In this document: positions 1 to 64,000 of the stretch, one piece after another
How the letters are laid out: each line of letters starts with the position of its first letter
How positions within the stretch are numbered: the first letter of the stretch is position 1
NCBI RefSeq assembly: GCF_017695955.1
Contig: NZ_JAAORO010000003.1
Coordinates: 496,001-560,000, forward strand
DNA: 64,000 nt
Direction of reading: 5' to 3'
From: Prochlorococcus marinus XMU1419
GTDB lineage: Bacteria > Cyanobacteriota > Cyanobacteriia > PCC-6307 > Cyanobiaceae
The notes under the pieces: model-generated
The model's database searches: none
What the model was told of the DNA's origin: nothing
Seen by the model: the letters and a program-made list of their open reading frames with translations, nothing else
Program-made: the position numbers and the translations under genes

Positions 1-1
1 G

Positions 2-163
2 AAAGATCCCTGGGAATCTTTGAGCGAAGCAAAAGCTTGGAAGAAAAACTATGAAAATATCACAAGGTTAGATGTAATTAAGGGTGCTGGTCATTGTCCC
101 CACGATGAAGAACCTGAACAAACGAATAAATTAATCTGTGAATTTATTCAAGAAACGAAATAG
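2..163 (+). CDS. Alpha/beta hydrolase, C-terminal fragment (cut by window edge)
   Basis: Only the last 53 codons are in the window; the gene begins upstream of base 1. The end of the protein reads GAGHCPHDEEPEQTN followed by a short helix. This is the usual arrangement around the catalytic histidine near the C-terminus of alpha/beta-fold hydrolases, where a G-x-G/S-H-x-x-x-x-E-x-P pattern is typical. Substrate cannot be told from this piece. Its stop codon lies inside the 3' end of the convergent sigma factor gene, overlapping it by 16 bases. Family assignment is an inference from the terminal motif only. Confidence 0.7.
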   Translation, partial: KDPWESLSEAKAWKKNYENITRLDVIKGAGHCPHDEEPEQTNKLICEFIQETK

Positions 164-1149
164 GCCTCTACATTATCACTAAGCCTTCTCAAACCTCTTA
201 ATCCATCTCTTTCAAGGTTTCTTACACGATCCCTACTTATTCCAAGTACCCTTCCTATACCTGTAAGAGACATTGGCTCATCACCATCCATACCGTATCT
301 CATTCTTAAAACCCTGCATTGCAAATCTGGAAGTTGATGCAAAAGAGAATGAAGATCACCTCTCATGCAATCCATCTCTATTTGTTCATCTGGTAAATCC
401 TCTCCTCCTGCCAATAAATCTAATAAAACAGTGTCTTCACCATCACCAACTTTTGTCTCAAGACTTACTGGCTGTCCAGCTTTGCACATTAAATCTTTAA
501 CATCATCTTCTGGAAGTTCTACATATTTAGCAAGTTCACTTACGGTTGGAGTTCTAGACATTTCTTGACTCAACTCTCTTTGACCTTTTTTCAACTTGTT
601 CAACATTTCAGTGATGTGAATTGGAAGCCTTATAGCCCTACTTTTTTCAGCAATTGCTCTAGTGATTCCCTGTCTAATCCACCAATAGGCGTATGTAGAA
701 AATTTATAGCCTCTAGCTGGATCAAATTTTTCAACCCCTCTAACCAACCCTATTGTTCCCTCCTGAATTAAGTCTAATAATTCCATATTTCTTTTAGTAT
801 ATTTTTTTGCAACACTTACTACTAATCTCAAATTAGCTGCAACCATTCTTTCTTTAGCACGCTGTCCAGCTCTCAGCCTTTTCTTTATTTGGGAGGAAGA
901 AAGATTTAGTTTTTTTGCTAATTCATCAATGTTTGGCTTATCACCAGTTAATTCAATTATTTCAAGTTCTGCCCTTTCTACTTGAACGTATTCTTGAACT
1001 TGTCTACCAAGAGTAATTTCTTGTTCATGAGATAGTAATGGAACTCTTCCAATATCTCTTAAATATGAACGAACTAGATCTACATCATTGCTAGCTTTTA
1101 AATTTGAAATTGATGCTAATTTATTCTCGCTTATTGTTTCAGTAGACAT
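148..1149 (-). CDS. Group 2 RNA polymerase sigma-70 factor
   Basis: Sigma subunit that directs core RNA polymerase to promoters. Using the start at 1149 (333 residues), region 1.2 lies around residues 22-54, region 2 around 98-168 (with NLRLVVSVAKKY, DLIQEGTIGLVRGVEKFD and FSTYAYWWIRQGI), region 3 around 177-250, and region 4 around 270-325, ending in the helix-turn-helix LTGIGRVLGISRDRVR. There is no region 1.1, so this is a non-essential-type group 2 factor rather than the primary RpoD. An alternative start at 1182 adds 11 residues (MVLFTKHHPYF) that do not look like family sequence. A TACAAT element at 1193-1188 would put transcription start near 1182 and favours the shorter form. It follows mgtE by about 100 bases on the same strand. 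The exact paralogue (SigB, C, D type) cannot be decided here. Confidence 0.93.
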   Translation of the reverse strand: MSTETISENKLASISNLKASNDVDLVRSYLRDIGRVPLLSHEQEITLGRQVQEYVQVERAELEIIELTGDKPNIDELAKKLNLSSSQIKKRLRAGQRAKERMVAANLRLVVSVAKKYTKRNMELLDLIQEGTIGLVRGVEKFDPARGYKFSTYAYWWIRQGITRAIAEKSRAIRLPIHITEMLNKLKKGQRELSQEMSRTPTVSELAKYVELPEDDVKDLMCKAGQPVSLETKVGDGEDTVLLDLLAGGEDLPDEQIEMDCMRGDLHSLLHQLPDLQCRVLRMRYGMDGDEPMSLTGIGRVLGISRDRVRNLERDGLRGLRRLSDNVEAYFVS

Positions 1150-1187
1150 GAAATAAGGATGATGTTTTGTAAACAATACCATTAAGA

Positions 1188-1193
1188 ATTGTA
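1188..1193 (-). promoter_or_regulatory. Candidate -10 element for the sigma factor gene
   Basis: The minus strand reads TACAAT here, about 40 bases before the preferred start codon at 1149. No convincing -35 hexamer is seen 16-18 bases upstream. In such AT-rich DNA this is weak evidence by itself. Confidence 0.25.
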
Positions 1194-1202
1194 AAGTTAA
1201 AC

Positions 1203-1229
1203 AAAAAAATCCACATTTTCACAAAAATG
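1203..1229 (-). terminator. Weak hairpin plus T-run between mgtE and the sigma gene
   Basis: On the minus strand a 6-bp stem (CATTTT / AAAATG, bases 1229-1224 and 1219-1214, loop TGTG) is followed after TGGA by seven T residues (1209-1203). It could end mgtE transcripts or attenuate read-through into the sigma gene. The stem is almost purely A/T, so stability is low. Confidence 0.3.
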
Positions 1230-1250
1230 AGAATAAATACCTAGTTAAAT

Positions 1251-2657
1251 CTATATAAATTTCGAAGCTAATAGCCATTTTGCAGTACTTAAATAAATAA
1301 ATACACCTGCTATGTCAGTTACTGTTGTTATAAAGGGAGATGACATTAAAGCTGGGTCCAATCTCATTTTGTCAAATAACAAAGGAAGAATAGCTCCAGT
1401 GGTAGCTGCCAATGTAGTTATAGAAATAAGACTTATGCCCACGGCAGCTGCTATTAAAGGCCCCTCTCCTTGCCACCAAGCAAAAGGAAGCACAACTAGC
1501 ATCATCAAGATTCCTAAAAGAGCGCCTGTTATTGACTCTCTAACTACTGCCTTAATGGCACCAAGAGACTTTAATTTTTGAGTACTTAAACCTCTAATTA
1601 CAACAGTCGAGCTTTGAGCACCAACATTTCCCCCAGTACCTATTAGCAATGGAATAAATGCAGCTAGTAAAACTATTTCTTTTAATATTTGATCATTCAT
1701 TGCAATAACTTTTGTAGTTAAACCATTTGCAAGAACTAAAATTAATAACCAAAGAATTCGTCGTCGAGTTATCGTGAATAAACTACTTTGAAAATAATCA
1801 TCCTCATCACTAGGCTGTATAGCACCCGCTGCATAAATATCTCGAGTTGCTTCCTGTTCCATGACATCAATTAAATCATCAACAGTTACTATTCCGACAA
1901 GTCTTTTTTCTTTATCAACAACTGGAAGGGCTAAAAAATCATATCTTTGTATTGCTCGTGCGACTTCTTCTTGATTAGTATTGGTTGAAATATTAACTAC
2001 ATCTTTTGTCATTACATCTCCTATAGGTTTGGCAGGATCAGCTGTCACAAGGTCTCTAAGAGAAAGAATTCCTGTTAAATGTCTTTCTTTATCCGTTACA
2101 TATAAGCTATAAATAGTTTCTGTAAATGGAGCTCTTTTTCTCACCAAAGATAGAGCTTCAGCCGCTGTTTGCATCTCTTTAAGATCTATAAATTCAGTAG
2201 TCATTAATCTTCCAGCAGTTTCTGGCTCATATCCAAGTAATTCAGCTGTTACTTTTCTTTCACCAGGACTAAGTGCAGATAAAAATTTTCGTACAACTTT
2301 TGCAGGTAACTCATCAAAAAGTTGCACCCTATCGTCAGGTGACATTTTTTCTACAATTTCTAGAACTTCTCCCGAACGAAGTCTGTCTAATAAAGTTTGC
2401 TGAACTATTGGATCTAAATATTCATAAACTTCAATTGCCTCATTTTTCTTTAACAATCGGAATGCCAATGCTTGCAGTATTAATGGAAGACTTCCAATAG
2501 CATCAGCAATATCGACAGGCTGGGAAGGCTCAAGAAGTAACTTTGCTTCATCATAATTTCCTGCTACTAGTAATTCTTCAAGTTGAATAGTAATTTTTTC
2601 TCTATTACTTATTTCTGAAGAAAAGGATCTAATCGATTCAAGTCTACTCTCATTCAT
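1251..2657 (-). CDS. mgtE: MgtE-type magnesium transporter
   Basis: Magnesium-gated inner-membrane Mg2+ channel of 468 residues, the normal family length. The N-terminal helical superhelical domain covers about residues 25-150, a tandem CBS pair about 150-270, and five membrane helices about 300-465. The signature GTGGNVGAQSS at about 340-350 and the pore aspartate in TVTDIAG near 448 are both present. In the family, Mg2+ bound between the N and CBS domains closes the pore when the cytosol is replete. It lies 43 bases downstream of the crcB pair in a leftward block, suggesting an ion-homeostasis group. No M-box riboswitch is possible in the short upstream gap. Confidence 0.95.
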   Translation of the reverse strand: MNESRLESIRSFSSEISNREKITIQLEELLVAGNYDEAKLLLEPSQPVDIADAIGSLPLILQALAFRLLKKNEAIEVYEYLDPIVQQTLLDRLRSGEVLEIVEKMSPDDRVQLFDELPAKVVRKFLSALSPGERKVTAELLGYEPETAGRLMTTEFIDLKEMQTAAEALSLVRKRAPFTETIYSLYVTDKERHLTGILSLRDLVTADPAKPIGDVMTKDVVNISTNTNQEEVARAIQRYDFLALPVVDKEKRLVGIVTVDDLIDVMEQEATRDIYAAGAIQPSDEDDYFQSSLFTITRRRILWLLILVLANGLTTKVIAMNDQILKEIVLLAAFIPLLIGTGGNVGAQSSTVVIRGLSTQKLKSLGAIKAVVRESITGALLGILMMLVVLPFAWWQGEGPLIAAAVGISLISITTLAATTGAILPLLFDKMRLDPALMSSPFITTVTDIAGVFIYLSTAKWLLASKFI

Positions 2658-2700
2658 TGATATAATTCCTAGTCAAGGTCTTAACAACATTATAAGAAAT

Positions 2701-3030
2701 CTAAGTAATTTTTCTACTGATCCAAAACCCACAAATCATTATAAATAAATTAGTGATGATTATTAAATTAAAAAATATTATGAATTTTATCCATTCTCCT
2801 TGATGAAGAATTTCATATAAAAGAAATACGAATCCAGTGAAAGAAGTAAAACAAGAAAAAAAACCAGTTAATAAAATTTTTTTACTTAAGTCATTTAATC
2901 TTTTTCTAATTATAAAACCAAAGAAAAATGATCCAACTAGTGAAATAATTAAGTTATCGTCTATTAGCAATCTTAATAAAGTCGCTAAATAGCATGCTAA
3001 GAGGATATAAATATAATATTTTATTTTCAC
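2701..3030 (-). CDS. crcB: CrcB-type fluoride channel subunit, divergent copy
   Basis: A 109-residue four-helix membrane protein of the CrcB/Fluc family, which exports fluoride as dual-topology dimers. The GSFFFGF segment near residue 33 and GFFSCFTSFTGF near 56 correspond to the family's first and central conserved blocks. This copy has lost several hallmarks: the pore asparagine expected two residues before the hydrophobic-Gly-Ser block is Ser, the N-terminal Gly before the conserved Arg is Ala, and the central GxxTTFST-like segment is altered. Its start overlaps the stop of the neighbouring canonical crcB by four bases (ATGA), so translation is probably coupled. It most likely works as one half of a heterodimer with the neighbour. 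That is inference. Confidence 0.85.
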   Translation of the reverse strand: MKIKYYIYILLACYLATLLRLLIDDNLIISLVGSFFFGFIIRKRLNDLSKKILLTGFFSCFTSFTGFVFLLYEILHQGEWIKFIIFFNLIIITNLFIMICGFWISRKIT

Positions 3031-3398
3031 ATTAATAAAAATTTAACTAGAAAATAACCTAAATAAAATAAAATAAAAGCAATAAACATTACCTCTAAAT
3101 AATGAAAAAATAAACTTAAGAATTTTCTCTTTTGAAATAAAATAAATAGTTGATATATAAAAGAAGAAAATGTACTAAAAGATCCTAAAAAACCAGCATA
3201 AAATAACATTAATAAGTTGTTATTACTAAAATTTAATGCCACAAAAATTCCTAAAAAGAAGGATCCTATAAAATTTACTACTGAAATATTTTGAATGTCA
3301 AAACCTAAATTTATTTTTAAATTATTTTGTATGATTATTCTAAGTATTAATCCTAAAGTACTACCAAGAAAAACTATTCTTATTGAATGAAAATCCAA
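3027..3398 (-). CDS. crcB: CrcB-type fluoride channel subunit, canonical copy
   Basis: A 123-residue, four-helix membrane protein. It carries the family motifs GSTLGLILR near the N-terminus, VVNFIGSFFLG near residue 40 (including the pore asparagine), and GFLGSFSTFSSF near 70, which matches the central helix break with its phenylalanine box. The family forms fluoride-specific channels in the cytoplasmic membrane. It starts three bases after the SH3-like gene and overlaps the second crcB by four bases. No fluoride riboswitch fits in the three-base gap upstream, so expression must come from read-through of the gyrB block or from a promoter inside an upstream gene. Confidence 0.9.
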   Translation of the reverse strand: MDFHSIRIVFLGSTLGLILRIIIQNNLKINLGFDIQNISVVNFIGSFFLGIFVALNFSNNNLLMLFYAGFLGSFSTFSSFIYQLFILFQKRKFLSLFFHYLEVMFIAFILFYLGYFLVKFLLM

Positions 3399-3401
3399 AA
3401 T

Positions 3402-3727
3402 TTACATTTTTATCCAGCCTTTTGTAATTTTATAAGGATCGTCCAAAAATTTATTAGAAGCTAATTCAACCCTTACCCAAACTTCGCTTTCGCTAACTTT
3501 CCAATTACGTAAAACTGATAATGTAGTACCTATATCAAGAACTAATAATTCTTTTGCATAAATTTTAGGAAAAGAATAAAGAGAAGTATTTGATGTCAAT
3601 ATAATTTCGTTTGTATTACTATAAAACTGATGTTGACTTAAATTTTTTTGAATTCCCCCAGCAGGTAAGGTAATCGGACCTATTAACGCAAATATAATTA
3701 AACAAATATTCTTTAGCAGATTATTCA

Positions 3728-3728
<1 letters not shown>
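3402..3728 (-). CDS. Small secreted SH3-like domain protein
   Basis: A 108-residue protein with an N-terminal hydrophobic signal-like segment (NICLIIFALIGPITLPAGG). The rest looks like a single bacterial SH3-type barrel: short beta strands, a TSLYSFP entry strand, VWVRVEL, and a terminal GWI. This fold is common in periplasmic wall-associated proteins. I do not recognise a named family. Its ATG overlaps the gyrB stop by one base (TAATG), so it is very likely co-translated with gyrB. Role unknown; export is inferred from the N-terminus only. Confidence 0.7.
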
Positions 3729-5712
<1,984 letters not shown>

Positions 5713-5716
5713 TTAA

Positions 5717-5740
5717 TCTTTTAAAATGTTATTTTTAAAA
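5717..5740 (-). promoter_or_regulatory. Hairpin in the gyrB leader
   Basis: A perfect 9-bp inverted repeat (CTTTTAAAA / TTTTAAAAG, loop of six) lies 22 bases before the gyrB start. On the gyrB strand it is followed after seven bases by nine T residues (5709-5701), a layout resembling a weak intrinsic terminator or attenuator. The stem has only one G:C pair, so stability in RNA is doubtful. Confidence 0.3.
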
Positions 5741-5809
5741 GGTCTTTAATTAAACTTATCACTGTAATTAAAGAAAGGCTCGAAGTATATGAAAAATTTA
5801 ATTACTTTA

Positions 5810-5817
5810 ATTATATA
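5810..5817. promoter_or_regulatory. Overlapping divergent -10-like elements of gyrB and miaA
   Basis: The minus strand reads TATAAT at 5815-5810 (115 bases before gyrB) and the plus strand reads TATATA at 5812-5817 (29 bases before miaA). Either could be a -10 element. No clear -35 elements are seen, so this rests on hexamer match and position only. Confidence 0.25.
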
Positions 5818-5845
5818 GCCAATAAAATATTCTTCAGAAATTAAC

Positions 5846-6745
5846 ATGATTTCTAATTCACCTCATGTAATAGTTTTAATAGGGCCCACAGCGAGTGGTA
5901 AAACAGAATTAGCTATAGAAGTTGCAGAATATTTTAAAACTTATATACATAATATCGATTCAAGACAAATATATAAATATATGGATATTGGCACAGCGAA
6001 ACCATCTAAGAGTCAACAAAAAAAAATAAAGCATTTTTTATTAGATATTAAAGAGCCCTCTAGTCCAATTAATGTAAAACAATTTCAAGAAATTGCTCAA
6101 AAATCTATAGAAAGAGAAATTAAACTAAAAAATCTACCTTTCCTTGTGGGAGGAAGTGGTTTGTATATGAACGCAATAACAAAAGGGTTTTTTGTGCCAG
6201 ATATTCCCCCACAGAATTATTTGAGGAGACAATTAGAAGATCTTGGTCAGAAAGAATGTTGGGAAATTTTAAAGAATTGTGATCCAAAATCAACAAAAAA
6301 AATTAATTCTGGTGATCAGATTAGAACAATAAGAGCTTTGGAAGTCCTTTATGTAACGGGTAAACCTTTATCAACTCAAATAGTGCAGAAACCACCTGAC
6401 TGGAGAATACTAGAGCTTGGAATAGATAGAAATAATTTAAAAGAGAGAATTTTACAAAGAACAAAAAATATGTTTAATACTGGAATTATTGAAGAAACAA
6501 AACATCTTATTTTTCAATATGGATCTGACTTGCCAATACTAAAAACCATTGGTTATCGGGAAGCTAAGGAAGTCCTAAATAACAATTTAACGATAAATCA
6601 GGCAATTGAATTAACTTCTATAAAAACTATCCAATTTGCCAAAAGACAAAAAACATGGTTTCGAAATAAAAATAATCCTATTTGGCTTAATAACAAAAAC
6701 CTGCTAAAAGATGCAATAATTAAAATAGAGTCTTTTTTAGGCTAA
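5846..6745 (+). CDS. miaA: tRNA dimethylallyltransferase
   Basis: Transfers a dimethylallyl group from DMAPP to A37 of tRNAs that read codons beginning with U (299 residues). The P-loop GPTASGKT is at residues 13-20, followed by the substrate block [18 protein letters not shown] near 38-55, then [16 protein letters not shown] and the C-terminal TIGYREAKE and [10 protein letters not shown] segments. All family hallmarks are present at the usual length. It is divergent from gyrB and lies 54 bases upstream of infC in the same direction, so the two may be co-transcribed. Confidence 0.97.
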
Positions 6746-6799
6746 ATTTATAAATATTAGAATTTGCTCATCATCCAATCATTTTATTAATTCAACTGA

Positions 6800-7372
6800 A
6801 TGCCACCACGCCCACGCTTTGACCGCCGCGCTCCTGTAAGAGAGCTCCCAAATATCAATGAAAGAATAAAATACCCTCAATTGAGAGTTGTTGATTCAGA
6901 TGGAAAACAATTAGGTGTCATAGATAGATTGAAAGCATTAGACATCGCCTCTCAAAGAGAACTTGATCTAGTTTTGGTAAGCGAAAAAGCTAACCCTCCT
7001 GTTTGTAGAATCATGGACTATGGAAAATATAAATTTGAACAAGAAAAAAAAGCAAAAGAGGCAAGAAAAAAATCTCATCAAACAGAAGTTAAAGAAGTAA
7101 AAATGAGGTACAAAATTGACAAGCATGATTATGACGTCCGTATAGGTCAAGCTACTAGATTTTTAAAATCTGGAGATAAAGTAAAATGCACGGTAATTTT
7201 TAGGGGTAGGGAAATTCAACACTCAAATTTAGCGGAAACACTTCTTTTAAAAATGGCTAATGATTTAGAAGAACAATCCGAAGTGCAACAAAAGCCAAAA
7301 AGAGAAGGTAGAAATATGATTATGTTTTTAAGCCCTAGAAAAACTCCCCTTATTAAGAAAGATTCCGAGTGA
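6800..7372 (+). CDS. infC: Translation initiation factor IF-3
   Basis: A 190-residue initiation factor that binds the 30S subunit and polices start-codon selection. The N-domain includes [22 protein letters not shown]. The lysine-rich linker around residues 75-90 ([16 protein letters not shown]) and the C-domain ([18 protein letters not shown]) are typical, with LSPRK at the end. The start codon is a plain ATG preceded by a basic extension ([11 protein letters not shown]). The AUU/AUC start that mediates autoregulation in enterobacteria is therefore absent. It is not linked to rpmI-rplT, which lie about 30 kb away. Confidence 0.97.
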
Positions 7373-7450
7373 AAAATTATTATCGAAAATCTATGACGAA
7401 TGTTAAAGTGTCACCATATATAAAAATTAATTAGTAAGGATTTTTCTAAA

Positions 7451-8437
7451 GTGAGATTCCATATTCAGCAAGAAAGTGATATACCAGCATCGACACAACT
7501 CTATAATCAAATTTGCTTTGCAATAGCTGCTAGACATTATCCTCCCGGTCATAGACTTCCAAGCACCAGGCAGCTTGCAATGCAAACTGGACTTCATCGT
7601 AATACTATAAGCAAAGTTTATAGACAGCTTGAAATAGATGGTGTAGTAGAAGCTATAGCTGGATCAGGCATCTATGTAAGAGATAATTTAACTAAAAAAG
7701 ACTTCAAAAAATCAATTTACTCAAAAGAAAAAATAAGTAAACCACCAGATCAAGAAGCAAAGAAAGCTATTGATAGCTTTATAAATATTGGCTGCACCTT
7801 ACAAGAAACTAGAGAAATATTAACCAATGAAATTGATTGGCGTATTAAATGTGGAGGAAGAATTTTAGTAAGTACTCCAAGAGAGGATATTGGTGCTTCT
7901 ATGCTCATTGCAGAAGACCTCTCTCCAAAAATTAATGTGCCAGTAGAAGTTGTTCCCATGGAAGAACTAGAAAAAGTTTTAAGTAATTCAAATAATGGAA
8001 CTATCGTAACAAGCAGATATTTTTTACAACCTCTAGAAAAAGTTGCTAAACAGCATGGAGTACGAGCTATTGCAGTGGACTTGAGCGACTTTCAAAAGGA
8101 ATTAAAAATCCTACAAGAATTTCATACTGGAAGTTGTGTAGGTATTGTTAGCATAAGTCCAGGATTATTGAGAGCTGCAGAAGTTATCATCCACAGCATG
8201 AGAGGTAGCGAATTAATTCTTATGACAGCAGTTTCAGATAATAACAGTAGATTACTATCACTTTTAAAGACTTCAAACCTAATAGTTTGTGATGGGCCGA
8301 GTTTATCAGTCGTAGAAAATACTTTATTAAAAAATAGGTCTCAGCTTATTAGATTACCTCAAATAATATGTGCTAAAAATTATTTAAGTATCGAAACAAT
8401 AAATCACTTAAAAAAAGAGATTGGAGTCATCAATTAA
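7451..8437 (+). CDS. GntR-family transcription regulator with an unassigned C-terminal domain
   Basis: A 328-residue protein starting at GTG. Residues 1-78 form a GntR-type winged helix (STQLYNQICFAIAA, PPGHRLPSTRQLA, GLHRNTISKVYRQLE, GSGIYV). The remaining roughly 230 residues do not resemble the aminotransferase domain of MocR regulators, the FadR all-helical domain or a clear UTRA domain. They contain alternating strands and helices, for example RILVSTPRED, GTIVTSRYFL and GSCVGIVSISPG. The gene ends six bases before cysE, so co-expression with cysteine synthesis is likely. A link to sulfur status is inferred from position only. Confidence 0.85.
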   Translation: MRFHIQQESDIPASTQLYNQICFAIAARHYPPGHRLPSTRQLAMQTGLHRNTISKVYRQLEIDGVVEAIAGSGIYVRDNLTKKDFKKSIYSKEKISKPPDQEAKKAIDSFINIGCTLQETREILTNEIDWRIKCGGRILVSTPREDIGASMLIAEDLSPKINVPVEVVPMEELEKVLSNSNNGTIVTSRYFLQPLEKVAKQHGVRAIAVDLSDFQKELKILQEFHTGSCVGIVSISPGLLRAAEVIIHSMRGSELILMTAVSDNNSRLLSLLKTSNLIVCDGPSLSVVENTLLKNRSQLIRLPQIICAKNYLSIETINHLKKEIGVIN

Positions 8438-8443
8438 ATTATT

Positions 8444-9178
8444 ATGTTAACGACATTTAAATCAGATATAGAAATAATCAAAGAGAGAGATCCCGCTGCC
8501 AGAGGGATAATTGAGATCTTTCTTTGTTACCCAGGATTTCAATCAATAGTTATTCATAGATTTACCCATAAATTATGGAACTTAAAAATTCCTCTAATTC
8601 CACGCTTGTTAAGTCATCTGAATAGGTTAGCAACTGGAATTGAAATCCATCCAGGGGCCAAAATTGGTAAGCGAGTTTTCATAGATCATGGAATGGGAGT
8701 CGTAATTGGTGAAACAGCTGAGATAGGAAATAACTGTCTGCTTTATCAAGGTGTGACATTAGGGGGTACTGGGAAAAGTCATGGGAAAAGACACCCAACC
8801 CTAATGGAAAATGTTGTGGTGGGAGCAGGTGCAAAAGTTCTTGGATCCATCACAGTAGGATCTAATACACGTATAGGTGCTGGTTCAGTTGTTGTTCGGA
8901 ATGTAGAGGGTAACAGTACTGTAGTTGGAGTTCCTGGAAGAGTAGTACATCAAAGTGGAGTCAAAGTAAATCCATTGGCTCATTCAGCTTTACCAGATGC
9001 AGAAGCTAATGTGATAAAAAATTTGATGGATAGGATAGATTTTCTTGAAAATGAAATTCTTAAATTGCAAAAAACTATACAATGTATTGCTAACTCAGAA
9101 TCTATTGATATATCTAAACTCGGAGATTCTCAAAATATTAAAGACAAAGAAATTATTGAATTTCTTGGAGATGAATAA
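8444..9178 (+). CDS. cysE: Serine O-acetyltransferase
   Basis: Acetylates L-serine with acetyl-CoA, the first step of cysteine synthesis, in the cytoplasm. An N-terminal helical part (DPAARGIIEIFLCYPGFQ) precedes the left-handed beta-helix of hexapeptide repeats (residues about 65-170: GIEIHPGAKIGKRVFIDHG, GVVIGETAEIG, GVTLGGTGK, RHPTLMENVVVGAGAKVLG). The catalytic His region IDHGMG and the GKRHP motif are present. The 244-residue length includes an extra C-terminal helical tail of about 60 residues with unknown function. It lies six bases after the GntR-type regulator and is convergent with secA. Confidence 0.96.
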   Translation: MLTTFKSDIEIIKERDPAARGIIEIFLCYPGFQSIVIHRFTHKLWNLKIPLIPRLLSHLNRLATGIEIHPGAKIGKRVFIDHGMGVVIGETAEIGNNCLLYQGVTLGGTGKSHGKRHPTLMENVVVGAGAKVLGSITVGSNTRIGAGSVVVRNVEGNSTVVGVPGRVVHQSGVKVNPLAHSALPDAEANVIKNLMDRIDFLENEILKLQKTIQCIANSESIDISKLGDSQNIKDKEIIEFLGDE

Positions 9179-9186
9179 AACTTGAT

Positions 9187-12018
9187 TTATTTTTTGTCTT
9201 CCGTATCAGTTTTAGGTTGAAACATAAACATTGAATAAATAACATTCCGTCTCATATTAGTCATCATTTCAAGAAACATATCATATCCCTCGTTTTTATA
9301 TTCGATTAAAGGATCTTTTTGGCCATACCCTCTTAGGCCAACTGATTCTCTTAAGGAATCCATGGATTGCAGATGTTCTCGCCACAAATTATCAATTTGC
9401 TGCAAAATGAAGAATCTTTCAGCTTCTCTCATTAATCCTGGACGAATCTTTTCAATTTGAGATTCTTTTAAATCATAAGCTATTCGCAACTGCTCCTGAA
9501 GATAGCTTTTTAATTCTTCTACGGAAAGTAAATTAATATCATCAGCTTTTAGGTCATCTAATAAGTAAATAAATTCTTTAACTTTAGAAATCAATTGATC
9601 AATATTCCATTCTTCAGGAGGAAGATCGGGATTAATATAAGCTTCTACAATTTCACTCATTGTTTTTTCTCCATATCCTATTACTTGCTTTTTTAAATCA
9701 ATTCCTTGCAGAACTCTTAGTCTTTCGCTGTAAACTGCTTTTCTTTGATTGTTCATTACCTCATCATATTCAAAAACTTGTTTTCTAATATCGTAATAAT
9801 ATGTCTCCACTTTCTTTTGAGCACTTTCTAAAGATCTAGTAAGCATTCCTGATTCTATAGGCATATCTTCATCAACTCTAAATGCATTCATTAAATTTGC
9901 TACCCTGTCGCCTCCAAAAATCCTTAAAAGATTATCTTCTAAAGATAAAAAGAATCTGGTACTTCCTAGATCTCCTTGTCTTCCTGCTCGGCCTCTAAGT
10001 TGATTATCCACTCTTCTTGATTCATGTCTTTCAGTACCAATGACATGTAATCCGCCAGCTTGTCTTACTTTTTCCTCTTCATGAATCAAAACTTTTTCAT
10101 ATTCTTTTTTTACTTCTGATAAGGATTCTCTCAAAAGCTTTATTGAGTTATCTTCGGTGGGTGCTTTTTCTGCAGCTGTAGCTATCCTGTCATCTAGCTC
10201 TAAGAGAGAAAGTTGTCTATCACCCCAATCCTTGATGAGTTCATTTGATAAGAGAGAGAGTTTCTTTTCAATTTCTTCATCCAGTTTACAAGGGAAAAGA
10301 CTTATTGAAGAATTTGAAGCTTTCTTTTTTAACTTGGAGCCATTTTTTGAAGAAAAACCGCCTTTCACTTTTGAATTTCTTTGTTTAGGGATAGGTGGCT
10401 TATGCTCATTTTCCGGCTTTACTAGCAAAGGAACTAAAATCTCTTTTAATTTAAGTCTTGCCATATAGTCACTGTTACCACCAAGAATTATATCTGTTCC
10501 CCTTCCCGCCATATTAGTTGCGATAGTAACAGCACCTGCTCTTCCTGCCTGGGCTATAATTTCAGCCTCACGTTCAACATTCTCTGGCTTAGCATTTAAT
10601 AAATTATGTGGAATTTTTTCTTCAGATAGAAGTGAACTTAATAACTCACTTTTTTCAACACTTGTTGTACCAACTAAAACAGGTCTGCCATCTCTATGAA
10701 TTTGTGTAGTTTCTTTAGCAACGGCTTTCCACTTACCAATCTCTGTCTTAAAAACTTGATCGGACCAATCTTGTCTCTTCCTTATTTGGTTTGTAGGGAT
10801 AACTGTTGATTCTAATTTATAAGTTTTCTCAAATTCAACTTCCTCTGTTTTTGCAGTACCGGTCATTCCTGCTAAACCAGGATATAAGAGGAAAAAATTT
10901 TGATAAGTTATGGATGCTAATGTTTGTGTCTCAGGCTGAATTTTAAGACTCTCTTTTGCTTCTATTGCCTGATGCTGACCATCACTCCAGCGCCTTCCAG
11001 GCATTACCCTACCAGTAAATTCATCCACTATGACAGCTTCCTCATTTTTAATAATGTAATTTACATCTTTAACAAACAATTCTTTGGCTTTTAAAGCGTT
11101 AGTTATATAATGTGCCCAAGGATCTTGAGGATTATATAAATCACTTACTCCTAGATAGTCTTCGCATTTTGCAAAACCGTCATCAGTTAATATGCAACTT
11201 CTCTGCTTTTCATCAACTTCATAATCACCTTCTGGATCAATACCATCTTTACTTAATTCTTTTGCTTTAATTAAAACCTGAGATAATTCCGCAGCTTTTT
11301 GATATTTTTCTTGCGGTCTTTCAACTTGACCAGAAATAATTAGAGGTGTTCTTGCTTCATCAATGAGTATTGAATCAACTTCATCTATCACACAATAATT
11401 AAAGTTTCTTTGCACTACCTCATTTATATCAGTAGACATATTATCTCTTAAATAATCAAATCCTAATTCAGAATTTGTAGCATAAGTGATATCACAAGCA
11501 TAATTTTTCTTTCTCTCAACTGGGTTCATATCTTGCTGAATTAAACCAACAGATAAACCTAAAAAACGATGGACTTGTCCCATCCACTCAGCATCTCTTC
11601 TAGCTAAATAATCATTGACCGTGACGACATGAACGCCTTTCCCAGTCAAAGCATTTAAATAACAAGGTAATGTTGCAACAAGCGTTTTTCCTTCTCCAGT
11701 CTTCATTTCGGCAATTTGACATTCGTGTAAAACCATTCCACCTATTAATTGAACATCAAAATGTCTCATATCAAGAACACGTTTGCTAGCTTCTCGAACA
11801 ATTGCAAAAGCTTTTGGAAGAAATTCTTCTAAGAGTGCCTTTTGTTTTTTTATATCTAATTCTGATGAGATAGTTGATTTTAGGTTATTAGTTTCTTTTC
11901 TTAACTCATCATCTGTTAAATCAGAAGTTTCCTTTTCTAAAAAATTTATCTCTTCCACTATTGGTTGATAGCGCTTTAACTTTCGTGCATTCGGATCTCC
12001 CAACAAAAGTTTTAGCAT
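9187..12018 (-). CDS. secA: Preprotein translocase ATPase SecA
   Basis: Motor of the Sec pathway at the plasma and thylakoid membranes (943 residues). The Walker A GEGKT is at residues 108-112, the DEAD-like [14 protein letters not shown] follows, and [20 protein letters not shown] marks the second helicase lobe. An Asn/Lys/Ser-rich insert lies about 525-570 ([25 protein letters not shown]). The protein ends with no C-terminal cysteine-rich zinc motif, so SecB-type binding through that site is not expected. An AAGGA sequence at 12032-12028 is well placed as a ribosome binding site. Confidence 0.98.
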
Positions 12019-12055
12019 AAGTAACAGTCCTTAAAAAATTCATCTTATAACAAAC

Positions 12056-12061
12056 ATTATA
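12056..12061 (-). promoter_or_regulatory. Candidate -10 element for secA
   Basis: A perfect TATAAT on the minus strand, 38 bases before the secA start, leaving a leader of roughly 30 bases that contains the AAGGA ribosome binding site at 12032-12028. A clear -35 hexamer is not visible at normal spacing. Confidence 0.4.
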
Positions 12062-12188
12062 AATTAGTGCGTTACAACAGAATGAAGAAAAATCATATCT
12101 CTTTATTTTATAGAAATGATCGACTAAGGTATTTAAAAACAAATCAAAAAAACGGGATTATCATCAATTTCTTCAACTTTTTTTAAAA

Positions 12189-12644
12189 ATGAAAGCAATA
12201 TCTCTTTTAAACCATTCCAAGGGAGCTTTAGGGTTAAGATTTTTTGGATTAGGTCCTAATCTAAAACCCACTAATGGATTAAAAAAACTTCAAAAATTGC
12301 TACATAATAATACTTTTTGGGCGAAAAATAGAACAATTAATGATCTAAAAAAATGTCTTGCTAACAGTGACGTTGTAATAAGCATTTGGGTTGGCAACGA
12401 AATAGTTGGTTTTGGCAGAGCTTTAACAGATGGGATTTATCGTGGGGTGCTTTGGGATATTGTTATAGATCAAAATCATCAAGGCAAAGGTTTTGGCAAA
12501 TTAATTGTAAATAATCTTTTATCTTCAAAAGAAATTAAAAGTACAAAGAAAATATATTTAATGACGACAAATAAAAAATTGTTTTATTCTCAAATGGACT
12601 TCAAAGAAGTTACTTCTCAAAATTTGTTAATTCGTGAAATATAA
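12189..12644 (+). CDS. GNAT-family N-acetyltransferase
   Basis: A 151-residue Gcn5-related acetyltransferase. The acetyl-CoA binding motif A is seen as DIVIDQNHQGKGFGKLIV near residues 95-112, preceded by the strand VVISIWVGNEIVGFGRAL and followed by KIYLMTTNKKLFYSQMDF, which fits motif B. It resembles the small GNAT proteins shared by cyanobacteria and plastids. The substrate cannot be told from the sequence. It is divergent from secA and convergent with the NTF2-like gene 22 bases away. Confidence 0.85.
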   Translation: MKAISLLNHSKGALGLRFFGLGPNLKPTNGLKKLQKLLHNNTFWAKNRTINDLKKCLANSDVVISIWVGNEIVGFGRALTDGIYRGVLWDIVIDQNHQGKGFGKLIVNNLLSSKEIKSTKKIYLMTTNKKLFYSQMDFKEVTSQNLLIREI

Positions 12645-12666
12645 AGTTCTCTTTATAGAAATTAAA

Positions 12667-13098
12667 TCAAGAAACAAATTTACTATAAAGCCATCTTATA
12701 AAAGGACCTAGAATAGGAACTGGTCCAAAAGTTGGACCACAAAAATCAAAGTAATCTCTATGCTCTTTTATTAATCCATTTTCTCCAAATAATAAACGAG
12801 TAGTTCCAGGATAAATAAATTCTTTACCCATAATTTTTAAACCCATTGTCCATTCAACGAATCCACAATTTTCAGTAATGGAAATCGCATGAGTTTCTAA
12901 AAAAACATCATCACATCTTTTAACCAGCTTTTCTTGAGCTTTAATATAAGAATCTAAGCCTTCTGTTTCCTGCGTTGGGTCTACAAAAATTACATTCTCA
13001 TTATAAAATTCAGCCCATTTTTGTTTTGTTGGTGCATCTGTGCCATAAGGTTTAGTAAATAATCCCTTTAAATCCTCTATAGAAATTACTCTTGTCAT
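12667..13098 (-). CDS. NTF2/SnoaL-like conserved protein
   Basis: A 143-residue cytoplasmic protein with the alpha+beta barrel pattern of NTF2-like proteins: an N-terminal helix pair (KQKWAEFYNENVIFVDPTQ), a central YIKAQEKLVKRCDDV helix, then antiparallel strands (FVEWTMGLKIMG, PGTTRLLFGENGLIKEHRDYFDF). The strands GLIKEHRDYFDFCGP near the C-terminus are typical of SnoaL-like folds. No enzyme can be assigned. The gene is read in the same direction as the upstream tRNA-Gly and ribH. Confidence 0.75.
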   Translation of the reverse strand: MTRVISIEDLKGLFTKPYGTDAPTKQKWAEFYNENVIFVDPTQETEGLDSYIKAQEKLVKRCDDVFLETHAISITENCGFVEWTMGLKIMGKEFIYPGTTRLLFGENGLIKEHRDYFDFCGPTFGPVPILGPFIRWLYSKFVS

Positions 13099-13143
13099 TA
13101 CAAAATGATTGTTGTAAATATTTTAAAGGATACAAACACTAAA

Positions 13144-13215
13144 AGCGGATGAAGAGATTCGAACTCTCGACATTCTCCTTGGCAAGGAGATGCTCTACCA
13201 CTGAGCTACATCCGC
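13144..13215 (-). tRNA. trnG: tRNA-Gly (anticodon GCC)
   Basis: The minus strand folds into a full cloverleaf. The acceptor stem is GCGGATG / CATCCGC, the D-arm GCTCAGTGGTAGAGC, the anticodon arm TCTCC-TTGCCAA-GGAGA with anticodon GCC, and the T-arm GAGAG-TTCGAAT-CTCTT. The discriminator is T and no CCA is encoded. It lies between ribH and the NTF2-like gene, all in the same direction. Confidence 0.97.
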
Positions 13216-13226
13216 ATAACTTTTTT

Positions 13227-13234
13227 ATTTTATC
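13227..13234 (-). promoter_or_regulatory. Candidate -10 element for tRNA-Gly
   Basis: GATAAAAT on the minus strand lies 12-19 bases before the mature 5' end of tRNA-Gly, a suitable position for a -10 box. There is no obvious -35. The call rests on placement. Confidence 0.3.
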
Positions 13235-13276
13235 TCAAAGAAGGGATCAATGATAGAAATAATAAAATTTTTTCAA

Positions 13277-13753
13277 TTAATTTAAATTTTTAATCAAGGA
13301 TCCCATCTCAATTGCTTGTAAAGCATAATTCCAACCAAGATTATTTTTAATCCCTGCTCTTTCTAGAGCCTGCTGCATAGTATCAGTAGTCAAAACTCCA
13401 AAAATAATTGGAACATTATTTTCATATGAAACTTGTGAAATACCTTTACTCGCCTCAGATATAACTACATCATAGTGGGAAGTTTCCCCACGTATCACAG
13501 CTCCAAGAGCAATTACAACGTCATAACTCTTTTTTTTCATGAGGGTTTTAGCTGCGATTGGTAATTCAAATGAACCAGGAACCCAAACGATATCTACTTG
13601 ATTGCTTAATTCAGAAGTATCTAAGCCATGTCTTTTTAAACAATCAAGACAACCAGATAAAATTTTATTTGTAATTAAATCATTAAATCTTGCTATTACA
13701 ATCCCAACTTTTAAAGAAGATGCATTAGTAAAAGATCCCTCAAAAATAGCCAT
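13277..13753 (-). CDS. ribH: 6,7-dimethyl-8-ribityllumazine synthase
   Basis: Condenses 5-amino-6-ribitylaminouracil with dihydroxybutanone phosphate in riboflavin synthesis (158 residues). Visible family motifs are [10 protein letters not shown] at the N-terminus, [12 protein letters not shown] near 54, [16 protein letters not shown] near 82 with the active-site histidine, and [21 protein letters not shown] near 115. It is followed on the same strand by tRNA-Gly and preceded by psbZ, which may share a transcript. Confidence 0.97.
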
Positions 13754-13802
13754 TAAATTTTACTTCGATATATTAATAGATTCTCACGAAAAGGTATTTA
13801 GT

Positions 13803-14000
13803 TCAAACTAATGAAGAAACAATTCCTGTAACAAAAACCAAAACAACCCAAACAGCAGCAATAGAATAAATTTTTCTCCTACTTTCTCGCTGTCCTTCCT
13901 CAGTAGAAGGTTGAGTCACATATAAAACGGGTACTCCAACTACCGCAATTAAAGAAGCAAATAATAGAGCATTTACGAAAAAAAAGTTAACAGCCTGCAT
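13803..14000 (-). CDS. psbZ: Photosystem II protein PsbZ
   Basis: A 65-residue protein with two membrane helices (FFFVNALLFASLIAVVGVPV and AAVWVVLVFVTGIVSSLV) joined by a polar turn, the PsbZ (Ycf9) architecture. The block VVGVPVLYV and the second helix W-V-x-L-V match the family closely. PsbZ sits at the edge of the photosystem II core and stabilises its interaction with antenna. It is divergent from mutS and has a well-placed TATAAT 24 bases upstream. Confidence 0.93.
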   Translation of the reverse strand: MQAVNFFFVNALLFASLIAVVGVPVLYVTQPSTEEGQRESRRKIYSIAAVWVVLVFVTGIVSSLV

Positions 14001-14023
14001 AATTCAGTCTTAGGTTTCAAATT

Positions 14024-14029
14024 ATTATA
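14024..14029 (-). promoter_or_regulatory. Candidate -10 element for psbZ
   Basis: A perfect TATAAT on the minus strand 24-29 bases before the psbZ ATG, predicting a leader under 20 bases. A second similar AT-rich hexamer lies about ten bases further upstream. No -35 match is obvious. Confidence 0.4.
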
Positions 14030-14110
14030 AATACTATAATCTCATGAAAATGATAATTTTTAGAGAAAATTTACATACTTTAGCTACATTAAATGCAAAA
14101 AAAAAATTTC

Positions 14111-14131
14111 TTCCTAATATCTATTTAGGAA
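14111..14131 (+). promoter_or_regulatory. Hairpin in the mutS 5' leader
   Basis: Perfect 7-bp inverted repeat TTCCTAA / TTAGGAA with a seven-base loop, ending ten bases before the mutS ATG. In the transcript it would cover the ribosome docking zone and could lower translation. It could instead be a binding site in the divergent psbZ/mutS region. Confidence 0.3.
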
Positions 14132-14141
14132 TTAAAAAAGT

Positions 14142-16883
14142 ATGCAAGAAGATACGATAATTCAAAAGAATTTATTTGCGATTGGTAATGAAAATAATGA
14201 GCAAGAAAAAATAACAAAAATTCCAGAAGATTTATCTTGGGAAGATTTAAAAAAAGAATCGAAAAAAAGACCTAGACAAAGAAAAAATTCAACTAATTTA
14301 ATAAATAAATTTAAGACTGATTTAATTTCAAATAACAAAAATGTTTGCATCAATGAAGAATCTTATAGCTATAAAACAGTTTCAAAACTGAAATTAACTC
14401 CTGTAATGAAGCATTATGTAACTCTAAAAGAGGAAAATAAAGATAGGTTATTACTTTATAGATTAGGAGATTTTTTTGAATGTTTTTTTGAGGATGCTGT
14501 ATTAATATCTAACCTTTTAGAAATAACACTTACCAGTAAAGATGCTGGCAAAGAGATTGGTAAGATCCCTATGGCAGGAGTTCCCTATCATGCAATGGAG
14601 AGATATTGTGCTGATTTAATTAAAAAAAATTATTCTGTGGTTATATGCGACCAATTAGAAAAAAGTTCTGGCAATTATGGGACCCCAATTAAAAGAGGAA
14701 TAACAAGAATAATTACTCCTGGAACTGTAATTGAAGAGGGGATGTTGATAGCAAAGAAAAATAATTGGATTACTGCTATTTACTTATCAGAAAAAAACTC
14801 AGATGAATCCTATGAATGGGGTATATCAAAAGCTGATGTAAGCACGGGAGAATTAATAACTTTAGAAGGTCAATCTCTGTCAAAACTATTTGATGAAATT
14901 GTTAAATTAGATTCTTCAGAAATCATTGTAGGAAGCAATGAAGTAAGAAATTTATTAATTAAGGAAAATAGTCAAATAACATATACTGTTTCTCAAGAGA
15001 CTAATTTTGGCATTAATGAAGCAAATTATCTAATAAAAAAATATTTCCAAATTGCAAACCTAGAAGGAATAGGACTTAAAAATTTAAACAATGCGACTAG
15101 ATCTCTTGGAGGATTATTAAATTATTTAGAAAAAATTAATCCTTCAAATTTAGATAAAGATTCTTCTGTAAAAATCTCATTAGACTTTCCACAAATTCAA
15201 TTTGGTCACAACAAATTAATTATTGATTATCAAACTCAAAAAAACTTAGAAATCAAAAATACACAAAGAGAAAACAATTATGTTGGTTCGCTACTATGGA
15301 GCATTGATAGGACTTATACTTGCATGGGTGCAAGGTGTTTAAGAAGGTGGATAGATTCACCACTATTAAACGTTAATGAAATTTATAAAAGACAAAATAT
15401 AATTAAAAACTTTATTGAATCTAAACAATTACGTATAGATACCCAAAATTTACTTAGAGCAATGGGGGATTTAGAAAGACTTGCAGGTAGAGCTTGTGCA
15501 GGTCATGCAAGTCCTAGAGACTTAATTGCAATAGCGGAAGGTTTAAAAAAATTGCCTAGACTAAAATCTATAATTGAATTATTTAAATATGATATCCCAA
15601 ATTGGACTGATCAATTAAAAAATATTGATGCAGGACTCTTAGAATTAGCTGAAACTATAAGTTTTAAACTAATAGAAAATCCTCCTTTAAATATTAGTGA
15701 AGGAGGCATGATCCACGATGGTGTTGACAATATATTAGATGGTTTACGTAATTTAATGGATGATTACTCTGAGTGGCTTAATAAAGAGGAATTAAAAGAA
15801 AGAAAAATTAGCAAAATTTCAAACCTAAAAATTCAATTTCATAAAAATTTTGGGTACTACATTTCTATAAATAAATCAAAAGTTAATTTAGCTCCACAAC
15901 ATTGGATCAAAAGGCAAACACTTACTAATGAAGAAAGGTATATCACTTCAGAAATTAAAAATAAAGAAAATAAGATTTTCCAAATAAAAAGCAGAGCTTC
16001 ATCAAGAGAATATGAAATTTTCTGCGAATTAAGAAATTTAGTTGCTGAAAAAACAAAACAAATAAGATCAATCGCAAAATCTATAGCATCTCTTGATGCA
16101 TTGCTTGGTTTATCAATTACTTCAGTTGAAAACAATTTTATAAAACCTTCATTAATGCCAATAAATGATTCAATGACAAAAAAAAGTACGAAAATTATTG
16201 CAGGAAGAAATCCAATTGTAGAGCAATTATTAAATGATAAAAAATTTATAGCGAACGATATCTCTTTTGATGATAATCAAAAATTAATTATATTAACCGG
16301 ACCCAATGCAAGCGGAAAAAGTTGCTTTATAAGGCAACTTGGTTTAATACAAATTCTCGCACAAATTGGTAGCTTTGTTCCTGCTAATAATGCTGAGATC
16401 AAGATTGCAGATAGGATTTTTACAAGAATTGGGGCGGTTGATGATCAATCATCTGGACAATCAACATTTATGGTAGAAATGTCTGAAACTGCATCAATTC
16501 TCAATCAGGCAACTTCTAGCTCACTAGTTTTACTTGATGAGATAGGTAGAGGGACATCTACTTTTGATGGACTTTCAATAGCTTGGTCAGTAAGTGAATA
16601 TCTTGCAAAAAAAATTCAATGTAATACTATTTTTGCTACGCACTATCATGAGCTGAATTATTTAAAAAATTCAAATAAGAATATTCAAAATTTTCAAGTT
16701 TTAGTAGAACAAAAAAATGATCAGCTATTTTTTACTCACAGAATTGTCAAAGGGGGCTCAAACAAAAGCTACGGTATCGAAGCAGCTAAATTAGCAGGAG
16801 TTCCAAAAGATGTTATAGAAAAAGCAAAATCAGTTTTAAATTCTTTAGAAGAAAATAATAAATATAATTATGATATTCCGTAG
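14142..16883 (+). CDS. mutS: DNA mismatch repair protein MutS
   Basis: Mismatch recognition ATPase of the MutS1 class (913 residues). The mismatch-reading domain has [11 protein letters not shown] near residue 108, corresponding to the Phe-x-Glu wedge. The connector, lever and clamp domains follow. The ABC-type ATPase has Walker A GPNASGKS near 720, a signature region [14 protein letters not shown], and Walker [15 protein letters not shown] near 796. About 85 charged N-terminal residues precede the first conserved domain, longer than in Escherichia coli. It is convergent with cobH and divergent from psbZ. Confidence 0.97.
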
Positions 16884-16896
16884 ATTTTTGACATTT

Positions 16897-16918
16897 TCTA
16901 AAATAGATACTTTTTAGA
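16897..16918. terminator. Inverted repeat between convergent mutS and cobH, over the cobH stop
   Basis: Perfect 7-bp stem TCTAAAA / TTTTAGA with an eight-base loop. The cobH stop codon (16914-16916) lies in one arm, and the repeat begins 14 bases after the mutS stop. No long T-run follows on either strand, so it may be an RNA 3'-end stabilising hairpin or a weak bidirectional terminator. Confidence 0.35.
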
Positions 16919-17537
16919 TAGTTTCCCTCAATAAAGCGTTAACTGCAGCTGCTGCCATGGCAGCACCCCCTCTTGTTGAATTCAAAACTATTCTAGGAAG
17001 ATCAGTAGAAATCAGTTTGTTTTTGCTTTTCTCTACTCCAATAAATCCAACGGGCATTCCGATAATTAAACTAGGTAAATCATTTGCATTTTCTAAAATA
17101 TCAATTAAATAAGTTAAAGCTGTGGGCGAACTGCCAATAACTACAATAGGTGATTTGCTTCCAGAATTTATAGCAGATAACTCCTTCCAACCTTCACTTA
17201 AGCCATATGCAGTTTTAGTTAACTCTATATGCTTATTTTCTCCAAACCACATTCCCGCCGTGAATACTTTATTCCTAGTGGTATTCTCTGCCATAGATTT
17301 TATAGCTGCTGCTGCCATATCGGTATCAGTTAAAATAGGAGCACCATTTCTAAGTGCCTGAAGCCCCTTTTCGCAAGCACCTTCACTAAAATTAATAAGA
17401 TTTTGTATAGAAAAATCTCCTGAAGTATGGACTAATCTCTCTAAAACTTTTTTTTCCAAATAATTTAGATCATTGGCTCCTAAATGAGATCTTATAAATC
17501 TGATGCTTTCCAAAAAAATTGGATGATCTATAACCAT
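16914..17537 (-). CDS. cobH: Precorrin-8X methylmutase
   Basis: Catalyses the methyl shift that turns precorrin-8X into hydrogenobyrinate (CobH/CbiC) in corrinoid synthesis (207 residues). Family features are RLVHTSGDFSIQNLINFS near residue 29, the NGAPILTDTDMAAAAI segment, and VIGSSPTALTYLIDIL followed by GMPVGFIGVEKSK. The C-terminal STRGGAAMAAAAVNALL is also typical. Prochlorococcus makes its own cobamide (pseudocobalamin), so a lone cobH away from other cob genes fits the dispersed gene layout of this group. Confidence 0.95.
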   Translation of the reverse strand: MVIDHPIFLESIRFIRSHLGANDLNYLEKKVLERLVHTSGDFSIQNLINFSEGACEKGLQALRNGAPILTDTDMAAAAIKSMAENTTRNKVFTAGMWFGENKHIELTKTAYGLSEGWKELSAINSGSKSPIVVIGSSPTALTYLIDILENANDLPSLIIGMPVGFIGVEKSKNKLISTDLPRIVLNSTRGGAAMAAAAVNALLRETI

Positions 17538-17595
17538 TAAATTTAATTTGTGTTAGAAGTAATCATAGTTAAAATATGGTTTTTATTGAGCGATT

Positions 17596-18597
17596 ATGCC
17601 AATACAAATATTATGGGGTAATGATCTAAATGCTCAAAATACATTTATTCAAAAATTAATTGATAAAGAAGTATCCAAAGAATGGAAGGAAATAAACGTA
17701 ACTAATTTAAATGGAGATGATGATGAGCAAGTCAATAAAGCTTTTGATGAAGTTCTTACACCTCCTTTTGGAGATGGATACAGAATAGTTACATTGAAAA
17801 ATAATCCAATTTTTACCGCAAAAAATGAGGATCTAAGAATTAAATTTGAAAAAATTTTTGAAAATATACCTCAAAATACTTATTTGATTTTACAAAATAC
17901 AAAAAAACCAGACTCACGACTAAAGAGTACTAAATTTTTACAAAAACTTATCAAAAATAATTTAGCCAAAGAAAAATCATTTTCTTTACCAGAAATCTGG
18001 GACTATGAAGGACAAAAAAGATTCTTAGAAGATGCAGCAAATGAAATGAATATTAAACTTGATAAAAATGCAGCTGAATTAATTATTGATTCTGTTGGGA
18101 ATGATAGCTTTAAATTAATAAATGAATTAACTAAAGCAAAAACATACCTTTCTGCATTATCAAGTGATTTAAATTCACAACTTTTTCTCAAAAGTAATGA
18201 TGTAAAAAAAATATTTAGTGATCATCAATCCAACATTTTCAAAATCATTGATCTTCTCTTACAAAAAAACATTTATGAAAGCCTCATTGAAATAAATTAT
18301 TGCATACAGAAAGGAGAACCTCCTTTAAGACTAAATGCAGGTTTAATTAGTCAGATAAGAATTCATACAATTATAAAATTAGCAGTTAATTCAGAAAACG
18401 ATAATACAGAAAAGATTTGCAATCTTGCAGGCATTTCTAATCCAAAAAGAATTTTTTTTATTCGTAGAAAAGTCAAAAATGTATCTCAAGAATATTTAAT
18501 AAATTTAATGAGTAATTTATTAGATATTGAATCATTACTAAAACAAGGTAATAATCCTATAAATGTTTTTACAGAGAATTTAATTAATTTAAGTTAA
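17596..18597 (+). CDS. holA: DNA polymerase III subunit delta
   Basis: Clamp-loader subunit that opens the beta clamp (333 residues). The sequence is divergent, as usual for HolA. The N-terminal AAA-like domain starts with PIQILWGNDLNAQNTFIQKL and lacks a functional Walker A. It is followed by FGDGYRIVTLKNNP, then NTYLILQNTKKPDSRLKSTKFL, and a C-terminal helical collar (LRLNAGLISQIRIHTIIKL) that fits domain III. It is divergent from cobH and 39 bases upstream of lysC. Confidence 0.88.
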   Translation: MPIQILWGNDLNAQNTFIQKLIDKEVSKEWKEINVTNLNGDDDEQVNKAFDEVLTPPFGDGYRIVTLKNNPIFTAKNEDLRIKFEKIFENIPQNTYLILQNTKKPDSRLKSTKFLQKLIKNNLAKEKSFSLPEIWDYEGQKRFLEDAANEMNIKLDKNAAELIIDSVGNDSFKLINELTKAKTYLSALSSDLNSQLFLKSNDVKKIFSDHQSNIFKIIDLLLQKNIYESLIEINYCIQKGEPPLRLNAGLISQIRIHTIIKLAVNSENDNTEKICNLAGISNPKRIFFIRRKVKNVSQEYLINLMSNLLDIESLLKQGNNPINVFTENLINLS

Positions 18598-18636
18598 CCA
18601 AATTATAAGTTTAAGAATTTACATTATGATTTAAAT

Positions 18637-20397
18637 ATGGCTTTACTAGTAAAAAAATTTGGCGGTACTTCTGTCGGTGATATTAAAAAAATTAAAAATA
18701 TTGCAAGTAGAATTTGTCAAAGTAGAGAAGCAGGAAATGAAATTGTCGTAGTTGTCTCTGCAATGGGACAAACTACAGATGATTTAAATTGTTTAGCGGA
18801 ATCAATTAGTAAAAATCCTAATAGAAGAGAATTGGATATGCTTCTCTCAACTGGAGAGCAAGTAACCATAGCTCTTCTCTCAATGGCATTAAACGAATAC
18901 GGAATTCCTGCAATTTCAATGACAGGTAGCCAAGTTGGGATTATTACTGAATCACTTCATGGGAAAGCGAGAATTCTGGATATTAAAACAGAAAGAATCA
19001 AAAATTATATAAATCAGGGTTTTGTTGTTGTAGTGGCTGGATTTCAAGGCACGACATTAAGCCATACGGGTTCAATGGAAATTACAACTTTGGGTAGAGG
19101 TGGTTCAGATACATCCGCAGTAGCTTTATCAACAGCTTTAGGAGCTGAGACTTGCGAAATTTATACAGACGTTCCAGGGGTTCTTACTACTGATCCCAGA
19201 ATTGTTCCTAATGCAAAACTCTTAGATGAAATTAGCTGTGAGGAAATGCTTGAACTTGCAAGTGTCGGTGCTTCAGTTCTGCATCCAAGAGCAGTAGAAA
19301 TTGCTCGTAACTATGGAATTAAATTATGTGTCAAATCAAGCCAAAGTGACTCAAGAGGGACTCTCCTAGAAAGTCAAATCCAACCTCTCCCGCTAAAAAG
19401 AGGAAGCTTAGAATTAACAAAAACAGTCAATAGTCTTGAAGTATTAGAAAACCAAGCAGTATTCAGTCTCTCAAATATTCCGGATAGACCTGGGATTGCT
19501 GCACAAATATTTGAAAAACTATCAGAAGCAAGTATTAATGTAGATTTAATCATACAAGCTACAAATGATGGAAATAATAACGATATTACATTTACTGTTA
19601 GTGAATTGGAAGTTAAAAAGACTGCAGAACAATGTGAACTTATAACTAGTCAATTAGGAGGAAAATATAACCTAAAAACAAACATGACTAAATTAAGTAT
19701 CCAAGGAGCGGGAATTATGGGTAGACCTAGTGTTTCAGCTGATTTATTTGATACTTTATCTAAAGCGAATATAAATATCAGGTTAATAGCTACTAGTGAA
19801 ATTAAAGTCAGCTGCGTAATTGAAATTAATAATATTCCAAAAGCTATTAGATTTGTTGCTGAGAAATTTAAGTTATCCGATACACAAATATTTGTTAATC
19901 CAATCAACGAAAAACAAGATATACCTGAAGTAAGAGGAATTGCATTAGATAAAAACCAAGTTCAAGTAAGTTTTCGAAAACTGCCTGATCGTCCGGGTGT
20001 AGCCGCATCGATATGTTTAGCATTAGCTGAAAATAATTTACTTTTTGATACTATCGTTCAGTCTGAGAGAATTTCCTCTTTAAAAACTAAGGATATTAGC
20101 CTTACAATGAATAAACAAGATAGAGAAAAAGCTAACTTAGTTTTTGAGGCCTTAACAAAAAAATTACCCGGATCATACATTGAAGATGGACCTGCTATAG
20201 CGAAAGTAAGTACTGTTGGAGCAGGAATGGCATTTAAGGTTGGAACGGCTGGAAAAATATTTAGAGCATTGGCAGATCAAAATATCAATATTGAAATGAT
20301 TGCTACTAGTGAAATCAGAACTTCATGTATTGTCTTAGAAAAAGATTGTGACAAAGCAGTGAATGCTATTCATAATCATTTCGAATTAGAAAAATAA
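18637..20397 (+). CDS. lysC: Aspartate kinase with four ACT domains
   Basis: Phosphorylates aspartate, the entry step to lysine, threonine and methionine. It is 586 residues long, against about 400-450 for common bacterial forms. The kinase domain starts with VKKFGGTSVGD and contains TLGRGGSDTSAVALS and DVPGVLTTDPRIVPNA. The C-terminal half is a tandem duplication of an ACT pair: residues about 265-415 and 425-586 both begin with a NIPDRPGIAAQI or KLPDRPGVAASI strand and end with an IATSEI segment. This arrangement is known from cyanobacteria and suggests feedback by more than one amino acid. It is convergent with uvrB. Confidence 0.96.
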   Translation: MALLVKKFGGTSVGDIKKIKNIASRICQSREAGNEIVVVVSAMGQTTDDLNCLAESISKNPNRRELDMLLSTGEQVTIALLSMALNEYGIPAISMTGSQVGIITESLHGKARILDIKTERIKNYINQGFVVVVAGFQGTTLSHTGSMEITTLGRGGSDTSAVALSTALGAETCEIYTDVPGVLTTDPRIVPNAKLLDEISCEEMLELASVGASVLHPRAVEIARNYGIKLCVKSSQSDSRGTLLESQIQPLPLKRGSLELTKTVNSLEVLENQAVFSLSNIPDRPGIAAQIFEKLSEASINVDLIIQATNDGNNNDITFTVSELEVKKTAEQCELITSQLGGKYNLKTNMTKLSIQGAGIMGRPSVSADLFDTLSKANINIRLIATSEIKVSCVIEINNIPKAIRFVAEKFKLSDTQIFVNPINEKQDIPEVRGIALDKNQVQVSFRKLPDRPGVAASICLALAENNLLFDTIVQSERISSLKTKDISLTMNKQDREKANLVFEALTKKLPGSYIEDGPAIAKVSTVGAGMAFKVGTAGKIFRALADQNINIEMIATSEIRTSCIVLEKDCDKAVNAIHNHFELEK

Positions 20398-20404
20398 GTT
20401 CTTT

Positions 20405-22447
20405 TTAATTATTTCTTGCCAATTTTTGTCTTAATTTTTTGATTCTATCCCGCAAATTTGCTGCTTCTTCAAAATTTAACTCTTTTGCCGCATCTTTCAT
20501 TTTAATTTCTAACTTTTCTATTAAGTCAGGCAATTCTTCTAGTAAACATTGATTATCACTAGAATTGAGAATTGCATCAGTTTTGTTATTGACTATATTT
20601 ATTAAATCTTTAGATAAACCACCAGCATCTAATTTTCTAGAAAGTTCTAGAAAAGATAATATTGAATTTTCTATTTTTTTGCCTGCAGGTTTTGGAGTAA
20701 TACCATTAACTTGGTTATATTTTTTTTGAATAGTTCTTCTTCTTTCAGTTTCAGATATTGCCTTTTTCATTGAATCTGTGAAGTTATCTGCATAAAGCAA
20801 GGCAACTCCTTCAACATGTCTTGCAGCTCTTCCTATTGTTTGAATCAATGACCTTTCTGCCCTCAGAAAACCTTCTTTATCAGCATCTAAAATGGCAACT
20901 AAGGATACTTCAGGAAGATCTAATCCCTCTCTTAATAAATTAACTCCTACCAACACATCATATTCGCCCATTCTTAGATCTTGAATAATTTCAATTCTTT
21001 CAATTGAATGAATTTCGGAATGCAAATATCTAACTCTTACTTTATTTTCAGATAAAAAATCAGTTAGATCTTCAGCCATTCTCTTAGTAAGTGTTGTCAC
21101 TAGTACTCTTTGATTCTTTTCAGATCTAATTCTTATTTCAGATAAAAGATCTTCTATTTGGCCCTTACTAGGTCTTACATCAATTACAGGGTCTAGTACA
21201 CCAGTTGGTCTGATAACTTGCTCAATAAATTCACCATCACATTGATCTAATTCCCATTGACCGGGAGTTGCACTTATAAATAATGTCTGTTTTGATTTTT
21301 CCCAAAACTCTTCACATTTTAAAGGTCTATTATCTGCAGCACTTGGCAGTCTAAAACCATGATCTATTAAAACTTTTTTTCTAGATTGATCACCGTTGTA
21401 CATCGCATGAAGTTGAGGACATGTTACATGACTCTCATCGACTACTAACAACCAATCTTCAGGAAAGTAATCTATTAAGCATTCTGGAGGTGACCCTTCC
21501 TCCCTGCCTGATAAATGACGAGCATAATTCTCAACCCCATTACAATAACCAACCTCTTTCAGCATTTCTAAATCATATTTTGTGCGTTGTTCTAAACGTT
21601 GAGCCTCTAATAATTTTCCTTCGTATGTAAATTTATCGAGTTGAGTTTTTAATTCACTTCTAATTGCACTGATTGCACTCTCAAGTCTTTCTTTTGGGGT
21701 AACAAAATGCTTCGCAGGATAAACACTTACTTGTTCTAAACTTTCAAGTATTTCACCAGTAGTAGGGTCAACATATCTAATAGCCTCTACTTCATCACCA
21801 AATAATTCGATTCTTATTAATCTATCTTCATAGGCTGGACCAATTTCTAAAACATCACCTTTAATTCTGAATCTACCTCTAGTTATTTCAATATCATTTC
21901 TAGTATATTGATTTTCAACAAGAGATCTTAAAGAGGAACGAAGATTGATAGATTTTCCAACTTCAAATTTAACTGCAGCTTTTAAATATTCACTTGGTAT
22001 ACCCAGACCATAAATGCAACTTATAGATGCCACTACAATTACGTCTTTTCTCTCAAACAAAGAGCGTGTTGCAGAATGCCTGAGCATATCTATTTCTTCA
22101 TTAATTGAAGCAGTTTTAGCTATGTAAGTATCACTTACAGGCACATAAGCTTCAGGTTGATAATAATCGTAATAAGAAATGAAGTACTCGACAGCATTTT
22201 TTGGAAAAAATTCCCTTAATTCATTACATAGTTGTGCGGCTAACGTTTTGTTATGGGCTAATACAAGTGCTGGTCTTCCTGTTTGTTGAATTACATTCGC
22301 AATGGTAAATGTTTTACCAGTCCCAGTAGCTCCTAAAAGAGTCTGAAACTCTTTACCATTATTAACGCCTTTAACTAATTTTTTAATAGCCTCTGGTTGA
22401 TCTCCATTTGGTTCGTAAGGAGCTTGAAGCTTATAATTGTTCATCAA
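20405..22447 (-). CDS. uvrB: Excinuclease ABC subunit B
   Basis: Damage-verification helicase of nucleotide excision repair (680 residues). Walker A GATGTGKT is at residues 39-46, the DNA-threading beta-hairpin [18 protein letters not shown] near 92-110, [12 protein letters not shown] in motif II, and [20 protein letters not shown] followed by QTIGRAARH in the second lobe. The C-terminal UVR helix pair ([20 protein letters not shown]), which binds UvrC, is intact. The start is one of two adjacent Met codons. Confidence 0.98.
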
Positions 22448-22473
22448 GCTAATAGCTAAAGGATATTGCTATA

Positions 22474-23283
22474 CTAAGAAATTTTTTCTCCGATTATTGA
22501 ATTTTTCAAAGATTCTTTTAAGCCCCTAACAACCGCAATCATTGATATTAAATCATCTAATTTATTAACTACAGATCCAACGCCAACTGCTGAGGCTCCA
22601 GAGGATATTGCTAATGGACAAGTTACTTGGCTTAATCCAGAGGCGCTCATGATTGGTATATTCAGAGATTGTTTCTTAAATTCTTGATAAATAGCATAGG
22701 TAGCTGCAAGAGTTGGTACTGATTTTTCAAAAAAACCTTGAATACCTGGAGAGTAAGGAGTAGAACTGGTGCCACCTTCTGTTTGAATAATATCAACACC
22801 TTCTTCTACAAGCTTTACAGCAAGATCAACTTGTTTATCAATAGGCATAGTATGAGGAACAGTTACTGATAAAGGAACATTAGGCAATAAATCCCTCGTC
22901 TCTTTTGTAATGTTTAAAACTTTTTTATCTGAAAAATTAATTCCTTTTTCATAAAAAGTATCGTAATTTCCTATCTCAATTAATGATGCTCCTGCTTTTA
23001 CAGATTCTTGAAAAGATCGAGGCACTACTGAACTAACACAAACAGGTAATGTTGAATTCTTAAGTGCTAAATCAACAAGTTCAGGTTTACAAGCAATATC
23101 GACAAGATCTGCACCTCCTAATGAAGCAGCCTCAACGATTTTTTTAACCGATTGAACATCAAAATTATTCAATCCTGAAATAACTTTGAGTAAAGATTTG
23201 CTTCTTAACTCTTCTTTGATTTTTTGTGGCAAAAGATTAATCAGACTCATTTGCTTAATGAATTTATTACCCGATTGTGACAT
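22474..23283 (-). CDS. ycf23: Ycf23/DUF561-family protein
   Basis: A 269-residue protein of the cyanobacterial and algal plastid Ycf23 family, whose biochemical function is not established. The pattern looks like a TIM barrel with a phosphate-binding end: LKVISGLNNFD, GGADLVDIACKPELV, PVCVSSVVPRSF, GASLIEIGNYDTFYEKG, VSLSVTVPHTM-like strand, EEGVDIIQTEGGTSS, IMSASGLSQVT and GASAVGVGSVVNKL. A second in-frame Met at residue 12 is an alternative start. It is divergent from tilS. Confidence 0.85.
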   Translation of the reverse strand: MSQSGNKFIKQMSLINLLPQKIKEELRSKSLLKVISGLNNFDVQSVKKIVEAASLGGADLVDIACKPELVDLALKNSTLPVCVSSVVPRSFQESVKAGASLIEIGNYDTFYEKGINFSDKKVLNITKETRDLLPNVPLSVTVPHTMPIDKQVDLAVKLVEEGVDIIQTEGGTSSTPYSPGIQGFFEKSVPTLAATYAIYQEFKKQSLNIPIMSASGLSQVTCPLAISSGASAVGVGSVVNKLDDLISMIAVVRGLKESLKNSIIGEKIS

Positions 23284-23335
23284 TCTTTTAGTAAAACAGT
23301 GAATTTTTTAAAAAATATTATCTGAGAAACACAAA

Positions 23336-24352
23336 ATGTCTGACAAAAAATTAACTCAGAAAAATTGGTCATCATGGCATCATAAGCTTCATAAAGAGAT
23401 TCTTAGCCAAAAAATATTAATTCCCAAAGGATCGAATATTTTAATAAGTGTCTCCGGGGGACAAGACTCGATGGTCTTATTAACCCTAATTAATGACCTA
23501 AAAAAACTTCATAATTGGTCTATTAGTGTTTGGCATGGTGATCATCAGTGGCACGAAAAATCCTCAGTATATGCTCTTGAATTAAAAAGTTATTGCGAAG
23601 ATAAAAATATTTCATTCTATTTTGATCAAGCAAATAAAGAAAATATTTCCTCAGAAGAAAAAGCACGAGAATGGAGATATAAAAAATTATGTGAAAGGGC
23701 CAAAACTTTATTAACTAAAAACCAGCAAGAACATAATATTTATTTGTTAACTGGCCACACGAGTAGTGATAATGCTGAAACATTTATCCTCAATTTATCT
23801 AGAGGGAGCAATTTTGCCGGTCTGAGTAATATTGAGAGCAAAAGATTACTAGAAAATCAAATTTTTTTAATAAGGCCAATATTAATTTTCAGTAGAGAAG
23901 ATACAAAACAAATTTGTAATGATATGAAAATCCCAGTCTGGGAAGATCCCACAAATACAGATCTTAAATTAAAAAGAAATTTTATTAGAAAAAAAATTAT
24001 TCCTGCTTTAGAGGTTATCTATCCAGGTTGTTCTGAAAGGATAAATAATTTTTCCAAAAAAATGAGCAACTACAATAATGAACGTAATGATCTTAGTGAA
24101 CTAGCATACCTATATTGTAAAGATGTAAAAGGTATCAATAGAAATCTCTTAAATAATATGTGTATTGAAGCGAGGTGCACAATTTTAAATAAATTTTTAA
24201 AAGAAATATCTGCAAAGCAATGTAGTTCTAAAAATCTCACAAAATTAGCAGCTTCAATTTATGAAAAAAATAAAGGTCAAATAAACTTGCAAGAATTTTT
24301 AAAAATCGTTTGGAATAAAAACTATATAAATTTTGAAAAAGTTAAGATGTAA
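23336..24352 (+). CDS. tilS: tRNA(Ile)-lysidine synthase
   Basis: Adds lysine to C34 of the CAU-anticodon tRNA-Ile so that it reads AUA (338 residues). The PP-loop SGGQDS is at residues 40-45. HGDHQWHEKSSVYALEL and LLTGHTSSDNAETFILNLSRG follow, and WEDPTNTDLKLKRNFIRKKIIP marks the family-specific end of the catalytic domain. The length fits the short TilS form lacking the extended C-terminal domains. Its last 11 bases overlap the convergent RNase J gene. Confidence 0.95.
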   Translation: MSDKKLTQKNWSSWHHKLHKEILSQKILIPKGSNILISVSGGQDSMVLLTLINDLKKLHNWSISVWHGDHQWHEKSSVYALELKSYCEDKNISFYFDQANKENISSEEKAREWRYKKLCERAKTLLTKNQQEHNIYLLTGHTSSDNAETFILNLSRGSNFAGLSNIESKRLLENQIFLIRPILIFSREDTKQICNDMKIPVWEDPTNTDLKLKRNFIRKKIIPALEVIYPGCSERINNFSKKMSNYNNERNDLSELAYLYCKDVKGINRNLLNNMCIEARCTILNKFLKEISAKQCSSKNLTKLAASIYEKNKGQINLQEFLKIVWNKNYINFEKVKM

Positions 24353-26327
24353 CAGCAGATCTTCTTCTTCTTGTTCTCCCTTCAAATGAATCTTCTTTAG
24401 CAGTCTCAGCTGATAGATTCTGTGAAACTTTTGGACTTTTTTGAGTATTTTGTAGGTTATTTGAACTATTCGGGTGATTATTATGTGATTTCTTATGGAA
24501 ATTATTATTATTTCTATTTCTATTGGAAAAATTTTGCTCTTCGGTGATCTTTGGAATATAAGCACGAGTTCCACTTGGAGCAGGTTGAACCAAACACAAA
24601 ATAAGTGGTTCAACTTGTAATTCTCTTCTCATTCTTCTCGATAAACCATTTTCAATTTCTCTTTGTACACCAATCCAATCTACCTCAAAATTATTCGGCC
24701 CAGTTTGTCTGGATAATTGTTTCCATCTATTTTCTAAGACCCAGCTTATTTCTCGTTCAGTCCACATAGACATTTTTCTTGGCTCTGCAGTAGTAACAAC
24801 TCCTCTTAAATTCACTCTGGGAGGCGCGACCATCTTCCCATCAGTACTAATAGGAGCTAATACAGTTACTACACCATCCCCAGCTAATTGCTGTCTTTCT
24901 TTTAATACTCGAGCATCTACTATCCCATTTCGTGAGTTATCAAGCAGTTCAACACCAGCTTTTACAGGATCACCCTTTTGAATAGAATTAGGTGTTAACT
25001 CAACTACATCTCCATTTTCAATAATTAAGATATTGTCCTTTGGAACCCCCATAGTTTGTGCACTCTTGCCATGACAAACAAGCATTCTATGTTCTCCATG
25101 AACAGGAACAAAAAACTTAGGTTTTGCGAGTGCCAACATTAACTTTTGATCTTCTTGAAAACCATGACCAGAAACATGAATATTCTCACCCTTTCCATAA
25201 ACAACCTTTGCTCCGAGCTTCATTAATCTATCTATTGTATTAACAACAGAAATAGTATTACCAGGAATTGGGCTGGCTGAAAATATTACAGTATCTGTAG
25301 TCTTAAGACGAACATGCTGATGTTCACCACGAGAGATTCTGCTTAACGCTGCGAGGGGTTCTCCTTGACTTCCCGTCATTAATAATAAGGTCTCCCTATC
25401 TGGCAAATCTCTAATTTGCTTGATAGGAACGAACAAATCATCTGGGCATTTCATATAACCAATATCTCTTGCCTTAGCAATAACATTTATCATCGACCTA
25501 CCTAACAAACCAACCTTTCTTCCATGTTTCATGGCCAATTCTAAGATCATTGTCACTCTATGAACAGAACTAGCAAAAGTGGTCAGGATAACTCGTTCTT
25601 TTGCCTCTGCAATATGTTTTTCTAAAGAAGGATAGATAGTCTTCTCAGAAGGACAAAAACCTGGAACTTCGGCATTAGTCGAATCACTGAACATGCATAA
25701 AACACCCTTCTCTCCATAATGCACCATTCTTTCAATATCAAATTGCTCTCCATCTACTGGCATATGATCAAACTTAAAATCTCCCGTGAAAATAATTGTG
25801 CCAACAGGTGTTGTAACTGCTAAAGAAAAGCTGTCGCAAATAGAATGGGTATTTCGAATAAATTCAACGGAAAAATGTTGTCCTACTTTTACAACATCTC
25901 TTGGATTTACTGTCTGTATGGTTGTTCTATCAGATACACCTGCTTCCTCCATTTTTCCTCTAAGCATTGACATTGCCAGTCTTGGGCCATAAATAATCGG
26001 AATATTAAAATGCTTTAGATGATGAGAAATACCTCCAATGTGATCTTCATGCCCGTGAGTGACAATCATGCCTTTTATTCTTCTTTGATTTTCTTTTAAA
26101 AAAGTTGTGTCAGGCATAACAACATTTACGCCATGCATACCATCAGACGGGAAAGCTAGGCCAGCATCAACAAGCATTAATTCATCACCATATTCAAAAA
26201 CGCAAGTGTTTTTTCCTATTTCATGTAGTCCTCCAAGAGGTATTACTCGTAGAGCTGGCGTATTACTTTTAGATCTAGATGAATCATGAGTAGATCTATT
26301 TAAAGTTGAATTTGTACTTGATTGCAT
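24342..26327 (-). CDS. rnj: Ribonuclease J
   Basis: Metallo-beta-lactamase fold 5'-3' exo/endoribonuclease (661 residues). The zinc motif THGHEDHIGG is at residues 90-99; FTGDFKFD and FSDSTNAEVPG follow, with the beta-CASP region containing ASSVHRV and MTGSQGEPLAAL, then VSGHGFQEDQ and PVHGEHRML. Residues about 590-661 form an Asn/Ser/His-rich tail ending in arginines (GRTRRRRSAVTS), likely disordered and RNA-binding. It lies downstream of asd and dapA on the same strand, about 80 bases from dapA. Confidence 0.96.
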   Translation of the reverse strand: MQSSTNSTLNRSTHDSSRSKSNTPALRVIPLGGLHEIGKNTCVFEYGDELMLVDAGLAFPSDGMHGVNVVMPDTTFLKENQRRIKGMIVTHGHEDHIGGISHHLKHFNIPIIYGPRLAMSMLRGKMEEAGVSDRTTIQTVNPRDVVKVGQHFSVEFIRNTHSICDSFSLAVTTPVGTIIFTGDFKFDHMPVDGEQFDIERMVHYGEKGVLCMFSDSTNAEVPGFCPSEKTIYPSLEKHIAEAKERVILTTFASSVHRVTMILELAMKHGRKVGLLGRSMINVIAKARDIGYMKCPDDLFVPIKQIRDLPDRETLLLMTGSQGEPLAALSRISRGEHQHVRLKTTDTVIFSASPIPGNTISVVNTIDRLMKLGAKVVYGKGENIHVSGHGFQEDQKLMLALAKPKFFVPVHGEHRMLVCHGKSAQTMGVPKDNILIIENGDVVELTPNSIQKGDPVKAGVELLDNSRNGIVDARVLKERQQLAGDGVVTVLAPISTDGKMVAPPRVNLRGVVTTAEPRKMSMWTEREISWVLENRWKQLSRQTGPNNFEVDWIGVQREIENGLSRRMRRELQVEPLILCLVQPAPSGTRAYIPKITEEQNFSNRNRNNNNFHKKSHNNHPNSSNNLQNTQKSPKVSQNLSAETAKEDSFEGRTRRRRSAVTS

Positions 26328-26399
26328 AATTTTGAAATTTATGAAGGCCTGCTTGTAATCAAATAAGGTTTATTTAAATTTAATTATCAAGTTAAATAT

Positions 26400-26418
26400 A
26401 ATCCCTATTATAGGGATT
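26400..26418 (-). terminator. Hairpin whose loop is the dapA stop codon
   Basis: Perfect 8-bp stem AATCCCTA / TAGGGATT with a three-base loop. The loop (26408-26410) is exactly the dapA TAA stop. On the minus strand the stem is followed by ATATTTAAC, a poor T-run. It could be a weak terminator or an RNA-processing point between dapA and rnj. Confidence 0.45.
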
Positions 26419-27310
26419 TCAGGATAAAAGATAGTTGCTTTTTCATGTCATTGGTTAATGGTGACAATGGACTTCTAGGATTACCTACATCCCATCCCGA
26501 TAGCTCCAAAGCAGCCTTAATTGGGATTGGATTAGTAGTCATAAAGAGTGCTTTGAAAAGAGGCTGAAGTTTTTCATGAATAGCAAGAGCATTAGAAACC
26601 TTTCCACTTTGAAAAGAATGAATCATCTCTTTCAATTGCAATCCAACTAAATGACTTGCAACACTTACAACTCCTACAGCACCTACAGATAACATTGGAA
26701 GTAACAATGAATCGTCGCCACTATATACAGAGAGCTCAGAGCCACAAATAGCCCTCAGTTCTGTTACTTCTTCTATTCTACCGCTTGCAGCTTTAATACT
26801 GAGAATATTTGAGAAATCCATAAGTTTCTTCACAGTATCAGGTAATAAATTGCATCCTGTCCTGCCAGGAATGTTGTAGAGCATAAGAGGTAAATCATTT
26901 GCAGATTTAGCAATAGAACTGAAATGTTTATAAAGACCTTCTTGAGGCGGCTTATTGTAATAAGGAACAACTACCAAAGCACCGTCAGCACCAGAGTCGT
27001 AAGCTTTTTTTGTGGCTTCCACAGCTTCGCTTGTACAATTGCTACCAGTGCCAACTATTACTTTACAGCTTGCATCCAAAGATCCTTTTACCGCAATAAA
27101 TAAATCATGCTGTTCCGCCCATGAAAGAGTGGGAGATTCTCCAGTAGTACCGCATAACACAATTCCATCGGAACCATTCTCAAAAAGATAATTTGAAAGT
27201 TTTATGGCTAGTTCATAATCTACATCTCCATTCTCAGTAAATGGAGTAACCATTGCAGTCAATATTCTTCCAAATAGTGGATTATTACACTCAGTTTTGT
27301 CTGTAATCAT
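26408..27310 (-). CDS. dapA: 4-hydroxy-tetrahydrodipicolinate synthase
   Basis: Condenses pyruvate with aspartate semialdehyde at the start of the lysine/diaminopimelate branch (300 residues). The Schiff-base lysine is K173 in LSIKAASGR, the catalytic tyrosine Y145 in [11 protein letters not shown] (28 residues earlier, the expected spacing), and the GTTGESPTL loop lies near 54-62. It overlaps asd by four bases (ATGA), so the two consecutive enzymes are probably translationally coupled. Confidence 0.98.
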
Positions 27311-28338
27311 TTTTTTGGAATTAATAACTCAGCTATTTGAACAGCATTCAAAGCTGCTCCTTTTCTTATTTGATCTCCACATAACCATAATTCTAATCCA
27401 TGAGGCTGACTTATATCAGTTCTTAGCCTGCCAACAGCAACATTATCCCTTCCCATAACGTCATTTGGCATAGGAAATCTATTATTTTTGTAATCCTCAA
27501 TAACTTCAATTCCAGGAGATTTTTTTAATTCTTCAAGAGCATATTTAGGCTCAACTACATCGGCAAATTCAATATTGATCGATTCAGAATGTGCTCTCAG
27601 TACTGGGACTCGAACGCATGTAGCAGAGAGCTTTAAATCAGCAATATTTAATATTTTCCTAGTCTCATTAACCATTTTCATCTCTTCTTCGCAGTAATTA
27701 TTTGAAAGCATAGGGGAATTATGTAAAAACAAATTAAAAGCAAGGGAGTATGGCAAAACTTCACTTTTTTGAGGATTTCCTTGAAGATATTGTTCAGTTA
27801 AAAGTTTTAGTTCCTCCATCGCCAGTTGGCCTGCACCACTGACAGATTGATATGTTGAGACAATAACTCTTTGAATAGTAGAAAGTTTGTTTAATGGAGC
27901 TAAAACTAATGTCAGCAAAATGGTAGTGCAGTTTGGATTCGCTATTACCCCATCATGATTAAGTACTTCACTAGCATTAACTTCAGGAACTATAAGAGGA
28001 ACATTCTTATCTAATCTGAAAGCACTTGAATTATCTATCAATAAAGCATTTTGATCAATAATGGTAGACAACCATTTTTTTGAAATACTTCCACCAGCTG
28101 AAGCCAAAACTAAATCAAGATTCTTAAATTCTTCCTTAGTTGTTTTTTTTGTAACTAATTCTTCATCTTTCCAAATAATTTTTTTTCCTTCTGACCGCTC
28201 TGATGAAAGCAATACCAATTCTGATATTGGGAAATCACGTTGTTCAAGAATTTTTAGCAATTCAGATCCCACAGCACCTGAAGAACCTAAAACAGCAACT
28301 TTTAATGGCCTATTAGGCAAATACGGAGATTGTCTCAC
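27307..28338 (-). CDS. asd: Aspartate-semialdehyde dehydrogenase
   Basis: Reduces aspartyl phosphate to the semialdehyde (343 residues). The NADP-binding GSSGAVG is at residues 18-24, the active-site cysteine is C137 in NPNCTTILL, and [12 protein letters not shown] carries the catalytic histidine. [11 protein letters not shown] and [11 protein letters not shown] are further family blocks. It is first in the asd-dapA-rnj block and divergent from tig across about 125 bases. Confidence 0.97.
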
Positions 28339-28409
28339 TCTTTAAAATGATTTTTATAAATAGATTGACTATTTTTTTTACTTTATCAAAAAATTAACTT
28401 TCAAGGAAA

Positions 28410-28422
28410 TCACATAATGTGA
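28410..28422. promoter_or_regulatory. Short palindrome between asd and tig
   Basis: TCACAT-A-ATGTGA, a 13-base inverted repeat with a single central base, midway in the divergent asd/tig region. It is operator-like in form, resembling half-sites of CRP-family regulators in inverted order, but matches no site I can name. Function unproven. Confidence 0.25.
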
Positions 28423-28462
28423 AATAATTAAGATTCGGCTCATAGTAATAACTTAGAAAAAC

Positions 28463-29896
28463 ATGGCTAAAGATGCACTAATAGTCAAAACAACACCTCT
28501 GCCTCAAAGTAGAATTTCATTCGAATTAGAAATACCATCTGAGACATGCAAAACGTGTGTAAATGAAACAATCACTACCATTAGTCGTTCGGCTAAAATT
28601 CCAGGGTTTAGACTTGGGAAGATTCCTAAACAAGTCTTAATCCAAAGAATTGGCATCACACAATTACATGCTTCTGCTCTAGAAAAAATCATTGATAAAT
28701 CCTGGCAAGAAGCATTAAAAATCAAATCTATAGAGCCACTTAGTGAGCCAGAGTTGGTAGATGGATTTGAATCTTTACTTGCAAAGTTTAGTCCTGATAA
28801 ATCACTTAAGGTTACTCTTCAAACTGATGTTGCACCCGAATTAAAACTAAAAAAATCAAAAGGACTTAGTGTTGAAATCTCAAAAACTAAATTTGATCCA
28901 AAGTCAATAGATGAAGCTCTAGAAAAATCTAGAAATCAGTTTGCAAACATTATTCCAGTTACCAACAGAGCAGCAAAATTAGGGGATATTGCTGTAGTTA
29001 GTTTCAAAGGTAAATATAAAGATTCTGGTAAAGAGATTGATGGTGGTACGAGTGAATCAATGGATCTTGAGTTAGAAAAGAACAAAATGATTCCTGGATT
29101 CGTTGAGGGAATCGTAAAGATGAAAATTGGTGATACGAAAACACTTAACCTTAAATTCCCTGAAGATTATTCTCATGAAGATTCAAGAGGCAAAGAAGCA
29201 ATCTTTGAAGTAAATCTTAAGGATCTTAAGGAAAAAGAATTACCTGAGCTTAATGACGATTTTGCAAAACAATCTGGAAATAAGGAATCATTAAAAGAGT
29301 TAAAGAAAGATATTGAAAAACAACTTAAAGACAATTTTGAAAAAACTCAAAAAGATATCAAAATTGAAGCTTTACTAGATGCCTTAACAAACGAATTGGT
29401 TACTGAAATCCCAAAATCTATGATTGATATAGAAGTGAGAAATAATATTGAACAAACAGCGCAAAGGTTTGCTCAACAAGGTCTTGATGTTAAATCTACT
29501 TTCACTCCTGAATTAGTTAAGTCATTAGCAGAGTCTACAAGACCTCAGGCTGAAAAAAATGTTCAAAGAAATTTAGCTCTTAAAGCATTAGCAGAAAAAG
29601 AAAACATAACAATTAATAAAAGTGAAATTGATTTAAAAATGAAAGAATATGAAGATGCAATCTCTCAATCTTCAAAACAAATAGATATTAAAAAATTAAC
29701 AGAAGTAATAAGTAACGATTTACTTAAAGAAAAATTGATAATTTGGCTTGAAGAAAATTCTGAAATAAAAGAAAAAACTACAAAAACTTCTCAAGCAACC
29801 AAAACCTCCAAAACAACAAAAGCTACAAAAACTGCAACAAAAAAAACAAAAACTACAAAAACTACAAAAACTCAAAATAAAAAAGAAAAAAAATAA
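28463..29896 (+). CDS. tig: Trigger factor with a Lys/Thr-rich tail
   Basis: Ribosome-bound chaperone and prolyl isomerase (477 residues). The ribosome-binding domain carries the signature region SAKIPGFRLGKIPK near residue 50. The FKBP-type domain (GDIAVVSFKGKY, MIPGFVEGIVKMKIGDT) lies about 165-250, and the helical chaperone arms follow. From about residue 434 the protein ends in a low-complexity, very basic tail of Lys, Thr and Ala (for example KTSKTTKATKTATKKTK), encoded by an A-rich quasi-repeat. It is first in the tig-clpP-clpX-dnaX run. Confidence 0.97.
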   Translation: MAKDALIVKTTPLPQSRISFELEIPSETCKTCVNETITTISRSAKIPGFRLGKIPKQVLIQRIGITQLHASALEKIIDKSWQEALKIKSIEPLSEPELVDGFESLLAKFSPDKSLKVTLQTDVAPELKLKKSKGLSVEISKTKFDPKSIDEALEKSRNQFANIIPVTNRAAKLGDIAVVSFKGKYKDSGKEIDGGTSESMDLELEKNKMIPGFVEGIVKMKIGDTKTLNLKFPEDYSHEDSRGKEAIFEVNLKDLKEKELPELNDDFAKQSGNKESLKELKKDIEKQLKDNFEKTQKDIKIEALLDALTNELVTEIPKSMIDIEVRNNIEQTAQRFAQQGLDVKSTFTPELVKSLAESTRPQAEKNVQRNLALKALAEKENITINKSEIDLKMKEYEDAISQSSKQIDIKKLTEVISNDLLKEKLIIWLEENSEIKEKTTKTSQATKTSKTTKATKTATKKTKTTKTTKTQNKKEKK

Positions 29897-29961
29897 TTTA
29901 TGAAATTTCCTACTAATTAAACAAAAACCCCTTAAATTACCTATAAGACGAAAACTAATTT

Positions 29962-30606
29962 GTGAACTCAGAAAAAAAACATTTAATCCAAAGCTCAATA
30001 AGTTCTTACGAAAGTAATAATAAAACTATTGCTGCTATTCCTACGGTTATAGAACAATCAGGTAGAGGAGAAAGAGCTTTTGATATATATTCAAGACTAT
30101 TGAGGGAGAGAATTATTTTTTTAGGTACTGGTATTAATGATCAAGTTTCTGACTCACTTGTCGCACAATTACTATTTCTTGAAGCTGAAGATCCCGAAAA
30201 AGATATCCAAATTTATATCAATTCTCCTGGAGGCTCAGTAACTGCAGGAATGGCCATATACGATACTATGCAACAAATATCCCCTGATGTAGTGACAATA
30301 TGCTTTGGAGTGGCCGCAAGTATGGGGGCATTTCTACTTTCTGGAGGAGCAAAGGGGAAAAGATTGGCTTTACCTAATTCTAGAATTATGATTCATCAGC
30401 CTCTTGGAGGTGCGCAAGGTCAAGCAGTAGAGATTGAAATACAAGCTAAAGAAATACTTTTTCTCAAGAAAACATTAAATTCGCTTTTAGCCGAACATAC
30501 TGGTCAACCTTTAGAAAAAATTAATGAAGATACAGAAAGAGATTACTTTTTATCTCCCTCAGAAGCAGTCGAATATGGATTAATTGATAAAGTTATCAAA
30601 AAGTGA
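29962..30606 (+). CDS. clpP: ATP-dependent Clp protease proteolytic subunit
   Basis: Serine protease subunit of the Clp machine (214 residues, GTG start). The catalytic triad is Ser120 in [11 protein letters not shown], His145 in MIHQPLGG and Asp194 in TERDYFLS; the 25- and 49-residue spacings match Escherichia coli Clp[18 protein letters not shown] is the conserved oxyanion region. It sits between tig and clpX, so it is the natural partner for this ClpX. The first 20 or so residues are poorly conserved and may be removed. Confidence 0.98.
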
Positions 30607-30711
30607 CAAGGAATACTTATTTTTTAAGAATATGATGACGAATCGATATTTATAAGCAATCCTAGTGAATAGGGAATATTTAACACCTTTCACTTTAAAA
30701 ACTTATAATCG

Positions 30712-32079
30712 ATGGCTAAATTCGACGCCCATCTTAAATGTTCATTTTGCGGGAAATCACAAGACCAAGTAAGAAAGCTTATTGCTGGTCCTGGTGTTTA
30801 TATCTGTGATGAGTGCATAGATCTTTGTAATGAAATTCTCGATGAAGAGCTACTTGATAATCAAGCGAACACTAACAACTCTCCGCAAGTAAAAAAGAAA
30901 TTACCAACTGATAATCCAAAAAAATCTGTTCCTTTAGAATTAACCTCAATTCCGAAGCCATTAGAAATTAAAAGTTTTCTAGATAATCAAGTTGTTGGAC
31001 AAGAATCTGCAAAAAAAATATTATCAGTAGCTGTATACAATCACTACAAGCGATTAGCTTGGAAAGTTAAAGAAGATTGTAAAAATAACAATTCAACAGA
31101 TTCACAAGCAACTAAATTACAAAAATCAAATATTTTACTCATTGGCCCTACTGGAAGTGGGAAAACATTATTGGCGCAAACTTTAGCAGAGTTTCTGGAT
31201 GTGCCTTTTGCAGTAGCTGATGCAACGACTTTGACAGAAGCTGGATATGTTGGGGAGGATGTTGAAAATATACTTTTAAGACTTCTACAGAAATCAGAAA
31301 TGAATGTAGAACTAGCTCAAAGAGGAATTATATATATTGATGAAATAGATAAAATTGCAAGAAAAAGCGAAAATCCTTCAATTACTAGAGATGTCTCTGG
31401 TGAAGGAGTACAGCAAGCATTATTAAAAATGCTTGAAGGAACAATTGCTAATGTGCCACCACAAGGAGGAAGAAAACATCCTTATCATGACTGCATCCAA
31501 ATTGATACGAGTCAAATATTATTTATTTGTGGGGGAGCTTTTATAGGTTTAGAAGATATCGTTCAAAAGCGAATGGGTAAAAACTCTATAGGATTTACCA
31601 CCAATTCAGATCAAAACAAAGTTGATACAAAAAAAATAGTAGATCCAAGAGATTCCCTGAAAAATTTAGAATTAGATGACTTAGTGAAATATGGCCTAAT
31701 TCCAGAATTTATTGGCAGAATTCCGGTTTGTGCTGTACTAGATCGTCTTACAAAAGAAACTTTAGAATCTATTTTAACTCAACCAAGAGATGCATTAGTA
31801 AAACAATTCAAAACTTTGCTAAGTATGGATAATGTTGAATTATCATTTGAGCCTGATTCTGTTGAAGCAATAGCAAATGAAGCATATAAAAGAAAAACAG
31901 GTGCAAGAGCATTAAGGTCAATAATTGAAGAGCTAATGCTAGACATAATGTACACTTTACCTTCTGAAGAAAATGTAAAAGAATTCACAATTACGAAAAA
32001 AATGGTAGATAATTTGTTCTCATCTAAAATTGTTAAACTACCTTCAGGATCAAAAAGAATCATTAAAGAGTCTGCATAA
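30712..32079 (+). CDS. clpX: ATP-dependent Clp protease ATPase subunit ClpX
   Basis: Hexameric AAA+ unfoldase that feeds ClpP (455 residues). The N-terminal C4 zinc finger uses C10, C13, C32 and C35. Walker A GPTGSGKT is at 145-152, the pore loop GYVGEDV at 178-184 and Walker B IIYIDEID at 206-213. The IGF-type ClpP-docking loop is seen as IGFTTNS. The sensor 2 arginine lies in [14 protein letters not shown] hairpin overlaps its stop codon. Confidence 0.98.
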
Positions 32080-32096
32080 AATTAGAGTTTAATTTT
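32078..32096 (+). terminator. Hairpin with T-run at the clpX stop codon
   Basis: 7-bp stem AAAATTA / TAATTTT with a GAGTT loop; the TAA stop of clpX (32077-32079) overlaps the left foot. The right arm merges into six T residues (32093-32098), as in an intrinsic terminator. The stem has no G:C pairs, so efficiency would be low and dnaX may still be reached by read-through. Confidence 0.35.
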
Positions 32097-32135
32097 TTAA
32101 TTGAATCCCGAATTTTTCTAATTAATGAAAAATAA

Positions 32136-33899
32136 ATGCCAAATATACATAAGCCTTTTCATCAAAAATATAGACCAAACAACTTAGACGAACTGGTTGG
32201 GCAAAAATTTATATCCATTACACTCAAGCAAGCACTATTAACAAAAAAAATTGCTCCTGCATATCTTTTTAATGGTCCAAGAGGCACTGGAAAAACATCA
32301 AGTGCAAGAATATTTGCAAAATCACTAAATTGCCAGGCATTCGACCAACCTACGATAACTCCTTGTTGTAAATGTGACTTATGCAGACAAATTACAGATG
32401 GGAGCGCTCTAGATATTATCGAGATTGATGCTGCATCAAATACAGGAGTAGAAAATATAAGAGAAATTATAGAAAGAGCGAGATTTGCACCTGCTCAAGC
32501 GAGATGGAAAGTATATGTTATTGATGAATGTCATATGCTTTCAACGGCAGCTTCAAATGCTTTACTAAAAACTATTGAAGAACCGCCCTCAAGAGTTGTA
32601 TTTATCCTTGCGACCACGAATCCTGAGAGAGTATTAAATACAATACAAAGTAGATGCCAAAAGTTCGATTTTAGAAGAATAAGCCCCAATGACATTTTTC
32701 AACATTTATCAGAAATAGCAGAAAAAGAGTCCATTAAGTACGAAGATCAGGCTTTAAAAATGATTGCGAAAAGATCTAATGGAGGCATGCGAGATGCACA
32801 AAGCCTCCTTGAACAACTTAATCTTTTACCTGAAGGTATAACAATTAATAATATCCAAAACTTACTAGGAGAAGTATCAGAAATTGAATTAACAAATCTA
32901 ATTAAATCATTGGTTGAGAATAATCCTGAGTCATTAATTATCACCTGCAACAAATTATATGATAGTGGAAACGAACCCCTTCAAATAATTATCGGATTAT
33001 TAAATATAACACGAGATCTACTGCTATATACTACAAATAATCAATATTCAGACCTTTATTATACCTCTGATGAATTTCAAGATGAATTGGATAAAATCTC
33101 AAAAAGAATAAATAAATCAACAATAATTAAGTGGCATAATAACCTGAGGAATATTGAATATCAAATTAAAACAAGTGATAATCCCAGGCTTTGGTTTGAA
33201 ATACATTTAACTGGCCTTCTAGATTATCAAGAGATAAATAGTTCTAAAAATAAGGAAGAAAGTAACAATAATGAGACTGAAGAGATGCATGAAAGCATAA
33301 AAAACATTGGAACAATTAATAAAGAAAATATTTCTGATGAAATTCAAAAACCAATTATCAAAAAAGAGATGAGGCAAGAGAAATTGATCGAAAAAAAAGA
33401 CGACAAATTAGAAAAATTTGAAGTTCTTGAAAAAGAAAATATGAGAAATTTTTCTGACAATAACCAAACTAATCCTGAATCAAATAATTTAAAAGATAAA
33501 TGGGAATTAATTCTTTCTAAAGTAGAATTACCATCGACAAGAATGTTACTTTCACAACAAGCCGAACTTGAAAGTTTTGATTCGGAGAAAATAACCATTG
33601 CATTATCTCCAAACTGGGAAAATATGATTAAAAGCAGAAAAGTTATAATTGAAAATACTGTAAAAAAGATATTTGGAGATCAAATAATACTTAATTTCTC
33701 TACCAAACAATTAAATAAAAGTAACCAAAGAAGTACCACAGAAATGACCCAAAATGAAGTAAATAATTCTCGACCAATAAAAAAAATAGAACCAAAAACC
33801 AATTCGACAACAAAAATATCTAACGAAGAAACTTATGATGATAGTTCAAAAAACTTAGCAAATTTTTTTAATGGAGAAATTATAGACCTTGATGAATAA
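32136..33899 (+). CDS. dnaX: DNA polymerase III tau subunit (possible gamma form by slippage)
   Basis: Clamp-loader ATPase (587 residues). Walker A GPRGTGKT is at residues 47-54. A zinc site uses cysteines near 66, 77, 80 and 83. DECH is at 130-133 and the sensor block SRCQKFDFRRI near 172-182. The collar domain ends near 370, followed by a charged linker and a divergent C-terminal domain containing KWELILSKVELPSTRMLLSQ, typical of tau domain V. There is no intein. An A8 tract at 33391-33398 lies in the linker, and both alternative frames stop shortly after it. The gene is convergent with the GT2 gene one base away. Confidence 0.96.
   Translation: MPNIHKPFHQKYRPNNLDELVGQKFISITLKQALLTKKIAPAYLFNGPRGTGKTSSARIFAKSLNCQAFDQPTITPCCKCDLCRQITDGSALDIIEIDAASNTGVENIREIIERARFAPAQARWKVYVIDECHMLSTAASNALLKTIEEPPSRVVFILATTNPERVLNTIQSRCQKFDFRRISPNDIFQHLSEIAEKESIKYEDQALKMIAKRSNGGMRDAQSLLEQLNLLPEGITINNIQNLLGEVSEIELTNLIKSLVENNPESLIITCNKLYDSGNEPLQIIIGLLNITRDLLLYTTNNQYSDLYYTSDEFQDELDKISKRINKSTIIKWHNNLRNIEYQIKTSDNPRLWFEIHLTGLLDYQEINSSKNKEESNNNETEEMHESIKNIGTINKENISDEIQKPIIKKEMRQEKLIEKKDDKLEKFEVLEKENMRNFSDNNQTNPESNNLKDKWELILSKVELPSTRMLLSQQAELESFDSEKITIALSPNWENMIKSRKVIIENTVKKIFGDQIILNFSTKQLNKSNQRSTTEMTQNEVNNSRPIKKIEPKTNSTTKISNEETYDDSSKNLANFFNGEIIDLDE
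33391..33398 (+). other. A8 tract in the dnaX linker, candidate slippage site
   Basis: The codons read GAA AAA AAA GAC, so the tract is an in-frame A-AAA-AAA heptamer. A -1 shift gives seven further codons and then TGA at 33419-33421, for a product of about 428 residues. A +1 shift stops even sooner at TAG. This resembles the position and outcome of known gamma-producing sites in dnaX. A GAGG sequence lies at 33371-33374; no downstream hairpin is obvious. Confidence 0.4.
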
Positions 33900-33900
33900 A

Positions 33901-35202
33901 TTAAACTCCAGTATGAATAGTTTTTCGCCAGAGTATCTTTTTGGGAAAAATAGACATCTTTATTGTTACCCAAGGGATTACTAAAAACCAATGTGATAAA
34001 TAAAAAACCGATAGAAATACCATCAAAAAATTGGATTTTTGCAATACCGGTACTTCACTTTTACAAGAAGAACCGTACCAAAAAGCAATTCCAGATAACA
34101 TAAAAGCTGTAAATGAAATAGGCCAGTAAATTGGTGAATCCAATAAAGCAATACTGAAAACTAAATCAAAGATAGAAATAATTGGTAGTGCATATTGCAA
34201 GATGAAGAAGTAAGTTAAATCAAATTTCTGCAAATAATCAATTTTATTGGTAAATAATTGATCTCCATAATCAAAAAATCTTTGCAAACCCCCTTCTGCC
34301 CATCTTTGCCTTTGCGCTAATAAAGCATTTAAATTCTCAACTGCTTCCTCCATGACTGGGGGATCCCACAAGATTCCAATTCTAGATTTTGATAATAATA
34401 ACCTTAAACTTAAATCAAGATCATCTGTAACTGTATCTTCATTAAAGGAACCACATGCTAATAATGTTTTTTTCTTAATTAATTGGCCATTTCCTCTTAA
34501 TTCAGAAACTCCCGCAACTGATAATCTTCCATATTGAAAAATTGCGTCCATAGCCATCTCCATTGACTGACAGGAAGTTAAAAAATTCTTACTTACATTT
34601 GTTACTGATTTTCTTAGTTGAACTGCAGACCAACCACCTTCTTCTACAAAACTAAATAACCTTATCAAAGAATCTTGTTTTAATTCTGCATCAGCATCCA
34701 AAACTAATAACCATTCACCATGAGTAAACTGCAAGGCATAATTCAAAGCTCCTGACTTTCCACCGCCTGCATTTGGAGAACGACTTACGACTTTTAGCTT
34801 GTCATATTGTCTAGATAATCGATTTAAAATTAAAGGCGTCTTGTCAGAACTACCATCATCGATTATGAAAATATTTAATTTATTTGTTGGATAATCTAAA
34901 CGAAATAATCTTTCAATTAATCTTGCTATGACATTCTCTTCATCTCTAGCTGCGACTAAAATATCAAGCACAGGTAACTCTTTATTGCTAATTCTTCTGC
35001 TCACAGTATTTAAAACGTTGTTCCTTTTGAAATTTCTAGAAATAACTATTAAACCGTAAAAAACAATCAAAAAAGAAAGAGTCAATAGAATGTAAAAGAA
35101 ATTTTCGATATTAAAAGCATGAGGAAAAAAAGCTACTAAAATACAAGCACTAATAAATATAAACGACTTCAATCTTCGATTTTTATAAAAACCTTTACTC
35201 AT
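33901..35202 (-). CDS. Membrane-bound family 2 glycosyltransferase
   Basis: Processive-type GT2 enzyme (433 residues). Two N-terminal membrane helices (residues about 10-55) precede the catalytic domain, with ILVAARDEENVIARLI, IIDDGSSDKTPLI, LVLDADAELK, TDDLDLSLRL and the QxxRW-type motif QRQRW. Further membrane helices follow at about 335-425. This layout is that of cellulose synthase-like or N-acetylglucosaminyltransferase-like enzymes making or moving cell-surface polysaccharide. The sugar cannot be predicted. It lies 27 bases downstream of the SpoIID-like gene on the same strand, hinting at an envelope role. Confidence 0.9.
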   Translation of the reverse strand: MSKGFYKNRRLKSFIFISACILVAFFPHAFNIENFFYILLTLSFLIVFYGLIVISRNFKRNNVLNTVSRRISNKELPVLDILVAARDEENVIARLIERLFRLDYPTNKLNIFIIDDGSSDKTPLILNRLSRQYDKLKVVSRSPNAGGGKSGALNYALQFTHGEWLLVLDADAELKQDSLIRLFSFVEEGGWSAVQLRKSVTNVSKNFLTSCQSMEMAMDAIFQYGRLSVAGVSELRGNGQLIKKKTLLACGSFNEDTVTDDLDLSLRLLLSKSRIGILWDPPVMEEAVENLNALLAQRQRWAEGGLQRFFDYGDQLFTNKIDYLQKFDLTYFFILQYALPIISIFDLVFSIALLDSPIYWPISFTAFMLSGIAFWYGSSCKSEVPVLQKSNFLMVFLSVFYLSHWFLVIPWVTIKMSIFPKKILWRKTIHTGV

Positions 35203-35229
35203 AAAAGTAAATTTTTAATTACCTAACTT

Positions 35230-36768
35230 TCATTGAGACAATATCTCAAATTTTTTCAGTTTTGCATCATGATAGTAATGATTCAATATTTGTTCATAAG
35301 AAAATCCTAATTTAGCCATTTCAATTGCTCCGGACTGAGATAAACCTACACCATGACCGAAGCCTCCTCCTCTAAAAAGCCATAAATCATCATTTAATTT
35401 ATTAATAGTAAACAAATTACTAGGTATAAAATTTAATACCCGTCGAATATCATCTTTAATTAGAACAATAGATTTGTTACCTTTATCCGTTTGTATTTCC
35501 AATTTTGTCACTCTGCCACTAGACCCACGCTCTATAGAATTTAAATCCAAAACGTCTTCATTAATATTTATAAGTTTGTTTTTAATTAACTTTTCTTTAA
35601 TTTCAAGACTAGAAATTTTCTTATTCCATCGAAAAAGAGAATGCTTACTTCCATAAAACTGTTTTTTATCAAAATCTAAAAAATTATTTAAATCAGATTC
35701 ATTTGTAATTGGGAGTTTAAAATTTTTTCTTAATGATTTAGAACCATCAATAATTGAATGGAAATAAGAATAATCTTGAATTTGCCAAGACTCACCTGCA
35801 GTAGCAGATACTCCACCATTAGAACCATGGTAAAAAGCATTTATTGGTTGATTTCTATGAGTGAGAATTAAATTTGAAGTTGCGTCTATAGCGTTTTGCA
35901 CTTTTTTATTTGTAATTTTAGGAGGCTTATAAACTTGACATTGAGTGGTGATACATAAATGATATTTATCCATATTAAATCTATCAGAATTAAAAATTCC
36001 CCAAGTCCTTGCAATGACTGCTTGTGCCTTAAGTGCTTCTAAAGGAGAATTAGGTCCAATTTCGTATGGCAAAACACCTGCCAAATAATCATCAAACTCA
36101 ATTTTTTGAACTAATGTCCAAGTTCCATATAAATCTCTCAATAAATAGAAATTTTTGCCAAAATTAACACCATTTATTTTGATGTCCTCTTGAGCATAAA
36201 TATATATAGGACCTTCAAGTTTCATCCCACTGTAGTCATTTCTAAGAACGGGAGTAATTTGAAAATTTTTTATTTTTTTGAAAATCTTATTTTTTAATTC
36301 AAACTCTGGCAGATCATCTTGAAATGGAATCCATACTTCCCAATTTTTAGGGTAGGCAACAGTCGTCTCAAATCCTTGATCTCTTAGTTTCTTTGATTGT
36401 TTTTTTGCCGATTCATAGCTAGCAAAAGGACCAAAAACAATTCTTTCAATTGTTTTTGGATTTTTGACAGGAATATCCGCCCAGGTAATATTTATCTGTT
36501 TTGATTTATGTTTAATACCGTTGGACGATATCAAGTTTAAAAAACCTTTATTAGTTGTAAAATTTATATTCTTTTTCTCCGAAAAACTATCATTCTCCCC
36601 GCCTAAATATTGCTTTAAACCAATTAAAAATTTTCCTTTTTTAATTTCATTATGGAGTTCAACCTTTAGCAATTCTTCTCCTTTTGCATTGGAAATAAAT
36701 TTAGTGTTTATTATTAAAAGAGAAATACAGCCTAAAAAAAAGTTTAAAAAGGTAAATTTAAGTTTCAT
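35230..36768 (-). CDS. SPOR plus SpoIID/LytB-domain envelope protein
   Basis: A 512-residue exported protein. An N-terminal signal-like segment (FLNFFLGCISLLIINT) comes first. A SPOR-like repeat lies at about 105-155 (ERIVFGPFASYESAKKQSKK and a following VAYPKNWEVWIPF), which in this family binds denuded glycan strands. The SpoIID/LytB domain runs from about 225 to the end: YLAGVLPYEIGPNSPLEALK, AQAVIARTW, AFYHGSNGGVSATAGESW and GGGFGHGVGLSQSGAIEMA. SpoIID proteins are glycan-cleaving or amidase-enhancing factors. A peptidoglycan remodelling role is inferred. It is divergent from rpmI. Confidence 0.9.
   Translation of the reverse strand: MKLKFTFLNFFLGCISLLIINTKFISNAKGEELLKVELHNEIKKGKFLIGLKQYLGGENDSFSEKKNINFTTNKGFLNLISSNGIKHKSKQINITWADIPVKNPKTIERIVFGPFASYESAKKQSKKLRDQGFETTVAYPKNWEVWIPFQDDLPEFELKNKIFKKIKNFQITPVLRNDYSGMKLEGPIYIYAQEDIKINGVNFGKNFYLLRDLYGTWTLVQKIEFDDYLAGVLPYEIGPNSPLEALKAQAVIARTWGIFNSDRFNMDKYHLCITTQCQVYKPPKITNKKVQNAIDATSNLILTHRNQPINAFYHGSNGGVSATAGESWQIQDYSYFHSIIDGSKSLRKNFKLPITNESDLNNFLDFDKKQFYGSKHSLFRWNKKISSLEIKEKLIKNKLININEDVLDLNSIERGSSGRVTKLEIQTDKGNKSIVLIKDDIRRVLNFIPSNLFTINKLNDDLWLFRGGGFGHGVGLSQSGAIEMAKLGFSYEQILNHYYHDAKLKKFEILSQ
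35233..35249 (-). terminator. Small hairpin in the last codons of the SpoIID-like gene
   Basis: 6-bp stem TTGAGA / TCTCAA with a five-base loop, immediately before the TGA stop (35230-35232). No T-run follows, so the terminator call is weak. It may only slow exonucleases or act in RNA processing before the glycosyltransferase gene. Confidence 0.2.
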
Positions 36769-36780
36769 AAATTAGAACAT

Positions 36781-36797
36781 TCCTTATCAATTAAGGA
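36781..36797. promoter_or_regulatory. Inverted repeat in the divergent SpoIID-like/rpmI region
   Basis: TCCTTA / TAAGGA with a five-base loop, 12 bases upstream of the SpoIID-like start and about 60 upstream of rpmI. A TATAAA at 36818-36823 downstream could be the rpmI -10 element. The repeat could be an operator or a leader hairpin for the leftward gene; neither is shown. Confidence 0.25.
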
Positions 36798-36859
36798 CTT
36801 TAATTTGCACCAATGCATATAAAGGTTTAGATTATCCTAATTAAACACATTTGACTTAA

Positions 36860-37057
36860 ATGTCTAAACTAAAAACTCGTAAATCAGCTGCCAAAAGATT
36901 TAAAGCTACTGCGACGGGTAAATTCATGAGAAGAAGAGCTTTCCATAATCATTTACTTGATCATAAAAGCTCAAAATTAAAAAGACATCTATCAACAAAA
37001 GCCGTAGTTGATGAAAGAGATGCTGATAATGTAAGATTAATGGTTCCATACGCATAA
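36860..37057 (+). CDS. rpmI: 50S ribosomal protein L35
   Basis: A small basic ribosomal protein (65 residues). It has the family start [20 protein letters not shown] followed by [20 protein letters not shown], typical of bacterial and plastid L35. It is paired with rplT 28 bases downstream. infC, its usual upstream partner in many bacteria, is elsewhere in this window, so the classical infC-rpmI-rplT operon is split. Confidence 0.98.
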
Positions 37058-37085
37058 ATCTTTAACCAATTTTTATTAGATATTC

Positions 37086-37433
37086 ATGGCACGGGTAAAA
37101 AGAGGCAACATAGCCAGAAAAAGAAGAAACAAAATCTTAAATCTTGCAAAAGGTTTCAGAGGCGGCAACAAAAATCTTTTCAGAACCGCTAATCAAAGAG
37201 TGATGAAAGCTCTTTGTAATGCTTATAGGGATAGAAGAAGAAGAAAAAGAGATTTTAGAAGACTTTGGATCTCTAGAATTAACGCATCTGCGAGGATAAA
37301 TGGAACAAACTATAGCAAGTTAATAAATGGCATGAAAAATTCAGAAATTATCATTAACAGAAAAATGCTTGCTCAATTAGCCTTAAACGATCCTAAGTGT
37401 TTTGAAAAAATTGTTTCTTCCGTTAGTAAGTAG
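37086..37433 (+). CDS. rplT: 50S ribosomal protein L20
   Basis: Ribosome assembly protein L20 (115 residues). The basic N-terminal half ([20 protein letters not shown], then [20 protein letters not shown]) extends into 23S rRNA, and the globular half has [20 protein letters not shown]. Elsewhere L20 represses its own operon through mRNA pseudoknots; no such leader is recognisable in the 91 bases before rpmI. Confidence 0.98.
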
Positions 37434-37469
37434 AAAAAAGAATATAATCTAGAAAAGTAATTATAAATA

Positions 37470-38027
37470 ATGGAAATATCTTCCTTTCAATCTTATTTAG
37501 TAATTCTTTTTATTGTTTTAATAATAATTTCTATTTTTGTATTTAGACAATTTCTAAAAACAAGAAGTGAAGAATTAAATTTAGTAAAATTCGAGCAGAA
37601 AGGTTTAGATTCTCTCACTGAAGCTACAGAATTATATGAATTTGGGTCCATTCAGATAAAAAAAAGATTATATTCTGAAGCTACTAAAACTTTTTTAAAA
37701 GCAATTGAAAATTATGAAAATGAACCTGATGAAGCCAAAGCGATAATAAATAATGCTTTAGGATTTTCTTATGCTGCTCAAAATGAATTTAAAAAAGCAA
37801 TTAAACACTATAACTCTGCAATAAAATCACTTCCAAAATATCCTATAGCCCTAAATAACCTCGCATCAGCACAACAGCGTTTACTTGAGTACGACTTGGC
37901 ATATGAAACTTATCAAAAGGTTTTGGTGATAGATCCAAAGAACAAAACAGCAATTAAAAAAAGTAAGGAGTTAGAAAAAAGAAATAATTATAAACCTTAT
38001 AAAGGTATTAAAGATAAGGGATTCTAA
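37470..38027 (+). CDS. Membrane-anchored TPR protein
   Basis: A 185-residue protein with one N-terminal membrane helix ([20 protein letters not shown]) and then tetratricopeptide repeats at about 57-90, 92-125 and 126-160. Typical TPR positions are visible in [40 protein letters not shown] and [23 protein letters not shown] proteins of this shape scaffold complexes such as photosystem assembly in cyanobacteria, but the partner cannot be named here. It ends two bases before thiG, so the two are probably co-transcribed. Confidence 0.85.
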
Positions 38028-38029
38028 AT

Positions 38030-38824
38030 ATGGAAAATTATTCTTCTTTACTGATTGGTGGAAAACAATTTTCCAGTAGATTAATGGTTGGTACTGGCAA
38101 ATACAAATCTACTAAAGATATGATGGAAAGTCTGTCAAATTCTGAAACGGAAATTATAACCGTCGCTGTTAGAAGAATTAAAAATTATCAAACCGGAGAA
38201 AATTTACTCGAAAAGATCAACTGGGAAAAATATTGGATGCTTCCTAATACAGCTGGTTGTGTTAATTCCGATGAGGCAGTCAGAATAGCAATTTTAGGAA
38301 GAGAGCTTGCAAAATTATCTGGTCAAGAAGAAAATAATTTTGTAAAGTTAGAAGTTATTCCTGACAAAAAGTATTTGCTACCAGATCCAATAGAAACTCT
38401 TAAAGCAGCCGAAATTTTAATAAAAAAGGGTTTCGCTGTACTACCTTATATCAATGCAGATCCTATTCTTGCAAAAAGACTAGAAGAAATAGGTTGTGCA
38501 ACTGTAATGCCATTGGGCTCGCCCATTGGCTCGGGGCAAGGTTTGTTAAATTTATCAAATATAAGAATAATTATTGAGAATGCAAAAGTGCCAGTAATAA
38601 TTGACGCAGGAATTGGGGTGCCTAGTGAAGCATCTCAAGCTATGGAAATTGGAGCTGATGGTGTTTTAATCAATAGTGCGATAGCGCAAGCTGCAAATCC
38701 TCCCCTAATGGCTCAAGCGATAAATTATAGTGTGAAAGCTGGCAGGCAAGCTTTTCTGGCAGGAAGAATTCACAAACAAGACTTTGCAGTAGCAAGTTCG
38801 CCGGAAAAAAACATATCTATCTAA
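38030..38824 (+). CDS. thiG: Thiazole synthase
   Basis: Builds the thiazole phosphate ring of thiamine from deoxyxylulose phosphate, dehydroglycine and ThiS thiocarboxylate (264 residues). TIM-barrel motifs are [89 protein letters not shown] and [17 protein letters not shown]. No thiS, thiF or thiO is near it, and there is no TPP riboswitch in the two-base gap upstream. Confidence 0.97.
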
Positions 38825-38983
38825 TTCTCTTAATTAAGAAAAGTTTAAAAAGAAAGTAAAAATTTATGATTTGCTTTATTTATCGTAATTAAGAAAGAAG
38901 ATTTGAAACTATTTACAATATTTTTTCGCAAAGTGGAAGCACACTGTAGTAATTTAATAAATATATTATGAATCTTTTAATTC

Positions 38984-38988
38984 TGGAG
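38984..38988 (+). promoter_or_regulatory. Ribosome binding site fixing the sqdB GTG start
   Basis: GGAG within TGGAGT lies six bases before the GTG at 38995. Strong purine sites like this are rare in the window and support the GTG start for sqdB. Confidence 0.6.
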
Positions 38989-38994
38989 TTCTGA

Positions 38995-40188
38995 GTGAAA
39001 GTTATTGTTCTAGGTGGAGATGGTTTTTGCGGTTGGCCTTGTGCGGTGAATTTAGCAGAGCAAAATCATGATGTTATTATTGTCGACAATTTAAGTCGTA
39101 GAAAAATTGATATTGATCTAGAGGTAGAATCTTTAACTCCAATTGCTTCGATAACAGAACGACTTTCTGCATGGGAAGAGACTGGAGGTAAGCCTATGAG
39201 ATTTCTTAAGATGGATATCTCTAAACAATATCAAAAATTACTTAATTTGCTAATTGATGAAAAACCAGATTCCGTGATCCATTTTGCAGAACAAAGAGCA
39301 GCACCTTACTCTATGAAATCAAGTTTCACCAAAAGATATACAGTGGATAATAATGTTAATGGCACCCACAACCTTCTTGCTGCAATAGTAGAGAGTAATT
39401 TAGATATTCATGTTGTTCATTTAGGAACAATGGGAGTCTATGGATATGGATCACATAGAGGTGCAACAATTCCAGAAGGTTATCTAAAAGTTGAAGTTCC
39501 ACAACCAGATGGAAGTCGATTTGAAGAAGAAATATTACACCCTGCCAGTCCAGGTAGTGTTTACCATATGACTAAAACCTTAGATCAATTATTATTTCTT
39601 TACTACAACAAAAATGATCTTGTAAGGATTACTGATTTACATCAAGGCATTGTTTGGGGAACAAATACAGAAGCAACTTTAAAAGATCCTAGATTGACAA
39701 ACCGATTTGACTATGACGGAGATTATGGAACTGTTTTAAACAGATTTCTAATGCAAGCTGCAATTGGATATCCATTAAGTGTTCATGGGACAGGCGGGCA
39801 AACAAGAGCATTTATACATATAAAAGACTCTGTAAAATGCGTACAACTTGCTCTTGAAAATCCTCCAAAATCCGGAGAACGAGTCAAAATCTTTAATCAA
39901 ATGACTGAGAGTCATCAAGTTGGAGAACTAGCTAAAAAAGTAGCTTCTCTAACAGGAGCTGATATTAATTATTTACCAAATCCAAGGAATGAAGCGGTAG
40001 AAAATGATCTTATTGTTGATAATAAATGTTTTATAGAATTAGGTTTAAACCCAACGACTCTTGATAATGGCTTATTAGAAGAAGTTGTTGAAGTTGCCAA
40101 AAAATACTCCAATAGATGTGATCTTAAGCGGATACCTTGTGTTTCATCCTGGACTAAAAAACAAGCTGAGGCAATAAAGACAAATTAA
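38995..40188 (+). CDS. sqdB: UDP-sulfoquinovose synthase
   Basis: Converts UDP-glucose and sulfite to UDP-sulfoquinovose for sulfolipid (397 residues, GTG start). It is an extended SDR enzyme: the dinucleotide loop GGDGFCG is at residues 7-13, the catalytic Thr145 lies in HLGTMGVYGYG, and the YxxxK pair is Y190 and K194 in YHMTKTLD. The block TDLHQGIVWG and the NRFLMQAAIGYPLSVHGTGG substrate region are characteristic of SQD1. With sqdX downstream, this forms the complete sulfolipid pathway. Sulfolipid replaces phospholipid in phosphate-poor ocean water. Confidence 0.98.
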   Translation: MKVIVLGGDGFCGWPCAVNLAEQNHDVIIVDNLSRRKIDIDLEVESLTPIASITERLSAWEETGGKPMRFLKMDISKQYQKLLNLLIDEKPDSVIHFAEQRAAPYSMKSSFTKRYTVDNNVNGTHNLLAAIVESNLDIHVVHLGTMGVYGYGSHRGATIPEGYLKVEVPQPDGSRFEEEILHPASPGSVYHMTKTLDQLLFLYYNKNDLVRITDLHQGIVWGTNTEATLKDPRLTNRFDYDGDYGTVLNRFLMQAAIGYPLSVHGTGGQTRAFIHIKDSVKCVQLALENPPKSGERVKIFNQMTESHQVGELAKKVASLTGADINYLPNPRNEAVENDLIVDNKCFIELGLNPTTLDNGLLEEVVEVAKKYSNRCDLKRIPCVSSWTKKQAEAIKTN

Positions 40189-40215
40189 AATTTCCAAAAT
40201 AGTTACTCTAAGAAA

Positions 40216-41349
40216 GTGAAAATTGCATTGTTTACTGAAACTTTTTTACCTAAAGTTGATGGCATAGTCACAAGATTGACTAAAACAATTGAATTTTTAA
40301 TAAAAAATGGTGATGAAGTTATAATTTTTTGTCCAGAAGGGTGTCCAGAATCATATATGGGTGCAACTGTAGTTGGAGTTGCTGCAATGCCATTACCCTT
40401 ATACCCAGAGTTGAAGCTTGGTTTGCCGGGTCCTGCAGTCTCAGATAAGTTAGAAAAATTTAAGCCAGATTTGATACATGTTGTTAATCCAGCTGTACTT
40501 GGCTTAGGTGGCATATGGTTAGCGAAAACTAATAATATTCCTTTAATTGCGAGTTACCATACTCATCTTCCAAAATATCTGGAACATTACGGTATGGGTA
40601 TGTTAGAGCCACTTTTGTGGGAATTACTTAAAGCAGCTCATAATCAAGCATTGTTAAATTTATGTACTTCCACCGCTATGGTCAATGAGTTAAAAGATAA
40701 AGGTATTCAAAGGACTGCTCTATGGCAAAGGGGAGTAGATACTTTCAGTTTCAGACCAGATTTGAGAAGTGAGAAAATGAGAAAAAAATTATTTGGGAAA
40801 TATAACGACGCTAATTACTTATTGATTTATGTAGGAAGATTATCAGCAGAAAAACAAATTGAGAGAATTAAACCAGTCTTAGAAAGTATTCCTAATGCTT
40901 GCCTTGCACTTGTAGGTGACGGACCATATAGAAACCAGCTTGAAAAAATCTTCGAAAATACAAAGACTAATTTCATAGGATACTTATCTGGCGATGAACT
41001 TGCTAGCGCCTATGCCTCTGGAGATATATTTTTATTTCCATCTAGTACAGAAACACTTGGGTTAGTTTTACTAGAAGCAATGGCAGCAGGATGTCCAGTT
41101 ATCGGAGCCAACAAGGGGGGGATTCCAGATATTATTAGTGATGGGATTAATGGTTGTTTATATGATCCTGATGAAAAAGATAATGGGAAACAAAGTTTGA
41201 TTAAAGCGACAAAAAAAATTCTAGAGAATGAAGATAAAAGAGAAGTTATGAGAAAAGAGGCACGAAACGAAGCAGAAAAATGGGATTGGAATCAAGCAAC
41301 ACTACAACTGCAAAATTATTATGCAGATACTCTCAAAGAAATAGATTAA
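40216..41349 (+). CDS. sqdX: Sulfolipid synthase (UDP-sulfoquinovose:diacylglycerol glycosyltransferase)
   Basis: A GT4-type glycosyltransferase with GT-B fold (377 residues, GTG start). The N-domain opens with IALFTETFLPKVDGIVTRLT and carries IASYHTHLPKYLEHYG. The C-domain has IYVGRLSAEKQIERIKP, LVGDGPYRNQL, and the nucleotide-binding E-x7-E in TETLGLVLLEAMAAGCPVIG. Adjacency to sqdB (27 bases) makes the SqdX assignment firm over other GT4 enzymes. It ends at a hairpin shared with the convergent small gene. Confidence 0.96.
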   Translation: MKIALFTETFLPKVDGIVTRLTKTIEFLIKNGDEVIIFCPEGCPESYMGATVVGVAAMPLPLYPELKLGLPGPAVSDKLEKFKPDLIHVVNPAVLGLGGIWLAKTNNIPLIASYHTHLPKYLEHYGMGMLEPLLWELLKAAHNQALLNLCTSTAMVNELKDKGIQRTALWQRGVDTFSFRPDLRSEKMRKKLFGKYNDANYLLIYVGRLSAEKQIERIKPVLESIPNACLALVGDGPYRNQLEKIFENTKTNFIGYLSGDELASAYASGDIFLFPSSTETLGLVLLEAMAAGCPVIGANKGGIPDIISDGINGCLYDPDEKDNGKQSLIKATKKILENEDKREVMRKEARNEAEKWDWNQATLQLQNYYADTLKEID

Positions 41350-41358
41350 AATTAATCT
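41343..41358. terminator. Hairpin over the sqdX stop, convergent with the next gene
   Basis: 6-bp stem AGATTA / TAATCT with an AAAT loop. The sqdX TAA (41347-41349) is in the left arm, and the repeat ends four bases from the stop of the leftward small gene. It could serve both transcripts. T-runs are short on both sides. Confidence 0.35.
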
Positions 41359-41361
41359 TAA

Positions 41362-41610
41362 TTATGCTACGTGTGGAGGTGTGGGATTATTATACGAACT
41401 TAAAGGAAGTATTAGAGTAGCGATATTTTGATTCTTTTCAGGCCTTTTTTTCTTTGAAAACTTTTTACCAAAGGGTACTCTTATAACATTGGTTCCCTCA
41501 ATGGAAGAAATGTTTGAGTTATCTCCTGAAAAATTATTGACAAAATTTGGTAAATCTACGTTTTTAACTGGCAGGTGCTTAACATTACCAGATTTAAAAT
41601 CTTTGGTCAT
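41362..41610 (-). CDS. Small conserved-looking hypothetical protein
   Basis: An 82-residue reading frame I do not recognise. It is polar and basic, with an Asn/Ser/Val-rich N-terminal half, a central lysine cluster (FGKKFSKKKRPEKNQN) and a proline-containing end (SSYNNPTPPHVA). It has no signal peptide or membrane segment. The frame fills nearly the whole gap between convergent sqdX and the end of gcvP, which favours a real gene. Expression and function are unknown. Confidence 0.5.
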   Translation of the reverse strand: MTKDFKSGNVKHLPVKNVDLPNFVNNFSGDNSNISSIEGTNVIRVPFGKKFSKKKRPEKNQNIATLILPLSSYNNPTPPHVA

Positions 41611-41722
41611 AGCTTCAAATACCCCAAAAAATTTGATGCTCGAATATTTTAATAAAAAAATTTAAAAAAATTCTATAAGAAAATATTAAATTTTTATTCT
41701 CACTGATAATAACTAAGTAAAT

Positions 41723-41742
41723 ATAAGGATGCTAGTCCTTAT
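41723..41742 (-). terminator. Hairpin over the gcvP stop codon
   Basis: Perfect 7-bp stem ATAAGGA / TCCTTAT with a six-base loop; the gcvP TAA stop (41741-41739) lies in the first arm on the minus strand. The following bases ATTTACTTAG give only a weak T-run. Probable 3'-end structure of the gcvH-gcvP transcript. Confidence 0.45.
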
Positions 41743-44648
41743 GCACATTTTTTTTCTTCGAAAGTCTCGCCTTGATTTACATTGCAAGAACAAATTAAAT
41801 TGCGATCGCCATATGCATTATTGATCCTAGAAACTGAAGACCAAAACTTAATAGACGTTGGAGTTTTATAAGGAAAAGAAGCTTTTTCTTTTGAATAAGG
41901 ATAATGCCAGTTATCAGCAATTAACTCCTTCAGCGTATGAGGAGCGTTACTTATTACATTGTTATTCTTTAATGCATCATTTTTTTCTATTTCGCTGATT
42001 TCTTCTCCAATCAATAGCATAGCCTCGCAAAATCTATCCAATTCAACCAAACTTTCACTTTCAGTAGGCTCTATCATTATCGTCTCTGGAACAGGCCAAC
42101 TTATAGTTGGGGCATGAAAACTATAATCTATTAATCGTTTAGCTAAATCATTAACACTCAAACCAGTTTTAGATTTTAAATCCCTGAAATCTAGAATACA
42201 TTCATGTGCGACAAAATTATTTTTTCCTTTATAAAGAATCTTGAATTTATGTTTTAAAGTATGCGCAATATAATTTGCAGATAAAATTGCATGCGCAGTA
42301 GCTTTCCTTAAACCACTAAGACCAGCCATTTTTATGTACATCCAACTTATTGGAAGAATACTTGCACTCCCATGCTTGGCAGAAGATACGTAATTGGAAC
42401 TAATAGATAAATTATTATCCATTAAAGAATGAGTAGGAAGAAATGGGCTTAAAATTTCTGATGCAGCAACTGGACCTACTCCTGGACCACCACCTCCATG
42501 TGGAATGCAGAATGTTTTATGTAAATTCAAATGACAAACATCAACACCATAATTCCCCGGTTTACATAATCCAACCTGAGCGTTCAAATTTGCTCCATCT
42601 AAATAGACAAATCCTCCCACAGAGTGAATTAAATCACATATGTTTCTGATTTGTAATTCAAAAACTCCATGAGTAGAAGGATAAGTCAACATAAGAGCCC
42701 CTATTTGGTTATCAAATTTCTTGACCTTAATTGACAAATCTTGAAAATCAATATTTCCTTCGTCATCACATTCAACAGTTAACACGTCAAAACCTGCCAT
42801 AACTGCACTAGCAGGATTTGTTCCATGAGCACTTTTTGGAATTAAACATTTTTTTCTTAACAAGTCACCTTTTGATTCAAAATAAGAATTTATTGCCAAT
42901 AAACCTGCAAACTCTCCTTGAGAACCTGCATTTGGTTGAAAAGAAACTGATTTTAAACCAACAATCTCACTTATCCATTTTTCTAAGTCAGATATAATTT
43001 TTGAATAGCCTTTAGTTTGATCTGGTGGGGAAAAAGGATGAATGGAAGATAAATTAGCCCAAGAGACTGGATTTAACTCTGCTGCAGAATTTAACTTCAT
43101 GGTGCAGCTTCCCAATGGCATCATCCCATCAACCAAAGAAAAATCTTTTTCTGCAAGTCGGAATATATATCTCATTAATTCAGTTTCACTTTGGTAATTT
43201 GTGAATATATCTTGCTGCATCCATGCACTGGATCTCAAAGCTAAACTTTCAAGATGAAATTCTTTATCAAATTTTATATGTTCTAAATATTCTTCTTTTT
43301 CTATAAGGTTTGCTATGAAAGTCAAAATATCTTTTATTTCTTTTTCATTACTAAGCTCATCTAAAGAGATCCCAAAACCAGTTGAATTTTCAATAGTTGA
43401 TCCCAACGGCAAAATTCTTAAGTTATAGCCGTTTTTTAAAGCCTCATTATGGATCCTTTGGGAGTGCTCAGAATAAACATCAATACTATCAAATCTAATC
43501 CCATCAGGAATATCAAAACCTAAAGCAACTAAACTTGATTCTAAATTTATTCGCAACTCAACTAATCTCTTAGCAATTTGCGTTAATCCAGAGGGTCCAT
43601 GATAAATAGCATAAAAAGAAGAAATTATAGCTAACAAAGATTGAGCAGTACAAATATTACTAGTGGCCTTTTCCCTTCTAATATGTTGCTCTCTTGTTTG
43701 CAATGCTAGTCTTAGTGACTTTTCTCCATTTTTAGATAGACTTTCCCCAACTATTCTTCCTGGTATCAGCCTTTTATATTTTTCGCTACAAGCAAAATAT
43801 GCTGCATGAGGGCCACCAAAACCCATTGGAACACCAAATCTTTGCATACTCCCCACTGCTACATCAACACCAAATTCAGAAATTGGTTTAATCAAAACTT
43901 GTGCCAGTGGATCAATACATGCCGTAACAATAATTTCTGATCTATGTGCTTGGGATATTAAGAATGTAGGATCATATAATTGTCCGTTTTTACCAGGTAA
44001 TTGCAACAACATTCCAAAAACATCATCAAGATTAGGAAGGTTGCTTTGAGTAAAGCGTTTTAAAGTTATTCCCAAAGGTTTTGCTCTGGTTTGTAGAACA
44101 TTAAAAGTATGATCAAAAACATTTGACTCCACTAAGTACACTTTTGAAGATTTATTTTTTCTTGCGGAAAAACTCATGGCCATGGCTTCTGCTGCTGCAG
44201 TACCCTCATCCAACAAAGATGCATTGGCGACAGGGAATCCTGTTAGTTCACAAACAATAGTCTGAAAATTAAATAGAGCTTCTAATCTTCCTTGTGCAAT
44301 TTCTGCTTGATATGGAGTATAGGACGTGTACCACCTTGGATTCTCAAGAACATGTCTTTGGATTACTTTAGGCATATGATTGTCATAATAACCAAGGCCG
44401 ATAAGTGATCTCATTTTTGTATTTTTATTCGTAATCTCTTCTAATTCGTTTAAAGCCTCAATTTCTGAACAACCTTGGGGCAATATTTCTGAAGATTTAT
44501 CTTTAAGCTGTATATCTTCAGGGATAACTTGATTTATAAATTGATCAATATTATTAAAACCAAGCTTGTTCAGCATAATTCTTTCATCATTATCTCCTAA
44601 CCCAAGATGCCTATCTATAAACAAATCAGACCCAAATTTGGATGTCAT
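41739..44648 (-). CDS. gcvP: Glycine dehydrogenase (decarboxylating), P-protein
   Basis: PLP enzyme that decarboxylates glycine and passes the aminomethyl group to GcvH (969 residues, the fused single-chain form). The PLP lysine lies near residue 710 in HLNLHKTFCIPHGGGGPGVG. The N-terminal half contains RHLGLGDNDERIML, YTPYQAEIAQGRLEALFNFQ and QTREQHIRREKATSNICTAQ. It lies 45 bases downstream of gcvH. In cyanobacteria it serves photorespiratory glycine breakdown and C1 supply. Confidence 0.98.
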   Translation of the reverse strand: MTSKFGSDLFIDRHLGLGDNDERIMLNKLGFNNIDQFINQVIPEDIQLKDKSSEILPQGCSEIEALNELEEITNKNTKMRSLIGLGYYDNHMPKVIQRHVLENPRWYTSYTPYQAEIAQGRLEALFNFQTIVCELTGFPVANASLLDEGTAAAEAMAMSFSARKNKSSKVYLVESNVFDHTFNVLQTRAKPLGITLKRFTQSNLPNLDDVFGMLLQLPGKNGQLYDPTFLISQAHRSEIIVTACIDPLAQVLIKPISEFGVDVAVGSMQRFGVPMGFGGPHAAYFACSEKYKRLIPGRIVGESLSKNGEKSLRLALQTREQHIRREKATSNICTAQSLLAIISSFYAIYHGPSGLTQIAKRLVELRINLESSLVALGFDIPDGIRFDSIDVYSEHSQRIHNEALKNGYNLRILPLGSTIENSTGFGISLDELSNEKEIKDILTFIANLIEKEEYLEHIKFDKEFHLESLALRSSAWMQQDIFTNYQSETELMRYIFRLAEKDFSLVDGMMPLGSCTMKLNSAAELNPVSWANLSSIHPFSPPDQTKGYSKIISDLEKWISEIVGLKSVSFQPNAGSQGEFAGLLAINSYFESKGDLLRKKCLIPKSAHGTNPASAVMAGFDVLTVECDDEGNIDFQDLSIKVKKFDNQIGALMLTYPSTHGVFELQIRNICDLIHSVGGFVYLDGANLNAQVGLCKPGNYGVDVCHLNLHKTFCIPHGGGGPGVGPVAASEILSPFLPTHSLMDNNLSISSNYVSSAKHGSASILPISWMYIKMAGLSGLRKATAHAILSANYIAHTLKHKFKILYKGKNNFVAHECILDFRDLKSKTGLSVNDLAKRLIDYSFHAPTISWPVPETIMIEPTESESLVELDRFCEAMLLIGEEISEIEKNDALKNNNVISNAPHTLKELIADNWHYPYSKEKASFPYKTPTSIKFWSSVSRINNAYGDRNLICSCNVNQGETFEEKKCA

Positions 44649-44693
44649 ATTAAAATATTTTTCTTTAAAATAGCTCTTTTTAGAAAGTTTGCC

Positions 44694-45083
44694 TTATTTT
44701 GGTACAACCTTTGATTGATATTCTTCAGAAGTCATCAAATCAGCAATTGATGCTTTTGATTCTGGTTTCAAAATGACTAACCAACCGTCTCCAATCGGAT
44801 CATTCTGTAAAAGCTCAGGGTTCTCAACAACACTTTCATTTACAGATACTATTTCTCCTGAAAAAGGCAGGTAAACTTCCTCTACGGCCTTAACTGATTC
44901 TATTGTTCCAAAAGTCTCGCCTTTCTCTAAAGTCGCCCCTTCATCAGCTAATTCAACAAAAACGATATCTCCTAATTGATCTATAGCGAATTCACTAACT
45001 CCAATTTTTAATAATCCATTTTCTTCTAAGACATATTCATGAGTATCAGCATAGTTGAGGTTGTCTGGAAACTTGTAAGACAT
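44694..45083 (-). CDS. gcvH: Glycine cleavage system H protein
   Basis: Lipoyl carrier (129 residues) that shuttles the aminomethyl group between P- and T-proteins. The lipoylated lysine is K65 in FGTIESVKAVEEVYLPFSG; the N-terminal YADTHEYVLE and the C-terminal GDGWLVILKP are standard. It lies directly upstream of gcvP and two bases downstream of the PLP-enzyme gene, so the three form one transcription block. gcvT is separate, at 62,513. Confidence 0.98.
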   Translation of the reverse strand: MSYKFPDNLNYADTHEYVLEENGLLKIGVSEFAIDQLGDIVFVELADEGATLEKGETFGTIESVKAVEEVYLPFSGEIVSVNESVVENPELLQNDPIGDGWLVILKPESKASIADLMTSEEYQSKVVPK

Positions 45084-45085
45084 GA

Positions 45086-46378
45086 TTAAGTAGATAAAGG
45101 AAGTAGAGAATCCTTTGAAATTAATTCTTCCTCTAATAGTTCAGATAATAATCGAATTAATGCAATTTTGATGTGAGCTATGTGAGAACCACCTTGAACA
45201 AAAATATTGTAAGGATCTCTTAGAGGGGCATCAGCAGAAAATTCACTTGTACTACCTTCAATAAAGGTACCTCCTGCCATTAATAATTTTGAATCATATC
45301 CATCCATTGATGATGGAACAACATTCAGAAAAGAATCTACAGGTGAAGAATTTTGAAATGATTGACAAACTTTTTGTACCAAATCAGGATTATTCAATCT
45401 TACTGACTGAATAAGATCAGATCTATAAGTTGCTGGCTCTGGTAAAACCTTAAATCCCAAATTTTTAAAGACTGCTGCAACCATATCAGCACCCTTTAGT
45501 GATTCGTGAACAATTTGTGGTGCTAAAAACAAACCCTGCAAAATTAATCTTCCTAGTCCAAAATTTATTCCTGCAGAAGAACCAATGCCTGGTGAGGTTA
45601 ATCTAGAACATGCCATCTCAACCAACTCTGCATCTCCTGCAACGTATCCACCAGTAGGAACGATTGTTCCTCCCAAATTTTTAATCAAAGATCCAGCAAT
45701 TATATTTGCCCCTTTAGAAATTGGTTCACTATCTTCAACAAGCTCCCCATAACAGTTATCAACAAAACATATACAATTAGGATCAAGAGAATGAATAAGA
45801 CTACAAATTTTTTCTATCTGATGATTCGTAAGAGACTTTCTCCAACTATATCCACAACTTTTTTGTATGAATACTAATTTGCATGAATTTTCTTTAAAAG
45901 AATGAACAATTTTTTCTTCAAAAGAATCAAAATTCTCGCAAATATTTATTTGCTTATATTCAATGTCAAAATCTTTAAGTGAGCCTTTTCCTCCTCCCCT
46001 TATTCCTATGACTTCTTCTAACGTGTCATATGGTTGTCCCGTAATAGATAACATTACATCTCCAGGTCGAAGAATTCCAAATAAGACAGAACTTATTGCA
46101 TGCGTTCCGCTTACAAATTGCATCCTCACAGCAGCCTTTTCAGCAAGAAACAATCTTGCAAAAACTGCATCAATTTTTTCTCTAGATATATCATCATGTC
46201 CACTACCAGAAGATTGATTGAAATGACTAGTAGAAACTTTTTCTTCCTTAAAAATTGTCAAAATATTTTCTAATTTCTGGAAAACCTGATTAGACCTTTC
46301 TTGGAAAACTTTACTTAAACTTTCTTCGACAGAAAGAATAGAGTTTTCAGCGAGTTTTAAGTTATTGTCAGGAGTCAT
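45086..46378 (-). CDS. Cystathionine beta-lyase-like PLP enzyme (aluminum-resistance family)
   Basis: A 430-residue fold-type I PLP protein of the Met-gamma-lyase-related family often called aluminum-resistance protein. Recognisable blocks are FNQSSGSGHDDISREKIDAV, FVSGTHAISSVLFGIL, DNCYGELVEDSEP and the PLP lysine region GSLIKNLGGTIVPTGGYVAG. The C-terminal FIEGSTSEFSADAPLRDPY and YNIFVQGGSHIAHIKIALI are also characteristic. The true substrate is not established; a C-S lyase is the usual guess. It shares a leftward block with gcvH and gcvP. Confidence 0.85.
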   Translation of the reverse strand: MTPDNNLKLAENSILSVEESLSKVFQERSNQVFQKLENILTIFKEEKVSTSHFNQSSGSGHDDISREKIDAVFARLFLAEKAAVRMQFVSGTHAISSVLFGILRPGDVMLSITGQPYDTLEEVIGIRGGGKGSLKDFDIEYKQINICENFDSFEEKIVHSFKENSCKLVFIQKSCGYSWRKSLTNHQIEKICSLIHSLDPNCICFVDNCYGELVEDSEPISKGANIIAGSLIKNLGGTIVPTGGYVAGDAELVEMACSRLTSPGIGSSAGINFGLGRLILQGLFLAPQIVHESLKGADMVAAVFKNLGFKVLPEPATYRSDLIQSVRLNNPDLVQKVCQSFQNSSPVDSFLNVVPSSMDGYDSKLLMAGGTFIEGSTSEFSADAPLRDPYNIFVQGGSHIAHIKIALIRLLSELLEEELISKDSLLPLST

Positions 46379-46385
46379 TAATTAA

Positions 46386-46403
46386 AAAAATAATCTTATT
46401 TTT
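46386..46403 (-). terminator. AT-only hairpin over the stop of the HTH-like gene
   Basis: 8-bp inverted repeat AAAAATAA / TTATTTTT with a two-base gap (or seven pairs with a four-base loop). The stop codon (46398-46396) lies in the first arm on the minus strand. The second arm runs into further T residues, as in an intrinsic terminator, but the stem has no G:C pair. Confidence 0.3.
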
Positions 46404-47094
46404 CAGAAGCTAAATTTCTTAATTCTGCGAGGAAAGCATTAGGTCCCCTGCCATGAAAATAAGAAAGATTTTTTGAAGCCTCATATAAATCAAGAAGTTC
46501 TCCATCTAATTCTTCTGCAGTATAATCTCTAATTCCTGCAATTACCTCAGCAAAACGTTCTCTACGGGCAGATTTATTGACAGCATAGGCTTTCATTACT
46601 TGCATTTTACATGATCTCCAAGCCTTATTCTGGCAAAAATGTACTGAAAGAGCATCACTCAAAGCAGAAGCTTCTTCATCTTCTATGTACCAGTCAAAAG
46701 ATGAAGGTAGAGGTTTTAATCCTGAAAATATCTCGAATAATTCCCCCGCCGACAATGGATGACCAGAATCATTTTTAAGGGGTAATGCAGACTCTTCCAA
46801 AGATTTCCATAACTCTGGGTAATCACTTTCAAAACGATCCCTGATTTTTTCAATACCTTGATCAAGAATCGTATTAACTTGAGCTAAAGCTAGAAAAACT
46901 TCAGGACCTGGCGAAGATAACTTCCCATTCCTAAGATTAGAAATTTGTGAATTATGAACTTTGCCTAAATCAAGAACTTCAGAAAGTAATGGCAAAACTC
47001 TGTGTGACCATCCATTTCTTTCATGCCAGAGATGTATCAAATGAGCCATAGCCCTTCGACCTCTAGATAATTTATCGCGATATCCGAGACTCAC
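46396..47094 (-). CDS. Conserved-looking protein with a possible Xre-like HTH
   Basis: A 232-residue cytoplasmic protein of no named family that I recognise. Residues about 30-80 (HRVLPLLSEVLDLGKVHNSQ followed by ISNLRNGKLSSPGPEVFLAL) look like an Xre-type helix-turn-helix, with Q-I-S-N-L-R-N-G-K as the recognition helix and turn. The rest is helical and acidic, including FDWYIEDEEASALSDALSVH and RRERFAEVIAGIRDYTAEEL. It is divergent from desC, with facing promoter-like elements between them, so it might regulate itself or desC. That is inference. Confidence 0.7.
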   Translation of the reverse strand: MSLGYRDKLSRGRRAMAHLIHLWHERNGWSHRVLPLLSEVLDLGKVHNSQISNLRNGKLSSPGPEVFLALAQVNTILDQGIEKIRDRFESDYPELWKSLEESALPLKNDSGHPLSAGELFEIFSGLKPLPSSFDWYIEDEEASALSDALSVHFCQNKAWRSCKMQVMKAYAVNKSARRERFAEVIAGIRDYTAEELDGELLDLYEASKNLSYFHGRGPNAFLAELRNLASEK

Positions 47095-47114
47095 AGATAA
47101 TTAAACTTATCAAT

Positions 47115-47130
47115 AGTATAGTATGATAAT
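47115..47130. promoter_or_regulatory. Facing -10-like elements of the HTH-like gene and desC
   Basis: TATACT on the minus strand (47120-47115) lies 21 bases before the HTH-like gene start, and GATAAT on the plus strand (47125-47130) lies 40 bases before desC. Placement is good for both; -35 elements are not evident. Confidence 0.35.
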
Positions 47131-47169
47131 ATTACATATCGGCAATTTTGAAAATAGCATTTCAATATC

Positions 47170-48108
47170 ATGAATTCAGTGATTTTCCAAGAAACAGCAA
47201 AATTAAAAAAACCTGTTCCAGCTGAAAAAGTTATAGAACTCTCAGAAAAATTACTTGAACCTTCCAGTCATTCAAAAAGATATCCTCCAAGACTACATAA
47301 AACTTGGGGAACGATAATTTTCATGGTTGCAATTCATATTCTTTCTCTTGTAGCTATACAACCAAAATTTTGGAGTCTCCCTGCAGTAGTATCACTATTA
47401 TTTTTTTATTGGGTAACTGCTTGTTTAGGAGTCACCCTTGGATATCACAGATTGTTATCTCATAGATCATTCATCGTTCCAAGATGGTTAGAAAGATTTT
47501 TTGCTACCTGTGGGGCTATAAGTTGCCAGCATGGACCAATAGATTGGGTAGGTTTACACAGGCATCACCACTCCTTTTCAGATACTGAAGTTGATCATCA
47601 CAATAGTAAAAGGGGGTTTTGGTGGAGTCATATGGGTTGGATGTTTAAAGACGTTGAAGCTCTAAAAGCTGTTCCAAAACTAAGTGCAGATTTAATTAAG
47701 GATCCATACTATAGATTTCTAAATAAATATTTTTTATTCTTACAAATTCCTATTGCACTCTCTTTGTACGCAATAGGTCAAAAATTAGGAGTTGGAGGAT
47801 GGGCTCTAGTCCTTTGGGGAATTCCATTAAGGCTTGTAGTTGTTTATCACATAACTTGGCTAGTAAACTCTGCGACGCATTGTTGGGGTAAAGCACCATT
47901 CGAGAGTGGTGATTCATCTAAAAACAATGCGTGGGTTGCAGCATTAACATTTGGAGAAGGTTGGCATAATAATCATCATGCATTTCCCAATTCGGCAAAA
48001 CAGGGATTATTTAGAGGTCAGATAGATTTAACATGGGAACATATTAAGATTCTTGCGAAATTTGGTCTTGCAAAAAAAGTAAAGTTACCCTCTAGGTCTT
48101 ATTATTAA
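47170..48108 (+). CDS. desC: Acyl-lipid delta-9 fatty acid desaturase
   Basis: Membrane di-iron desaturase that introduces the first double bond into lipid-bound acyl chains (312 residues). The three histidine boxes are HRLLSH near residue 93, HRHHH near 130 and HNNHH near 263. Hydrophobic segments flank them ([33 protein letters not shown]). Spacing and motif types fit DesC/stearoyl-CoA desaturase-like enzymes. Such enzymes tune membrane fluidity with temperature. It lies about 20 bases before rplI and is divergent from the HTH-like gene. Confidence 0.94.
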
Positions 48109-48128
48109 CTATATTGTTCAATATTTTC

Positions 48129-48584
48129 ATGGCAAAAAGAGTACAAGTCGCATTAACTGAATCAATCGCTTCACTAGGTAAAGAAGGAGATCTAGTTGAA
48201 GTAGCACCTGGATACGCAAGAAATTTTTTATTACCTTATGGCAAGGCAATGAATGTAACACCGGCAGTCCTTAAACAAATTGAAAGGAAGAAAGAAAAAG
48301 AAAAAATCGCTGCTGATAAGTTAAAGCAAGAAGCATTAGATTTCCAAACTGCATTATCTACCATAGGTAGGTTTACTATCAAAAAACAGGTTGGAGAAGA
48401 TGGTGTTCTTTTTGGAACTGTTACCAATGGGGATGTTGCCGAAGCAATAGAAGCGGCAACTAAAAAAGAAATTGATAGAAGAAACATCACAGTTCCTGAT
48501 ATTCATAATTTAGGTTCTTTTACTGCAAAAATAAAATTGCATCCAGAAGTAAATGCAGAAGTGAATATTGAAGTAACAAGTTAA
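48129..48584 (+). CDS. rplI: 50S ribosomal protein L9
   Basis: Ribosomal protein L9 (151 residues from the ATG at 48129). The N-domain is [20 protein letters not shown] then [16 protein letters not shown], followed by the long connecting helix rich in Lys/Glu and the C-domain [21 protein letters not shown] longer frame from a TTG five codons upstream (48114) adds MFNIF, which is not family sequence, so the ATG is preferred. It is followed by dnaB 58 bases downstream, a common bacterial linkage. Confidence 0.97.
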
Positions 48585-48642
48585 TCAATTTGTTGCATTA
48601 TTTTGAAAAGTAGCCAGAGTATATATCTAAGCAATTAAAGAT

Positions 48643-50025
48643 ATGGTTTCAGTACCTTTTCCAAATAATGGGCAAAATAAAAATTTTAAAAAGGATTTTA
48701 ATAGTGAAAATGCTGGACTAGTCCCTCCTCAAAACGTTCAAGCAGAGGAAGCTGTTCTTGGTGGCATACTTCTTGATCCAGACGCGATCGGAAGAATTGC
48801 AGACCTAATTAAACCTGAAGCTTTTTATATAAATGCCCATCAAGAGATTTATAGAACGGCATTAATGTTGCATACCCAGGGTAAACCAACTGATTTAACA
48901 TCAATGAGTGCTTGGTTAGCAGATAATGGATCACTAGAAAAAATTGGAGGGAACAACAAACTAGTAGAATTAGTTGAAAATGTTTCCTCTACAGCATCCA
49001 TAGAACAAGTTGCTAATTTAATTAACGACAAATTCATGAGAAGGCAACTTATCAGATCTGGAAATGAGGTGGTTCAACTAGGTTTTGATCAAACTCAAGA
49101 TACCAATGAAGTGCTAGATAAAGCGGAGCAAAAAATTTTTGAAATAAGTCAAGAAAAACCTTCAAAAGGTCTTACTCAAGCAGCTGAAATCCTTACAAGT
49201 ACTTTCAATGAAATAGAGTCGAGATCATTAGGTACTTCAGTAGCTGGAATTCCAGTAAATTTTTACGACCTTGATGCGATGACTCAAGGATTTCAAAGAA
49301 GTGATTTAATAATTGTTGCTGGAAGACCTTCAATGGGAAAAACTTCAATAGTTCTTAATCTGGCTAAAAATGTTGCACAATCTCAAGATTTACCTGTGTG
49401 CGTATTTAGCCTTGAAATGAGTAAAGAACAGTTGACATATAGATTACTCTCTATGGAAGTTGGAATTGAGAGTGGCAGATTAAGAACAGGAAGATTACAG
49501 CAAGATGAATGGCCTTTGCTTGGAGAAGGTATCAATTCATTAGGTCAATTACCAATATTTATAGATGACAAACCTAACTTAAGTGTTTTAGAGATGAGAT
49601 CTCTGTGCAGAAGATTAATAGCTGAACAAAAAAAAGAATTAGGATTAATTGTTATTGATTACCTCCAGCTGATGGAAGGATCAACCCCTGATAATAGGGT
49701 GCAAGAACTTTCACGAATAACAAGAGGTCTTAAAAGCATGGCTAGAGAATTAAAAGTGCCAGTAGTAGCTTTATCTCAGCTTAGTAGAGGAGTAGAGTCT
49801 AGAACAAATAAAAGACCAATGTTAAGCGATCTAAGAGAATCAGGATCTATTGAACAAGACGCAGATTTAGTATTAATGATTTACAGAGATGAATATTATA
49901 ATCCAGAGACTGAAGATAGAGGAATTACAGAAATCATTGTCACTAAACATAGAAATGGACCCGTAGGAACTGTTAAATTATTATTTGAACCTCAATTTAC
50001 TAGATTTAGGAATTTAGCTAATTAA
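48643..50025 (+). CDS. dnaB: Replicative DNA helicase DnaB
   Basis: Hexameric 5'-3' replication fork helicase (460 residues). The N-terminal primase-interacting domain includes [20 protein letters not shown]. The RecA-like motor carries Walker [10 protein letters not shown] near residues 227-235, Walker [11 protein letters not shown], and [14 protein letters not shown] followed by [20 protein letters not shown]. It is continuous, with no intein, unlike dnaB in some other cyanobacteria. It lies between rplI and mnmG on the same strand. Confidence 0.98.
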
Positions 50026-50038
50026 ATCGATCCTCATA

Positions 50039-52006
50039 ATGCAAGATCATCACTCAACAAATGAATCTTTTGACATTATCGTCATTGGAGGGGGACATGC
50101 GGGATGTGAAGCTGCTATAACAACGGCAAAATTAGGATTTTCTACAGCCTTATTCACAATCAATTTAGATAGGATTGCTTGGCAACCTTGTAATCCTGCA
50201 GTTGGTGGTCCAGCAAAAAGTCAGTTAGTGCATGAAGTTGATGCATTAGGAGGAATCATTGGAAAATTAGCTGATAAAACAGCAATTCAAAAAAGAATAT
50301 TAAATGCAAGTAGAGGACCAGCTGTATGGGCATTAAGAGCTCAAACAGATAAAAGAGAATACTCAAAAAAGATGATCGAAATTCTTCAAAATACAGATAA
50401 TTTATCTTTAAAAGAAGCAATGATTACTGAACTGGATATTGCAAAAACTGAAGAAATTGGATTGAACTCAAAAAAAATCGTAAAAAAAAGAATAAAAGGT
50501 GTTAGGACTTTTTTTGGTAGTTATTATTCAGCAAAATCAGTTATCATTACAGCCGGTACATTCTTAGAAGGAAGAATATGGATAGGAAATAAATCAATGT
50601 CAGCTGGGAGATCAGGCGAACAAGCAGCAAAAGGTCTTACTCAAAACTTGCACGAAATTGGTATTAAAACAGAACGTTTAAAAACAGGAACTCCAGCAAG
50701 AGTTGATAAAAGAAGTATTATTTTTGATGAATTAGATATTCAACCAAGTACTGCAGCAGATAAATATTTTTCGTTTGACCCAGATATAAAAAATAATATG
50801 CCCCAAGTTAGTTGTCACATCACAAGAACAACTACCAAAACACATCAACTAATTCGAGACAATTTACATTTAACTCCTATTTACGGGGGTTTTATTGATA
50901 GTAAGGGGCCGAGATATTGTCCATCAATTGAAGATAAAATCGTTAAATTTGCTGATAAAGAATCACATCAAATTTTCTTAGAACCAGAAGGAATTAATAC
51001 CCCTGAAATATATGTTCAAGGATTCTCTACAGGTTTACCCGAAAATATTCAATTAGAACTTTTAAGAACCTTACCTGGATTAAGTGAATGTAAAATGTTG
51101 CGACCAGCATATGCTGTCGAGTATGACTATATCCCTGCAACACAACTCCAACCAACACTCGAAACGAAAGAAATTAAATATTTATTTAGCGCTGGACAAA
51201 TCAATGGAACTACTGGTTATGAAGAGGCAGCAGCACAAGGATTAGTTGCAGGAGTCAATGCAACAAGAAAACTAAACAAAAAAGATCCAATAATCTTCAC
51301 TAGAGAAAGCAGCTATATAGGGACAATGATCAATGATTTAATTACCAAAGATCTCAAAGAACCATATAGAGTTCTTACTAGTAGAAGTGAATACAGGTTG
51401 ACCCTGAGAGGAGATAATGCAGATAGGAGATTAACCCCATTAGGTTATGAACTTGGGCTAATTGATGAGAAAAGATGGTCGTTCTATCAAGAAAAAATGA
51501 AACTCCTTGAAGAAGAGAAATTAAGATTAAAAAACACTCGTTTAAAAAATACGGATGAAATATCAAAAAAAATTGAATTAGACACGGGATCAAAAATCAA
51601 AGGCTCAACAACTTTGAAAGAACTTTTAAAAAGACCAAACTTTCATTATTCAGATCTAATTAAATATAATTTGACTGAAAAAAATATAGCTTCTTCAATA
51701 CAGGAAGGTGTTGAAATAGATATTAAATACGAGGGTTATCTTAAAAGACAAAAAAACAATATTGAACAAATAAATCGTCAAAGCTGTAAATCTCTGCCTC
51801 AAGAAATAAATTATGAAAAGATAGATACATTATCATTAGAAGCTAGAGAAAATTTGAATAAGATAAAGCCAAAGAATTTTGGTGATGCTTCAAAAATTCC
51901 GGGAGTAAGCAAAGCAGATTTAACTGCATTACTTGTTTGGCTAAAAATAAGAGAAATAAATAAAGAAAAGGCAAATATTTTTGTCGAAAAAAAGTTATCA
52001 TCTTAA
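50039..52006 (+). CDS. mnmG: tRNA uridine-34 5-carboxymethylaminomethyl modification enzyme MnmG
   Basis: FAD-dependent partner of MnmE that modifies wobble U34 (655 residues; also called gidA). The FAD site [20 protein letters not shown] is at the N-terminus, with [20 protein letters not shown] near 50-70. [50 protein letters not shown] and a C-terminal helical MnmE-binding domain follow. It starts 13 bases after dnaB. Confidence 0.97.
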
Positions 52007-52087
52007 AAGCAATCGTTCAGAGCACTGAATAATAAACTTTTTAACTCACCAAAAATTTTATGGGAAGAAAAAGCTTCTACTTTTTTA

Positions 52088-52630
52088 GTGAAAAATTCAC
52101 TCCCAGAAATATCTGGTTCATGGAAATTAATGTTGCTTGGGGATGGAAGTCCAACTAGACATCTACAGCTTTTAACTAATCAAGAGACGAAAATTAAATT
52201 AATTTCAATGCAAGTAGATCCTCTATGCATTCAAGAAGGTCCCAAAGAATTAAATCAGTTAAATGGCCCCTTAATTAGAAGACAAGTATGGATTAAAAAC
52301 AATAATAAAAACCTAGCATGGGCTGAAAGTTGGTGGAATGCAGAACAAGTGAGTGAAAATTTAAAAGCCAAAGAAGAGCCAATTTGGAAGAATTTGACAC
52401 AAGACAGATCAGAATTGTTTAGAGAAGTTGACCGAATTTCTCTTGTAAATTCAAATTGGTTAGAAGATCAATTTTGTTTTAAAGGACCATTCTGGTCAAG
52501 AAATTATAGATTTTTTCGAGACAAAAAGCCCTTAACGATTATTAGAGAAGTCTTTAATCCTCATTTAGAAAATTTATTAGGTTATTCAGGAATTAAAGAA
52601 TTTACAAAACTATACTCTTCTTCTTCTTGA
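52088..52630 (+). CDS. Chorismate lyase, cyanobacterial type (DUF98-like)
   Basis: Likely splits chorismate to 4-hydroxybenzoate and pyruvate, the entry to plastoquinone head-group synthesis in cyanobacteria. From the GTG at 52088 it has 180 residues. The blocks WKLMLLGDGSPTRHLQLLT, PLIRRQVWIKN, LAWAESWWNAE and RDKKPLTIIREVFNPHLENL fit the small chorismate-lyase/UTRA-like fold. The same frame stays open upstream to the mnmG stop without ATG, GTG or TTG, so the true start may be an atypical codon further 5'. It overlaps the next convergent gene by 21 bases. Confidence 0.8.
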   Translation: MKNSLPEISGSWKLMLLGDGSPTRHLQLLTNQETKIKLISMQVDPLCIQEGPKELNQLNGPLIRRQVWIKNNNKNLAWAESWWNAEQVSENLKAKEEPIWKNLTQDRSELFREVDRISLVNSNWLEDQFCFKGPFWSRNYRFFRDKKPLTIIREVFNPHLENLLGYSGIKEFTKLYSSSS

Positions 52631-53173
52631 TCTAGGAAGATTCCTTGATTTTGATTGACCTTGTTGGTTTAATTGATTTCTTGATAAATTATGTTCTTTT
52701 TCTGAATCTCTTTGCCATCTTTCAACTTTGAAATCCATTTCATCTGGCCAATCTTCGTTTATACTCTCTTTCCCATAAGGTAATTTTTTTTGCTCAGTTG
52801 TTTGTAAATTTTTTGGTTGCCTTAAAGATATTGCTTCTAGAGGTCTTTTTAAATAAGGTTTAGTAAATTCATAAGAATTGGATTCTCTAGTAAATGTCTT
52901 AATGTCGCTGTTATCACCGTAAAAATTATCATCATTCCAATCATCGTTATCTTCATCAAAAAATAAATCTACTTTTTCTGATACCCATTTTCCTACTTTT
53001 TTAACACTCTTACTTGAGATTCCTTGAAAATCTGAGTTCCTCCTTTTACCTGGCCTAGCCCCAGATACTCCATCGACGAATTGTCTTCCAGTTTCAAAAA
53101 TTTTATCAACTTGTTTATCAACAATATTTCTATCAAAACTATTTCTAAGATTTCTAATTCTCCTTGAATCCAT
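52610..53173 (-). CDS. Basic, low-complexity hypothetical protein
   Basis: A 187-residue protein I cannot assign. It is rich in Arg, Lys, Asp and Asn. Its N-terminus (MDSRRIRNLRNSFDRNIVDK) and residues about 45-75 (an ISSKSVKKVGKWVSEKVDLF helix) look folded. An acidic stretch (FFDEDNDDWNDDNF) and an Arg/Gln/Ser-rich end (RNLPRSRRRRV) look disordered. No signal or membrane segment. The Arg-rich end suggests nucleic acid binding; this is inference from composition only. It overlaps the convergent chorismate lyase gene by 21 bases. Confidence 0.65.
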   Translation of the reverse strand: MDSRRIRNLRNSFDRNIVDKQVDKIFETGRQFVDGVSGARPGKRRNSDFQGISSKSVKKVGKWVSEKVDLFFDEDNDDWNDDNFYGDNSDIKTFTRESNSYEFTKPYLKRPLEAISLRQPKNLQTTEQKKLPYGKESINEDWPDEMDFKVERWQRDSEKEHNLSRNQLNQQGQSKSRNLPRSRRRRV

Positions 53174-53256
53174 AAATTATTATGCTTTTTAAAATATAAA
53201 TTACATTAAAAAATTAAATAATTCCAAATATAGAAACAAAAACACATCTTATATTT

Positions 53257-53784
53257 TTAATCAAACAAAATTAAACATTTTTTGTTCCATGATCCATTAA
53301 AGAAATTTACACAACATTTTTTACATGCAATATTCTTTATTCTTTTCCTATAGAAAAATTTTTCACCACAATTTTGACAAGTTCCTATGTATTTTAATTC
53401 TCTCCTCTCAATAGGAAATGAGTGCCTTACAGAAATTTGAAAATTCTTCTCTTTCTCATTAATTTCATTCATTTTTGCTAAGAAATTTGGGCCATGTATC
53501 TCATTTTTTTTTAATATCCTATCTACCCATGCATGAATCATCTCATGACATAAAGTACTGTTTATTTCACTAGTAGATAATTTACTCAAAATAGGTTTCG
53601 ATAAGATAATTTCAGAATCCATAAGGCCATTAATTCGTTTTCTTTTATAAAAACCAGCAGTAGTTTTTAATCTATTGTCACTCCATCTAACTTTTACTAA
53701 AGGTTGATTATTAACGGCTAAGGAATTTTCAAAATATTGGCTATTAAATCTATGAAATAAAGGTAGAAGAGGAATTACAGACAT
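53257..53784 (-). CDS. SprT-like zinc metallopeptidase
   Basis: A 175-residue SprT/SPRTN-related protein. The zinc-binding HEMIH is at residues 80-84 with a third histidine likely in EIHGPNFLAKM. Near the C-terminus, four cysteines in two CxxC pairs (GTCQNCGEKF and IACKKC) form a probable zinc ribbon. Eukaryotic relatives degrade DNA-crosslinked proteins; bacterial members are poorly studied. Length and layout match bacterial SprT-like proteins. It is divergent from the small membrane protein gene. Confidence 0.88.
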   Translation of the reverse strand: MSVIPLLPLFHRFNSQYFENSLAVNNQPLVKVRWSDNRLKTTAGFYKRKRINGLMDSEIILSKPILSKLSTSEINSTLCHEMIHAWVDRILKKNEIHGPNFLAKMNEINEKEKNFQISVRHSFPIERRELKYIGTCQNCGEKFFYRKRIKNIACKKCCVNFFNGSWNKKCLILFD

Positions 53785-53868
53785 TATGGATTAAAATTAG
53801 TATTATTTTGACAAAAAAAGCCATCAAAAACGATTTCTTTTCTTAAAGTAATAAAAACTCAAATCAAC

Positions 53869-54288
53869 ATGGATGCAACACTAGTAAAAGATATCGGAAT
53901 TAAAGCCTTATTAGTTGGCGGAGCAGTACTAGTTTCTTTTTGGACTTTTAATGCAGTCAAATTAGTTATAAGCGCCAGAGGAATTAATCCATTAGTAAGA
54001 AAGTTTTTTGATCAAATAGCTGCTGGCAGAATTGATGCAGCTTATGGTTTGACTACAAAAACTTATAAAACTCATGTTAAACGCCAAGACTTTCTTAAAT
54101 TTTTAGCTAGTTTAAACCTCAATAAATACAGAAATTTAAAATCAGGAAGACCTAGAGTCCAAGAAGATCAAATCATAATAACTTTAAATTTAAAGTCAGA
54201 AGACAAACAAGATGAGCTTCCATTAGATTTTACTTTCGCAAAAACTGATAATGATTGGAAAATAGACAGAATAGCTAAAGTGAATTAA
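53869..54288 (+). CDS. Small membrane-anchored NTF2-like protein
   Basis: A 139-residue protein with one N-terminal membrane helix (KALLVGGAVLVSFWTFNAVK) and a C-terminal domain resembling NTF2-like DUF4864/DUF3887 folds: a helix pair NPLVRKFFDQIAAGRIDAAY and KTHVKRQDFLKFLASLNLNK, then strands ending FTFAKTDNDWKIDRI. Function unknown. It ends nine bases before the DNA ligase gene and may be co-transcribed. Confidence 0.75.
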   Translation: MDATLVKDIGIKALLVGGAVLVSFWTFNAVKLVISARGINPLVRKFFDQIAAGRIDAAYGLTTKTYKTHVKRQDFLKFLASLNLNKYRNLKSGRPRVQEDQIIITLNLKSEDKQDELPLDFTFAKTDNDWKIDRIAKVN

Positions 54289-54297
54289 TCATTTCTT

Positions 54298-55626
54298 GTG
54301 AGGCAAAAAGAATTGTTTAAAGAAGAAATAATACATCAATTAGAATTACATCCAAGTAGGTTAGATAAAGAAAAAATCATCTTAAAAGCAATGGAAGAAG
54401 GTCTAGATGATTTTTTTGAAGGAATCCGAATGGCACTTAATCCATTGGTGACTTTTGGTGTGAAAATTGTTCCTGAAAAAGAGACTGAAAAAAGTCAAAA
54501 ATTTTTATGGGAAGATTTTAGAAAATTAGCCAATAAGCTTATTCAAAGAGAACTTACTGGTCACGCTGCTCGCGATGCAATTCTTACCGCTATGGAATCT
54601 GCAAAAAAAGAAGAATGGAATGGATTTTATAGACGAGTTTTAATTAAAGATCTTAGATGTGGTGTATCTGAAAAAACAATCAACAAGATAGCAAAGAAAT
54701 TTCCAAAATATGCTATTCCTATTTTTTCTTGTCCTCTAGCTCATGACAGTGCAAATCATGAAAAAAAAATGATAGGAAAAAAGCAAATTGAAATTAAATT
54801 AGATGGTGTACGCGTCTTAACTATTATTAGACAAAATAAAGTAGAAATGTTTTCTCGTAATGGGAAACAGTTCCATAATTTTGGTCATATTATCTCAGAA
54901 ATAGAAAACGTCTTAAAAGAAGACCCAGCACCTTATGACTTAGTACTCGATGGTGAAGTAATGAGCGCTAACTTTCAAGATTTAATGAAACAGGTACATA
55001 GAAAAGATGGCAAACAAACCAAAGACGCAGTGCTCCACCTATTTGACTTGTGTCCCCTTGAAAACTTTCAAAAAGGGAGATGGAACACTAGTCAAACAAA
55101 AAGAAGTTTATTAGTAAAAGAATGGGTAGCAAAACATTCTATGCTTCTAAAACATATACAAACACTTGAATGGGAAAATGTTGATCTCGATACTATTGAG
55201 GGACAGAAAAGATTTGTTGAGCTTAATAAATCTGCCGTGGAGGGTGGATATGAAGGAGTAATGATTAAAGACCCAGATGCAATTTATGAATGTAAAAGAA
55301 CACACAGTTGGTTAAAAGCAAAACCTTTCATTGAAGTCACTTTGAAAGTTGTATCGGTTGAAGAAGGTACAGGTCGCAATAAAGGTAGGCTGGGAGCAAT
55401 CTTTGTAGAGGGAGAAGATGATGGGTATGAATACAGTCTGAGTTGCGGAAGCGGATTTAGTGATATCCAACGTGAAGAATATTGGTCAAAACGTAATCAT
55501 CTCGTTGGTCAACTTGTAGAAATCAGAGCTGATGCTAAAACTAAATCAAAGGATGCAGTGGCTTTTAGTCTTAGATTTCCTAGATTCAAATGCTTTAGAG
55601 GATTTAAATCTGGAGAAAAAATTTAA
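54298..55626 (+). CDS. ATP-dependent DNA ligase, T4-like
   Basis: Seals DNA nicks through an enzyme-AMP intermediate (442 residues, GTG start). The adenylated lysine is K167 in EIKLDGVRV (motif I). Motif III is YDLVLDGEVM, motif IV GGYEGVMIKD and motif V WLKAKP. An N-terminal helical domain of about 150 residues has QRELTGHAARDAILTAMES and RRVLIKDLRCGVS. These and CGSGFSDIQ in the OB domain line up, from memory, with phage T4 gene 30 ligase rather than with bacterial LigB, LigC or LigD. Bacteria normally rely on NAD-dependent LigA, which is not in this window. Confidence 0.93.
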   Translation: MRQKELFKEEIIHQLELHPSRLDKEKIILKAMEEGLDDFFEGIRMALNPLVTFGVKIVPEKETEKSQKFLWEDFRKLANKLIQRELTGHAARDAILTAMESAKKEEWNGFYRRVLIKDLRCGVSEKTINKIAKKFPKYAIPIFSCPLAHDSANHEKKMIGKKQIEIKLDGVRVLTIIRQNKVEMFSRNGKQFHNFGHIISEIENVLKEDPAPYDLVLDGEVMSANFQDLMKQVHRKDGKQTKDAVLHLFDLCPLENFQKGRWNTSQTKRSLLVKEWVAKHSMLLKHIQTLEWENVDLDTIEGQKRFVELNKSAVEGGYEGVMIKDPDAIYECKRTHSWLKAKPFIEVTLKVVSVEEGTGRNKGRLGAIFVEGEDDGYEYSLSCGSGFSDIQREEYWSKRNHLVGQLVEIRADAKTKSKDAVAFSLRFPRFKCFRGFKSGEKI

Positions 55627-55740
55627 ATTTTAAAAAATACTATTCAAAAAATTAGTCTATATAAATGTAGTTTTTAATTAAAAACTTTGTATTTTAGCTG
55701 TAAAATATAAGAAAAATCATCTGAACTTTTTGCGAGACTT

Positions 55741-55893
55741 ATGACAAAGAAAAAAGTTTTCAACTACATAAAAACACCCTGTGGACAAGCAAAATATATC
55801 GAATTAGAAGCCACCAAAACTTTACTAGGAAAATTTAGGCTTTTGTGGTTTATCCTAATTGCATCTATAAGAGATTGGAATATTAAAGATTAA
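55741..55893 (+). CDS. Small hypothetical ORF (50 codons)
   Basis: Reads from an ATG at 55741 to TAA at 55893. It is basic at the start (MTKKKVFNYIKTPCGQAKYI), with a hydrophobic segment near the end (LGKFRLLWFILIASIRDW) that could be a short membrane or amphipathic helix. It fills the space between the ligase gene and the convergent TVP38-family gene, about 115 bases after the ligase. Codon use looks like that of its neighbours. No family recognised. Confidence 0.5.
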   Translation: MTKKKVFNYIKTPCGQAKYIELEATKTLLGKFRLLWFILIASIRDWNIKD

Positions 55894-55897
55894 ATTC

Positions 55898-56500
55898 TTA
55901 GGAGTTTTCAAAATATTCTTTAGAGTATTTAGCTAAAAAATATGCAACTAAAGATGTTGAGACAACTCCAATGATAGTCATATATAAATTATTTGGTGAT
56001 TGCACATTTTTTAACTCCTGGAGACTTTTTGCCAAACTACCTATTGAGCAATACAGAAAAGTTCCTGGAATTATTCCAATAAGACCAAGAGTGAAATCTC
56101 TAAACTTAACATTATTCAAACCATAAAAATAATTAAGAATACTGAAAGGAAATATCGGCGATAATCTCGCTAAAAAAATTAATTTAAGTCCGCCTTTTTC
56201 TACTACTTTTTCCATAATACTTAATTTTGGATAACGGCTAAAAAGATTTTTTAATTTTTTTGCAAAAAAACTTTTTGATATAAAAAAAGCAACTGATGCT
56301 CCTATGAAAGCGGAAACGAAAACGATAATTGATCCTAAATATGAGCCATATAAAAAACCTGATAATAAAGATAACCAAGAAGCTGGAAGTATTAATAAAA
56401 CAATTAAAATATAAATACAAACAAAAGAAAAGATACCAATTCCAGTATTAAAAAAAAACGACAAATTATAAATATTTTCAAGGACTATATTCATTCTCAA
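55898..56500 (-). CDS. TVP38/TMEM64 (SNARE-associated, DedA-like) membrane protein
   Basis: A 200-residue integral membrane protein. About five hydrophobic segments surround the family core: PASWLSLLSGFLYGSYLGSI, FIGASVAFFISKSFF, and FLARLSPIFPFSILNYFYGL with the R-x-S-P-x-x-P-F-x-x-x-N signature, then FTLGLIGIIPGTFLYCSIGS. Family members are linked to lipid transport or scrambling. Its start overlaps the valS stop by four bases, so it is probably co-translated with valS. Confidence 0.9.
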   Translation of the reverse strand: MRMNIVLENIYNLSFFFNTGIGIFSFVCIYILIVLLILPASWLSLLSGFLYGSYLGSIIVFVSAFIGASVAFFISKSFFAKKLKNLFSRYPKLSIMEKVVEKGGLKLIFLARLSPIFPFSILNYFYGLNNVKFRDFTLGLIGIIPGTFLYCSIGSLAKSLQELKNVQSPNNLYMTIIGVVSTSLVAYFLAKYSKEYFENS

Positions 56501-59256
56501 CTCAAAAGTTCGAGTTTTTTAGTAATTCTCTCCATTTGTGCCGAACCTTCGTTTAATTTAAATCTGCATTCCTCAACAATATCTTTTGGAGCCTTATCAA
56601 CAAAATTTTTATTAGATAATCTCTTATTTAAAGTTTCTAATTCAATAGTCACCTTTTTTAAATCCTTGTTTAACCTTTCCTTTAATGCATCTATATTTAC
56701 AAAATCCTGAAAAGGTAAGTAAACCTCTAAATCACTTATTATCCCAGAAAAAGATTTAGCAAACTCTTTTTTATCAACAGCATTAGTTTTAAAAATAAAT
56801 ACTTCAGAAGATTTGGTTAAGGTTTGAATATCATCAACTAAATTTTTTAAAAAATTAATCAATTCATCATTATCTGAAATTAAGTAAACAGGAACTTTTT
56901 CTGATGGCTTGAGTCCTAATTCAGCTCTCAAATTTCTAATCAATCTAATAATTTCAAAGAGTTGCTGAAAGGAATTATCAAGCTTATTATCAACAAATTT
57001 ATTTTCTTGGGTTGGCCATTTTTGAAGAGATAATAATTCTTTATCTGGTTTAAGTTGCAGAGCATGCCAAAGTTCTTCAGTAATGTGCGGCATAAAAGGA
57101 TGAATCATCACCAAAATATCATTGAGCACTTTTATTAAAACCTTCTCGGATATTTGTCTATTTTTAGTCTCTTTATTATTAAACCTTTGTTTAGCAAACT
57201 CTACATACCAGTCACAAAAATCATTCCATGCAAATTCATATAGTAATTTCGCAGATTCTCCCAATTTATATTCTTTCAACAAAGCAGAGACCTTTATATT
57301 TACCTGATTCAATTTAGATAAAATCCACTTATCACATAATTCTAAAGAAATTTCATCATTCTTATTAAGTAAATTGCTATGAGAAGTCTTATTAATTAAG
57401 ACAAATTTAGTTGCATTCCATAATTTATTCGCAAAATTTCTTGAAGCTTCAACAGTTGAAGATGTGTCTTTTTTCCTATCAAAATCAAGCCGGATATCTT
57501 GTCCAGCGCCTGCAACTTCTCGAATTAAAGCAAATCGCAAGGCATCAGAACCATATTTATCTATTAAAAGTATTGGATCAATACCATTACCTGAACTTTT
57601 ACTCATTTTTTTATTATTTTCATCTCGAACAAGACCATGAATATACACATCCTTAAAAGGAATATTATTTGTGAAAGTATTTCCCATCATTGTCATTCTC
57701 GCCACCCAGAAGAAAATAATATCGAAACCAGTAACAAGAACACTATTTGGATACCATTTTTTAAAATCCGGATTATTTGTATTTGGCCAACCAAGAGTTG
57801 AGAAAGGCCATAAACCACTTGAAAACCAAGTATCTAAAACATCTTTATCTCTAACCAATTTAATATTTGCTCCAAATTTTTTATTAGCTTCGCTTAAGGC
57901 ATCCTTTTCATTTCTTGCAACAATATATGGAGTATTTTGTTCTATTGAATCTTGAGAGTCATCTAAAACGTACCATGCTGGTATTTGGTGGCCCCACCAT
58001 AATTGCCTGCTTATACACCAATCATTAATATTCTCTAACCAATCCTTATAAACTTTCTCCCAGCGTGGAGGAATAAAAGATGGTTTTTTAGAATCCATTT
58101 CATTAAGACATCCTTGGGATATATCATCCATTTTCAAAAACCATTGTGTTGACAATAAAGGTTCAACTGGCACCTTACCTCTATCAGAAAAAGGAACAGT
58201 ATGTTTATAATCCTCTATCTTTGTCAAAAGGCCTAAGTTATCCAATTCTTTGATAATTTTCTTTCTAGCCTCATATCTATCTAAATTTTGAAATTTGCCT
58301 GCATTAATATTTAAAGTTCCATCTTTGTTCATTACATTAATCTGTTTTAAATTATGCCTTTTTCCAATTGCAAAATCATTTGGATCGTGGGCTGGAGTAA
58401 CCTTGACACATCCAGTACCAAAATCTTTATCAACATGTGAATCAGCGATAATAGGTATTTCTCTATCAACGAAAGGGACTTTTAATTTGACACCAATGAA
58501 TTCTTTATATCTATCATCATCAGGATTAACTGCAACAGCAGTATCACCCAAAAGAGTTTCTGGTCTTGTTGTCGCAACTTCTAAATACTTATCTAACTGT
58601 TCACCACTTTCAGATATTAAAGGGTATTTAAAATGCCATAAATGACCATTTACTTCTTGCATTTCAACTTCCAGATCACTTACGGCAGATTGAGATTCAG
58701 GACACCAATTAACTAAATATTCACCTCTATAAATTAAATTCTTTTTATAAAGAATATTAAAAGCCTCAATAACCGCCTCGTTTAATTTTTGATCCAGAGT
58801 AAATCTTTCTCTAGTCCAGTCAACTGAATATCCTATCCTCTTTAATTGAGAAACTATTCTGCCACCACTTTGTTCTTTCCAGTTCCATGCTCTTTTCAGA
58901 AATTCAACTCTTCCAATATCCTCACTTGTTTTGCCTTCACTTTTTAATTGTTTTTCGAGAATAGTTTGAACAGCTATTGAAGCATGATCTGTTCCTGGTA
59001 AACATAAAACATTCTTCCCTAAAAGTCTTTGAAAACGTACTACAACATCAATCAAAGCTGTATTAAATGCATGTCCCATATGCAAAGATCCAGTTACATT
59101 TGGTGGCGGAATAACTATACAAAAAGGCTCTCCATCATCCTCAGGGTCAGGACTAAAGGCATTTAAACTTGCCCATTTCTCTTGCCACTTTTTCTCTACT
59201 TCAAAAGGTGAATAATTCTCTAAGGATAATTGATCATTCATCTTTGTCATATGCAA
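56497..59256 (-). CDS. valS: Valyl-tRNA synthetase
   Basis: Class I synthetase charging tRNA-Val (919 residues). The HIGH motif is HMGH in PPPNVTGSLHMGHAFN near residue 60. The editing domain includes VATTRPETLLGDTAVAVNP, and the KMSKS motif is in NKKMSKSSGNG near 550. GTDHASIAVQTILEKQL identifies ValS, and the C-terminal coiled-coil arm is present. Three Met codons lie close together at the N-terminus, so the exact start is uncertain by up to five residues. tRNA-Val lies about 450 bases away on the same strand. Confidence 0.98.
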   Translation of the reverse strand: MHMTKMNDQLSLENYSPFEVEKKWQEKWASLNAFSPDPEDDGEPFCIVIPPPNVTGSLHMGHAFNTALIDVVVRFQRLLGKNVLCLPGTDHASIAVQTILEKQLKSEGKTSEDIGRVEFLKRAWNWKEQSGGRIVSQLKRIGYSVDWTRERFTLDQKLNEAVIEAFNILYKKNLIYRGEYLVNWCPESQSAVSDLEVEMQEVNGHLWHFKYPLISESGEQLDKYLEVATTRPETLLGDTAVAVNPDDDRYKEFIGVKLKVPFVDREIPIIADSHVDKDFGTGCVKVTPAHDPNDFAIGKRHNLKQINVMNKDGTLNINAGKFQNLDRYEARKKIIKELDNLGLLTKIEDYKHTVPFSDRGKVPVEPLLSTQWFLKMDDISQGCLNEMDSKKPSFIPPRWEKVYKDWLENINDWCISRQLWWGHQIPAWYVLDDSQDSIEQNTPYIVARNEKDALSEANKKFGANIKLVRDKDVLDTWFSSGLWPFSTLGWPNTNNPDFKKWYPNSVLVTGFDIIFFWVARMTMMGNTFTNNIPFKDVYIHGLVRDENNKKMSKSSGNGIDPILLIDKYGSDALRFALIREVAGAGQDIRLDFDRKKDTSSTVEASRNFANKLWNATKFVLINKTSHSNLLNKNDEISLELCDKWILSKLNQVNIKVSALLKEYKLGESAKLLYEFAWNDFCDWYVEFAKQRFNNKETKNRQISEKVLIKVLNDILVMIHPFMPHITEELWHALQLKPDKELLSLQKWPTQENKFVDNKLDNSFQQLFEIIRLIRNLRAELGLKPSEKVPVYLISDNDELINFLKNLVDDIQTLTKSSEVFIFKTNAVDKKEFAKSFSGIISDLEVYLPFQDFVNIDALKERLNKDLKKVTIELETLNKRLSNKNFVDKAPKDIVEECRFKLNEGSAQMERITKKLELLS

Positions 59257-59347
59257 ATTTTATTTCAAGAAACTTTTTGTTTATTTTATCTTGATAGCAG
59301 CCAATTAATGGAAATAATATTAGATTGCAAAAAAAGGCTCATTAATT

Positions 59348-59689
59348 CTACAAAAGTTTGAAACCAGAACCGCAGGAACAACGTTTTGCATTTTTTGGTG
59401 TTGAAATAAGAAATCCACCACCGCTTAAATCACCGTAATAATCTAATTTTAAATCTTTAAGTAAATTAAACTTTTTTACATCCGCATATAAAGTGACACC
59501 TTCTGTTCTTGAGATAGGGGATCCATTACATGTTCCTGGCCTTAGTTTAATATGCATCCATCCTTCGGAACAATTTTTATCCTCAACCAAATCAATTGAC
59601 ATTTCTCCAGGAGAACCTCCGAAAGAAGCTTGCCTAGATAGTTCTGAAGCAGCTCTTTGACTGATTGAAAGATTGCCGATCTCAGTCAT
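59348..59689 (-). CDS. A-type iron-sulfur cluster carrier (HesB/IscA/SufA family)
   Basis: A 113-residue protein of the A-type carrier family that delivers Fe-S clusters to apoproteins. The three cluster cysteines are kept as C40 and the pair C104/C106 in RCSCGSGF. The start ISQRAASELSRQ and the strand DYYGDLSGGGFLISTPKNA fit the family. The loop after C40 is longer than usual (CSEGWMHIKLRPGTC). It begins 15 bases after tRNA-Val on the same strand and may depend on the tRNA promoter. Confidence 0.9.
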   Translation of the reverse strand: MTEIGNLSISQRAASELSRQASFGGSPGEMSIDLVEDKNCSEGWMHIKLRPGTCNGSPISRTEGVTLYADVKKFNLLKDLKLDYYGDLSGGGFLISTPKNAKRCSCGSGFKLL

Positions 59690-59704
59690 TTAAAAAAAAA
59701 TAAA

Positions 59705-59776
<72 letters not shown>

Positions 59777-59874
59777 TTATAATAAACCATTCTAATAGAT
59801 GAAGTTGAAATATTTATACTAAGTATTTAAATATTTCATGATTGAGGCAAAATTAAATTAATAAAATATATCCT

Positions 59875-60720
59875 ATGTCCTTAAACGATAGATATAACTT
59901 GCAAAAAAATTCCGATTTAGAGATTATTAAAAACTTTCAAATTTTAATATCTTATATCAAATCATTAAAAGATAAAACTTGGGGATGCCCTTGGCAGAAA
60001 ATACAGTCTCATAAATCGTTGATCCCATTTTTACATGAAGAAAGTAGTGAATTGATAGATGCGATATATGAAAAAAATGCGGATAACATATGTGAAGAGT
60101 TAGGAGATCTTTTATTACAAGTAATGCTTCATGCTGAAATCGGTTATGAAAAAAAAGAATTTGAACTAAATGATGTTATAAAAAATCTAAACAAGAAAAT
60201 TGTTAATAGACATCCATATATTTTCAAAAAAAAAGAAAAAGTATCTCTAGAAAAATCGCAACAGATTTGGGGAAATATTAAAAATTCAGGAAAAGAAGCA
60301 CCTCATATGAAATCATCAATTAGTAAAAATTTAAATTTGAAAATCAAAAATTTACCGCCAACGGTTGGAACAGAGAAAATCACAAATGTTGTTAAAGAAT
60401 ATGGTTTTAAATGGGAGAGTACCGATCAGATTTTTAAAAAGTTAGAAGAAGAGATTAATGAATTAAAGGAAGCAATAAAAAGTAATAATGATTCAAGCAT
60501 AAAAAATGAATTTGGAGATATTTACTTTACGCTTCTGAATATTTCAAACTTTTTAAAAATAAATCCGGAATCAGCTCTTCAAAAAACTAATAAAAAATTT
60601 TTAGACAGATTTTCAATCATTGAACATCATGCAGGAGATAATATTAAAAAACAAACTCCTAAAGACTTTCAACGACTTTGGCAACTAGCCAAGCAAAAAA
60701 TTAAAAGAAAAAATTCTTAG
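59875..60720 (+). CDS. mazG: Nucleoside triphosphate pyrophosphohydrolase MazG
   Basis: All-alpha NTP pyrophosphatase (281 residues) that hydrolyses NTPs and modified nucleotides. It has the two-domain bacterial MazG layout: the first EExxE-12-28-ExxD motif is in HEESSELIDAIYEKNADNI then EELGDLLLQV near residues 55-85, and the second is EEEINELKEAIK then NEFGDIYFTLLN near 205-235. WGCPWQKIQSHKSLIPFL is the family N-terminal signature. It lies seven bases before speE. Confidence 0.96.
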   Translation: MSLNDRYNLQKNSDLEIIKNFQILISYIKSLKDKTWGCPWQKIQSHKSLIPFLHEESSELIDAIYEKNADNICEELGDLLLQVMLHAEIGYEKKEFELNDVIKNLNKKIVNRHPYIFKKKEKVSLEKSQQIWGNIKNSGKEAPHMKSSISKNLNLKIKNLPPTVGTEKITNVVKEYGFKWESTDQIFKKLEEEINELKEAIKSNNDSSIKNEFGDIYFTLLNISNFLKINPESALQKTNKKFLDRFSIIEHHAGDNIKKQTPKDFQRLWQLAKQKIKRKNS

Positions 60721-60727
60721 CAATCAA

Positions 60728-61579
60728 ATGACTAATACTTCAAAATGGATAGATGAATATCATAAAGGATCAAGATTCGGACTAAATGGAGAAATTTTAA
60801 TTAAACAAAAATCAAAATATCAAGAAATTATTGTCATTGAAAATGAATATTATGGCAAAGCTTTAATGCTAGATGGTTGTTGGATGACATCATTAAAAGA
60901 CGAAAAATATTATCATGAATGCCTTGTGCATCCAGCATTAAGTAGGATTGATGAAAAATCTAATGTACTAATTATTGGTGGAGGAGACGGGGGTACAGCA
61001 AGAGAATGCCTTAAATACTCTCAAATATCACAAATTGATCTGGTAGAGATTGATGAGGAAGTAATCAAAATATCTAAAAAATTTTTAAACGAAATTGGAG
61101 GCGAAGCATGGAATGACAAAAGATTAAAAATTCATATTGATGATGGTGTTCAATGGGTAAAAAAAACAAGAGATAATTTTTACGACTTTATATTTATAGA
61201 TTGCTCAGATCCCTCAGAATTTTCAAATTTATTATTTTCAGATTCGTTTTATAGAGAATGCAAAAGAATTCTTACAAAAGATGGTATCTTAGCAACGCAA
61301 AGCGAATCACCTGAATCCTTCAAAAATATTCACATAAGTATTTTGAAAACCCTGAAAAAAATATTTACTGTCTCTGAAACTATGTATTCTTTTGTTCCTA
61401 TATATCCAAGCGGTATTTGGAGTTGGACATTCGCTTCTGAAAGAGTTTTAGATTTATCAAAGCAAAATTACGATGAAGCCCTCAGAATAGAAAAAGGATG
61501 TGAAATTTGGAATTTAAATTTTCAAAATGCAGCATTCAAAATGATGCCAAATAAAATTGTAAAAGAACTCAATTCATAG
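60728..61579 (+). CDS. speE: Spermidine (polyamine aminopropyl) synthase
   Basis: Transfers an aminopropyl group from decarboxylated SAM to putrescine (283 residues). The Rossmann core has ESNVLIIGGGDGGTARECL-type sequence (seen as VLIIGGGDGGTAREC), IDLVEIDEEVIKISKKFL and FIFIDCSDPS, the last containing the catalytic aspartate region. YYHECLVHPAL matches the gate region. It lies one base before speB and seven after mazG, so it is part of a tight transcription unit. Confidence 0.95.
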   Translation: MTNTSKWIDEYHKGSRFGLNGEILIKQKSKYQEIIVIENEYYGKALMLDGCWMTSLKDEKYYHECLVHPALSRIDEKSNVLIIGGGDGGTARECLKYSQISQIDLVEIDEEVIKISKKFLNEIGGEAWNDKRLKIHIDDGVQWVKKTRDNFYDFIFIDCSDPSEFSNLLFSDSFYRECKRILTKDGILATQSESPESFKNIHISILKTLKKIFTVSETMYSFVPIYPSGIWSWTFASERVLDLSKQNYDEALRIEKGCEIWNLNFQNAAFKMMPNKIVKELNS

Positions 61580-61580
61580 A

Positions 61581-62462
61581 ATGATAAAAAATTTATTTGA
61601 CAACGAAAATGCGATTTTTATGGGAGCAAAAAGAAGCCCTGATGATTGCGCAATTGGTATATTTGGAGTCAATTATGATGGGACATGTTCTTTCAAACCA
61701 GGAGCTAGATTTGGGCCAGAAGCAATAAGACAAGTAAGTTCTTGTTTAGAAACATATTGTCCTAAATTAAACAAAGACTTAGAAGAAATTATGTATGTTG
61801 ATTTTGGGTCAATACTAATTGATAAAAACGACTCAAAGTCCGTTATTGAATCGGTTAAATCAGCAACAAATTATTTAATTAATAAACGCCTTAGTCCTAT
61901 TATGCTTGGGGGCGAACACTCTATTACCAGAGGGGCTATTGAGGCATTAGTAAAAAAATATCCAGATTTGATATTGATTCAACTTGATGCTCATGCAGAT
62001 TTAAGAGAATCATATATAGGCAATAAACATAGTCATGCTTGTGCCATGAAAAGATGCTTAGAAGTGCTACCTAGAAAGAAAATTTTGCAAGTAGGAATAA
62101 GAAGTGGGACTAAAGAAGAATTTCAAATCATGCATAACAACAATCAGTTAGTTAACTTTTGTCCTGGGGGAAATGCACAAGAGTTAAAACAAGCCCTTCT
62201 ACCATACTCTAAATCTCCAATCTATTTAACAATAGATTTAGATTGGTTTGATCCCAGTTTATTATCAGGGACAGGAACTCCAGAACCGGGAGGATTTTTT
62301 TGGAAAGATTTTGAAGAAATCCTGATAACTTTAAAAGACTTTAGAATTGTGGCTTCAGATATTGTTGAATTATCTCCAGAAATTGATAAAAGCGGCGTAA
62401 GTAGCATAGTTGCAGCAAAAATACTTAGAAGCTTAATTTTGTCATTAGAAAATATGCAATAA
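61581..62462 (+). CDS. speB: Agmatinase (ureohydrolase)
   Basis: Mn2+ enzyme of the arginase fold (293 residues), expected to split agmatine to putrescine and urea. Metal-binding motifs are LGGEHSITRGA, IQLDAHADLRE and LTIDLDWFDPSLLSGTGTPE, all intact. GVNYDGTCSFKPGARFGPEA near residue 30 matches agmatinase-like proteins. Adjacency to speE supports the polyamine role over arginase or other ureohydrolases. Confidence 0.9.
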   Translation: MIKNLFDNENAIFMGAKRSPDDCAIGIFGVNYDGTCSFKPGARFGPEAIRQVSSCLETYCPKLNKDLEEIMYVDFGSILIDKNDSKSVIESVKSATNYLINKRLSPIMLGGEHSITRGAIEALVKKYPDLILIQLDAHADLRESYIGNKHSHACAMKRCLEVLPRKKILQVGIRSGTKEEFQIMHNNNQLVNFCPGGNAQELKQALLPYSKSPIYLTIDLDWFDPSLLSGTGTPEPGGFFWKDFEEILITLKDFRIVASDIVELSPEIDKSGVSSIVAAKILRSLILSLENMQ

Positions 62463-62512
62463 AAAATTTCTAAACTAAAGTATAAAAATACTAAATAAAA
62501 ACTAAATATTTC

Positions 62513-63625
62513 ATGGATTTGCTTAAAAGTCCTCTGTATTCAAAATATATTCAATCCAGTGCAAAATTAGTGGATTTTGCAGGTTGGGAAATGCCCATAT
62601 CATTTTCAGGATTAATCAAAGAGCATGAATCAGTTAGATCTTCAGCAGGATTGTTTGATATTTCTCACATGGGAGTAATCTCTATTAGAGGAATCAATCC
62701 AAAGGATTATATTCAAAAATTTTTTCCTACTAATTTATACTCCTTTTCTGAAGGCCAGGGACTTTATACAGTAATGCTCAATAATGAAGGGGGAATTATA
62801 GATGACTTAATAATTTATGACATTGGAATACAAGAAAATGACATATCAGAATTATTGTTAATAGTTAATGCAAGTAGATATGAAGTAGATTTTCAGTGGA
62901 TAAAAAGTAATTTAAATCAATATGAAATTTCAATAACAAATTTTAAAAAAGACAAAGTACTTTTAGCACTACAAGGGAAAAACTCATTCGATTTATTTGA
63001 AGAATGGATTGAATCTTCTATCTCAAATATCCCTAACTTTGGATGTGAATATAAAATTTTTGAACATATTTCTCCTAAAGAAAAAATTTTCGTTTCCAAG
63101 ACAGGATATACAGGGGAAAATGGTCTAGAAATACTTTTATCTAAAAAAGCAGCAATTAATTTATGGGATTTCACAATTTCCAAAAATGTTGCGCCTTGTG
63201 GCTTAGGAGCTAGAGATACTCTTAGACTTGAAGCAGGCATGCATCTTTATGGTCAAGACATAGATGAAAAAACTTCTCCATATGAAGCAGGATTAGGCTG
63301 GCTTGTACATCTAGAAAATAATCACGAATTCTTTGGAAGAAAATTTCTTGAAGAGCAGTCAAGATTAGGCATTCAAAAAAAGTTAGTTGGTCTCTCTATA
63401 GAAGGTAAAGCAATAGGAAGAAAAGGTTGCGCAGTATTTAAAGGTGAAGAAAATATTGGAATTATAACTAGCGGCAGTTGGTCTCCAACTAAACAAAAAG
63501 CTATAGCTTTTGCATACATCAATGCTTCGCATGCCTTAGTAAATAATGAAGTTCAAATATTAATAAGAGGTAAAAAATTTAAAGGGGTTATAACAAAAAG
63601 AACGTTTTATAAAAAGAATTATTAA
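62513..63625 (+). CDS. gcvT: Aminomethyltransferase (glycine cleavage T protein)
   Basis: Releases ammonia from the GcvH-bound intermediate and transfers the methylene group to tetrahydrofolate (370 residues). Motifs are [74 protein letters not shown] and [16 protein letters not shown]. It is about 17 kb from gcvH and gcvP, in the mazG-speE-speB direction, 50 bases after speB. No glycine riboswitch is recognisable in that gap. Confidence 0.97.
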
Positions 63626-63680
63626 CTAAATTTACCCTCAAAGAATTATTATAAGTTATTGATAAATAAATCATACATAG

Positions 63681-64000
63681 ATGAGAAACAAAATTTGCGA
63701 AGAACTCAATAATACAGATATTGGTAAATTAGTTAATCTATGCGGATGGGTAGATAGAAGAAGAGATCATGGTGGTGTAATTTTTATTGATTTAAGAGAC
63801 CATAGTGGATTCCTACAAATAACAATTAACCCCGATGATGGAGCAAATCTATTTAAACAGGCAGAAACTCTAAGAAATGAGACGGTAATAATGGTTAGCG
63901 GAATTATTAATAAAAGGCCTAAAGACTCAATCAATAAAAATTTAAGTACTGGAGAGTTAGAGCTTAAGGTTAAAGAGTTGCAAATTCTCAACCAAATTAA
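63681..64000 (+). CDS. aspS: Aspartyl-tRNA synthetase, N-terminal part (cut by window edge)
   Basis: The first 106 codons are in the window. The anticodon-binding OB domain is clear: [54 protein letters not shown] and [14 protein letters not shown]. This matches bacterial AspRS. The catalytic domain is outside. It starts 55 bases after gcvT on the same strand. Whether it is discriminating or also charges tRNA-Asn cannot be judged from this part. Confidence 0.95.

Follow-up and report, generated by a model that had tools for sequence, protein, structure and literature searches.

A tandem CrcB/Fluc pair beside gyrB in Prochlorococcus whose second subunit may have moved its pore asparagine from TM2 to TM4

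The stretch of DNA analysed here, called the window throughout, comprises 64,000 nt of the 1.64-Mb genome of Prochlorococcus marinus XMU1419 (G000:C3:496001-560000). On its minus strand, two intact open reading frames, which we term copy A and copy B, overlap by 4 nt within the gene order gyrB, a 108-aa ORF, copy A, copy B and mgtE (Table 1). Since the gaps between these genes on one strand are short or absent, the five are likely to be co-transcribed. The first gene of the series we take to be gyrB; the 108-aa ORF matched nothing in Pfam or NCBIfam and is presumably SH3-like. Under our start-picking rule, the TTG start of copy A is shared by 61 of the 65 pairs from the same genus (g1); in the window this codon follows in frame, two codons past the stop codon of the preceding 108-aa reading frame (3396-3404). 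As the earlier note on this DNA had stated, no fluoride riboswitch precedes the pair: none was found in window positions 1..12000 at E <= 1, in any of 17 related loci at the gathering score, or in any of 19 genomes of the genus (the window's own plus 18 others). Overall, 5 of 30 genomes carry one, all five from other families.

The same note had read the two frames as overlapping crcB genes, which agrees with their being open and with both passing the PF02537 gathering cut-off of 32.9 bits, copy A clearly and copy B barely. The listed NCBIfam crcB models set higher thresholds, and both copies fall short of them (copy A 45.6 versus 80.45 bits for TIGR00494; copy B 24 versus 119 bits for its best model and 20.7 bits for TIGR00494); we therefore claim neither gene as a crcB equivalog. 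The residue differences described from the letters alone are likewise all there. Copy A keeps the pore asparagine (N41 of Fluc-Ec2, hereafter Ec2) within VVNFIGSFFLG, along with GFLGSFSTFSSF, whereas copy B has Ser at that place and a changed central block, GFFSCFTSFTGF. In TM1, copy B carries Ala at Ec2 position 15, where other B copies have Gly, and Cys at position 12, where they have Ala or Ser. All four central phenylalanines (Ec2 F80 and F83 of both subunits) are present in the window's pair and in most of its clade. By homology and gene order we file the altered B as a descendant of the CrcB/Fluc family, its role in a Fluc pore being putative. We label pairs of g1 with such an altered B HL-type, and the other pairs LL-like.

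Monomer models from AlphaFold2, built on alignments of 22 and 21 sequences, were weak (copy B, pLDDT 68 and pTM 0.47; copy A, 67.6 and 0.56). Weak as they are, their helix patterns would fit the four TM helices and broken TM3 of Fluc. Foldseek ranked Fluc structures first for the weak A model (5nkq_C, probability 0.98, E 0.23) and returned no Fluc match for the weak B model.

Table 1. Genes and key codons of the CrcB/Fluc locus, in window coordinates
Feature	Position	Strand	Remarks
mgtE, downstream of pair, same strand	1251..2657	-	TIGR00400 512.8 bits; conserved neighbour
Copy B, CrcB/Fluc subunit, 109 aa	2701..3030	-	GTG start; PF02537 33.9 bits; charge bias +5 predicts termini inside
B Asn94 codon = Ec2 110, TM4 polar track	2749..2751	-	Gly in most other Cyanobiaceae B
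B Phe67 codon = Ec2 F83	2830..2832	-	Trp in 60/63 other Cyanobiaceae B
B Phe64 codon = Ec2 F80, assigned to pore A	2839..2841	-	
B Ser30 codon = Ec2 41	2941..2943	-	Other Cyanobiaceae B copies keep the pore Asn here
Copy A, CrcB/Fluc subunit, 123 aa	3027..3398	-	TTG start; PF02537 61.3 bits; charge bias -3 predicts termini outside
A Phe80 codon = Ec2 F83, assigned to pore A	3159..3161	-	
A Phe77 codon = Ec2 F80, assigned to pore B	3168..3170	-	
A Asn42 codon = Ec2 N41	3273..3275	-	
108-aa ORF between gyrB and copy A	3402..3728	-	Conserved neighbour
gyrB, upstream of pair, same strand	3728..5695	-	Conserved neighbour
Charge bias is the number of Lys and Arg on the N-terminus, loop 2 and the C-terminus minus that on loops 1 and 3; its value is -3 for copy A and +5 for copy B.

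The pair is family-wide in Cyanobiaceae and not peculiar to the window's genome. Among family genomes at least 85% complete, 313 of 334 have a CrcB match (258 of the 270 high-quality ones), and 309 of these 313, by our reading, have exactly two, which fits neither subunit working alone; the exceptions are G273 and G353 with one match each, G269 with three and G193 with four. At the level of the genus, a CrcB match was obtained for 217 of 266 genomes and for 86 of the 87 high-quality ones. Some absences reflect assembly, as in G122, where a contig end falls within copy A and accounts for the missing copy. Copy B itself has a match at E <= 1e-3 in 112 of 115 genomes of the genus, four of them weak or broken matches only, and the recurrence of similar open frames across the genus is more than chance would give. 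Among titled records, its closest relatives are nearly all Prochlorococcus copies, for example those of strains MIT 9302, MIT 9314 and MIT 9401. Copy B is kept, not lost, in close relatives. The order miaA-gyrB-ORF-A-B-mgtE-rpoD is found in g1 and, at one or two loci per genus, in g3, g8, g18, g23, g25, g26, g27 and g34, in a survey where short loci had their ends cut off and where an ORF or CrcB copy was sometimes too divergent for tblastn, CrcB positions then being taken from other searches. In g17 (G330) the pair lies away from gyrB. We thus rejected the idea of an oddity of one genome, given a pair present in most Cyanobiaceae genomes and often in the same gene order. A phage copy was also considered and dropped, a search of the phages collection having returned no match. 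In a one-contig g3 genome (L178 of G269, near 3357-3725, and L157), copy A is broken by a TAA and copy B is open.

The earlier note had proposed that the two copies form a heterodimer, to be checked by counting Lys and Arg on the loops, and had named a shared orientation of both copies as evidence to the contrary. The count gave opposite signs for the window's copies (Table 1), and the same arrangement, A negative and B positive, holds for 138 of the 139 HL-type pairs that could be mapped (of 140, one failed in its A row), for all four LL-like pairs of g1 and for 54 of 59 pairs from other Cyanobiaceae genera. An earlier count with poorer mapping had given 32/32 and 42/45. Among nine outgroup pairs the figure is six; for two of the nine, whose genes lie on opposite strands, the naming as A or B is arbitrary. 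La1/La2, proven heterodimers, show the same opposite loop charge pattern (PMC3755343). By this likeness the fixed opposite bias makes an antiparallel heterodimer well supported, with the termini of copy A predicted outside and those of copy B inside, and it disfavours a dual-topology homodimer of each copy. Most likely, then, each of the two adjacent genes supplies one half of a channel for fluoride export.

The family alignment of both copies, another check put forward earlier, places all altered B copies in one clade inside the genus. In Ec2 numbering, we set 61 HL-type pairs against 63 pairs from the remaining Cyanobiaceae (59 from other genera plus the four LL-like g1 pairs), leaving out duplicates (L001, L002), broken loci (L090, L156, L157) and loci that were truncated or single (L091, L108, L158). 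At position 41 of copy B, the 63 others all have Asn, versus 59 Ser, one Gly and one Tyr in the HL-type. At position 110, a change absent from the earlier sequence-only account, every HL-type B has Asn, versus 59 Gly, two Ala, one Ser and one gap. Position 83 of copy B is Phe in 59 HL-type pairs (one Tyr, one Val) versus Trp in 60 others (three Leu), and position 75 is Ser in 57 (four Ala) versus Gly in 62 (one Ala). Copy A changed as well, at 110 (56 Ser, four Ala and one Thr versus 63 Gly) and at 106 (60 Val and one Ala versus 63 Ser). Ser41 together with Asn110 recurs in 80 of 80 further B loci, kept from 169 relatives and coming from genomes partly shared with the first set; all are Prochlorococcus except three uncultured Synechococcaceae. 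The two HL-type sets together hold 140 pairs, 131 of them distinct. An alignment slip at TM2 or TM4 was rejected: from TM3 to the C-terminus, no gap lies near 110, whether B is aligned with Ec2 or altered with ordinary B.

To place these changes we drew on the literature on the Fluc pore (PMC5636608, PMC5417652, PMC3755343, PMC4969038, PMC8315801 and PMC5957342). Each pore is built from one subunit's T37, N41, F83, E86 and TM4 track (102, 106, 110, 114) and the partner's F80 and S84 (PMC5636608 and PMC5417652 among the sources); the assignment of F83 to a subunit's own pore and of F80 to its partner's is our reading of the FEX motifs, and one sentence in PMC5417652 pairs them otherwise. N41 ranks among the most strictly conserved Fluc residues, and N41S, N41Q and N41Y each abolish flux in Ec2 (PMC5636608), whereas in Bpe the equivalent N43S is listed among permeable mutants (PMC8315801, its mutant-table columns taken from plain text), so that published mutants point both ways on whether a Ser41 pore conducts. 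The ion sites of Bpe are ringed by N43, S108, S112, F82 and F85, and in simulations a water at the F82 site contacts two groups, the hydroxyl of Ser112 and the backbone carbonyl of Asn43 (PMC5957342). N43 and S112, which both line this F82 site, correspond to Ec2 41 and 110, so that an Asn at 110 might extend to where N41 acts.

The homodimers Fluc-Ec2 and Fluc-Bpe belong to the same family and share the TM3 block. HL-type A resembles them with its Ec2-like N41/S110 (56/61); HL-type B, unlike them, has the reverse, S41/N110 (59/61), and the Prochlorococcus channel would consist of two gene products of fixed orientation where theirs is one dual-topology protein. At other positions both HL-type pores break rules established in Ec2, where a donor is needed at 106 and, of the residues tried at 114, one of T, V and I (PMC5636608): HL-type A has Val106 and Phe114, and HL-type B has Ile106 and Met114. 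Position 102 of copy B is aromatic in 61/61 HL-type pairs (40 Phe, 20 Tyr, one Trp); Bpe has Tyr there, and its Y104F conducts (PMC8315801). In the window's own copy A, position 110 is Ala and the residue equivalent to Bpe T39 is Ile; V, A, C and N all failed at that site in Bpe (PMC8315801). Two further TM4 residues stand out. Asn88 of the window's copy B (2767-2769, Ec2 104) is a second new invariant Asn, found in 61/61 HL-type B copies, and residue 102 of its copy A (Ec2 105) is a Glu inside TM4, found in 52/61 HL-type A copies and in 21/21 of a smaller alignment.

When did the change arise? A FastTree phylogeny from part of GyrB (107 aligned sequences over 326 columns), whose labels may shift by one node on re-rooting, places G023, G025 and G263 at the base of g1, their order among themselves being weak, and unites G104 with the remaining g1 (local support 0.97 at the node). 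The three basal genomes carry an ordinary-type pair away from gyrB (L173, L174, L175, L274-L276) and in them the ORF and mgtE lie too close together to fit a pair. G104 and the remaining g1 carry the altered pair, at gyrB wherever larger loci were checked. A tree of A and B together joins the altered pairs through a single stem (length 0.91, support 0.93). A single stem means one event, so the joint change at 41 and 110 comes without statistical replication. Ordinary-type pairs from G023, G025, G263 and G193 cluster in this tree with those of genus g25, which makes their transfer possible. Near the ordinary-type pair, G025 and G263 also have the Yfr8 small RNA (RF02360).

G193, an 85%-complete assembly, falls within the altered clade of the GyrB tree. 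Its altered-type pair at the gyrB site is in several pieces (L176, G193:C18, 4401-5093), and an intact ordinary-type pair lies elsewhere (L177, G193:C3, 3127-3872), on a stretch that also encodes tRNA-methyltransferase (PF01746), sulfotransferase and YgbB. This combination fits replacement by an equivalent channel and suggests that altered and ordinary pairs may do the same task, contamination being another possible source. It thereby speaks against a reading that we consider improbable, in which the pore formed by copy B is no plain fluoride pore but differs in selectivity or regulation. Such a pore would account for the new residues in TM3 and TM4 of copy B, invariant across the clade; against it also stands that no Fluc mutant compiled in PMC8315801 is reported there to shift ion selectivity.

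Copy B is under purifying selection: median dN/dS is 0.24, and 0.21 for copy A, over 307 close pairs that are not independent. That copy B is a decaying pseudogene, which the earlier note had named as a way its proposal could fail, is accordingly very improbable. Its bit score, 1 bit over the Pfam cut-off and below all NCBIfam cut-offs listed, and the broken pair of G193 would suit decay, but the clade-wide motif is invariant and all 140 HL-type pairs used are open, in a set from which broken and truncated loci had been removed beforehand.

Site rates bear on the two pores separately, P being the fraction of 20,000 random draws of TM sites with a mean as low. In the 131 distinct HL-type pairs, pore A has a mean rate of 0.289 versus 0.876 for random TM sites (P 0.0009) and pore B 0.403 versus 0.914 (P 0.004). 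The corresponding values for the 63 other Cyanobiaceae pairs are 0.398 versus 1.004 (P 0.001) and 0.728 versus 1.007 (P 0.11). Constraint is thus stronger on pore A than on pore B in either group, and on pore B it is tighter in the altered clade than in other Cyanobiaceae, not looser. The slow sites of pore B in the altered clade are 41, 83, 110, 114 and A80, whereas the 86/102/106 end runs near background (0.83, 1.08 and 0.76).

The earlier note had suggested either a heterodimer with a single working pore or a subunit of altered ion choice. With the pore-B sites slow as a set, a new invariant Asn110 and a dN/dS of 0.24, decay to a single pore is not favoured, and the loss of one Asn alongside the gain of a neighbouring one looks more like rebuilding than simple decay. 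Our preferred explanation starts from an obligate antiparallel Fluc-type heterodimer, encoded by a pair that is old in Cyanobiaceae, through which fluoride would leave the cell. On one stem branch within the genus, Asn41/Gly110 of copy B became Ser41/Asn110 and Trp83 became Phe83, Asn110 then being kept in all copies seen. In pore B, the Asn that hands fluoride from one phenylalanine to the other would now reach in from TM4 and no longer from TM2, and pore B, so rebuilt, would conduct beside pore A. That the pore Asn moved between these helices and left pore B rebuilt and conducting has, on this evidence, about an even chance of being right. The fuller version, in which relocation from Ec2 41 to 110 and the Trp83 to Phe change leave pore B conducting fluoride with its hydrogen-bond donor on the opposite wall, is plausible but falls somewhat short of that.

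Pore B could instead be closed throughout the clade, with pore A alone conducting and copy B serving as a structural partner that contributes its Phe80 to the conducting pore; the role of Asn110 and of the new TM3 motif would then be in packing. We regard this as a real possibility, if a rather doubtful one. It draws on the dead Ec2 mutants at N41, on the slower rates of pore A in both groups and on the background rate at one end of pore B, which would agree with a loss of pore B, and conservation of the pore-B core could be structural in origin. Loss of one pore by drift has been proposed for the La and Sa pairs (PMC5636608), and eukaryotic FEX proteins have one functional pore and a vestigial other (PMC5417652). 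Since copy B gained two invariant Asn in TM4 (104 and 110), landing on 110 could also be luck. Against a closed pore B stand the permeable N43S of Bpe, the frozen pore-B core including A80 and B83, the Trp to Phe change at B83, and the fact that pore A, too, departs from the Ec2 rules at 106 and 114.

One further argument was dropped. F83W, like F83Y and Leu at 83, abolishes flux in Ec2 (PMC5636608), from which an ancestral pore B with Trp83 might be called dead. Tyr83, however, occurs in 8/9 first and 9/9 second copies of nine pairs from other cyanobacterial families, and Leu83 occurs in copy A of five g16/g27 genomes (L035, L037, L065, L072, L085), which undercuts the argument further. Copy B of these five has Trp83 in four and Leu83 in one.

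A CLC-type antiporter was weighed as a stand-in for CrcB: a CLC-family protein (PF00654) is encoded in 18/18 genomes searched, and 8 of 12 loci read GSGFP, close to GSGIP, the chloride-type CLC motif. The window's genome has one of these GSGFP proteins (L277, G000:C3:576710-577774).

Heterodimeric CrcB pairs and the proposal that drift can abolish one pore are already in print. La1/La2 of Lactobacillus acidophilus, Sa1/Sa2 and Mt1/Mt2 are likewise tandem PF02537 homologues with opposite loop charge, and one or both partners have a changed Phe-box residue (PMC3755343, PMC5636608). The changes printed for those pairs hit phenylalanines, whereas the Prochlorococcus pair keeps all four and has one subunit's Asn replaced, with an Asn at 110. 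FEX proteins offer a similar asymmetric domain pair, one domain better conserved (PMC5417652); they are fused and their second pore has drifted, whereas the second-pore core in Prochlorococcus is conserved, with Phe at the four central positions. In the parts of the Fluc literature consulted, the S41/N110 arrangement was not found, and it appears to be new. By title, papers on crcB or fluoride in Prochlorococcus or cyanobacteria yielded nothing on the pair, in a search that covered subscription journals little.

The ordinary part of the finding is a heterodimeric CrcB pair beside gyrB, an arrangement found across the family. Beyond it, a Prochlorococcus clade in which one subunit is without N41 and has an Asn at a touching position is a natural test of whether a Fluc pore needs the donor or the place, as well as of how many pores, one or two, survive in diverged Fluc pairs. 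If the preferred reading is true, this would be a natural relocation of the Fluc pore asparagine, in a heterodimer of an abundant ocean phototroph.
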